Shown here: in pieces, positions 1-38,185 of the stretch
Layout: every line of letters starts with the position of its first letter
How positions within the stretch are numbered: position 1 is the stretch's first letter
From: Ignavibacteria bacterium CG2_30_36_16
Lineage (GTDB): Bacteria > Bacteroidota > Ignavibacteria > Ignavibacteriales > Ignavibacteriaceae
Reading direction: 5' to 3'
Assembly (NCBI GenBank): GCA_001873185.1
Contig: MNYQ01000204.1
Location: forward strand, 1 to 38,185
Length of the DNA: 38,185 bases
The notes under the pieces: generated by a model
Told to the model about the DNA's origin: nothing
Database searches by the model: none
The model's input: only the letters and a program-made list of their open reading frames with translations
Translations under genes and position numbers: made by a program

Positions 1-134
1 CAATAAATAAACTTTCTTTTTTTACTTATAAAACATATTAAAATGTTTTAGTACTCCAATCATTTTTATTTTAAAAAAAGTTTAATATATTTAATGCCTT
101 TATTTTTATCGCCCCACAAAACGGAGATAGATCA

Positions 135-875
135 TTGGAATGGATTACTCAGCCCGAATCGTTAATTGCGCTGCTTACACTTACTGTGCTGGAAATAGTT
201 CTAGGTATTGACAACATTATCTTTATTTCCATTCTTTCCGGTAAACTTCCCGGGAAATTGCAAAATAAAGCCCGGCTCTTAGGCTTATCCCTTGCGATGA
301 TTACGAGAATTTTGCTTCTCTTTAGTTTGACTTTAATAATGCAGTTAACTTCTCCATGGTTTTCTATTTTTTCGTTCGAGCTTTCAGGAAGGGACTTAAT
401 TCTATTAGTGGGCGGCTTATTTTTAATTGGAAAAAGTACACAAGAAATACACGACAAACTTGAAGGTGAAGAAGGAAGAACAAATGCAAAAGCAAGACCA
501 ACTTTTAGATCAACTATCATTCAAATAGTGATTCTTGATATTGTGTTTTCCTTAGATTCCGTCATCACCGCTATTGGGATGGCGGAGGAACTTATCATCA
601 TGATTTTGGCTGTTGTTATTGCCGTAGGTTTTATGATGGTTTTTTCAAAAACGATAAGCGGGTATGTGGAAAAACACCCAACAATCAAAATGCTTGCTCT
701 TAGTTTTCTACTTTTAATCGGCGTTTCACTTGTTGCCGAAAGTTTTAATCAGCATATACCAAAAGGGTATATTTATTTTGCAATGGCGTTTTCTGTGATT
801 GTAGAAATATTAAATTTAAGAATGAAGGGGAAAAGCAAACCGGTTGAATTGAAAAGGGCTGTTACAGCCGAATAG
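135..875 (+). CDS. TerC family integral membrane protein
   Basis: A 246-residue polytopic membrane protein of the TerC/Alx family, whose members are linked to metal-ion (Mn, tellurite) homeostasis at the inner membrane. The N-terminal segment ELVxGIDNI-like stretch (here LEIVLGIDNIIFIS, residues about 19-32) and the mirrored second copy ILDIVFSLDSVITAIGMA (about 133-150) carry the paired acidic residues in membrane helices that are diagnostic of the family. I count about seven hydrophobic segments. The start is TTG at 135, with the GGAG of ACGGAGATAG 8 bases upstream; no ATG lies at the family N-terminus. The gene stands alone and is followed by a 242-bp gap. The family call is firm; the transported ion cannot be told from sequence. 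Confidence 0.9.
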   Translation: MEWITQPESLIALLTLTVLEIVLGIDNIIFISILSGKLPGKLQNKARLLGLSLAMITRILLLFSLTLIMQLTSPWFSIFSFELSGRDLILLVGGLFLIGKSTQEIHDKLEGEEGRTNAKARPTFRSTIIQIVILDIVFSLDSVITAIGMAEELIIMILAVVIAVGFMMVFSKTISGYVEKHPTIKMLALSFLLLIGVSLVAESFNQHIPKGYIYFAMAFSVIVEILNLRMKGKSKPVELKRAVTAE

Positions 876-919
876 ATTTGAATCGCTGTTCCCATTAAAA
901 GATTTTCATTTTGACATGC

Positions 920-976
920 TGACTCAAAATATTTTTAAGTTTGATGTTAATCACATGGCATTACTCATTTGAGTCA
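920..976. repeat. inverted repeat in gap after terC
   Basis: TGACTCAAA (920-928) and TTTGAGTCA (968-976) form a perfect 9-bp inverted repeat with a 39-base AT-rich loop, followed by TTTCTTGTTTTC. It could be a weak terminator for the TerC gene or a binding site for a dimeric regulator in front of the downstream uptake operon. The long loop makes either role uncertain. Confidence 0.3.
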
Positions 977-1117
977 TTTCTTGTTTTCACCTCCCAAAAA
1001 ATTGCTTAATTAGATTTTTCTGTTTACTTTCTAACAGTTGCAAAATCAACATTTTGTTAAGCGATAATTCTGTGAACAACAATATGATCAGATTAATTGT
1101 AGAAAGGTAATAATACG

Positions 1118-1780
1118 TTGAAGAACATAATCACCTTTTGTTTTCTGTTTAGTTTAATAGCCTTACCGCAGAGTAATTCGGATATAAAAGAACAAGTTGT
1201 AAAGCAATTATCCGATAGCTTATATCAAATCGGCAATATCACACTTAACAGCCGCACTAATGAACTGCTCATGCCGGGGAAAATAAACATGGATAAAGGA
1301 ATTATTGAGCTGCTTGCCTGTGCGCCCGGCGGGAAAGTTCATGAGAGCGTTCTAATTATTGATATAGTTCCTTATCATCTGCAAGTCTCTCTTTTACTTC
1401 TCGGTTTAAACTATGGTGGTGGTGTAAGTTTTCAGGGTGATCCTTCAATTCCTAAAGGTGACTCAGTTGAGGTTTTTGTAAAGTGGAAAGACAAAGAAGA
1501 CAACATGCAATTTTACCGGGGTGAAGATTTAGTTTTTAACCTGAAAGACAGCAGCGTGATGAAAAAAACGCACTGGGTTTTTACCGGCTCAAAAGTAATT
1601 GATGGTTTATTTGTTGCAGATGCAGAGAAATCCTTAATTACAACATTTCACGATCCTTTTACAATTCTCGATAATCCCTCACCCGACGGAGCATACGATG
1701 ATTTTTTTATTGTAAATGAAAAGATAGTTCCGCCAAAAGGTACCAAAGTTGAAGTTATAATAAAAACAGGAAAAAAATGA
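1118..1780 (+). CDS. exported YdjY-domain protein
   Basis: A 220-residue exported protein with a hydrophobic N-terminus (residues 1-16, cleavage probably near LPQSNS). Residues about 60-215 match what I remember of the YdjY domain: an acidic/aromatic lead, LLACAPGGKVHESVL (the GGK-HES motif), then YHLQVSLLLLGL, a VSFQGDP/G-rich segment, KWKDK, HWVFTGSKV, and a terminal PPKGTKVEVII strand. The biochemical function of the family is unknown to me. The start is TTG at 1118, with GAAAGG (1102-1107) 10 bases upstream. It is the first gene of a tight operon, and its stop overlaps the next start (ATGA at 1777-1780), so it is translated together with the TonB-dependent receptor and is likely part of the same uptake function. 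Confidence 0.7.
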   Translation: MKNIITFCFLFSLIALPQSNSDIKEQVVKQLSDSLYQIGNITLNSRTNELLMPGKINMDKGIIELLACAPGGKVHESVLIIDIVPYHLQVSLLLLGLNYGGGVSFQGDPSIPKGDSVEVFVKWKDKEDNMQFYRGEDLVFNLKDSSVMKKTHWVFTGSKVIDGLFVADAEKSLITTFHDPFTILDNPSPDGAYDDFFIVNEKIVPPKGTKVEVIIKTGKK

Positions 1781-3867
1781 ACAACATCAAATCAACAGTT
1801 ATATTTCTTTTAATAATGTGCAGCTGTATTGCCGCTCAATCTGATTCTCTCCCAAAATTTACATTGGACAACATCATAGTTACTGCCGACAAAGTTTCGT
1901 CAAATCTTTTACTATCAACAGGTGCGGTATCTACAATTTCCGGAGAAGAAATAAAAGCATTTACACTATACGAGTTGAGTAAATCGTTGGCGCTTGTCCC
2001 CGGAATAAATTCTTACAGTGTTAACGGCATGGGAGGAGGTACAACGACCACATTAAGAGGATTTTATGGAGGCGGAGAAGCAGATTATATTTTGCTTATG
2101 CTCGACGGACGTACTTTAAACAGATTCGAATCCGGAATAGTTGATTGGAATATAATGCCGCTCTCGGCTCTCGAATCAGTTGAATTTGTTAAAGGAGGAA
2201 TCTCATCATTATACGGCGACGCTGCTATTGGAGGTGTTGTAAATCTCAGAACAAAAAACTCAAACATCAACAGCACAACTGTTCGCACAGTATTTGGAAG
2301 CTATAAATATTTTAACGGACAAATATCTTCAAACGGAAAACTAAACAGCGGAAACTATAACATATATTTTTATAGAAATCAGTATGAAGGTTTTAGGGGT
2401 CATTCCAAACAGGTTGCGCACTCTCTTGGAGGAATCATTCCATTATTTAAAAACCATGAATTTAATTTATCTGCTTCTCTACTTAACAATTGGAAAAATG
2501 AAGATAAGCCGGGCGTATTAACCGGCGAACAGACAGAAGCCGACAGAAATATTTCTTCACCATTCTTCGGCAGCGACAATAGAACATCGAGAATTAATAG
2601 CGGGGATATTAAAATTGAATATACTCCAAATAGTTTTTTAGAATTAAATGCAGCTATCGGCGGAGAGTATAACCGAGTTAACGATATCACCACGTTTTTG
2701 TTATCACCATTTTTTGCCGATACAAAAAACCGGGAATATCAGTACACTCGCTATTTTGGCAGTATGCTTTCAAACTATAAATTAAATTCTTTTCTTGGTT
2801 CGGAGTTATTGCTTGGCGCCGAAATATCTACCGGCAAAATTACAAACACTTACTACAATTTTTTATCGGGTGATATTAATGCTTATGAAATTGCGCGTCC
2901 GCAGCGGGGCACTCTGGATGAGAACGGAGAAGGAAGAAGAACTTCCGCAGCAGCATTTATTCAGTTTAATATGTCGCCGATAAATAATTTAAAAATTAGT
3001 CTCGGGGGAAGATATGATCAAATAAATGATTCCTATTCAAGTTTGACTACGGGTGCAGAGAAATCATTTTCAAGTAAAAAAAATGCTATGAGCCCGAAGG
3101 CAGGATTCAATTACAGATTTGCTAATAATGTAAATTACATTGCCAGTATTTATGCAAGTCTTAGCGGCTCTTTTAAAGCTCCTACGATGGATCAACTATT
3201 TGACCAAAGATCTTACCCGGCGCCATTCGAACCTTACAAAATTCTTTTATCCAACAACCTTCTTCAGCCGCAAAAATCTTTAAATATAGAAGCCGGTATG
3301 TACCAGGGTTTTGTGGTTGGAAAACATTTACGATTCGAAGTGTCAACATCAGCATATCAAATAAAGATGAAAGATGAAATTGACTTTGACATAATGCAGT
3401 TTAAGTATGTAAACATCGGTAAAAGTACGCACATAGGATTGGAAGCCGGAGTTAAAATATTTTATTCTGATTTTATTTCTTCATTCTTTAACTATTCTTA
3501 TCAGGAAGCAAAAGCTGCAAACGGATCTTACGAAGGGAAAAAGTTAAAAGGAATACCGGCTCAGTCCATCAACGGAGGTGTTGCATATAACGTGGTAAAA
3601 AACTTTACAGCATCAATGATGATGAAACATACAGCGGGGATTTTTATTGACGATGAAAATTTAATACAACTTCCATCGTTCACTACTTTTGATGCATCAT
3701 TGCGCTATAGTTTTTATCAATTTAACTTTTCACTCTCTTCGGAAAATATTTTTGATAAAAAGTTTAATGCAAATGGTTACATTGATCCCTCCGGCACGCC
3801 CGGTTTTATTTATTACTATCCTGCCGCCGGAAGAAGAATAAATTTTTCTGTCGAGGTTAATATCTAA
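1777..3867 (+). CDS. TonB-dependent outer-membrane receptor (first)
   Basis: A 696-residue outer-membrane receptor that imports a large or scarce ligand using TonB energy. It has a signal peptide (1-20, ending IAAQ), a TonB-box-like strand (LDNIIVTADKV, about 30-40), a plug domain (about 42-155) with the LSKSLALVPGI, TLRGFYGGG, LMLDGRTLN and SVEFVKGG-SSLYGDAAIGGVVNL signatures, then a beta-barrel ending in ENIFDKKF and an aromatic-rich last strand. It lacks the N-terminal carboxypeptidase-regulatory domain and SusD partner of SusC systems, so it resembles siderophore/cobalamin/metal-type receptors more than glycan receptors. It overlaps the YdjY gene by 4 bp and the next receptor by 1 bp. The ligand is not determinable from sequence. 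Confidence 0.93.
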   Translation: MNNIKSTVIFLLIMCSCIAAQSDSLPKFTLDNIIVTADKVSSNLLLSTGAVSTISGEEIKAFTLYELSKSLALVPGINSYSVNGMGGGTTTTLRGFYGGGEADYILLMLDGRTLNRFESGIVDWNIMPLSALESVEFVKGGISSLYGDAAIGGVVNLRTKNSNINSTTVRTVFGSYKYFNGQISSNGKLNSGNYNIYFYRNQYEGFRGHSKQVAHSLGGIIPLFKNHEFNLSASLLNNWKNEDKPGVLTGEQTEADRNISSPFFGSDNRTSRINSGDIKIEYTPNSFLELNAAIGGEYNRVNDITTFLLSPFFADTKNREYQYTRYFGSMLSNYKLNSFLGSELLLGAEISTGKITNTYYNFLSGDINAYEIARPQRGTLDENGEGRRTSAAAFIQFNMSPINNLKISLGGRYDQINDSYSSLTTGAEKSFSSKKNAMSPKAGFNYRFANNVNYIASIYASLSGSFKAPTMDQLFDQRSYPAPFEPYKILLSNNLLQPQKSLNIEAGMYQGFVVGKHLRFEVSTSAYQIKMKDEIDFDIMQFKYVNIGKSTHIGLEAGVKIFYSDFISSFFNYSYQEAKAANGSYEGKKLKGIPAQSINGGVAYNVVKNFTASMMMKHTAGIFIDDENLIQLPSFTTFDASLRYSFYQFNFSLSSENIFDKKFNANGYIDPSGTPGFIYYYPAAGRRINFSVEVNI

Positions 3868-5903
3868 TGAAAACTTTGTTTTTCTTCTTTTTTTTGGTAG
3901 GCGCTTTATCAGCCCAAATTAATACAAGGGAAGAAGATTCAACCAAGAAATATGTGCTGCCGGAAATTACAATTAGCGCAACGCTGAATGAGATAAATGT
4001 TTTTGACGTCCCCAAAGATGTAAAAATTATAAGCGCCCGACATCTGAAAAAGATTTCACCGCTTTCTGCAAATGATATGATGAAAACTGTTCCGGAAGTA
4101 GCGCTTCAGCGCACAACTGCCGGCAGCGGCTCACCAATTTTGCGCGGGATGATAGGCAGGGAAAACTTAATTCTTATAGACGGCGTTAGATTAAACAATT
4201 CAACTTATCGATCTGGACCCACGCAATATTTCAATACAATTGATCCGGCAAGTATAGAAAGAATAGAATTAGTTTATGGTCCCGGATCTGTTTTGTACGG
4301 CAGCGACGCATTGGGCGGAGTTATAAATATTATCACTAAAAATCCAGGAAGCTCAAATTCTTTTTTGTCATCATCAACAACATTATCAAGTTCGAATAGC
4401 GGAATAGTGCAGAACTTATTTGCACAAAGCATGTGGGATGGCGGCGGCGCATTTATCAGCACAAGTTTAAAAAAGTTTAATGACTTATCAGCCGGAAACA
4501 ATATTAATCAATCTCCCACGGGATATGATGAACTTGATGGTACTATAAAATTAAATTTTAATTCTGAAAACAATTCTTCTTTATCCATTTTTGCACAGAG
4601 TGTTAATCAAGGAAATATTTCCCGATATGATAGAATAGCTGCGGGGAAAGATTTTAAAAATGTTTATGATCCCCAGCAGAGACATCTTTTCTACACAAGG
4701 TATAAAAAGAATTCAAACTCATCATTGCTGCACAATTATCAAATTGACGTCTCACTTCAGCGTCAGGTTGAAGGGAGTAACATAATCGGTATGAAGAATA
4801 AGAATATCGAAATATCGGAAAGACTAAACACATTGACCGGCGGTGCGGGAGTTACTTTCAATTCAATTTTTTCAAATCACATTTTAACATATGGTTTGGA
4901 GAGCTATTACGATGTAATTTCAAGTTCGCGCGATACACTCGATCACAGTAAGTTGGTTAACTCAAAAGGGCAATCACCTTTTCCGCCCAAATCGCGTTAC
5001 CTTACATCAGCGCTGTTCACTCAGGATCAATATGAAAATGATATACTTGTTTTAATTGCCGGGCTTAGATATTCCCACTTTAATTTTTCAGCTTCACCGG
5101 AAACGCAGATAAAAAATATTTCTGTTAACTCTATAGATGCATCGTCAAGCGGATTATGCGGTAGTATGAATGTTTCTTTTAAAGTTATAAAAAACATTTT
5201 GAATATTTATGGCGGAATATCTCAGGGCTTCAGAGCGCCAAACGCAAATGATCTTTCGGCAATAGGACTCGTGTCAAATTTTGGCGTCGAAGTTCCAAAT
5301 CCCGGACTCCATTCGGAAAAATCAATTAACTATGAAGCGGGAATAAAAGCTAATCTGTCAAATATTTCATTTTACTTTTCATCTTACTATATGCGTTTAT
5401 ATGACTATATAATTAGGGAAGAGGTAGGATCAATAGATGGGACTAAAATATTTATGAAATCAAATGCAGCAGAAGGCGAGCTAAAGGGTTTTAATTTTTC
5501 GGCTTCCTTTTTTCCGACAACGAACCTGTCACTTCGTTCCGCCGTTTCATACACTATCGGAGATAATTTGAGCGGCAATGAACCGCTAAGTAAAATACCA
5601 CCGCTTAGAGGAGCAATTTCTCTCAACTATGATTTACCTGATTACTGGTTCCTCACTTCAATTGAATTTTCTCTGCCTCAAAAAAGATTATCGTCAAATG
5701 ATATTAGCGATAGCCGAATAGGCGAAGGTGGCACAGCCGGATACACGGTTTTGGATGTTCGCGGCGGTTATAAATTCGCAGGTTGGGGAGATTTTGTGTT
5801 ATCGATTGAAAATGTTTTTGACAAGTTATACAAAATACACGGCTCGGGTATTTATTCTTCAGGTCGAAATTTTATTCTCTCATTAAATATTGATTTCAAA
5901 TAA
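3867..5903 (+). CDS. TonB-dependent outer-membrane receptor (second)
   Basis: A 678-residue TonB-dependent receptor with a signal peptide (about 1-16), a TonB-box-like strand LPEITISATLN (about 32-42) and a plug at about 45-160. The plug has SANDMMKTVPEVALQRT, ILRGMIGRENLILIDGVRLN, and ERIELVYGPGSVLYGSDALGGVINI. The RSGP-Q and TIDP segments after the ligand-side loop recall haem/haemoglobin receptor plugs in Bacteroidota, but this is weak evidence for the ligand. The barrel ends with ENVFDKLY and the final strand NFILSLNIDF. The start ATG at 3867 shares its A with the TAA of the previous gene, so the two receptors are translationally coupled. They are clearly different proteins rather than recent duplicates. 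Confidence 0.92.
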   Translation: MKTLFFFFFLVGALSAQINTREEDSTKKYVLPEITISATLNEINVFDVPKDVKIISARHLKKISPLSANDMMKTVPEVALQRTTAGSGSPILRGMIGRENLILIDGVRLNNSTYRSGPTQYFNTIDPASIERIELVYGPGSVLYGSDALGGVINIITKNPGSSNSFLSSSTTLSSSNSGIVQNLFAQSMWDGGGAFISTSLKKFNDLSAGNNINQSPTGYDELDGTIKLNFNSENNSSLSIFAQSVNQGNISRYDRIAAGKDFKNVYDPQQRHLFYTRYKKNSNSSLLHNYQIDVSLQRQVEGSNIIGMKNKNIEISERLNTLTGGAGVTFNSIFSNHILTYGLESYYDVISSSRDTLDHSKLVNSKGQSPFPPKSRYLTSALFTQDQYENDILVLIAGLRYSHFNFSASPETQIKNISVNSIDASSSGLCGSMNVSFKVIKNILNIYGGISQGFRAPNANDLSAIGLVSNFGVEVPNPGLHSEKSINYEAGIKANLSNISFYFSSYYMRLYDYIIREEVGSIDGTKIFMKSNAAEGELKGFNFSASFFPTTNLSLRSAVSYTIGDNLSGNEPLSKIPPLRGAISLNYDLPDYWFLTSIEFSLPQKRLSSNDISDSRIGEGGTAGYTVLDVRGGYKFAGWGDFVLSIENVFDKLYKIHGSGIYSSGRNFILSLNIDFK

Positions 5904-5912
5904 GAGGTTTAC

Positions 5913-7052
5913 ATGAAGCTAAAAACATTTCTCCTTTTTGCAATAATTATTTCATCGGCTGCGGCTCAAAAACTGAACGATTTATCTCTTGAGAAAGAAA
6001 GCCAGCTTGCGATGAGAAATGCCTTCGGCTGGCTTGAAGCTAATCAACAGGAAGACGGCTCGTGGGGGCACTATCCTGCAATTACTGCGCTTGTAGTTGC
6101 CTCTTATCTTAAAAGTCCTTTCAATTACGATGACATAAATTCTGTGCCCGTAATTAGAGGGATTCAATTTTTGTTAAAATCTCAGCAGCCCGACGGCGGT
6201 ATTTATATTGATGATTTTAAAGCATACAATACAGCCATCGTGCTGATTGCATTGACTGCCGCAGATAATCCCGAATATACTGAAGCAATTAGAAGAGCGC
6301 GTGATTTTCTAATCACGCTGCAGATTGATGAAAATAAGGGATTAACAAGTTCGGATGCTCAGTATGGAGGGATTGGATACGATGAAAATATGGAGTCCGA
6401 TCTATCAAACTTAGAATGGTCGCTCGAAGCGTTGAAGGAATCGGAGAAATATCGAAAGGTTTCCGAATCAACCGGCGAACCGCTTGAATACAGTGGAACA
6501 AATATTAAGACAGCACAAATTGCTTCAACTTCTTCACGGGAATTATTTTGGGATAAAGCAATTCAGTATATACAAAGATGTCAGAATTTTAAAGAATCCA
6601 ACGATCAAACCTGGGCTGGTACAGACGGCGGATTCATTTACAGCCCCAGCGAAAGCAAAGCGGGGGATTATACATCATACGGCAGTATGACCTACGCTGG
6701 CTTAAAAAGTTTTATATATGCCGACGTGAAAAAAGATGACAAGCGCGTTCAGGCAGCTTTCAATTGGGTAAAGAAAAATTATACGGTTGATAAAAATCCA
6801 CAGATGGGGGAACAGGGTTTGTTTTATTATTATCATACGATGGCTAAGGCATTGGAGGTTTCTGATGTCGAAGTTATTACCGATGATGCCGGTATTGAAC
6901 ATAACTGGCGAAAGGACATAATTGAAAAATTATTAACAATACAAAACGGCGAAGGCTATTGGGTTAATATGAATAATCGGTGGTGGGAGAATAACAAAGA
7001 ACTCGTTACCGCTTATTCGTTGTTAACTTTAACGTATGCCCTCGGCTATTAA
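5913..7052 (+). CDS. exported prenyltransferase/squalene-cyclase repeat (alpha-toroid) protein
   Basis: A 379-residue exported protein with a signal peptide (1-18, ending SAAAQ). It is built from squalene-cyclase-type alpha/alpha toroid repeats: ALEANQQEDGSWG-like at about 41-51 (QEDGSW is a QW motif), LKSQQPDGGI at about 88-97, a Gly/Trp-rich DQTWAGTDGGF at about 230-240, GEQGLFYYYHTMAKAL at about 302-317 and NGEGYWVN near 348-355. The DxDD catalytic motif of true squalene-hopene cyclases is not visible and the protein is exported, so a hopanoid enzyme is unlikely. Such toroids also serve as binding or recognition modules. AGAGG lies 6 bases before the ATG. It sits 9 bp behind the second receptor and 20 bp before the next toroid protein, in the same operon. 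Confidence 0.85.
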   Translation: MKLKTFLLFAIIISSAAAQKLNDLSLEKESQLAMRNAFGWLEANQQEDGSWGHYPAITALVVASYLKSPFNYDDINSVPVIRGIQFLLKSQQPDGGIYIDDFKAYNTAIVLIALTAADNPEYTEAIRRARDFLITLQIDENKGLTSSDAQYGGIGYDENMESDLSNLEWSLEALKESEKYRKVSESTGEPLEYSGTNIKTAQIASTSSRELFWDKAIQYIQRCQNFKESNDQTWAGTDGGFIYSPSESKAGDYTSYGSMTYAGLKSFIYADVKKDDKRVQAAFNWVKKNYTVDKNPQMGEQGLFYYYHTMAKALEVSDVEVITDDAGIEHNWRKDIIEKLLTIQNGEGYWVNMNNRWWENNKELVTAYSLLTLTYALGY

Positions 7053-7072
7053 TTAACTATCAGGAGGTTCGA

Positions 7073-10000
7073 ATGAAAAGGAATGTACTAATTGTTCTAC
7101 TCATAACTATTGTATCTCTTCTATTTATGAGTAATGATTCTTTTGCACAGCAGAAGGATAAACTTTTACAGAGAGCAGACGAACTGCTCAGAAATTACCA
7201 GCCGCCCCCACCCGTTGAAACCGAACCGGCAATTTCACCAGAACAGGACAGGCTCAATCAATACCTTAAAGATCTTGATGAAGCAAGTGCGGTTCGTTTT
7301 GCGGATACTGTTGTTCGATTTAGTTCCGAATATTCATCGGTCAATTGGGCAGCATACCAAATACTTGGTCAACCTAATGTTTATCCAAGTTATGGAGATA
7401 ACCCATTGGCATGGGCTCATTCTACACCAGACGGGCAGCGGGAATGGATTGAGCTAAAATTTAATAATCCCGGTCCAATTTCATCAATCGGAATTTATGA
7501 AACTTATAATCCGGGTGCAGTTGATACTATTTATGTTAAAAATCCTTTAAATGGTTTATGGGATATAGTGTGGTCGGGTACAGCAGCTTTTGCAGGTTCG
7601 CAAGCAAGAATTTTTATAGTTGACTTTCCCTTGACTGTTTACGCTGTAAGCGAAATTAGAATTGCAATAAATTCACCTGCAGTAGAAAGTTATAATGAGT
7701 ACGATGCAGTTGCAATTTCACCAGTTTCACTAACTCCTCCATATTATGTTAATACGATGCCAAGTAACAGCTTCAGTTCAACATTCGCTAACGCTATGGC
7801 GGGTGTTCCTATTGCTGTTTGGGGAAATGTTCATAACGGCACTCCGCCATATAATTACAAACTTGAATATGGAGATGGCACGAGTGACAGCGGTGCAGTA
7901 GCTGATCCCCACTATATTGGCGCAGATCACATATATGCAACTGCTGCTCCTTATACAATGAGACTTACTGTTTGGGATAACGGAGGCAGAGTTGATTATG
8001 ATGAATCGGTTATAAAAGTATATCCATTGCCAACACAGCAAATTCAGGTAAATATGGCAATTGAAAAAGGGCTGCTTTATCTTTATAAAAATCAATATGG
8101 CGATGGTCACTGGTACGATAGCTATGGAAACATAGGCGCAACCGGCGCCGCGCTTCTTGCTTTTGAAGAAAATGGTCATCTTCACACTAATGATTTTAAT
8201 ACAAACATATATGCAGAATATATCGATCTAGGTCTTAATTATATATTCGCTAATTCCACACAACATGCAATTGATATGCAGTATGCAGGTAATCCCGATA
8301 GTGACGGTGATGGTTTCGGCGTTTATACTAATTACGATAATTATGCAAATGGAATAGGACTTCTTGCAATTATAGGCGCTCACGGAACAGCAGCCGGCGC
8401 AATGACAGATACAATTAATTCAGGAGTGTATATCGGTCAGACCTTCTATGATTTTATGATTGATGCTCTTGATCAGATAGCATACAGCCAAACTGACTCT
8501 TTATCAGGTACTCAGCGCGGCGGCTGGCGTTACAACATCAACACATCAAACTATGGTTCATCAGATAACTCGGCTGTGCAATGGTCCGCACTGGCAATGG
8601 AAGCCGCTGAAAAAAGCTGGGGAATGACGATACAACCATGGGTCAAAAATGAACTGCACTATTGGTTAGTTGCAAGTAACGACACAAGTGACGGAGGTTT
8701 TGGTTATCAATCTTACAATCAGTGGGATAACATTGCTAAAACCGCAGCCGGTATTGCTTCTTATGCACTTCTCGGTTGGACTTCAGATTCATTAAATATT
8801 CAAAAATCAATTAATTTTTTGAATGCCCACTGGTTGGATGCGTGGGACAATAACGGCTATTATGAACACCTTAGCGGAAATCTTTATGGAATGTATGCGG
8901 TTGCTAAGGGAATGCGTATACTTAATAATCGTGCTGGCGTTACTCACATCGGCGCGAGAAACTGGTATATTGAATATGTTAATCACTTGCTTACTCATTC
9001 TTCATGGCAGCAGCAGCCCGATGGCTCCTGGAATGCAAATACATGGAGTTCATCATATCCTGCATTATCGTCGGCGCTGGCAATACTTATACTAACGCAG
9101 GGTGTTGTTATAGCACCGCCCGTTGCAGTAATAGATCCGGTATCTGCCAAACCAACCAATTTTGCTTTTAAAGTTTACGGCGGCAATTCTTACCATCAAG
9201 ATCCTAGTAAGTCAATCATAGAATGGAAATGGGACTGGGATGCTTCCAACGGATTAAATTGGGATTCCCCGGATGCGGTAGGCATCAACCCAACTAATCC
9301 TGGTTATACTTCAACAGGATTTTACACAATCACACTTCGCGTAAAAGACGATAGTCCGAGTCCACTTTATGATTTGGAATCTGTTATAGTTTCTGTGCAG
9401 GATACTTCTAATAATCCGCCTGTGGCAGTTGCAATTCCGCCGGGTGGCAGCGGAGTATATTCTGCAAGAGTTGGCGAACCAATTTTACTTGATGGAAGTT
9501 ATTCTTATGACCCGGACCCCGGTGATTCTGTTGTTGCATACAGTTGGGACACTAACGGCGATGGCTTGTTCGGGGATGCTACTACGGATACGTTAACTGT
9601 TGTATTTATGAATGAGTACCAGGGACAGGTAGGACTGCGTGTTTTCGATACTCACGGTGATTCAAGCTCAAATATTGCATACATCTCCATCGTTGCTTCT
9701 CGCAAGGATCTATATGTTACACAATATACCGTTACGCCAACTAAAGTTAATCCGGGTGATACGGTTCACATTATTGCAATATTTAAGAACAACGATACTT
9801 CAAACACAAATGCCAATAATGTCTTAGTAAGATTCTATGACGATAATCCTCTTACTATAGGGAACAGAATTGGCGGTGATTATTTTGTCAATCTTCCGGT
9901 TAGTGTTTCAGACACTGTTAAAGCAGCTATTCGTATTCCTCTAAACCGACCTCATGGCGCGATGTACCTGTGGGTTTGGCTCGATGCAAATACGCAGTTT

Positions 10001-10933
10001 GCCGAATGGAACGAAGATAACAACTTTGATTCTGCGCGTGTTGCTGTGGGCATAATAAAGCATCCGGTTAATTTAGCGGCAGCAAGCCCGGGAATACAGA
10101 ACATTATGTTAAACTGGATAGACCAGTCATTGAACGAATTGGGTTTCGTAATCGAAAGAAAATTAGGCGATACTCTTCAGGTTAAATTAGCATATTCGGC
10201 GCTTGACACAGTTACTGCAAATACTCAAACCTACACGGATAATACGGTGTTAGACGATACACGGTATAGTTATAGACTGTTCGCATATAACAGCTATACC
10301 ACAAGCGATTATAGTAATCAAAGTTCGGCGCTTACTCCAATACCGGTTGAATTAATTTCTTTTAACGCGCTGGTTGAAAAAGATAGGAAGGTTAAAATTT
10401 CTTGGTCTACCGCAACCGAAACTAACAATAAGGGTTTTGATGTTGAAAGAAAGATGAATCAAGGCGCCTGGGAAAAAATAGGTTATGTGCCGGGAAAAGG
10501 AACAACTACTGAAATCTCTAAATATTATTTTTCGGATGAGCTTCAAAAGAAAGTTTACTCCGGAGAAATTCTTTATAGGTTAATACAAACTGATTTCAAT
10601 GGTGTAATATCTTATTCCGATGAAATATCCGTAACGGTTAATTTCATTCCCACAGAATATGCATTGCATCCAAATTTCCCGAATCCATTTAATCCCTCCA
10701 CAACAATAAGGTATGATTTACCGGAGCCAAGCCGCGTAAAACTCCTTGTATATAATGCTCTCGGCGAAGTTGTAACTGAGATTGTTAATGAAGTGCAGGA
10801 GGTCGGATATTATGAAAAAGTATGGAATGCATCAGATAAAGCTTCCGGTTTGTATATCCTCGTGATGCAGGCTGAAGGCACCAATGTAAGTAAAAATTTC
10901 AAATCTGCTAAGAAAATGTTGTTGATCAAATAA
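7073..10933 (+). CDS. multidomain T9SS-exported alpha-toroid protein with PKD, CARDB and Fn3 domains
   Basis: A 1286-residue secreted protein. Visible parts, in order: signal peptide (1-25, ending SFAQ); a discoidin-like beta-sandwich (about 74-218, with WIELKF and an IGIYETYNPGAV strand); a PKD-like domain (about 235-317, YGDG); a squalene-cyclase-type toroid (about 325-690, with QYGDGHW, GATGAALLAF, SDGGFGYQ and QQPDGSWNAN QW-type motifs); two PKD domains (about 695-885); a CARDB-like domain (about 890-1005, with WNEDNN); an Fn3 domain (about 1010-1100); a further beta domain (NNKGFDVERK); and the T9SS sorting domain from about 1200 (NFPNPFNPST, then ASGLYIL and KKMLLIK). AGGAGG (7062-7067) precedes the ATG at an ideal distance. 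It is the last and largest gene of the operon, probably the cell-surface component that goes with the two receptors. Confidence 0.9.
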   Translation: MKRNVLIVLLITIVSLLFMSNDSFAQQKDKLLQRADELLRNYQPPPPVETEPAISPEQDRLNQYLKDLDEASAVRFADTVVRFSSEYSSVNWAAYQILGQPNVYPSYGDNPLAWAHSTPDGQREWIELKFNNPGPISSIGIYETYNPGAVDTIYVKNPLNGLWDIVWSGTAAFAGSQARIFIVDFPLTVYAVSEIRIAINSPAVESYNEYDAVAISPVSLTPPYYVNTMPSNSFSSTFANAMAGVPIAVWGNVHNGTPPYNYKLEYGDGTSDSGAVADPHYIGADHIYATAAPYTMRLTVWDNGGRVDYDESVIKVYPLPTQQIQVNMAIEKGLLYLYKNQYGDGHWYDSYGNIGATGAALLAFEENGHLHTNDFNTNIYAEYIDLGLNYIFANSTQHAIDMQYAGNPDSDGDGFGVYTNYDNYANGIGLLAIIGAHGTAAGAMTDTINSGVYIGQTFYDFMIDALDQIAYSQTDSLSGTQRGGWRYNINTSNYGSSDNSAVQWSALAMEAAEKSWGMTIQPWVKNELHYWLVASNDTSDGGFGYQSYNQWDNIAKTAAGIASYALLGWTSDSLNIQKSINFLNAHWLDAWDNNGYYEHLSGNLYGMYAVAKGMRILNNRAGVTHIGARNWYIEYVNHLLTHSSWQQQPDGSWNANTWSSSYPALSSALAILILTQGVVIAPPVAVIDPVSAKPTNFAFKVYGGNSYHQDPSKSIIEWKWDWDASNGLNWDSPDAVGINPTNPGYTSTGFYTITLRVKDDSPSPLYDLESVIVSVQDTSNNPPVAVAIPPGGSGVYSARVGEPILLDGSYSYDPDPGDSVVAYSWDTNGDGLFGDATTDTLTVVFMNEYQGQVGLRVFDTHGDSSSNIAYISIVASRKDLYVTQYTVTPTKVNPGDTVHIIAIFKNNDTSNTNANNVLVRFYDDNPLTIGNRIGGDYFVNLPVSVSDTVKAAIRIPLNRPHGAMYLWVWLDANTQFAEWNEDNNFDSARVAVGIIKHPVNLAAASPGIQNIMLNWIDQSLNELGFVIERKLGDTLQVKLAYSALDTVTANTQTYTDNTVLDDTRYSYRLFAYNSYTTSDYSNQSSALTPIPVELISFNALVEKDRKVKISWSTATETNNKGFDVERKMNQGAWEKIGYVPGKGTTTEISKYYFSDELQKKVYSGEILYRLIQTDFNGVISYSDEISVTVNFIPTEYALHPNFPNPFNPSTTIRYDLPEPSRVKLLVYNALGEVVTEIVNEVQEVGYYEKVWNASDKASGLYILVMQAEGTNVSKNFKSAKKMLLIK

Positions 10934-10976
10934 CAACCTTCATAGAGCAGCAAAAAGTAAATTGAAAAAATAATTC

Positions 10977-11014
10977 ATGCCGGCTATTAAAGGAATAGCC
11001 GGCATTTATTTTTT
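10977..11014 (+). terminator. intrinsic terminator of the receptor/toroid operon
   Basis: A perfect 12-bp stem, ATGCCGGCTATT (10977-10988) with AATAGCCGGCAT (10994-11005), closes a 5-base loop and is followed by TTTATTTTTT. It lies 44 bases after the stop of the 1286-residue gene. It also stands downstream of the convergent small gene at 11049-11357, so it may act from both sides. Confidence 0.92.
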
Positions 11015-11048
11015 GTGAAAATCAGGTTCACAGAGATGATGATAAAAC

Positions 11049-11357
11049 CTATTTTAGTAGTTCGTTTACTTCTTTCCACCAATCATTTTTAATTATTTGA
11101 TACTTCGCTTTTTGTCGGGGTTCTAATAATCCTTCTATTTTCTTTTGCAAACTTTTTACCTGCGTTTCATCGGCAGTTTTATAATCGGCTAAGATTAAAG
11201 AGATTTCTTTTAATTGATTATCATTTAAAAGAATTTTTTGTTTTAGTTTGTCTGCTAATTTATCTATCGTTTCACTCATCGCTTTTTCTTGTGCAATGTT
11301 AACCGTAACAGCAAGAAAAAACATGAGGAGTATTAATTTAACTATACGGGAATACAT
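11049..11357 (-). CDS. small exported helical protein, unknown function
   Basis: A 102-residue protein with a signal peptide (about 1-22, LILLMFFLAVTVNIAQ) and a charged, almost entirely helical mature part. The pattern LNDNQLKEISLILADYK ... EPRQKAKYQIIKNDWW resembles the LT-x-Q-x-x-I ... L-x-x-x-Q-x-x-K/Y layout of Spy/CpxP-like periplasmic helical proteins, but the LTxxQ motifs are not exact, so I do not assign the family. A perfect AGGAGGT Shine-Dalgarno (reverse strand, 11361-11367) precedes the ATG. It is transcribed convergently to the receptor operon and divergently from 6-phosphofructokinase. I am confident it is a real gene and unsure of its role. Confidence 0.75.
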   Translation of the reverse strand: MYSRIVKLILLMFFLAVTVNIAQEKAMSETIDKLADKLKQKILLNDNQLKEISLILADYKTADETQVKSLQKKIEGLLEPRQKAKYQIIKNDWWKEVNELLK

Positions 11358-11367
11358 ACAACCTCCT

Positions 11368-11727
11368 AAGTGTTTGTATGGTTGTAAATCTATAGAGTAT
11401 CTTCGGTAAAGTCAAGCTATCAAAAATGATACAACCACCTCATAAGATTTGCACAGTTCAATATATCCGAGAAAAAAAATAGATTGAAAACCTCCTTTGA
11501 CGCTGAGGATAATTTTAAGTGCATAACGCCTGGAAGATTTAACCGTATTTTAGCATTAACTTTATTTTGCTATTTTTACCACTCAAAATTATAAACAATG
11601 TGAATTATAAGTATCCGATATTTGAAATAAAAAATTACAGAGATTAAAGATGACTTCATCTCCAGAAAATATTAATTGCATTTTGCTCAATAATAAAAAA
11701 ATAGATTAAGATAAGGCAATTTAAAAA
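11368..11727. other. divergent intergenic region before pfkA
   Basis: About 360 bases between the divergent small exported gene and pfkA. It is AT-rich and must hold the promoters of both. I see no clean hairpin, repeat or RNA gene in it. A stretch AACCTCCTTTGACG (about 11489-11502) reads as a Shine-Dalgarno on the reverse strand but no ORF of useful length follows it. Confidence 0.4.
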
Positions 11728-12825
11728 ATGGCTGCACAATCAAAAGTTAGAAGGATAGGCGTGCTTACCGGCGGAGGCGATTGCCCCGGATTAAACGCAG
11801 TTATTCGCGGCGTAACTAAACCTGCTCAAGATTATGGTATGACCGTTTATGGAATAATAGACGGCTTTGAAGGCTTGGTTGAAGGAAGGGCAATTGAACT
11901 TAAAAATGAAGATGTATCCGGAATTTTAGCCCGCGGAGGAACAATATTAGGCTCTTCAAATAAAGCAGACCCATGGCACTATCCCGTTGAAAAAGACGGA
12001 CAGATTGTAATTACGGATAAATCCAAAGAAGTAGTTAGGAATTACAATGCCTGGAATCTCGATGCTCTAATAGCTATTGGCGGCGACGGAACAATGCACA
12101 TTTGTAATAAACTTCAACAACTTGGCGTTAACGTTATTGGTGTGCCAAAAACTATAGATAATGATCTTGATGCTACTGATCTTACTTTCGGACATGACTC
12201 AGCGGTTTTTGTTGTGTCTGAAGCACTTGACAGACTTCACACAACGGCTTCTTCGCATCATCGGGTTATTGTTGTAGAAGTTATGGGGCGCTACGCTGGC
12301 TGGATTGCGTTGAATGGTGGTTTGGCAGGCGGGGCAGACATTATACTCATTCCCGAATTTCCTTTTAGCTGGGAAAAAATTTATGATAAAATTCTCAAAC
12401 GTCAATTGATGGGAAAAAAATTCAGTTTGGTTTGCGTAGCTGAAGGAGCAAAGCCGATTGATGGTGAAATGGTAATCAAAAGTTCCGATTTGAAACGCCA
12501 CGATCCTAATCAACTTGGCGGAATTGCTGAAGTTGTAGCGAGAAAAATTGAAGAAAACACCGGGCGCGAAACAAGAGTAACCGTACTCGGTCACTTACAG
12601 CGAGGCGGCAGCCCGACGCCTTTTGATAGAATTCTTTCAACCAAATTTGGTGCATTTGCTATTGAGTTAGCAGCGCAAAAGAAATTTGGCAGGATGGTTG
12701 CATTAAAAGGAAGTGAAGTAAAAAACGTTAAAATTGAAGATGCAATCTCAAAACGAAAATTAGTAAAGCCCGATACTCAGGCTGTTTTTGCAGCCAGGGC
12801 TGTAGGGATATCGTTCGGCGTTTAA
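11728..12825 (+). CDS. pfkA: 6-phosphofructokinase (mixed-substrate/group III type)
   Basis: Phosphorylates fructose 6-phosphate to fructose 1,6-bisphosphate in glycolysis. The 365-residue length and motifs fit the PFK family: GVLTGGGDCPGLNAVIRG (11-28), GGDGTM (118-123), PKTIDNDL (140-147), the MGRYAGWIAL substrate segment and LGHLQRGGSPTPFDR near the C-terminus. The residue pair that predicts the phosphoryl donor is mixed: Gly in GGDGT (as in ATP enzymes, E. coli Gly104) but Lys in PKTIDND (as in PPi enzymes, E. coli Gly124). Group III enzymes combine these and those studied mostly use ATP, so ATP is the expected donor. The gene is monocistronic; the start ATG has a weak AAGGCAA-type ribosome site 10 bases upstream. 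Confidence 0.95.
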   Translation: MAAQSKVRRIGVLTGGGDCPGLNAVIRGVTKPAQDYGMTVYGIIDGFEGLVEGRAIELKNEDVSGILARGGTILGSSNKADPWHYPVEKDGQIVITDKSKEVVRNYNAWNLDALIAIGGDGTMHICNKLQQLGVNVIGVPKTIDNDLDATDLTFGHDSAVFVVSEALDRLHTTASSHHRVIVVEVMGRYAGWIALNGGLAGGADIILIPEFPFSWEKIYDKILKRQLMGKKFSLVCVAEGAKPIDGEMVIKSSDLKRHDPNQLGGIAEVVARKIEENTGRETRVTVLGHLQRGGSPTPFDRILSTKFGAFAIELAAQKKFGRMVALKGSEVKNVKIEDAISKRKLVKPDTQAVFAARAVGISFGV

Positions 12826-12888
12826 AAAAAGAAAAGTTCTATTTACCATCTTGCATTTAGAGATGTCGTAGCATATATTTGGCATCGC

Positions 12889-12910
12889 ATTTTAAGAATT
12901 TTCTTAAAAT
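12889..12910 (+). repeat. AT-rich inverted repeat after pfkA
   Basis: ATTTTAAGA (12889-12897), a 4-base loop and TCTTAAAAT (12902-12910) form a perfect 9-bp hairpin followed by TTTAATTT. It lies 64 bases after pfkA and could be a weak terminator. Its TTAAAATTTT core also recurs in the spacers of the tRNA-like repeats just downstream, so it may instead be the left end of that array. Confidence 0.35.
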
Positions 12911-12919
12911 TTTAATTTC

Positions 12920-12998
12920 GGGGTCGTAGTTCAGTTAGTTAGCACGTCCCGTAATTTCGGGAAGGACGCGACAGTACTTAAAATTTTGTTTTTTTTTC
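12920..12998 (+). repeat. degenerate tRNA-Asp-like unit 1
   Basis: The first of three tandem units upstream of the intact tRNA-Asp. Bases 12920-12944 reproduce the 5' acceptor strand and D arm of tRNA-Asp (GGGGTCGTAGTTCAG, with two changes in the D loop). The anticodon arm is replaced by a 5-bp stem TCCCG/CGGGA with a 6-base loop TAATTT and no Asp anticodon. The variable-region-like AGGACG follows, but the T arm and 3' acceptor strand are absent. The rest of the unit is an AT-rich spacer with TTAAAATTTTG and a T run. Confidence 0.8.
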
Positions 12999-13080
12999 GG
13001 GGTCGTAGTTTAGTTAGTTAGCACGTCCCGTAATTTCGGGAAGGTCGCAGTCAGTCATAAAAATTTTATTTTTTAATTTC
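12999..13080 (+). repeat. degenerate tRNA-Asp-like unit 2
   Basis: The second unit, 79 bases after the first. It has the same acceptor 5' strand and D arm (one further change, GTTTAG for GTTCAG), the same TCCCG-TAATTT-CGGGA hairpin and AGGTCG, exactly the variable-region sequence of the intact tRNA. It then loses homology (CAGTCAGTCAT) and runs into an AT-rich spacer. Confidence 0.8.
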
Positions 13081-13159
13081 GGGGTCGTAGCTCAGTTAGT
13101 TAGCACGTCCCGACATTTCGGGAAGGTCGCGATAGTACTTAAAATTTTGTTTTTTTTTC
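13081..13159 (+). repeat. degenerate tRNA-Asp-like unit 3
   Basis: The third unit, 82 bases after the second and 79 before the true tRNA. The D arm reads GCTCAGTTAGTTAGC, which restores a perfect 4-bp D stem. The substituted anticodon-like hairpin has loop ACATTT instead of TAATTT while the stem TCCCG/CGGGA is unchanged. AGGTCG is followed by CGATAGTACTTAAAATTTTG, matching the spacer of unit 1. Confidence 0.8.
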
Positions 13160-13233
13160 GGGGTCGTAGTTCAGCTGGTTAGAACGCCTGCCTGTCACGC
13201 AGGAGGTCGAGGGTTCGAGTCCCTTCGGCCCCG
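13160..13233 (+). tRNA. tRNA-Asp (anticodon GTC)
   Basis: A complete 74-base tRNA. Acceptor GGGGTCG (13160-13166) pairs with CGGCCCC (13226-13232), including one T-G pair. The D arm is GTTCAGCTGGTTAGAAC. The anticodon stem CCTGC/GCAGG holds loop CTGTCAC with anticodon GTC (13194-13196). Variable region AGGTC and T arm GAGGG-TTCGAGT-CCCTT follow, and the discriminator is G (13233), as expected for Asp. CCA is not encoded. Confidence 0.96.
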
Positions 13234-13239
13234 CTTAGT

Positions 13240-13281
13240 AAAGCCTTGTAGCTTAAGAAGTTACAAGGCTTTGTTGTTTTA
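13240..13281 (+). terminator. intrinsic terminator after tRNA-Asp
   Basis: AAAGCCTTGTA (13240-13250) pairs with TACAAGGCTTT (13262-13272) around an 11-base loop, followed by GTTGTTTT. It starts 6 bases after the tRNA and is a convincing 11-bp terminator. Confidence 0.9.
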
Positions 13282-13834
13282 AAGAGAAGTAAAGGGTAAC
13301 AAATTTTCCCGTATTTTTAAGTTGTAAGTTTCTTAAACCCAGATTTCTCCATAGCCAAAAATTTTTAATGACCGCCATTAGAAAAAAGTTGTGCTAAGTT
13401 GTTTGAAGTTAATAAGGTAAACTTTTAGTTTCTATTGAAATACTTCCTTTTTTTAGTAAGAAAAGCATACACGAAGATGGAATTAAAAATAGAGTTCACC
13501 GGCGAAGTTGTCCGTTAGCTAACGGATGAATTTTGAATGAAACGCAATCCCGCTTGCGGGAAAAATATCTTGACATAAAAAACAATCCCGCATGCGGGAT
13601 AAAAATCAATACTATAAATGGGATTTTCCGGCTCATAAGAATTAGTTCCTTTTTCATCCTTTTGATTGATTGAAATGATCGATACTTCTTTATAAATTAA
13701 TATTAAGAATATAAAACAAGCAAGAGTAAAATTTCTTGTTTAATTCGAAATTGTTATGATTAATTTCCGAAAAGAATAGTCCGATTTATTCTTTTTAGAA
13801 CGGGTTATTTATTATTAATTAAAAAGGATTTGTT
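13282..13834. other. gene-free region with short perfect palindromes
   Basis: No gene is visible. Three short palindromes lie within 91 bases: TCCGTTAGCTAACGGA (13511-13526, perfect), AATCCCGCTTGCGGGA (about 13546-13561) and AATCCCGCATGCGGGAT (about 13584-13600). The last two share their arms and are spaced 38 bases apart. A related TCCGTTA/TAACGGA palindrome recurs at 14833-14850, so these look like dispersed REP-like elements. The dodecin promoter must lie in the last 150 bases. Confidence 0.6.
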
Positions 13835-14053
13835 ATGAATACACACATTGATGAGGGTGCAGTAAAAATAATTGAAATTATTGGAATTTCTTCAAAAAGT
13901 TTTGATGATGCAATTACTCAAGCACTAAGTAAAGCTTCAAAATCCGTAAAAGGAATTACCGGATTTGAAGTATTAAAACATATGGCAAGTGTAAAAGACG
14001 GGAAGATTAAACAGTACAAAGTAAATATTAAACTTGCATTTCCGGTTGTCTAA
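13835..14053 (+). CDS. dodecin family flavin-binding protein
   Basis: A 72-residue protein with the dodecin fold pattern: strand VKIIEIIGIS, the SSKSFDDAITQALSKASKSVKGI helix region, then strands FEVLKHMASVKDGKIKQYKVNIKLAFPV. Dodecins form hollow dodecamers that store or buffer flavins (sometimes CoA or calcium). The Trp that stacks on the flavin in canonical dodecins (NLxWFEV) is replaced by Gly here (GITGFEV), so ligand binding may differ. AAAGGA stands 7-12 bases before the ATG. The next gene, a tetraheme cytochrome, follows after 18 bases with its own ribosome site, so the two are probably co-transcribed. Confidence 0.85.
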   Translation: MNTHIDEGAVKIIEIIGISSKSFDDAITQALSKASKSVKGITGFEVLKHMASVKDGKIKQYKVNIKLAFPVV

Positions 14054-14071
14054 TAATTTATAGGAGAAATT

Positions 14072-14668
14072 ATGTCATTAAATATTAAAAATAGTTTTAT
14101 ATCATCTTTTTTATCAAGAGGCTTTATGAAACACTCAATTTATTTTCTGCTTGCTTTTCTGATATTACCATTTGCAACGATACTATCTCAAAGTAGTAAT
14201 ACTTTTATAGGTGCTGATGCTTGCGGTATGTGTCATAAAACCGAAAAGCAAGGGAGTCAATTTTCAATCTGGAAAAACAGTACACATTCAAAAGCATTTG
14301 AAACATTATTAACTGATACTGCAAATCAAATTGCTAAAGCAAAAGGATTCGATGAACCGGCTTCTAAAACTTGGGAATGTTTAAAGTGTCACGTAACCGG
14401 TTATAATCTTGATGCAACAATGTTAGGAAAAAAGTTCAAAGTTGAAGATGGTATTCAATGTGAAACTTGCCATGGTGCAGGTTCAGCATATAAAGATATG
14501 AAAGTAATGAAAGATAAAAATTTAGCAGTCGAAAAAGGATTAATTGTTCATGACAAACTTGAGAATTTTTGTATTAGTTGTCATAATAATGAAAGTCCGA
14601 CTTTCACAAAGTTTGACTTTAATGAATCATGGGATAAAATCAAACATGATATTCCAAAAGCAAAATAA
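14072..14668 (+). CDS. exported tetraheme cytochrome c
   Basis: A 198-residue protein with a signal segment (residues about 20-40) and four CxxCH haem-attachment motifs: CGMCH (51-55), CLKCH (103-107), CETCH (130-134) and CISCH (167-171). The spacing and the THSKAFETL segment after the first haem resemble the cytochrome c554/NrfB-type multihaem electron carriers. The product is expected in the periplasm, shuttling electrons between membrane and surface reductases. ATG at 14072 has AGGAG (14062-14066) at ideal spacing. ATG at 14126 (residue 19, MKHSIYF) with AGAGG upstream would give a more typical signal peptide and is a real alternative start. Confidence 0.88.
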   Translation: MSLNIKNSFISSFLSRGFMKHSIYFLLAFLILPFATILSQSSNTFIGADACGMCHKTEKQGSQFSIWKNSTHSKAFETLLTDTANQIAKAKGFDEPASKTWECLKCHVTGYNLDATMLGKKFKVEDGIQCETCHGAGSAYKDMKVMKDKNLAVEKGLIVHDKLENFCISCHNNESPTFTKFDFNESWDKIKHDIPKAK

Positions 14669-14724
14669 TTTAATTTTATGTAATTAGTATTTATGTAAAA
14701 TACCTAAATTTCTAAAACGGACAT

Positions 14725-14755
14725 CGAACTAAAAAATATGGGTTCGTTCTTTTTT
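14725..14755 (+). terminator. possible terminator after the cytochrome gene
   Basis: CGAAC (14725-14729) and GTTCG (14742-14746) form a 5-bp stem followed by TTCTTTTTT, 57 bases after the cytochrome stop. The stem is short, so the call is tentative. Confidence 0.4.
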
Positions 14756-14832
14756 ACGCAAACACTTTTTATTTATTGAATTTATTATTGCCCCGTTTTA
14801 AGCTGAATTTTTTCTTTAGGGCTGCTCTAAAA

Positions 14833-14850
14833 ATCCGTTAACTAACGGAT
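14833..14850. repeat. REP-like palindrome
   Basis: ATCCGTTA, two bases, then TAACGGAT: 8-bp perfect arms. It is almost the same as the palindrome at 13511-13526 and marks a second copy of a dispersed element on the other side of the dodecin/cytochrome genes. Confidence 0.55.
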
Positions 14851-14913
14851 TACGGATAAACACTGCCAAACCGGATTTTTGAAGATAGCCAATTAAAGTT
14901 TTTAGAAATGCCC

Positions 14914-15171
14914 TTATGATATAGAAGATTTTCTTGGAGATTTTCCTTGTATTCCTAAATGAGTTAGATTACCGGATATTGATAATAATCCATAGGTTAT
15001 TTCTCTAATTGACTGAGATTTAGATAGATGGCAGAATATCATTGAAACAAAATGTGTCCAACTATTTATTCTCTTATTGTGTTTGTCTGTTTGATATTCT
15101 GCTACCGTGCTGGAAAAAAGAGTTCTGTTTAAAAAATGTATTATTTGACTGAAAAGAGTTACACTTATCAT
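14914..15171 (-). pseudogene. IS4-type (DUF4372) transposase, N-terminal fragment
   Basis: An 85-residue reverse-strand reading frame that matches the N-terminal domain (DUF4372) of IS4-family transposases: FSQIIHFLNRTLFSS, then YQTDKHNKRINSWTHFVSMIF, LSKSQSIREITYGLLS, and LTHLGIQGKSPRKSSIS. Full-length members continue for about 300 more residues with a DDE catalytic domain. Here the frame stops after SIS and no further transposase sequence is seen down to 14670, so this is a dead remnant. Its ATG (15171-15169) coincides with the left boundary of the 200-bp direct repeat. Confidence 0.7.
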
Positions 15172-15380
15172 TGATCCCCCGGTATTGTTTGATTGATTTT
15201 ATTGAACAATCTAATTTATCAACTTTATTTGAGGGATTCTTTTTTATTCGTTTTGGGCAGATGGGTTACTGAACAAATTACCCAAACTCCTTGCAAATCA
15301 GATCAAATTGTTACTCTCAAATATCGCAGCCTCTTTGAATTCTTAACAAGCAATCTCTTTCCAACTTTCCAACCTGCTAA
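15171..15380 (+). repeat. long direct repeat, copy 1
   Basis: Begins TTGATCCCCCGGTATTG and ends AACCTGCTAA. It is about 95% identical by eye to 17045-17246, differing at about six bases and one deletion of about 8 bases near the right end. The two copies bracket 1.7 kb with the mobile mystery protein pair and the BREX-like gene fragments. Neither copy has a convincing gene of its own. Confidence 0.9.
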
Positions 15381-15446
15381 CTCACGTTACGCAAAAAGGT
15401 AAAAACAGTTTATTAAATTTACTATAGAATAGCAAGATGTAGTTAA

Positions 15447-15572
15447 ATGAATAAAGAAATGTTAGAAACATATTCGGATTATCTGCTAAGTTCATTTTCA
15501 TATACAACAGCCACAGGTCTATCAATGTTGGTTGAAGGCGAAATAAGCCACGATAAAATAACACGATTTTTA
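15447..15572 (+). pseudogene. second transposase, N-terminal 42 codons
   Basis: Residues 1-42 of a 111-residue frame (MNKEMLETYSDYLL, TTATGLSMLV, GEISHDKITRFL) look like the start of a DDE transposase of the IS4/IS701 type, where an SHDxxTRFL segment ends the N-terminal domain. After RFL the similarity stops and the frame runs on into a different protein (next entry). The fragment is too short to be active. Confidence 0.55.
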
Positions 15573-15782
15573 AGAAGTGAAATCGTAGAACTTGAAAAAC
15601 GAAGTTCATCACTTTCCAAATCAGAAGCAAAAGTATTAGAGGATTTAAGAAGTGCAGAAATAGAATACAGAGAATACGACAAGCTGATGAAAGATTTTGC
15701 AGACAAACAAACAGAGATTGATCCGGATGATGGAGTAAAAGTTAATTACGCAAAGTTTGGAGGAATAATCACGGAGATATAA
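15573..15782 (+). pseudogene. probable C-terminal remnant of BREX methyltransferase PglX
   Basis: The last 69 residues of the same frame are charged and helical (ELEKRSSSLSKSEAKVLEDL), then read EYREYDKLMKDFADKQ and TEIDPDDGVKVNYAKFGG. From memory, the C-terminus of BREX-type PglX DNA methyltransferases ends with YDR...Q-IEIDLDDGVKVNYxKFG, a very close match. The catalytic domains are missing. The frame is joined without a stop to the transposase N-terminus at about 15572, so the chimera could still be translated, but it cannot be a methyltransferase. In type 1 BREX loci pglX precedes pglZ, and a PglZ-like fragment lies downstream here. Confidence 0.6.
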
Positions 15783-15806
15783 AAACATTACTGGCGTGCA
15801 GAATAA

Positions 15807-15886
15807 TTAGGTTATTCCCTAAGTTTTTGATTGCAAATATTAGGTTATAACCTTATTTTTACGCCAAATAAATAAGGATATATCCT
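15807..15886 (+). promoter_or_regulatory. three palindromic operator-like sites before mobile mystery protein A
   Basis: Three related palindromes stand in the 105-bp gap: TTAGGTTATTCCCTAA (15807-15822), AGGTTATAACCT (15842-15853, perfect) and AGGATATATCCT (15875-15886, perfect). All share AGG...CCT arms about 33-35 bases apart. The last lies directly against the ATG at 15888 and includes its AAGGA ribosome site, so a bound protein would block translation start and transcription. The HTH protein encoded next is the obvious candidate autorepressor. Confidence 0.65.
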
Positions 15887-15887
15887 A

Positions 15888-16352
15888 ATGAAAGATGTAA
15901 ATAAATTACTTATGATCGAGCAATTGGATAAAAAGCTTGCAAAATACGCTCAAATCGAAGCTGATTTAGTCCCACGGGGTGGTTGGATAAAAGCAATTCG
16001 GACATCTATGAATATCTCTCTGCTTCAGCTTGCAAAAATATTAAAAAAGTCTTCACCGACGGTTAAAGAATTGGAAGAGCGTGAAGCAGAAAAGAATATT
16101 ACACTTAAAAAGTTAGCTGAAGTTGGTGAGGCTTTGAACCTGAGATTAGTGTATGGTTTCGTTCCCAAAGATGGTACGCTTGAAAGGATTATTGAAAAGC
16201 GTGCCTACAGCATTGCGAAAGAAATAGTAATGAGAACTTCACACACTATGAAACTTGAAGACCAGGAAAACTCAGAAGAACGTTTAAGAAAAGCGATTAA
16301 AGACAGAGCAGAAAACATTAAAAACGAATTGCCGAAATATTTATGGGATTAG
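15888..16352 (+). CDS. mobile mystery protein A (HTH regulator/antitoxin-like)
   Basis: A 154-residue protein matching the mobile mystery protein A family: an N-terminal LLMIEQLDKKLAKY helix, PRGGWIKAIRTSMNIS, then a Cro/C1-type HTH (LLQLAKILKKSSPTVKELEEREAEKNITLKKLAEVGEAL, about residues 43-82), LVYGFVPKDGTLERII and a helical tail. The family is always found with protein B (Fic) on mobile or defence-rich DNA, and is thought to regulate it or neutralise it as an antitoxin. It overlaps the B gene by 10 bp. AAGGA (15874-15878) precedes the ATG. Repression through the palindromes upstream is inferred. Confidence 0.88.
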   Translation: MKDVNKLLMIEQLDKKLAKYAQIEADLVPRGGWIKAIRTSMNISLLQLAKILKKSSPTVKELEEREAEKNITLKKLAEVGEALNLRLVYGFVPKDGTLERIIEKRAYSIAKEIVMRTSHTMKLEDQENSEERLRKAIKDRAENIKNELPKYLWD

Positions 16353-16939
16353 ATCTCGATTATACAGATGGTCAAACTCCTCTTGATGAGGATGAAAAGG
16401 ACGGATTGTTAATCCCAACAATTACAACTCGTGGTGATTTGGATGAGTTTGAACAGCTTGGCGTTGAAAAAACAAATGAATGGCTGCTTACGAAAAAGTT
16501 TAGTACAGATAAAATTCTATCTGAAGAGTTTGTTAGAGATTTACATAAACGAATGTTTGCAGATATCTGGAGATGGGCTGGCGAATTCAGAAAAACAGAA
16601 AAGAATATCGGAGTTGATCCGGTTACTATTCCAATTCAACTGAGAAATCTGCTTGATGATTGCGAATACTGGATTGATAATAAAGTTTTTGATGAAGATG
16701 AAATCGCTGTGAGATTAAGTCATCGAATGGTATCTATTCATCCTTTTGCAAACGGTAACGGAAGGAATTCGCGTTTAATGGCTGATGTTTTAGCAAATAA
16801 AGGATTTGGCAAACCATTTTTTACCTGGGGAAGCGTTAATCTTACTAAACAAGGTGAAGCGAGAAACAAATATTTATATGCATTACGAGCTGCTGATCAG
16901 CACGATTATCAAGCTTTAATAGAATTTGCGAGATTATAA
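16343..16939 (+). CDS. mobile mystery protein B (Fic-domain protein)
   Basis: A 198-residue Fic-domain protein. Residues about 55-190 hold the Fic fold with the catalytic loop HPFANGNGRNSRL (HPFxxGNGRxxR, about 133-145), preceded by FVRDLHKRMFADIWRWAGEFR. The N-terminus GLDLDYTDGQTPLDEDEKDGL is the signature of mobile mystery protein B. Fic enzymes transfer AMP or related groups onto target proteins; all loop residues needed for that are present, so the protein is probably active. No inhibitory (S/T)xxxE(G/N) helix is obvious, so control most likely comes from partner A, with which it overlaps by 10 bp. Confidence 0.9.
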   Translation: MGLDLDYTDGQTPLDEDEKDGLLIPTITTRGDLDEFEQLGVEKTNEWLLTKKFSTDKILSEEFVRDLHKRMFADIWRWAGEFRKTEKNIGVDPVTIPIQLRNLLDDCEYWIDNKVFDEDEIAVRLSHRMVSIHPFANGNGRNSRLMADVLANKGFGKPFFTWGSVNLTKQGEARNKYLYALRAADQHDYQALIEFARL

Positions 16940-16942
16940 GAA

Positions 16943-17146
16943 ATGCTTGTCGAAAAAGTTAAAAACTATTTTCAGAAATATCCGGAATTGAAAATTCTTT
17001 TTCTATTCGATTCTAAAAAAGAGTATTTAGAAGAAATATCTAAGTTGATCCCCCGGTATTGTTTGATTGATTTTATTGAACAATCTAATTTATCAACTTT
17101 ATTTGAGGGATTCTTTTTTATTCGTTTTGGGCAGATGTGTTACTGA
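16943..17146 (+). pseudogene. possible N-terminal remnant of BREX PglZ
   Basis: A 67-residue frame, 3 bp behind the Fic gene. Residues 1-35 (MLVEKVKNYFQKYPELKI, then LFLFDSKKEYLEEISKL) look like the first alpha/beta unit of PglZ alkaline-phosphatase-like proteins (hydrophobic strand LFxFD followed by an acidic helix). From residue 34 on the frame runs into the direct repeat and stops, so more than 90% of a PglZ would be missing. The assignment rests on one short segment and on the PglX-like fragment upstream. Confidence 0.4.
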
Positions 17147-17246
17147 ACAAATTACCCAAACTCCTGGTAAATCAGACCAAATTGTTACTCTCAAATATCG
17201 CAGCCTCTTTGAATTCTTAAAAAGCAATCTCTTTCTAACCTGCTAA
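17045..17246 (+). repeat. long direct repeat, copy 2
   Basis: The partner of 15171-15380 in the same orientation, 1874 bases to the right. It begins inside the PglZ-like frame (TTGATCCCCCGG) and ends TAACCTGCTAA, 62 bases before the likely start of the laccase-domain gene, so it marks the right edge of the accessory island. Confidence 0.9.
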
Positions 17247-17308
17247 TTTTTACTCATTCATTTATGAACTTATTTTTTAATAAATTTACATCAAATTTAT
17301 TTTTGTAT

Positions 17309-18052
17309 ATGATATTTATAAGATCTTTAATTTTTAAACAGTTCGAGGAAATAACATTTGGTTTTAGTACCAAAATCGGCGGCAGATCCGGAGCGCCATA
17401 TTTCTTTAATTTATCTATGTCCGTAGGTGATGATAAAAACAAGGTTAAGCGAAACCGCAAATTATTTTTTAAGGCTGCTGGAATATCATCAACCAAAATT
17501 GTGTTTCAGAAGCAGGTGCACGGAAATAATATAACTTATGTTACAACTCCTGGTTTTTGCGGCGAATCTGATTCTATGATTACCGATAAAACTGATTTAG
17601 GGCTTGCTGTAAGCACCGGAGATTGTGTCGCTGTTTTTATTTATGATAGGAAGAATAAAGTAATTGCAGCTATACATTCTGGTTGGCGTGGAACCGAAAA
17701 AAAAATTGTTGAAAAGACACTTGAAAAGTTAAAGAATGAATTTAACTCTTCCCCCGAAAATTTGTTCGTTTATCTTGCACCGTCAATAAGTCAAAAAAAT
17801 TATGAAGTTGGGGAAGAAGTTGCCTCACTTTTTGAAGAAAAGTATCTAAGACAGAAGGACAAAAAATTTTTACTGAACGTTGCGCAGGCAAATTATGATA
17901 TGCTGATTAATTTCGAAATTCCTAAGGAAAATATTCAGCTTTCAAATTTGTGTTCATACGATGTTGATCATTTGCTTCATTCGTACCGGCGGGATGGGGC
18001 ATACTCCGGCAGAGCGCTTGGTGTAATTGCTATGAAAGAGAAATATGCATAG
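17309..18052 (+). CDS. pgeF: laccase-domain protein, YfiH/PgeF family
   Basis: A member of the multicopper-like YfiH family (peptidoglycan editing factor; purine nucleoside phosphorylase/adenosine deaminase activity is reported for relatives). Motifs: FGFSTKIGGRSG, KQVHGN, STGDCVAVF and HSGWRGTEKKI, which supply the zinc ligands His, Cys, His; then a Cys-less YEVGEEVASLF and LCSYDVDHLLHSYRRDG near the end. The frame is open from an ATG at 17264, but the 15 residues gained there are low-complexity. ATG 17309 gives 247 residues, the usual family length. Neither has a clear ribosome site. It is the first gene of the housekeeping block and overlaps the transporter gene by 8 bp. Confidence 0.88.
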   Translation: MIFIRSLIFKQFEEITFGFSTKIGGRSGAPYFFNLSMSVGDDKNKVKRNRKLFFKAAGISSTKIVFQKQVHGNNITYVTTPGFCGESDSMITDKTDLGLAVSTGDCVAVFIYDRKNKVIAAIHSGWRGTEKKIVEKTLEKLKNEFNSSPENLFVYLAPSISQKNYEVGEEVASLFEEKYLRQKDKKFLLNVAQANYDMLINFEIPKENIQLSNLCSYDVDHLLHSYRRDGAYSGRALGVIAMKEKYA

Positions 18053-18968
18053 TACAAAAGCAGTTGTCATTTCGGTTTATGTTTTGATTTGTATTATTTG
18101 GGGAACTACCTGGCTTGCAATTCGGGTAAGTTTAGAATCACTTACTCCTCTCTATTCCGCATCCTTTAGGTTTTTACTTGCAGGGCTTTTTATTTACTTA
18201 TTGATGATGATGAAAGGAATAAAAATTCAGAAGGACTCGCTCTCAATAAAGTTATACATTCTGCAGGGTATTTTTGCATTTGCAATTCCGTTTTCACTTG
18301 TTTACTGGGCAGAACAGTTCGTGCCCTCTGGCTTAGCTTCGGTTTTGTTCGGTGTGTTCCCATTTTTTGTCGCCTTATTTTCTTATCTTTTTATCCCCGA
18401 TGAACATATTGGCTTTTATAAAGTCACCGGTATATTGTTTGGTTTTATCGGTATATTAATAATTTTTGCAGATGATATCGGCGGTGACATTTCCTTGTAC
18501 CTACTCGGAATGTTTGGCGTGGTAGCTTCGGGTATAATGCAGGCAGCAATGGCAGTTGTAATTAAAAAACATGGGCATCATTTAAATTCTTTATCGATGA
18601 ATCTTATTCCAATGCTTATGGGGGCGGTTGTAATGCTTCTGTTTGGATTAATCTATGAAGACTTCTTGGCACTTCGTTTTGATTTTACTGCGGTGTGGAC
18701 AGTTGTTTATCTGGGATTTTTTGGAAGTGTAGTTACATTTACTTCATACTATTGGCTGATGAAAAGAATAAACATTGTAATCCTCGCGTTGATGGCGTTT
18801 ATAACTCCCATTGTGGCATTAATTGCGGGTTGGCTCTTTTACAATGAACAGCTATCTTTGTATGATTTTATAGGATGTTTATTTGTATTGGCGGGCATAT
18901 TTATTGCCAATATTAAAGGCATCAAAAGACTAAATAACGAAGAAATTATTAAAGAACCGGTACTTTAG
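18045..18968 (+). CDS. EamA/DMT-family transporter
   Basis: A 307-residue inner-membrane protein with ten hydrophobic helices, formed by two EamA repeats (about 8-140 and 150-290). Family hallmarks are IIWGTTWLAIRVSL near the N-terminus, SASFRFLLAGLF, ALFSYLFIPDEH, SYYWLMKR and the LYDFIGCLFVLAGIFIAN end. Members export metabolites or amino acids; the substrate here cannot be inferred. The start ATG lies inside the end of pgeF (8-bp overlap), so the two are coupled. Confidence 0.9.
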   Translation: MHSTKAVVISVYVLICIIWGTTWLAIRVSLESLTPLYSASFRFLLAGLFIYLLMMMKGIKIQKDSLSIKLYILQGIFAFAIPFSLVYWAEQFVPSGLASVLFGVFPFFVALFSYLFIPDEHIGFYKVTGILFGFIGILIIFADDIGGDISLYLLGMFGVVASGIMQAAMAVVIKKHGHHLNSLSMNLIPMLMGAVVMLLFGLIYEDFLALRFDFTAVWTVVYLGFFGSVVTFTSYYWLMKRINIVILALMAFITPIVALIAGWLFYNEQLSLYDFIGCLFVLAGIFIANIKGIKRLNNEEIIKEPVL

Positions 18969-18988
18969 CCCGGTTCGATTAGGATAAA

Positions 18989-19393
18989 ATGTTAAACATC
19001 ATTAGGATTAAAAAAGCAGTATTTTACGGTTATCATGGAGTATTAAGCCAGGAGCAAAGTGTCGGTGGAAGGTTTGAAGCCGACGTAGATATGTACACAG
19101 ATTTTACTGCGGCAGCAAAAGAAGATAACCTAACCCGCACGATAAATTACGAAAAAGTTTATCAATGTATTAACCGGCTTACACTCGAAAAAAAACATTA
19201 TTTAATTGAAACTCTCGCTGTGTTGATCGCAGATGAACTGCTCGACCGTTTCGGTAACATTCAAAAACTTTCGGTGCGGGTTATTAAAAATAATCCGCCG
19301 CTTGGCGGAGTAGTTGACTGCGTTGAAGTAGAGGTTATTAAAACGAGGGACGAGCGTGAGCGTGAAAAACAAGCTTTGAAATTAACTACTTAG
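18989..19393 (+). CDS. folB: dihydroneopterin aldolase FolB
   Basis: Catalyses the aldol cleavage of 7,8-dihydroneopterin to 6-hydroxymethyl-dihydropterin in folate synthesis. The 134 residues show IRIKKAVFYGYHGVLSQEQ at the start (GYHGV is the active-site segment), TINYEKVYQCI, HYLIETLAVLIADELLDRF and the final strand LSVRVIKNNPPLGGVVDCVEV with the catalytic Lys. Its TAG stop (19391) is in the same frame as the downstream FolK, see that entry. The C-terminal DEREREKQALKLTT tail is longer than usual and could act as a linker. Confidence 0.93.
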   Translation: MLNIIRIKKAVFYGYHGVLSQEQSVGGRFEADVDMYTDFTAAAKEDNLTRTINYEKVYQCINRLTLEKKHYLIETLAVLIADELLDRFGNIQKLSVRVIKNNPPLGGVVDCVEVEVIKTRDEREREKQALKLTT

Positions 19394-19405
19394 TTAGGTG
19401 AATTT

Positions 19406-19906
19406 ATAACACATTCTGTATATATTGCGCTCGGCTCTAATAAAGGCGACAGATTGAATTTTATTAGAACTGCACTGTATGAAATTAATAATTGTAAAAG
19501 CTGTAGAGTTGAACAAACGGCTTGTGTATATGAAACAAAACCCTATGGAAACATACCGCAGCAAAATTTTTATAACTCGGTTGTACTCGTCACAACAAAA
19601 TTAAGCGCGAAAGATCTTCTAACTTGTTTGAAAGAATTGGAAGTGAAGATCGGACGGACGGTATCGCAGCTGTGGGGTCCTCGTGAAATTGACATTGACA
19701 TTTTGTTTTATGATAATTTCATATATTCGGATGAGCAATTAACCGTGCCGCATAAGGAAGTTCATCTAAGAGATTTTGTTCTTCAGCCGATTGCAGATAT
19801 TAATGCGGAATTTATTCACCCGGTTTTGAATAAAACAATCTCGGCGCTTTTGAAAGAATCCGGCAGTGATAATATTCTTAATAAAGTTGCCGGTAAAATT
19901 TTGTAA
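19406..19906 (+). CDS. folK: HPPK FolK, with a non-canonical start
   Basis: 6-hydroxymethyl-dihydropterin pyrophosphokinase, the step after FolB. The core shows VYETKPYG, QQNFYNSVV, IGRTVSQLWGPREIDIDILFY (ATP and metal site, DIDIL) and VPHKEVHLRDFVLQPIADI. The first canonical start codon in frame is TTG at 19454, but the essential first strand and P-site loop SVYIALGSNKGDR is encoded upstream of it (19415-19453). Between the folB TAG (19391) and that strand the frame holds no ATG, GTG or TTG. The best-placed initiation site is ATA at 19406, 4 bases after AGGTGA. Alternatively the TAG is read through to give a FolB-FolK fusion, which would span 18989-19906. Length from 19406 is 166 residues, normal for FolK. 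Confidence 0.85.
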   Translation: MTHSVYIALGSNKGDRLNFIRTALYEINNCKSCRVEQTACVYETKPYGNIPQQNFYNSVVLVTTKLSAKDLLTCLKELEVKIGRTVSQLWGPREIDIDILFYDNFIYSDEQLTVPHKEVHLRDFVLQPIADINAEFIHPVLNKTISALLKESGSDNILNKVAGKIL

Positions 19907-19922
19907 TTTTTGGGAGTTTACT

Positions 19923-20582
19923 TTGGAGCAAAATTCAGAAATAAAATATATAGCTATTGAAGGAGTAATTGGAGCGGGTAAAACTACTCTTGCAAAAAAA
20001 ATTAAAGAAAGATTAAATGCCGAACTTGTTATGGAGCAGTTTGAAACTAATCCTTTTTTAGAAAAATTTTATAACGACAGAAAAAGGTTCGCTTTTCAGA
20101 CTCAGATGTTCTTTCTTATAAACCGTTACAAACAGCAGGAAGTTCTTGCGCAGGAAAATCTATTCCGTGATTACATTGTTTGCGATTATATTTTTGAAAA
20201 AGACCGCATATTTGCATACTTAAACTTAAGCGGCGAAGAGCTAAAACTTTACGAAAGTATTTTCCCGCTGTTGAGCCGCTCCCTTCGCAAACCCGACCTT
20301 GTGGTTTATCTGCAAAGCAACGTTGACAGGCTGATGTTTAATATAAAAAAAAGAAGCCGTAAAATAGAACGAAACTTAACTAGAAATTATATCGAAGAAC
20401 TAAGCGAAGCTTATAACCATTTTTTCTTCAGGTATTCAACCACACCTCTGTTAATCGTTAACAGCAGTGAAATTGATTTCGTTAAAAGCGAAGCGGACTT
20501 TGACGAAATGTTTAGACAGATATTCAGAGAAGACAGAGGTATAATAGAATACTTCAAACCGGAATCGAGGAAATTAGAATGA
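19923..20582 (+). CDS. deoxynucleoside kinase
   Basis: A 219-residue salvage kinase that phosphorylates deoxynucleosides using ATP. It has IAIEGVIGAGKTT (P-loop, about 10-22), the QFETNPFLEKFY segment, RFAFQTQMFFLINRY, the DYIFEKDRIFA motif, DLVVYLQSNVDRLMFNI and the Arg-rich lid KKRSRKIERN. The open frame extends upstream into folK, but TTG at 19923 with GGGAG (19912-19916) 6 bases before it fits the family N-terminus; the upstream residues are not conserved-looking. It follows folK by 16 bp, a pairing I recall as common in Bacteroidota and Chlorobi. Substrate (dA/dG or dC) is not determined. Confidence 0.9.
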   Translation: MEQNSEIKYIAIEGVIGAGKTTLAKKIKERLNAELVMEQFETNPFLEKFYNDRKRFAFQTQMFFLINRYKQQEVLAQENLFRDYIVCDYIFEKDRIFAYLNLSGEELKLYESIFPLLSRSLRKPDLVVYLQSNVDRLMFNIKKRSRKIERNLTRNYIEELSEAYNHFFFRYSTTPLLIVNSSEIDFVKSEADFDEMFRQIFREDRGIIEYFKPESRKLE

Positions 20583-20779
20583 AGTTTATTTATTTGATTT
20601 TGTATTTCCTTCTGTTTTATTTTATACTTAAAATAGTAAGAAGGTTATTTACTAGCAGACCCAGGCGTCAGAATGAAAATATATATAACAATAGCCCGGC
20701 GCATAAAAGCAAATTTGAAAATGTTGAAGAAGCTCATATCATCGAAATAAAAGACAATAAGAGGGAAGAACAAAAATAA
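20579..20779 (+). CDS. small single-pass membrane protein
   Basis: A 66-residue protein with one N-terminal hydrophobic helix (about 3-20, IYLILYFLLFYFILKIV) followed by RRLF, a basic stretch and an acidic, polar tail. The layout resembles the DUF4834 family of Bacteroidota, but that is from memory of the pattern only. The ATG overlaps the kinase stop (ATGA, 20579-20582) and the next gene starts 3 bases after its stop, so it belongs to the operon and is very likely real. Function unknown. Confidence 0.72.
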   Translation: MKFIYLILYFLLFYFILKIVRRLFTSRPRRQNENIYNNSPAHKSKFENVEEAHIIEIKDNKREEQK

Positions 20780-20782
20780 AAG

Positions 20783-21895
20783 ATGAGCAAAGAAAACTTT
20801 TTTTCAAATTTTGTTAATTCGCTATCCCGACGGTTATTTGAAGTAAAGGAAGACCATAGTTTAGATTTAGGAAATCCCAGAAAGTTTTTAATCGTACGTC
20901 AGCATAATCAGCTCGGTGATTTGCTTGCCGGCGTTTCACTCTTTAGGGCAATTAAAGAAACTTATCCGGAGAGTCATATTACTTTAATTGTAAGCCCGTT
21001 TAATTTTCCCGGACTTGTAAAAAACAAATTTATCGATAGGCTTTTTGTCTTCGACAAAAGGAGATTATACAACCCATTCTATCTTTATAAGTTTATTAAA
21101 CTGTTAAGAGAAGAATATGACGCGGCTATTGTTCCCGTGGTTGTCTCAATTTCTTTTACAAGCAATTTTATTGCCGGGTTATCAAACACAAAAATCAAAA
21201 TTGGCGCAAAAAAACTTGACGGAAAAATAAATAAGAGCGCTTATTTTTTTCACCGCCGGGTTGTGCTTGATTGGCGAATGCATCCGGATTCGAATGTAAG
21301 TGAAAGAAGCCTTGATATCGTCCGCCCTTTCGGAATTAATACAAACAATTACCGTTCAGAAATTTCTTTTGATGAAGCTGATATAGGGTCGGCAAAAAAA
21401 TATCTAAAGGAAATTAAATACCGACCCGGACATCCTTTAATAGGGCTGCACGTTGGCGCCGGCAAACTGCCTAATCGCTGGTCACTAATTAAATTTGTAA
21501 CGCTGATGAAACGTTTACGGGATGATTATAGAGCCGAATATTATTTAACTGGAAGCAACAGCGATAAAGAAGAAATCGATTATATTTTAAAAAATTATGA
21601 TGCCAGAGTGCATACATTTATAAACAGAACAATACCTGAAGTTGCAGCATTGATTTCTTTGTCCGATTTATTTATTGATAATGATACCGGAATAATGCAC
21701 GTGGCAGGGACAACAAGTACTCCGCAGGTTTCAATATTTGGTCCCACAAATCCATTTTGCTGGGCGCCAATTGGCAGCAACAAAATATTCGTCCGCCGTT
21801 CCGAATTAATTGACGATGTTACCGTGCAGGATGTCTTCGAAATTTGCGAAATGCTTCTTGATAAAAATAAAAAAGCAGCAAACCCGAATGGCTGA
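20783..21895 (+). CDS. glycosyltransferase family 9 (heptosyltransferase-like)
   Basis: A 370-residue cytoplasmic glycosyltransferase of the ADP-heptose:LPS heptosyltransferase type (GT9, GT-B fold). The N-domain has FLIVRQHNQLGDLLAGVSLFRAIKETYP (about 34-61). The C-domain has PLIGLHVGAGKLPNRW, YYLTGSNSDKEEIDYIL and DLFIDNDTGIMHVAGTTSTPQ followed by SIFGPTNP, the nucleotide-sugar site. It probably adds a sugar to the LPS core. It starts 3 bp after the small membrane gene and overlaps ppx by 8 bp. Confidence 0.92.
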   Translation: MSKENFFSNFVNSLSRRLFEVKEDHSLDLGNPRKFLIVRQHNQLGDLLAGVSLFRAIKETYPESHITLIVSPFNFPGLVKNKFIDRLFVFDKRRLYNPFYLYKFIKLLREEYDAAIVPVVVSISFTSNFIAGLSNTKIKIGAKKLDGKINKSAYFFHRRVVLDWRMHPDSNVSERSLDIVRPFGINTNNYRSEISFDEADIGSAKKYLKEIKYRPGHPLIGLHVGAGKLPNRWSLIKFVTLMKRLRDDYRAEYYLTGSNSDKEEIDYILKNYDARVHTFINRTIPEVAALISLSDLFIDNDTGIMHVAGTTSTPQVSIFGPTNPFCWAPIGSNKIFVRRSELIDDVTVQDVFEICEMLLDKNKKAANPNG

Positions 21896-22832
21896 TTTTA
21901 TCGCCGCCGTTGATATGGGGACAAATTCTTTTCACTTAATTGTTGCCAAAATTAAAAACGATTTCAGCAGTTTTAAGATTGTTGATAAAGAAAAAAAACA
22001 AATACGGCTTGCGTCACACATGGGGGAGGATTTGTCTTTTATTTCTAATGAAGAGCTTGAAAGTTCTATCGAAATACTGAACGGCTTCAAAAAAATATCA
22101 TCGCTTTATAATGCCGGGTTAAATGCAAGAGCTACCAGCGCTGTGCGCGAAGCGGATAATCGGGCTGAGTATGTTAGACAGATTTATAAAAGTACGGGAA
22201 TTTATGTTCAAACGATAGAGGGACATGAAGAGGCTGCTTTGATCTTCAAAGGTGTGCGGCATGGTCTTAAGCTAAATGACGAGAAGCTTCTAAATGTTGA
22301 TATCGGCGGAGGAAGTACGGAATATACGCTCGGCAATAAAAGCGTATTTGAATTTGCTGAAAGTATTAAGATTGGAGCAGTGCGTTTATCAAAAAGATTT
22401 TTTAATGAATTTTATATTATTGATGACAATGTGAAAGCATGTTTGAAATATATTGAAGAGCAAATTAAATCTTCATCTATAAAAACAGACTGCTCTTTCG
22501 ACATTGCCTCGGGAAGTTCGGGCACTATACAAGCTGCAGCAAGGCTGATCATTGCACAAAATAACAAACCGCAGCCAAAAGATTTAAACAATTTTATTTT
22601 TTCTTATGACGAATTAAAAAACATTGCCCAACTCATCCTTTCAAAAAAATCTGTCGAAGATCGCCTTTTATTAGAAGGGCTCGAAAAAAGGAGAGCAGAT
22701 ATAATGCCGGCAGGAATTTTAATTCTTCTTAAAACTTTTGAGTTGCTTCACATCAAAAATATGAAAGTTTCTTCCTATGCCCTTCGGGAAGGGATAATAC
22801 TTGATGAGCTTGATAAGTTGAAAGCAGTTTAA
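21888..22832 (+). CDS. Ppx/GppA-family exopolyphosphatase
   Basis: A 314-residue ASKHA-fold phosphatase that degrades polyphosphate and/or pppGpp. The motifs are AAVDMGTNSFHLIVA (phosphate 1), RATSAVREADN, IEGHEEAALIFKGV, NVDIGGGSTEY (phosphate 2) and SGSSGTIQAAARL. The open frame begins earlier, but ATG 21888 starts exactly at the family N-terminus (MADFIAAVDMG) and overlaps the end of the glycosyltransferase by 8 bp. At 314 residues it is the short, single-core form without the C-terminal HD-like domain of E. coli Ppx. Confidence 0.92.
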   Translation: MADFIAAVDMGTNSFHLIVAKIKNDFSSFKIVDKEKKQIRLASHMGEDLSFISNEELESSIEILNGFKKISSLYNAGLNARATSAVREADNRAEYVRQIYKSTGIYVQTIEGHEEAALIFKGVRHGLKLNDEKLLNVDIGGGSTEYTLGNKSVFEFAESIKIGAVRLSKRFFNEFYIIDDNVKACLKYIEEQIKSSSIKTDCSFDIASGSSGTIQAAARLIIAQNNKPQPKDLNNFIFSYDELKNIAQLILSKKSVEDRLLLEGLEKRRADIMPAGILILLKTFELLHIKNMKVSSYALREGIILDELDKLKAV

Positions 22833-22907
22833 CCTCACGATAAGCAGCAAATACCTTTTAATAGTCTAACCCTCTCTTTATATTTGCGCACCCAATTTTA
22901 AGAGTAT

Positions 22908-24701
22908 ATGAACAAAATTAGAAACTTTTGCATTGTTGCACATATTGATCATGGTAAATCTACAATAGCAGATTGCTTGCTTGAGACCACCGGCACCGTT
23001 TCACAACGGGAGTCTAAAGCGCAGGTGCTTGACGATCTTGAACTGGAACGTGAGCGTGGTATTACGATCAAATCGCACGCAATCCAGATGAAGTATAAAG
23101 CTAAGGATAATCAAATTTATACCTTAAATTTAATTGACACACCCGGGCACGTAGATTTTAGTTATGAAGTTTCACGCTCTCTGGCAGCATGCGAAGGCGC
23201 TATTCTTGTAGTTGATGCTGCGCAGGGTGTTGAAGCTCAAACGATAAGTAACCTATATCTTGCCGTGGAAGCAGGTCTTGAGATTATTCCCGTCATTAAT
23301 AAAATAGATTTGCCGAGCGCAGAAATTGATAAAGTTAAAGGGCAGATAATTGATTTGATGGGTTGTGAAGAAGATGAAATATTGCTCGTCAGCGCTAAAG
23401 CAAAACTTGGAATTACGGAATTGCTCGAAGCGGTGGTTAATAAAATCTCCGCTCCGAAAGGAGATGCGAATGCGCCGCTGCAGGCATTGATTTTTGATTC
23501 GATATTTGATGCATACCGCGGAGCCATCGCAAATATAAGACTGATGAATGGCTCCTTAAAAACAAATGATAAGATTAAATTTTTTGTTGTCGATAGAGAA
23601 TATGAAGCTGAAGAAATAGGTGTGCTCGGTCTTAGAAGAATTAAAACAGACACGCTTGAAGCCGGGAATGTTGGATACTTAATAGCTGGAATAAAAGATG
23701 TTCATGATGCAAAAGTTGGCGACACAGTAACGCATGCAAAAAACGGTGCGGACAAACCTTTGCCAGGTTACAAAGAAGTTAAACCGATGGTTTACAGCGG
23801 ATTATATCCTACTGATTCCGATGAGTTTGAGAATTTGCGCGATGCTCTTGAAAAATTTCGTCTGAATGATTCGGCGCTTGTATTTCAACCTGAAACTTCG
23901 GCTGCTCTTGGCTTCGGATTTCGATGTGGATTTCTGGGGCTGCTGCATATGGAAATTGTTCAGGAACGATTGGATCGCGAATATAATCAGACAATTATCA
24001 CAACACTTCCAAACGTTGAGTATCATGTTTATAAAAAGAACGGCGTAAAACTTGTAGTTGATAATCCTTCCACTATGCCTACCATAGGCGACATAGAATA
24101 TGTCGAAGAACCATATATCAAAGCGCAGATTGTTTGCCCAAGTGAGTATGTTGGCAACATAATGAAACTAGCAACTGAAAAACGGGGCACTTATAAAAAC
24201 ACAACTTATATAGATCCAACCCGCGCAGATATTCAATATGAACTGCCGCTGAGTGAAATAATTTTTGATTTTTATGACAAGTTAAAATCAACCACGCGCG
24301 GTTATGCTTCATTCGATTATGAGTTTATCGGTTACCGTGAGTCTGATCTTGTTAAACTTGATATTCTTCTTAACAACGAACCGGTGGATGCATTGTCGAT
24401 GATCGTTCACAGAGATAAGGCTTATGATTGGGGAAGAAAAGTTTGCAGCAAGTTAAAAGATTTAATCCCGAGACAAATGTTTGAAATAAGTATTCAAGCC
24501 GCAGTTGGGACGAAAGTGATTTCTAAATCGGTAGTGAAAGCTTTACGTAAAAACGTACTTGCGAAATGTTACGGCGGCGACATATCAAGGAAAAGAAAAC
24601 TTCTTGAAAAACAAAAAGAAGGAAAGAAGCGAATGAAGCAGGTTGGTAATGTTGAAATACCGCAAGAAGCGTTTCTTGCCGTTCTCCAAATTGATGAGTA
24701 G
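22908..24701 (+). CDS. lepA: elongation factor 4 (LepA)
   Basis: A ribosomal back-translocation GTPase of 597 residues, the standard family length. It has G1 [13 protein letters not shown]3 [15 protein letters not shown]4 NKIDLPSA, G5 VSAKAKLG, the [20 protein letters not shown] segment and the LepA-specific C-terminal domain ending [34 protein letters not shown]. The first codon is ATG 22908 with only a weak AGAG upstream. It is followed directly by signal peptidase I with an 8-bp overlap, the classic lepA-lepB arrangement. Confidence 0.98.
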
Positions 24702-25578
24702 TTCGAACCACTATAAAAATATTAATGAAGACAAAAAGGCTGCGGTCAACAAGAAGTCTTTATTATCTGCCGGCGTTCGTAAAAAACTCATTCTGTTTTT
24801 TTGTGCTTTTTTATTCATTTTAGCTGCAAAAATATTTTTTGTTGATGCTTATCGGATCCCTACATCGTCAATGGCTAATACGCTTTTATCAGGCGATTAC
24901 GTCATTGTAAATAAAGCTGCCTATTCAATTTCGACCCCTTCATATTTACCAGTCACCAACACCGTAATGGAATCGAAAATTTTATTTTCAATTTCAACAC
25001 CGGAGAGGGGAGATGTTGTTGTCTTTCAATTTCCATCAGAAACAAAAATATTTCAACCGGTTAGTTTATATTTTATAAAAAGAATTGTTGGCTTACCCGG
25101 AGACACACTCGCTATTAAGAATAAAATTTTATTTATAAACGGAAAAGAAATAGCGTTGCCCGGTAAAGCCAAAATGAATACAAATAGTATAAGGTTAAAT
25201 ACAGATTCATCGCTTTATTTTAAAAATGAAAATTGGTCTGCCGACAATATGGGACCAATTGTAGTGCCATATAAAGGGATGAAAATTAAATTGGATAACC
25301 GCAGCATCTACAAATGGGGAATGATAATAAATCGGGAATACGGTAAAAAAGCAATCAGCGTTGAAGGAACAGTTATAACAGTAAACGGCAGACCTGCCCG
25401 CCAATACACGCTGAAAAAAAATTACTATTTTTTGATGGGCGATAACCGCGACAATAGCATCGACAGCCGTTACCACGGATTTATACCTGAAGATTTAATA
25501 ATCGGTAAAGCAGAGTTTATATACTGGTCAACCGGCAGCGGAATACGATGGAAACGATTATTTACTTCAATTCAATAA
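24694..25578 (+). CDS. lepB: signal peptidase I
   Basis: Cleaves signal peptides at the outer face of the inner membrane. The 294 residues show one transmembrane helix (about 32-50), box [20 protein letters not shown] with catalytic Ser59, box [13 protein letters not shown] with catalytic Lys129, and box [27 protein letters not shown]. About 100 residues lie between boxes D and E, as in other Bacteroidota enzymes. The frame is open from 24643, but ATG 24694 is inside the end of lepA (8-bp overlap) and removes residues that are merely the lepA sequence read in another frame. Confidence 0.95.
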
Positions 25579-25656
25579 TTATGGATTAATTTATTACTTT
25601 TGTTCCTTAGCGAGTTGCAATATATTTAACTACATATTAACAGACATAAAAACTTG

Positions 25657-27612
25657 ATGAATAAGATAATAATACTACTAATATTTTTTAGCGGATTTAC
25701 TTTTGCGCAGAATAAGTATTTAATATACTTCAATGATAAAGGTTTACCCGAAGAGAAATTGTTAAGTAAAACCTCCTCAGAATTTTCAGAAGCGGTGGAG
25801 CGGCTTAGTGAGCGAAGCATAGAGCGCCGTAAAAAAACTATGGGCGATGAGTTTATTACATTCGAGGATTTACCTCTTAACCAAAACTACATTCAGAGAC
25901 TTACTGAAAGCGGGGTAAAAATTGTACATCAGCTCAAATGGTTTAACGCCGTATCTGTTTATTTAAATGATGAGCAGTTGAACATGCTTAAAAAAAATTC
26001 TTTCGTTAAGAATATAGAGCGAATTAAAGTTTTTAAACGTAAAGAACTTGAAAAATCTTCCGAACCAGGAAATAATTTTCTGGCAAAGACGGAAATACTA
26101 TATGGTCAATCATTCGAACAATTATCAATGTCGCAAATTCCAAAAGTTCATCGTCTCGGCATAACGGGCAGCGGAGTATTAATCGGTTTGCTAGATACCG
26201 GTTTTCGCTGGAAGACGCACGAATCGCTGCGTGATGCTGCTGTAGTTGCCGAAAGAGATTTTATTTTTAATGATAATAATACGGCGAATGAAAGCGAAGA
26301 TCACCCTTCGCAGGATTCTCACGGCACCACTGTGTTTTCCATTATCGGTGGATTCAAGGATAGCGTTTTGATTGGCTCCTCATTCGGTTCATCTTTTCTG
26401 TTAGCCAAGACTGAAGATGTTCCAAGTGAAACGCATATTGAAGAAGATAATTACGCTGCGGCGCTTGAGTGGATGGAAAATCTCGGTGTTGATATTACAA
26501 GCAGTTCGCTCGGCTACAACGAATTTGATACCGGTCTCAATTATACTTATAATGACATGGATGGAAAAACCACTATCGTTACTAAAGCTGCAGAGCTTGC
26601 ATTTAGTCGGGGTGTTGTTACGCTGACTTCCGCCGGAAATGAGGGAAATACTTCATGGAGATATATTACAGCGCCGGCTGATGGGTTTAATACAATAGCA
26701 GTTGGAGCGGTTGGAACGAATGGCGCCGCTTCAGGTTTTAGTTCGCGCGGTCCTACTGTTGATGGGCGTATAAAACCCGATATTTCTGCAATGGGAGTTA
26801 CTGTTTTTGGTGCAGCGGCTTCAGGAGGTTATTATTCAAATAATGGAACCTCAGTTGCTGCGCCGATTGCCAGCGGAGTTGCAGGATTACTATTATCTGC
26901 ATTTCCGCATTTGACGAATGTTCAAGTGCGCGATATACTTTTAAGAACCGCAAGCATTTTTAATAGTCCAAACAATTCTATTGGTTACGGTATTATTGAT
27001 GCTTTTAGCGCGGTCAATTATCCAAACATCGAAGTAAAAAATGGAATCGAAATTATTCATAAACTATTTTATGATGATGACGGAGTAAATTCTTCCACGG
27101 TTAAAATTCATTATACTATCAACAACAAAGATTTTACAGAAGAAGCGATGAACTCCGGTGTGAACAGTAAATTTTTTTATGAAATGCCTGCGGCAGCAGC
27201 AGGGCAAAAAAGATTATTTTATTTTACATTAACAGATAGTACAGGGAACACAGTTCGAGAACCTTTAAATAAGAATTATAGTTATAAGAGCGGAAGATTT
27301 ATTGTTGAAGAAGATGATGGGAAGGCTATTCCGGAAGGCTTCGTCCTCGGGCAGAACTATCCAAATCCATTTAATAACAAAACAAGAATTAATTTTTACG
27401 CTGCTGCAAACGAACATGCAGAGATGATAATTATTGATGGCTCGGGACAAAGAGTTGCTGTAATATTTAATGGTATAACAAACATCGGCGAAAATACAGT
27501 AGAGTGGAACGGCTATGCAGACAATGGCTGGCAGTGTGCGAGCGGCGTTTATTATTATATTTTAAAATTAGGCGGAAAAGAATACGGGCAGAAAATGATA
27601 CTACTTAAGTAA
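25657..27612 (+). CDS. subtilisin-like S8 protease, T9SS cargo
   Basis: A secreted serine protease of 651 residues. The parts are a signal peptide (1-17, FTFAQ), an I9-like propeptide (about 20-135, with YLIYFNDKG), an S8 domain (about 155-460) with catalytic Asp180 (LLDTG), His222 (DSHGTT), oxyanion Asn328 (SAGNEGN) and Ser399 (NGTSVAAP), and a T9SS sorting domain from about 560 (LGQNYPNPFNNKTRI ... ASGVYYYIL ... KMILLK). All catalytic residues are present. TTG at 25654 is also possible, but the ATG three bases on is a more usual start. It starts a run of four T9SS cargo genes. Confidence 0.95.
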   Translation: MNKIIILLIFFSGFTFAQNKYLIYFNDKGLPEEKLLSKTSSEFSEAVERLSERSIERRKKTMGDEFITFEDLPLNQNYIQRLTESGVKIVHQLKWFNAVSVYLNDEQLNMLKKNSFVKNIERIKVFKRKELEKSSEPGNNFLAKTEILYGQSFEQLSMSQIPKVHRLGITGSGVLIGLLDTGFRWKTHESLRDAAVVAERDFIFNDNNTANESEDHPSQDSHGTTVFSIIGGFKDSVLIGSSFGSSFLLAKTEDVPSETHIEEDNYAAALEWMENLGVDITSSSLGYNEFDTGLNYTYNDMDGKTTIVTKAAELAFSRGVVTLTSAGNEGNTSWRYITAPADGFNTIAVGAVGTNGAASGFSSRGPTVDGRIKPDISAMGVTVFGAAASGGYYSNNGTSVAAPIASGVAGLLLSAFPHLTNVQVRDILLRTASIFNSPNNSIGYGIIDAFSAVNYPNIEVKNGIEIIHKLFYDDDGVNSSTVKIHYTINNKDFTEEAMNSGVNSKFFYEMPAAAAGQKRLFYFTLTDSTGNTVREPLNKNYSYKSGRFIVEEDDGKAIPEGFVLGQNYPNPFNNKTRINFYAAANEHAEMIIIDGSGQRVAVIFNGITNIGENTVEWNGYADNGWQCASGVYYYILKLGGKEYGQKMILLK

Positions 27613-27631
27613 TTCGATAATTATTTCACAC

Positions 27632-27666
27632 AAAAGCCCCGCCGTAATATGCCGGGCTTTTTTTTT
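27632..27666 (+). terminator. intrinsic terminator after the subtilisin gene
   Basis: AAAAGCCC (27632-27639) pairs with GGGCTTTT (about 27655-27662), extended by a few G/C pairs with one mismatch, followed by a run of T to 27666. It lies 20 bases after the stop codon. Confidence 0.88.
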
Positions 27667-27918
27667 AACCGGATATTATCCTTAACTATTTCGCTAATGA
27701 GACTGTCTTTGTCTTCAAGTTTTGAGACCAGCTTATTTATTTTATCAAAAGCTACTTTTCCCTTGAACCTTTACATTAATTATTCATTATTCATTGTGCA
27801 TTATAAATTGTACATTAACTCCCGTGCCTTGAAATATTTGCCACAGCTTGACATTAATTTTGAGGTTAACAATATTTCTACAAGTTTATTTTTATTTACT
27901 AACATTCCCGGGGATGTC
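27667..27918. other. gene-free spacer before the 944-residue T9SS gene
   Basis: A 250-base spacer that stays open in frame with the following gene but has the composition of non-coding DNA. It contains a low-complexity ATTATTCATTATTCATTGTG stretch (about 27779-27798) of a kind often seen in intergenic DNA of these bacteria. A promoter for the next gene is expected here; I see no clear -7/-33 element. Confidence 0.4.
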
Positions 27919-30753
27919 ATGGAAAAGATTTGTTTCGGGCGCTTTCTTTACTCACTTCTAATAGCATTTTTTGCATTTACAATTTCTGTTAGTTCGCAGA
28001 CTTCCGTAAAAGGCAACAGCCAGGAAATAAAAGAGGTTATATTAAACAGCAACCAGGTTACAACTGTGCTGTATAATTATGGTTCTATTTGTAAACCAAA
28101 CACATTAAGCTATGTAGCCGATTTTGTATGGCGGGATTTAGGTTATATGTTCGAGTTCGGACCGCTTGTTGCGGCAAAGGTTGTAAACAACAACGGCGAT
28201 ACGATGCGCATTGTAGATGATTCTTTTATTCTTCCATCGCAAGGAAGCTATTCATCCGATGGAACTGAAAAGTGGGGATGGCTGCCGCGCACCGGTTATA
28301 CAAATCCTAATTCTCCTTTTGTAGCAACCGCAAACGACCCTTCATCGTGGCCTACTTCGTGGACGGGCTGGAATGGTGAACTCGGAAATGGAATAACCAT
28401 TGGTAACGATGAAGCTTTTTATGTAATAGATGATTTTACAAATAGGGAATTTAGCTACTATCCTTTCCCTAATGATACAACAAAGCGGGGTCTCGGATTA
28501 AAATCCGAAGTAAGAATTTACCAGTTCGATAACATATTCAAAAACTCTATTGTTGTTAAATATTTTTTGACAAACGAAAGCAGTAAAAATTTAGATGAAG
28601 TTTATTTCGGATTTTTTGGCGACCCGCATATCGGCGGCGCTAATAACTACTCGGATGACAGAGTTACACTAATAAATCTTGGTGATAATAACGTTTCATC
28701 AAACAACTATTCAGTTTGTTTATTCGATGCGGATGGTATGGGAGATGGCGGAAGACCAACAGGTTATATGGGTTTTCGTTTTCTTGAAACTCCCGGAAAG
28801 CAGGGAATGACCTCTTTTAATCCCGCAATGTTCGGATCTGTGTTCCCTAAAGATGACGCGGTAATGTGGCAATGGTTATCAGGTGGAATTGATACAATAA
28901 ATTCTGTTTATCATAACCCGGGAGATAATATTATAAGTTTTGGCACCGGTTCATTTTCGCTTGCCGCCGGCGAGACAAAAACAATTTCTATTGTAGTAAG
29001 CGTAAGCGAAAACTTTGAAAAGTTTATTCAAGATGCAAAACTTTTTCCGTATCACTATTACTTTCCCGAAATAGAAACGCAAATAGGAAGCAGCGGCGGA
29101 GATGAAAATTATCATGTTTCACTTACATTTCCTGTTGAAGGAACTTTGAATGGAACCGTTCCGGTGCAGTGGGATTATACCGGTACAAATCCGGATGCGC
29201 AGGTATTTATCGACTGCTCATCCGATAATGGACGCAACTGGCAGTATGTTGCAACCGCACCCGCGGCAGATGAAACATACAACTGGAATACAGAAAATAA
29301 TAAAGACGGCGTAAATTATATTTTAAGAACAACAGCTTTTACACCCGATACAGCATTTAAATATTATTACAGTTTAAGCAGCTCTTTGATAACAATTAAC
29401 AATCCGGTTAACGCACAGCCCGAAGTTGAATTGAATATTAATTTTGCGGGAACAACCATTACCGATCCATCGGCAGATGTTTTATGGAATATAGCTGATG
29501 CCGACAATTCTACATTAAATGTTTCGCTTTCCTATGCCGCTTCAGCCGAAGGACCGTGGAATGAAATTACTACCGGAGCATACACTACCGGCAGTTATAA
29601 TTATAGTTGGGATGTTAAACAGCTTGCCACAATGCCGGTTTGTTTTTTAAAACTTACCGCTTCCGATGGACAGCTTGACTCAACCGTAATCAGCCCTTCT
29701 TTTGCAGTTAATTATGCAGTCGCATCTTTTCAACCCTCAAATATTTTACATCTTTCCGGATTAGCGACAGCGGATATTAATATTGAAGTTTCTGATTCCT
29801 CTGCCTTAATAGACGACACATACGATTTATCGTTTACCGGGGTTTCCGGCGCCGCCGTCAATCTCTCAGTTAAAAATGTGAATACCGGCGCTCTACTTGT
29901 TGAAAACTTACCTGTTATTCGGGGTTCATCAACACCGGTATTCAACGGGATAAAACTTTTAATAGATAATAAAACAACCGCGGTAAATAATCAGAAAACA
30001 AGATTTAACCGCGCCGCTCTCGATACCACTTACAAAATTACTTTCCCTCCGATCGCCGGCAATCCCAAAATTCCCGTCCCGAATGATTGGGCAATTATTT
30101 TTAACGATATGACCACTGATCTTTCCGGAAATTATTTATATCCTGCAGATACGGTAATTTCAAATCTGGGGAATGTTAAGATTATAACCCCGTTTAAAAT
30201 AGTTAACACTACTTATAACGAACCCGGAGAATATATTATTTTCGTTTCAACCGGCGTACAAAATTTGTCTGCCTGGAATACCTCTCAACGCATAATACTT
30301 AGACCGCAAAACCCGGTAGGTGCAACAACAACTTACCAGGTAAAGTTTAATTTTGATGAGGTGGTTAAACCGCAAAACGGCGACACTCTTTTTATAATTA
30401 CAGATAAAGCATTAACCGCGGAAGACAACTACCGATTTTCTGTTAACCCGAATGTCGTACTACCTGTAGAACAAAAAGAATTATTGCCGGGTAATTTCGC
30501 TTTGTTTCAAAACTACCCTAACCCATTCAATCCGTCAACCACAATAAAATATTCGTTGGCTGAAGGTGGGAGAGTAATAATAAAAATATTTGATATACTC
30601 GGAAAAGAAGTAATAACATTAACAGACGAATACAAAGATGCCGGTTATTATGAAATAGATTTTAGAGCAGAAAACCTATCAAGCGGAATTTACTTTTACA
30701 AAATTGCAAGCGGCAGTTTTTCGGAAACTAAGAAGATGGTTTTGTTGAGGTGA
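27919..30753 (+). CDS. large T9SS-exported surface protein, unknown function
   Basis: A 944-residue secreted protein. The open frame extends upstream, but ATG 27919 begins a proper signal peptide (MEKICFGRFLYSLLIAFFAF, cleavage near VSSQ). The mature part is beta-rich: an N-terminal region to about 400 with repeated aromatic Gly/Asp turns (GFFGDPHIGG, CLFDADGMGDGG, YMGFRFL), Ig/Fn3-like segments (VSLTFPVEGTL, VQWDYTG) in the middle, and a T9SS sorting domain in the last 85 residues (FQNYPNPFNPSTTIKYSL, SSGIYFYKI, KKMVLLR). No catalytic motif is visible. Its last 70 bases and the following 150 bases recur at 33863-34080. Confidence 0.85.
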   Translation: MEKICFGRFLYSLLIAFFAFTISVSSQTSVKGNSQEIKEVILNSNQVTTVLYNYGSICKPNTLSYVADFVWRDLGYMFEFGPLVAAKVVNNNGDTMRIVDDSFILPSQGSYSSDGTEKWGWLPRTGYTNPNSPFVATANDPSSWPTSWTGWNGELGNGITIGNDEAFYVIDDFTNREFSYYPFPNDTTKRGLGLKSEVRIYQFDNIFKNSIVVKYFLTNESSKNLDEVYFGFFGDPHIGGANNYSDDRVTLINLGDNNVSSNNYSVCLFDADGMGDGGRPTGYMGFRFLETPGKQGMTSFNPAMFGSVFPKDDAVMWQWLSGGIDTINSVYHNPGDNIISFGTGSFSLAAGETKTISIVVSVSENFEKFIQDAKLFPYHYYFPEIETQIGSSGGDENYHVSLTFPVEGTLNGTVPVQWDYTGTNPDAQVFIDCSSDNGRNWQYVATAPAADETYNWNTENNKDGVNYILRTTAFTPDTAFKYYYSLSSSLITINNPVNAQPEVELNINFAGTTITDPSADVLWNIADADNSTLNVSLSYAASAEGPWNEITTGAYTTGSYNYSWDVKQLATMPVCFLKLTASDGQLDSTVISPSFAVNYAVASFQPSNILHLSGLATADINIEVSDSSALIDDTYDLSFTGVSGAAVNLSVKNVNTGALLVENLPVIRGSSTPVFNGIKLLIDNKTTAVNNQKTRFNRAALDTTYKITFPPIAGNPKIPVPNDWAIIFNDMTTDLSGNYLYPADTVISNLGNVKIITPFKIVNTTYNEPGEYIIFVSTGVQNLSAWNTSQRIILRPQNPVGATTTYQVKFNFDEVVKPQNGDTLFIITDKALTAEDNYRFSVNPNVVLPVEQKELLPGNFALFQNYPNPFNPSTTIKYSLAEGGRVIIKIFDILGKEVITLTDEYKDAGYYEIDFRAENLSSGIYFYKIASGSFSETKKMVLLR

Positions 30754-30900
30754 TGTAGTGCGTGGAGGATTGGTTGTTCCGCCCCAGAGGGATGGCGGAT
30801 AAGAAAACTTTTGTGCTTTGGACGGTGGCTTCGATACATTCCGGCTGTGAGAGTTTTTGAGTTTGTTTAGCATTTTGGCAGCCGGAATACTAAACCACCG
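30684..30900 (+). repeat. structured repeat spanning a T9SS gene end, copy A
   Basis: Nearly identical to 33863-34080. The first 70 bases encode the last residues of the sorting domain (GIYFYKIASGS...KKMVLLR and stop); the rest is non-coding. The non-coding part can fold: CCGCC ... GGCGG (about 30779-30797) and a larger stem with CGGTGG (30823-30828) against CCACCG (30895-30900), inside which ATTCCGGCTG (30838-30847) pairs with CAGCCGGAAT (30879-30888). It may be a mobile palindromic element, an RNA or a terminator structure. Confidence 0.8.
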
Positions 30901-30953
30901 TATGTTTTTAGACAGAATTTTATTTCGTAATAAATTTAATAAGGAGATTATTT

Positions 30954-32885
30954 GTGAATAAATTTTTTATTATTTCGTTTTTATCATTATTAATTATTTT
31001 CTCTCCCGGTTTACGAGCTCAAAATGATGATGTTTGTGGGACTATTTCGGGAGATGCACCACCTTATATTCCGACAAGTGGTGTGCTTAGAGTATTTGTA
31101 ATTTTTGCCCAATTCAAAGATGATCCACAAATTGAAAATAACGGATGGGCAAAAAATTCATATCCAACCTGGGCAAATACATTTGTAAATGCTTATCCGT
31201 CTGAAGGAGAAAGATACGCATGGAATAATTTATCGCAATACTTTAATGAAATGTCAAATGGTACATTCCAGGTATTGGGTGATGTTTATAATTCATTAGT
31301 CATTACAGATAATAATGAAAGTTATTATTCTACGATTGGACAGGTCAATCGAGAAATCATTATGAAAGTTGATCCCTATGTTAATTTTGCCGTTTATGAT
31401 AACCTTAATGGAAATTTACCAGGCACTGATGGGATAGTAGATTTTATTTATATTATTTATCGTAATGCATCTGATAGACTTATGAATTACACTGGCAAAG
31501 CGCTATTAAATGTAAGCGCAACTCTATATGTTGATGGTAAAAGAATTATAAACAACACTGACATTGGTGGCGGAGTTCAACAACAGGGGGGGTATAATGG
31601 ACGTGATTATACTTTATATGTTGCTGCACATGAGTTGGGACATTATTTCTTTGGATCGGGACATATTGATTTTGTTTCAAATCTTGCCTTGATGACAGAT
31701 TTACCGGTATGGAACTCAAGCAGAGGAATGCATTCATTTGAAAGATATAAGTTAGGATGGATAAGCTATACTGATATCACAACTGACGGGGAGGTTACAA
31801 TGACTGATTATATGACCACGGACCAGGTATGTAGAGTACCTATAAGTAATAACGAATATTTTTTAATAGAAAATAGAAAAAGAACAAGTCCACATGATAA
31901 AGCCGGAGATATCGGTTTTTACATTTATCGGATTTTATACCCTGAATTACGCTATCCTTGGATAGATGTTTTATGTGCTGATGGTAATTGGAATTTTAAC
32001 GTAAATACCTCAAATCATACACTCACAAGAACAACACCAAACAAAAATGGTAAGGATGAAATGAATTTCTACCAGGAGGTAGCTGGTTTCAAGTATGCCT
32101 GCTACATACCTGTGTATCATGAAGATGCAGCATGGGGAGATACTGAAGATGCATTTGATTTAACTTTTAATAATGTATTGTCACCAGCGAGTAATCCTCA
32201 CACTTATAATTGGGGACCATTAAGTTTTACAATTGAAGTAATCGGTTCAAATACCATACAATTCTATTTTACTGATCCATATGCAGGAAAACCAGCGAAG
32301 CCACAAAATTTACAAGTGAGTTCTAGTGTTAGTAACAATCCTTTATTGACATGGAATGCTAATAGTGAATTAGATTTGACCGGATATAGTATTGATAGGG
32401 CAGAAGGAACAGGTGCTGGATTAACATGGGAGAGCGGTATCGCACAAACTTCCAGTACAAGTTATGTTGATTATGATGTTGCTTTAAATCCAGTTTTTGA
32501 AGACGAAATATCTTATAGGATAAGAGCATATGATTCGCTGGGTAAATATTCGGTTTATAGTGAAATTGCCTGGATTGGCGATGCAGTATTACATAAATAT
32601 GTGGCAGGAGCAGATATAAATTTCAACTTTTATTTGGATAATGCATTCCCAAATCCATTCAATCCAAGTACAAATATTAACTATGAGATTCCGAAAGACG
32701 GTATGGTTACATTAAAAGTTTTTAATATTCTTGGTAGTGAAGTAAAAACTCTCGTGAGCGATTTCAAAACACGAGGAAAGTATAGAGTGGTTTTTGATGC
32801 AAAAAATTTGCCAAGCGGGTTGTATATTTATGAATTAATCAGCGGCAATTATAAAGTATCAAAGAAACTGTTGCTGATGAAATAA
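30954..32885 (+). CDS. M6-like secreted metalloprotease, T9SS cargo
   Basis: A secreted zinc protease of 643 residues. It has a signal peptide (1-22, LRAQ), then a metalloprotease domain with WNNLSQYFNEMSNGTFQVLG, GTDGIVDFIYIIYR and the zinc motif AAHELGHYFFGSGH (His226, Glu227, His230), as in M6/immune-inhibitor-A-type enzymes. An Fn3-like domain follows (about 460-545, KPQNLQVSSSV), then the T9SS sorting domain (NAFPNPFNPSTNINY, SGLYIYEL, KKLLLMK). GTG at 30954 is 7 bases after AAGGAG (30941-30946), an ideal site. The zinc site is complete, so activity is likely. Confidence 0.9.
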   Translation: MNKFFIISFLSLLIIFSPGLRAQNDDVCGTISGDAPPYIPTSGVLRVFVIFAQFKDDPQIENNGWAKNSYPTWANTFVNAYPSEGERYAWNNLSQYFNEMSNGTFQVLGDVYNSLVITDNNESYYSTIGQVNREIIMKVDPYVNFAVYDNLNGNLPGTDGIVDFIYIIYRNASDRLMNYTGKALLNVSATLYVDGKRIINNTDIGGGVQQQGGYNGRDYTLYVAAHELGHYFFGSGHIDFVSNLALMTDLPVWNSSRGMHSFERYKLGWISYTDITTDGEVTMTDYMTTDQVCRVPISNNEYFLIENRKRTSPHDKAGDIGFYIYRILYPELRYPWIDVLCADGNWNFNVNTSNHTLTRTTPNKNGKDEMNFYQEVAGFKYACYIPVYHEDAAWGDTEDAFDLTFNNVLSPASNPHTYNWGPLSFTIEVIGSNTIQFYFTDPYAGKPAKPQNLQVSSSVSNNPLLTWNANSELDLTGYSIDRAEGTGAGLTWESGIAQTSSTSYVDYDVALNPVFEDEISYRIRAYDSLGKYSVYSEIAWIGDAVLHKYVAGADINFNFYLDNAFPNPFNPSTNINYEIPKDGMVTLKVFNILGSEVKTLVSDFKTRGKYRVVFDAKNLPSGLYIYELISGNYKVSKKLLLMK

Positions 32886-32954
32886 TTTCGTTAATAACGG
32901 GGCAAGAGAACTAAACTTGCCCTCTATATTAAAAATTTAATTAAGAATTCTAGT

Positions 32955-33932
32955 ATGAAAACAATAAACATAATTTTATTATTCGTTTTAAGCAGTATGT
33001 GTTATGCTCAAATTAATATAGGATATGTAAACGAAGTATCAGAAGAATTCGTAGATAGATATTACAGTCAGAGAAGAGAATATAATCCTCTACAAGTTGG
33101 TAATGTTTGGCAGTATTATTATCCCGAATCTAATTTTTTTACTATCACGAAAGTTGTACAGGACAGCATTATTAATGGTAAGCAATACTTTAAAAAAATA
33201 TATTATGAGTTTTATCCGCCCGCTATAGATTTTATAGCCTGGGAAAGGAATGATACCACAAGAAGCGGTGTAACATTTATGCTGGATTTTGAAGATGTAA
33301 ATCAAAACGGGGATTACTTAGAAGAATTACCTGTAGATAGTTTAGAAAATCCATTTTGGTCCGAATACACCACCTATAAGTATTCATTTCATTATCCGAA
33401 TGCATTTGGTTTTTTCCCGGGTGAAAAAAAAGTACATGTAAAGGACACAAATTGGGTTCAAATAAATGGAGATACTGTCATTAGCCGGAATTTCGAAATT
33501 TCTCGAATATTTTGGGGAGAAATTATAATAGAAAAATTTGGTATTTATTCATATCGAATGGAATCACCATCTAGAATTTGCATCGGGGCTGTTATTAATG
33601 GGAAACAATATGGTACCATTGTAAATATTGATGAATATCTTGAACAAACTCCTGCCGGCTTTTTACTCGGGAATAATTATCCAAACCCGTTCAATCCCGT
33701 TACGACATTGACTTATTCGGTACCAAAAATAAATCATCAGCCATATGCACATATAAAAATAATCGTATACGATGCTTTAGGCAGATTAATTACTACTCTT
33801 GTAGATGAAACTAAAACAGCCGGAAATTACAGTGCTACATTTAATGCCGGAAATTTGGCAAGCGGTATTTACTTTTACAAAATTGCAAGCGGCAGTTACA
33901 GCGAGATAAAGAAGATGGTTTTGTTGAGATGA
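32955..33932 (+). CDS. T9SS-exported protein of unknown function
   Basis: A 325-residue secreted protein with a signal peptide (1-18, MCYAQ), a domain of about 210 residues that begins YNPLQVGNVWQYYYPE (a layout seen in many Ignavibacteria cargo proteins that begin with a PL..GN.W.Y.. motif) and a T9SS sorting domain from about 238 (LGNNYPNPFNPVTTLTY, ASGIYFYKIASGS, KKMVLLR). I do not recognise the main domain; no catalytic residues stand out. The 3' end lies inside the shared repeat (copy B), and a short sequence encoding an older-looking tail lies 200 bases downstream. Confidence 0.85.
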   Translation: MKTINIILLFVLSSMCYAQINIGYVNEVSEEFVDRYYSQRREYNPLQVGNVWQYYYPESNFFTITKVVQDSIINGKQYFKKIYYEFYPPAIDFIAWERNDTTRSGVTFMLDFEDVNQNGDYLEELPVDSLENPFWSEYTTYKYSFHYPNAFGFFPGEKKVHVKDTNWVQINGDTVISRNFEISRIFWGEIIIEKFGIYSYRMESPSRICIGAVINGKQYGTIVNIDEYLEQTPAGFLLGNNYPNPFNPVTTLTYSVPKINHQPYAHIKIIVYDALGRLITTLVDETKTAGNYSATFNAGNLASGIYFYKIASGSYSEIKKMVLLR

Positions 33933-34080
33933 TGTAGTGCGTGGAGGATTGGTTGTTCCGCCCCAGAGGGGGATGGCGGATAAGAAAACTTTTGTGCTTT
34001 GGACGGTGGCTTCGATACATTCCGGTTGAGTGAGATTGTGAGTTTGTTTGGCTTTATGGCAGCCGGAACACTCAGCCACC
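33863..34080 (+). repeat. structured repeat spanning a T9SS gene end, copy B
   Basis: The partner of 30684-30900, in the same relation to the 3' end of a T9SS cargo gene: tail codons, stop, then about 150 non-coding bases. The CCGCC/GGCGG hairpin is kept with two extra G in its loop. The outer stem reads GGTGGC against GCCACC, so pairing is retained although the right arm differs from copy A. Confidence 0.8.
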
Positions 34081-34138
34081 TTGCGCGAAAGTAATGCAAG
34101 GTCATCGAGATTTTTATTCAAAAATGGCTAATTCAACT

Positions 34139-34189
34139 GTCGGAAGAGAAAATTACAGGCAGATAAAAAAAATGATTTTAATCAAATAA
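34139..34189 (+). pseudogene. orphan T9SS sorting-domain tail
   Basis: The frame encodes VGRENYRQIKKMILIK and a TAA, the typical last residues of a T9SS sorting domain (xNYxxxKKMxLxK), but there is no start or domain in front of it. It lies 207 bases after the stop of the T9SS gene at 32955-33932. It looks like the original end of that gene, displaced when the repeat copy B was acquired. Confidence 0.5.
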
Positions 34190-34206
34190 TAAGTTAAGGA
34201 GTAAAT

Positions 34207-34974
34207 ATGGAATATTATATTCTTCTTTCGCCTTTTGTTATTGGAACAATTTTAGGATTAATTAATAATCCCTCAATTGAAAATAATGTTGATAAATTTC
34301 AAAATTTGTTATCCACCCGAAAAGAGAAAATTACACCTTACAGCGGGAAAATGAATAGATTTCTTATTCGTCCTTTTTTATGGTTTGCATTAAAAATAAA
34401 AGAGTGGACAAATGACATAGCTCATCCAGGTTTTAAATCCGGTTTAAGGGTTTCTCTTTATTTATATCTCATTGAGTTATTTCTATATCTTTTTATAACA
34501 CTTACCATGTTAATTATTATCCTGGTTGTAGTTGGGGTAATTTTATGGATTCTTGGAAAGATATTAGCTAGTGCATCAGATACCGAAACGACATATAAAT
34601 ACCGCAAAACCTTCTATAAAAAAGATAATGATTTAACTGATCATGTTGGATTAAGAGGGAATAAAATATATTCCGGGACCAACTGGTTTAATGAAGAACT
34701 AAAGGGAAGAGTTGATAACGACGGCAATATTTATAGTGGAACGAATTGGTTAAGCGAAGAAAAGATAGGTAGAATTGATAAAGATGGAAACATTTTTCAA
34801 GGGACTAATTATTTTAATGAATCTAAAGTTGGTAGAATTGATGAAGATGGAAATATTCATAAAGGGTCTAATTGGTTCAATGAAGAAAAGACTGGTAGGA
34901 TTGATGATGATGGCAATGTTTATAAAGGGAATAATTGGTTTAATGAAGAAAAAGAGGGTAGAACCGGAATATAA
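34207..34974 (+). CDS. membrane protein with five 21-residue C-terminal repeats
   Basis: A 255-residue protein. Residues 1-20 form a hydrophobic anchor, residues about 82-122 one or two long membrane helices (LYLYLIELFLYLFITL and IIILVVVGVILWILG), and the C-terminal 108 residues consist of five tandem repeats of the type GRIDxDGNIYxGTNWFNEEK (residues 148-250), probably a beta solenoid or propeller-like stack. AAGGAGT precedes the ATG. It sits between the T9SS cluster and the defence module. I know no function; the repeat type is distantly like WG or MORN repeats in its Gly/Trp spacing, but not identical. Confidence 0.8.
   Translation: MEYYILLSPFVIGTILGLINNPSIENNVDKFQNLLSTRKEKITPYSGKMNRFLIRPFLWFALKIKEWTNDIAHPGFKSGLRVSLYLYLIELFLYLFITLTMLIIILVVVGVILWILGKILASASDTETTYKYRKTFYKKDNDLTDHVGLRGNKIYSGTNWFNEELKGRVDNDGNIYSGTNWLSEEKIGRIDKDGNIFQGTNYFNESKVGRIDEDGNIHKGSNWFNEEKTGRIDDDGNVYKGNNWFNEEKEGRTGI
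34648..34956 (+). repeat. tandem 63-bp coding repeat (five units)
   Basis: Five in-frame units (first 57 bp, then four of 63 bp) encode G-[LR]-x-D-x-DGN-[IV]-x-x-G-x-N-[WY]-[FL]-x-E-x-K-x. The bases also match closely between units (GATGGAAATATT, TGGTTTAATGAAGAAAA), so copy-number change by slippage is likely between strains. Confidence 0.85.
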
Positions 34975-35324
34975 AAGATGTAATGCGACCTTAAAGAAAA
35001 AATAAGAAGTAACAACGTATAAAAAAGAGTGGAAGTTATGGCGCTTAAAAAAGTTACTATTAAAGACAGTGGGGGCTTTCACCTATACCTTTGACAGTGA
35101 AGCGTCCTACAAGATTGGCGACTTACCCGCCTACTTCACAGAAAAAATAATTAGAACTTGTTTTTGTATTCTTAAGATTGAAGATTTACTATGGACTATA
35201 AGAAAACCTTAAATACAGCAATAATATAAAACCAATAAAAGTATTATCTTGCTATAGAAAAAATCTAATCTCAGAAGCAAAAAAATAACTGAGTTAAAAA
35301 CTATAGCAGATAAATTGATATAAT
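34975..35324. other. gene-free region before the methyltransferase
   Basis: About 350 bases without a convincing gene. A short open stretch from ATG 35038 (MALKKVTIKDSGGFHLYL, 18 codons) ends at TGA and does not continue in another frame as anything recognisable. It may be a gene remnant. I see no repeat, tRNA or terminator here; the promoter of the methyltransferase operon should lie in the last 100 AT-rich bases. Confidence 0.4.
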
Positions 35325-37136
35325 ATGCCTACACTAAATTGGATCGGCAAAGAAGCTGTCGAAAAACACCACTTAGAAATTCCTTACAGATTATTAGAAT
35401 ATGATGATGAGTTATCCACGGGGGATAAGGAAGCCGGGAACTTAATTATTCAAGGAGATAATTTACACGCATTAAAAGCTCTTTTGCCTTATTACGCAGG
35501 TAAAGTAAAATGTATTTATATAGACCCGCCTTATAATACCGGTGAGGAAAAATGGCGATACAATGACAATGTAAACTCACCAGAAATAAAAAAATGGATT
35601 AATGAAGTTGTTGGTAGTGAAGACGAAGATTTCACACGGCACGATAAATGGCTTTGTATGATGTATCCACGTCTCCAACTATTAAGGAAACTATTATCTA
35701 ATGACGGGGTAATATTTATTTCAATTGACGACACAGAACTGAGTCGTCTTAAACTTATTTGCGATGAAATATTTACACCTAAAACATTTGTTACATGTCT
35801 TGTGTGGGAAAAAAAGAAAAAAGGTACCCATCTAGATAAAAAACGGATAAGTATCAAAGAATATATTCTTGTTTATTCAAAACTCACAAAACATTTTAAT
35901 GGTTTAATCGGAGAAATTCAATTTAAAAGAGAGACTTATCCCTGTATTAATCCTGGTAATAGTCGCAGTAATCGCATCATACCAAAAGGCACATTATCAA
36001 ACTTTAGCAAGTCGAATCATCAACTGAGTAAAGGTGAACGCATCTCTGTTGGAAATATGTATTTGAAACTGATAAGTGATTTGGTTATCGAGAATGGACG
36101 ACTTAAGGAAGATGTAGAAATTGAAGCCGAATGGAGATATACTCAAGATAATTTGAATAAATTTGCAAAAGCAGATACTCTATATTTTACTAGGGACTTA
36201 TATTTACGTCGAATTGTTGTTGAACCCAGATACAAAAAATTAAAAGATTTACTTCAACGTGTTGAGTATGGCTATATAGACGATTTAAAGAGTAGTTTGA
36301 TTAATGAGCTATTGAAGGAAGATAAAGACCAAAATAAGATTAATGATCACCTTGTAAAAATTGATTCTTTTGAGAATCAAAGTCATAGGCTCGTTGACGA
36401 TATTAACAATTTAAATGCGAGTGGATGGGGATCTAATGAAGATGGTGATGACGAACTAAGACAAATTTTTGGAAGAAAAGTGTTTGATTTCCCAAAACCT
36501 TCTAAACTTTTACTTAAACTTATTGCTAGTACAAGATTTAATGAAGGTATATTTTTAGATTCATTTGCTGGTACCGGTACTTTTGGCCATTCAGTTTTAA
36601 GACTTAACAGACAAACCGAAAATAATCGTAAATACATCTTGGTAGAACTTGAAGAAGACATTGCAAAAGAAATAACAGCAGAAAGATTAAAAAGAGTAAT
36701 CAATGGTTATGAAGTAAAAAAACAAAATGATACCGTAGAAAAAGTTGAAGGGCTTGGCGGTGGTTTCCGATACTGTAAACTCGGCGAACCTTTATTTGAC
36801 CGGTATGGTAATGTTGGGGAAGGTGTTACTTTTAAACAGCTTGCTTATCATATATTTTTTTCGGAAACCGGCGTTCCCTTAAAAGCAAATGCAAAACTTA
36901 ACACGCCGTTAATAGGCAAATACAAAGGCGTTGCATATTACTTGTTGTTTAACGGAATACTCGGTGATAAAACTGTAAACGGCGGTAATGTATTAACAAG
37001 TAAAGTGCTTGAAAGTCTACCGAAATATAATGGCGAGAAAATAATTTTTGGAATGGCAAGCCGGTTAAATACAACAAGGCTGAAAAAAGAAAAAATTATT
37101 TTCAAACAAATACCGGTTGAGATAAAGACAGGTTAA
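35325..37136 (+). CDS. type III-like site-specific DNA methyltransferase (Mod)
   Basis: An N6-adenine DNA methyltransferase of the beta class, 603 residues. Motif IV DPPYNTG is at 67-73, the region NLIIQGDNLHALKALLPYYAGKVK precedes it, VIFISIDDTELSRLKL follows at about 129-144, and the AdoMet motif I LDSFAGTGTFGHSVLRLN is at 411-428; the order IV before I defines the beta class. The central region 165-390 is the likely target-recognition domain. It most resembles the Mod subunit of type III restriction-modification systems. dinD follows after 15 bp and a probable res gene begins after that, which supports a type III system. Confidence 0.88.
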   Translation: MPTLNWIGKEAVEKHHLEIPYRLLEYDDELSTGDKEAGNLIIQGDNLHALKALLPYYAGKVKCIYIDPPYNTGEEKWRYNDNVNSPEIKKWINEVVGSEDEDFTRHDKWLCMMYPRLQLLRKLLSNDGVIFISIDDTELSRLKLICDEIFTPKTFVTCLVWEKKKKGTHLDKKRISIKEYILVYSKLTKHFNGLIGEIQFKRETYPCINPGNSRSNRIIPKGTLSNFSKSNHQLSKGERISVGNMYLKLISDLVIENGRLKEDVEIEAEWRYTQDNLNKFAKADTLYFTRDLYLRRIVVEPRYKKLKDLLQRVEYGYIDDLKSSLINELLKEDKDQNKINDHLVKIDSFENQSHRLVDDINNLNASGWGSNEDGDDELRQIFGRKVFDFPKPSKLLLKLIASTRFNEGIFLDSFAGTGTFGHSVLRLNRQTENNRKYILVELEEDIAKEITAERLKRVINGYEVKKQNDTVEKVEGLGGGFRYCKLGEPLFDRYGNVGEGVTFKQLAYHIFFSETGVPLKANAKLNTPLIGKYKGVAYYLLFNGILGDKTVNGGNVLTSKVLESLPKYNGEKIIFGMASRLNTTRLKKEKIIFKQIPVEIKTG

Positions 37137-37151
37137 TTAATTGAGGTAAAT

Positions 37152-38003
37152 ATGAAAAAAGAAATAATATCACATCTACATAAAAATTTTGAAGAGGCTG
37201 CGTATGAAGAAGATGGGCTTGAATATTGGCTTGCCCGTGAATTGCAGAATCTATTGGGTTATACCGATTGGCGTAATTTTTTGAATACTGTAAATAAAGC
37301 AAAAGAATCATGCCTAAATGCCGAAATTGAGCCAAATTATCATTTCGTTGACGTCAACAAAATGATAAATCTGCCTAAAAATGCAGTTAGAGAAGTTGAT
37401 GATATAATGCTGACCCGTTATGCCTGTTATTTGATTGCTCAGAACGGTGACCCCAAAAAAGAACAGATTGCCTTTGCTCAAAGTTATTTTGCGCTTCAAA
37501 CAAGAAAACAAGAATTGCTTGAAGAAAGAATAGAGTTAGTTGAAAGAATTGCCGCACGGGAAAAATTAATTGCTACCGAAACAGAACTTTCGAAAGTTAT
37601 TTATGAAAGGGGTGTTGATTCACAAGGTTTCGGAAGAATAAGAAGTAAAGGTGATAGTGCATTATTTGGAGGATTTACTACTTTGCAGATGAAACATAAA
37701 CTTGCTATACCTGAAAACAGACCGCTCGCTGATTTTTTACCAACAATTACGATAAAGGCTAAAGACCTTGCAACAGAAATAACCAATTTTAATATCAAAA
37801 AACAGGACTTCCACGGTGAGATTTCCATAACAGATGAACATGTGAAAAATAACCAGGATGTGAGAGATCTTCTTGCAAAAAGTAATATTAAACCTGAAGA
37901 ATTACCTGCAGAAATTGATATAAAGAAACTTGAAAGAAAAGTGAAAACGGGAGATAAGAATATTCTTAAAGAAGCTAGGAAAATAAAAAGAGATAAAAAA
38001 TAG
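37152..38003 (+). CDS. dinD: DinD-like DNA-damage-inducible protein
   Basis: A 283-residue protein closely matching Din[32 protein letters not shown] at the start (a BRO-N-like domain), [19 protein letters not shown] at about 80-98, [53 protein letters not shown], and a helical tail ending [18 protein letters not shown]. coli DinD is LexA-regulated and inhibits RecA filaments. GAGGTAAAT precedes the ATG. It is inserted between mod and the probable res gene; no LexA-type operator is visible in the 15-bp gap, so here it is probably transcribed with mod. Confidence 0.93.
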
Positions 38004-38032
38004 ATTTCTTCAACTACACCGAATAATAAATT

Positions 38033-38185
38033 ATGCTAAAAAAATACCAGCAAAATAGTTTAGAAAAACTTACAACATTTTTACAAAGGTGTGCTATTGA
38101 AAAAGATGTAAACAGAGCATACGCAGATTCTACATTTGAAAACTTTGGTCAGCGTGGTTTATATAACGATGCCGGGTTTACCAAT
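38033..38185 (+). CDS. probable type III restriction enzyme Res subunit, 5' end only
   Basis: The first 51 codons of a gene cut off by the window edge. The start MLKKYQQNSLEKLTTFLQ resembles the N-terminal helix (LK-x-YQ-x-x-A/S-LE-x-L) of type III Res and related DEAD-like helicase subunits, and the position after mod and dinD fits. No helicase motif is in view yet, so the call depends on context. Confidence 0.6.
   Translation, partial: MLKKYQQNSLEKLTTFLQRCAIEKDVNRAYADSTFENFGQRGLYNDAGFTN

Follow-up and report, generated by a model that had tools for sequence, protein, structure and literature searches.

The locus studied here raises the question of why three truncated tRNA-Asp copies, in which a hairpin occupies the place of the anticodon arm, stand in tandem in front of an intact tRNA-Asp gene. 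They lie on a stretch of 38,185 nucleotides of an incomplete metagenome-assembled genome, which was analyzed as a whole and is called the window below. All features of the locus are on the forward strand. The 6-phosphofructokinase gene pfkA (positions 11728 to 12825; NCBIfam TIGR02483, E 3.7e-134), a conserved upstream neighbor that precedes tRNA-Asp in relatives too, is followed by a putative promoter of the tRNA-Asp unit at 12851 to 12881, consisting of TTG (12851-12853) and TATATTTG (12874-12881). Motifs of the form TTG...TAnnTTT belong to the Bacteroidota promoter type. A scan with the E. coli-type sigma-70 consensus gave no site at the tRNA-Asp unit. Three units of 79, 82 and 79 bases (12920 to 12998, 12999 to 13080 and 13081 to 13159) lead up to the intact tRNA-Asp(gtc) at 13160 to 13234 (ARAGORN; Rfam RF00005, 70.8 bits), which confirms the arrangement described by a first-pass annotation of the DNA. 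Just 3' of the tRNA, an inverted repeat at 13240 to 13272, whose 15-nt arms are 93% complementary, is the probable end of the transcription unit; it was not among the output of the terminator scan.

Each unit is composed of a tRNA-Asp 5' half, the swapped arm and an AT-rich spacer, and none contains an ORF. The 5' acceptor strand and the D-arm region are retained in all three units, and a 16-base palindrome, TCCCG-N6-CGGGA, replaces the 17-base anticodon arm exactly to the base. Its sequence is TCCCGTAATTTCGGGA in unit 1 (12947 to 12962) and unit 2 (13026 to 13041) and TCCCGACATTTCGGGA in unit 3 (13108 to 13123). The pattern TCCCG(6)CGGGA occurs three times in the whole window, each time within a unit, while none is expected from shuffled sequences. 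The first-pass annotation had recognized the retained parts and the swap, but some details had to be corrected. The six-base loop that it gave to every hairpin does not suit unit 3, which is better read as a stem of 6 bp with a four-base loop. The motif AGGTCG behind the hairpin, taken to be universal, is present in units 2 and 3 and reads AGGACG in unit 1. The T arm and the 3' acceptor are missing as claimed, except that a remnant of the T stem, CGCGA, survives in units 1 and 3. Since this remnant fits the T stem of relatives' tRNA-Asp (GCGAG) and mismatches that of the genome's present tRNA-Asp (GAGGG), these two units seem to be relics of an earlier tRNA-Asp. No unit has an intact D stem, as GCAC replaces the GAAC of the tRNA and turns pair 12-23 into T.C. 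The D-stem repair claimed for unit 3 did not stand up to inspection by hand: its GCTC/GCAC loses pair 11-24 in addition to 12-23, making it the most broken of the three. None of the units was called a tRNA by ARAGORN or Rfam, none has a cloverleaf with acceptor and T stem, and RNA folding was no better than that of shuffles. A search of the own genome with the array did not reveal a second close copy except the tRNA itself.

The array was also used as a query against 59 related genomes. Related arrays exist before tRNA-Asp in several genera, comprising three units in G057, two in G031, five in G026 and two in G038, and further ones, among others, with two units in G020, one each in G010 and G088, and two in G099. 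Their hairpin sequences vary between genomes yet remain paired. Within one genus the tRNA-Asp site contains five units (G026), one unit (G088) or a decayed remnant (G087), and it is empty in three further genomes (G085, G086, G089). A TTG-N16..23-TAnnTTT motif is situated directly 5' of tRNA-Asp at empty sites and 5' of the array at most occupied ones. The position of this motif places the units inside the tRNA-Asp transcription unit, where they are probably part of the 5' leader and, given the conserved promoter motif upstream, likely to be transcribed. An assembly artefact was excluded, as similar arrays are present in the single-contig genomes of G026, G088 and G020 and in isolates such as Pseudochryseolinea flava and several Flavobacterium.

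The units are not restricted to positions before tRNA-Asp, as the first-pass annotation had asked; other tRNA genes are involved, on their 3' side as well. About 70 arm-swapped copies were detected beside Asp, Pro, Ala, Gly, Val, Ile, Met and Arg tRNA genes of Ignavibacteria and Bacteroidota, closed genomes and isolates included. The own genome harbors swapped-arm halves at tRNA-Gly, and others were found elsewhere at tRNA-Pro, Val and Ile. A search that required a hairpin, from which real tRNAs had been removed, yielded 71 copies at 44 loci, and both junctions were base-exact in 59 of them. A second search anchored on the flanking tRNA sequence only, in which no hairpin was required, gave 80 copies; 63 of these possess at least five outer pairs, and the arm is 15 to 18 nt long in 70. 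The stem also covaries between genomes, a check proposed in the first-pass annotation: in 28 diverse rows, pre-selected as hairpins, all seven pairs changed on both sides and pairing was 96.9%, a value reached by none of 500 shuffles. Several of the swapped arms have TTCG-type loops. Eleven of 33 copies of the 5' side end exactly after the T-loop GTTC, several others are interrupted by palindromes at the same position, and 3'-side copies lack the 5' half instead. ORF-less arrays have unit periods of 77 to 130 bp with no cargo between the copies. In one of them, L181 (G088:C1:1234254-1235107), eleven units, each about 81 bp long and lacking an ORF, precede tRNA-Val; their hairpin core, CCGACTATGTCGG, is shared by the tRNA-Asp unit of G088, which suggests that a hairpin was transferred between the two tRNA loci. 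Arm-swapped tRNA-Pro copies were miscalled by ARAGORN as tRNA-Ser(gga) (L087, 2392-2468) and tRNA-Cys(aca) (L117, 2734-2804), which means that automatic annotations of these loci may contain spurious tRNA genes.

Many arm-swapped units carry a small gene on the same strand, whose product of 80 to 90 residues (about 85) is a GIY-YIG nuclease. It was found in some of the tRNA-Pro units. At tRNA-Pro(cgg) of the own genome (L069, G000:C184), an ORF-bearing unit adjoins an ORF-less one with the identical hairpin TCCCGATTGATCGGGA; the ORF encodes a GIY-YIG domain (PF01541, E 9e-17), which the ORF-less window units do not. A mixed array of ORF-less and ORF-bearing units also lies 3' of tRNA-Pro in P. 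flava (L094). Through these mixed arrays, the short window units are connected to the element that carries the nuclease. At tRNA-Asp, nuclease genes were identified in five genomes of the order (G016, G010, G027, G099, G118), and at some of these loci (L144, L019) the tRNA stands between the nuclease and an ORF-less array. The complete tRNA-Asp elements found in the order have the nuclease 3' of the tRNA, whereas the window array is located 5'. The only 5'-side tRNA-Asp element with an ORF came from a Sphingobacteriales MAG (L096), and it has a D-loop palindrome, not an arm swap.

A scan of GTDB genomes was seeded with three nuclease proteins only. A tRNA gene on the same strand was present within 500 bp at 38 of 54 loci, mostly within 110 bp; rough arithmetic with some 43 tRNA genes in 3.6 Mb gives a chance of about 2%. 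The strand was the same at every tRNA-linked locus, and many loci have partial tRNA copies on the far side. Of the remaining 16 loci, many are truncated by contig ends or derive from CPR bacteria; several of the latter indicate that not all nuclease relatives are of the tRNA type. Two layouts occur, either a 5' half, the nuclease and the intact tRNA, or the intact tRNA, the nuclease and a 3' part. In the latter, the nuclease gene often uses the TAG of the copy's D loop as its stop codon (e.g., L095, L115, L112). On viral contigs, three distant nuclease relatives were found, none of them near a tRNA. At L098 (2440-2870), a full-length pseudo-tRNA with a swapped arm is apparently interrupted in its T arm by a tRNA-Ile element, which brings a nuclease and an intact tRNA-Ile with a different acceptor sequence; about 36 bp are duplicated there, possibly a target-site duplication. 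Another small GIY-YIG subfamily is represented in the own genome at L058 (G000:C235, about 3546-3767), with no tRNA nearby. Inverted GTCATTGCGAG...GCAATCT repeats lie on both sides of that gene, and TCCCGATTTATCGGG is part of one of them; this may be a second partnership of palindrome and nuclease.

To relate nucleases, hosts and hairpins, a tree of 43 proteins (86 columns) was used, some branches of which are weakly supported. On this tree, clades mix Ignavibacteriota, Bacteroidota and Omnitrophota, and the tRNA isotype required 13 changes, compared to 22.3 on average after shuffling (none of 200 shuffles was as low), so that the lineage follows its specific target location, as is typical of homing endonucleases. 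One entry, L087, had been labeled tRNA-Ser(gga) in this test and is the miscalled tRNA-Pro copy mentioned above; its correction is expected to strengthen the clustering. The hairpin class, assigned by eye, changed five times compared to 17.0 in shuffles (0 of 200). Thus, the hairpin behaves more like an inherited part of the element than like a random insertion. Patchy occupancy, empty sites in close relatives and spread across host lineages, which also characterize homing endonucleases, were observed as well.

We further compared the spacers of ORF-less units with the nuclease genes. The spacer of G031 matches GIY-YIG 3' ends (0 of 300 shuffles as high) and is the only convincing ORF remnant. 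Weak traces were seen in G088 and in unit 2 of the window, where two of 300 shuffles scored as high and the spacer was one of nine tested; the remaining spacers gave no significant trace. Neither a nuclease gene nor a clear remnant is present in the window, and the link of its units to the nuclease therefore rests on shared architecture. That the window units belong with the nuclease element, whose architecture recurs in at least two phyla, is nevertheless well supported.

The three units are likely to be copies, degenerate or non-autonomous and without the nuclease, of a mobile element that resides at tRNA genes and resembles homing endonucleases. A complete unit contains a partial copy of the host tRNA, the lineage-typical hairpin as anticodon arm and the small GIY-YIG gene on the same strand, with the intact tRNA standing before or after it. 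The nuclease would cut a tRNA gene, and recombinational repair between tRNA copies would install the element and spare one intact tRNA. Later unequal exchange would expand the unit in tandem, by analogy with SegB at phage tRNA genes, and loss of the ORF would leave short units as in the window, where the ORF was lost or never present. As the swapped hairpin removes the anticodon, the extra copy could not act as a tRNA. Probably it belongs to the nuclease as a mark, be it a version of the target that cannot be cleaved or a structure on which the enzyme acts. Units in the tRNA-Asp leader are probably transcribed and would then be discarded during tRNA processing. We also thought of a nuclease acting on folded, cruciform or single-stranded arms of tRNA genes and exchanging whole stem-loops, so that the swapped copies are recombination sites. 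The anticodon arm would be excised exactly at the stem base and the nuclease's cognate hairpin put in. This proposal is doubtful; if true, it would be a mechanism of DNA mobility based on stem-loop exchange in tRNA genes.

Palindromes of the kind found in the units are also dispersed in the genomes. TCCCG(4-10)CGGGA gave 22 to 160 matches per strand versus 0 to 5 in the reversed control, and the class CCTGCC..GGCAGG was likewise enriched in three of five genomes. At three loci (L114, L103, L097) a palindrome has simply entered a tRNA loop and nothing has been lost, and the units within one array are near-identical. All this would agree with an explanation that needs no nuclease: an ordinary tandem duplication of the tRNA-Asp 5' half, into which a REP-like palindrome was inserted once before slippage multiplied the product. 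The alternative of the first-pass annotation, repeated insertion of a palindromic element into amplified tRNA copies, comes close to the reading favored here; the arm indeed is a palindrome, but the connection to a GIY-YIG nuclease was missed. Its argument that three copies sharing one hairpin speak against random decay is weak, because tandem amplification after a single swap suffices; stronger evidence is that exact swaps have occurred repeatedly, with hairpins that differ and at various tRNAs. Duplication and insertion leave these dozens of base-exact swaps unexplained, as well as the nuclease genes on the same strand and the hairpin class that tracks nuclease phylogeny across phyla. Moreover, the class TGGCGC..GCGCCA is hardly dispersed in three of four carriers tested and mostly confined to tRNA copies (the exception being G165). 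We therefore regard this explanation as largely contradicted and unlikely. In the window, two TCCGTTANNTAACGGA palindromes (13511-13526 and 14834-14849) and two TCCCGC..GCGGGA palindromes (13548-13561 and 13586-13599) are located 3' of tRNA-Asp, none of either family being expected from shuffles; members of the TCCGTTANNTAACGGA family are also found in tRNA copies of G020, where they occupy the D loop. Near the tRNA-Asp gene, at 15888-16939, lies a gene pair for mobile mystery proteins A (TIGR02612) and B (Fic domain, TIGR02613), likely a mobile pair of toxin-antitoxin type.

Functional tRNA-like RNAs, or decoys that bind RNase P, RNase Z or aspartyl-tRNA synthetase, had been favored in the first-pass annotation; regulation of tRNA-Asp maturation would be a role of the same kind. 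The promoter motif upstream of the array, compensatory changes that keep the swapped arm paired, and the TTCG-type loops would suit such a role. It found no support in the units themselves, which have broken D stems, do not contain the 3' half that tRNA processing requires and did not exceed shuffles in folding; the patchy presence of units among sister species, 3'-side copies without a 5' half and ORF-bearing versions of the unit likewise speak against it, and we judge it quite improbable. Finally, integration into tRNA genes is classic for mobile elements, whose ends are marked by partial tRNA copies. Tandem attachment-site remnants of integrase-driven elements using a tRNA attB are still highly improbable here: the ORF-less periods are short and enclose no cargo, the GIY-YIG nuclease is the sole associated gene, and attL/attR pairs would account neither for copies on the 5' side nor for the exact arm swap.

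A nuclease-bearing element appears to be widespread in Bacteroidota and Ignavibacteria and is apparently undescribed; no published account was found in the literature, mostly of open-access journals, on GIY-YIG, tRNA, palindromes, these taxa or tRNA-like tandem repeats. Being essential and nearly invariant, tRNA genes are attractive targets for selfish DNA. The loci suggest a very small bacterial element composed of a nuclease of about 85 residues and a doctored tRNA copy, with one tRNA left intact. It would give a context to small GIY-YIG proteins, which usually are annotated without a role, and explain tandem pseudo-tRNA arrays miscalled tRNA-Ser(GGA) or tRNA-Cys(ACA). It also raises the question of the reason for a base-exact arm swap with a hairpin coinherited with the nuclease.

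Among known systems, integrative elements that target tRNA genes also leave one intact gene and partial copies. In contrast, no integrase or cargo was present at the loci read here, the units comprise a few hundred bp at most and the copies lie on either side. Like REP/REPIN sequences and their RAYT, the element combines short palindromes with a small nuclease-like gene and spreads as non-autonomous units, but the enzyme is of the GIY-YIG and not of the Y1 HUH transposase type, and the palindrome has a fixed place inside a tRNA copy. By sequence, the closest solved relatives of the nuclease are single-domain GIY-YIG proteins of the UPF0213 and SLX1 types (1ywl, 1zg2 and SLX1 6seh), which, unlike the enzyme proposed here, either act in repair as structure-specific nucleases or have no known function. 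For the terms searched in a survey of the GIY-YIG superfamily, no mention of UPF0213 or of an association with tRNA genes was found (PMC1564403). The nearest system, judged by its description and GIY-YIG domain, is SegB of the phages T4 and T6, a free-standing homing endonuclease of the GIY-YIG type encoded at tRNA genes, for which tandem growth together with tRNA-Tyr was demonstrated in T6 (PMC13096335). Both systems have a GIY-YIG gene beside tRNA genes and tandem repeats of tRNA and nuclease. The reported cut motif of SegB, RAWTSGAAC (PMC13096335), is the reverse complement of the T-loop-like GTTCSAWTY, and in our loci the T-loop GTTC is the point directly behind which many 5' copies stop and several palindromes have entered. 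What sets the element apart from SegB is its residence on bacterial chromosomes, the nuclease of only 80 to 90 residues, the arm-swapped partial tRNAs, the hairpin inherited with the nuclease and the many units that contain no ORF.
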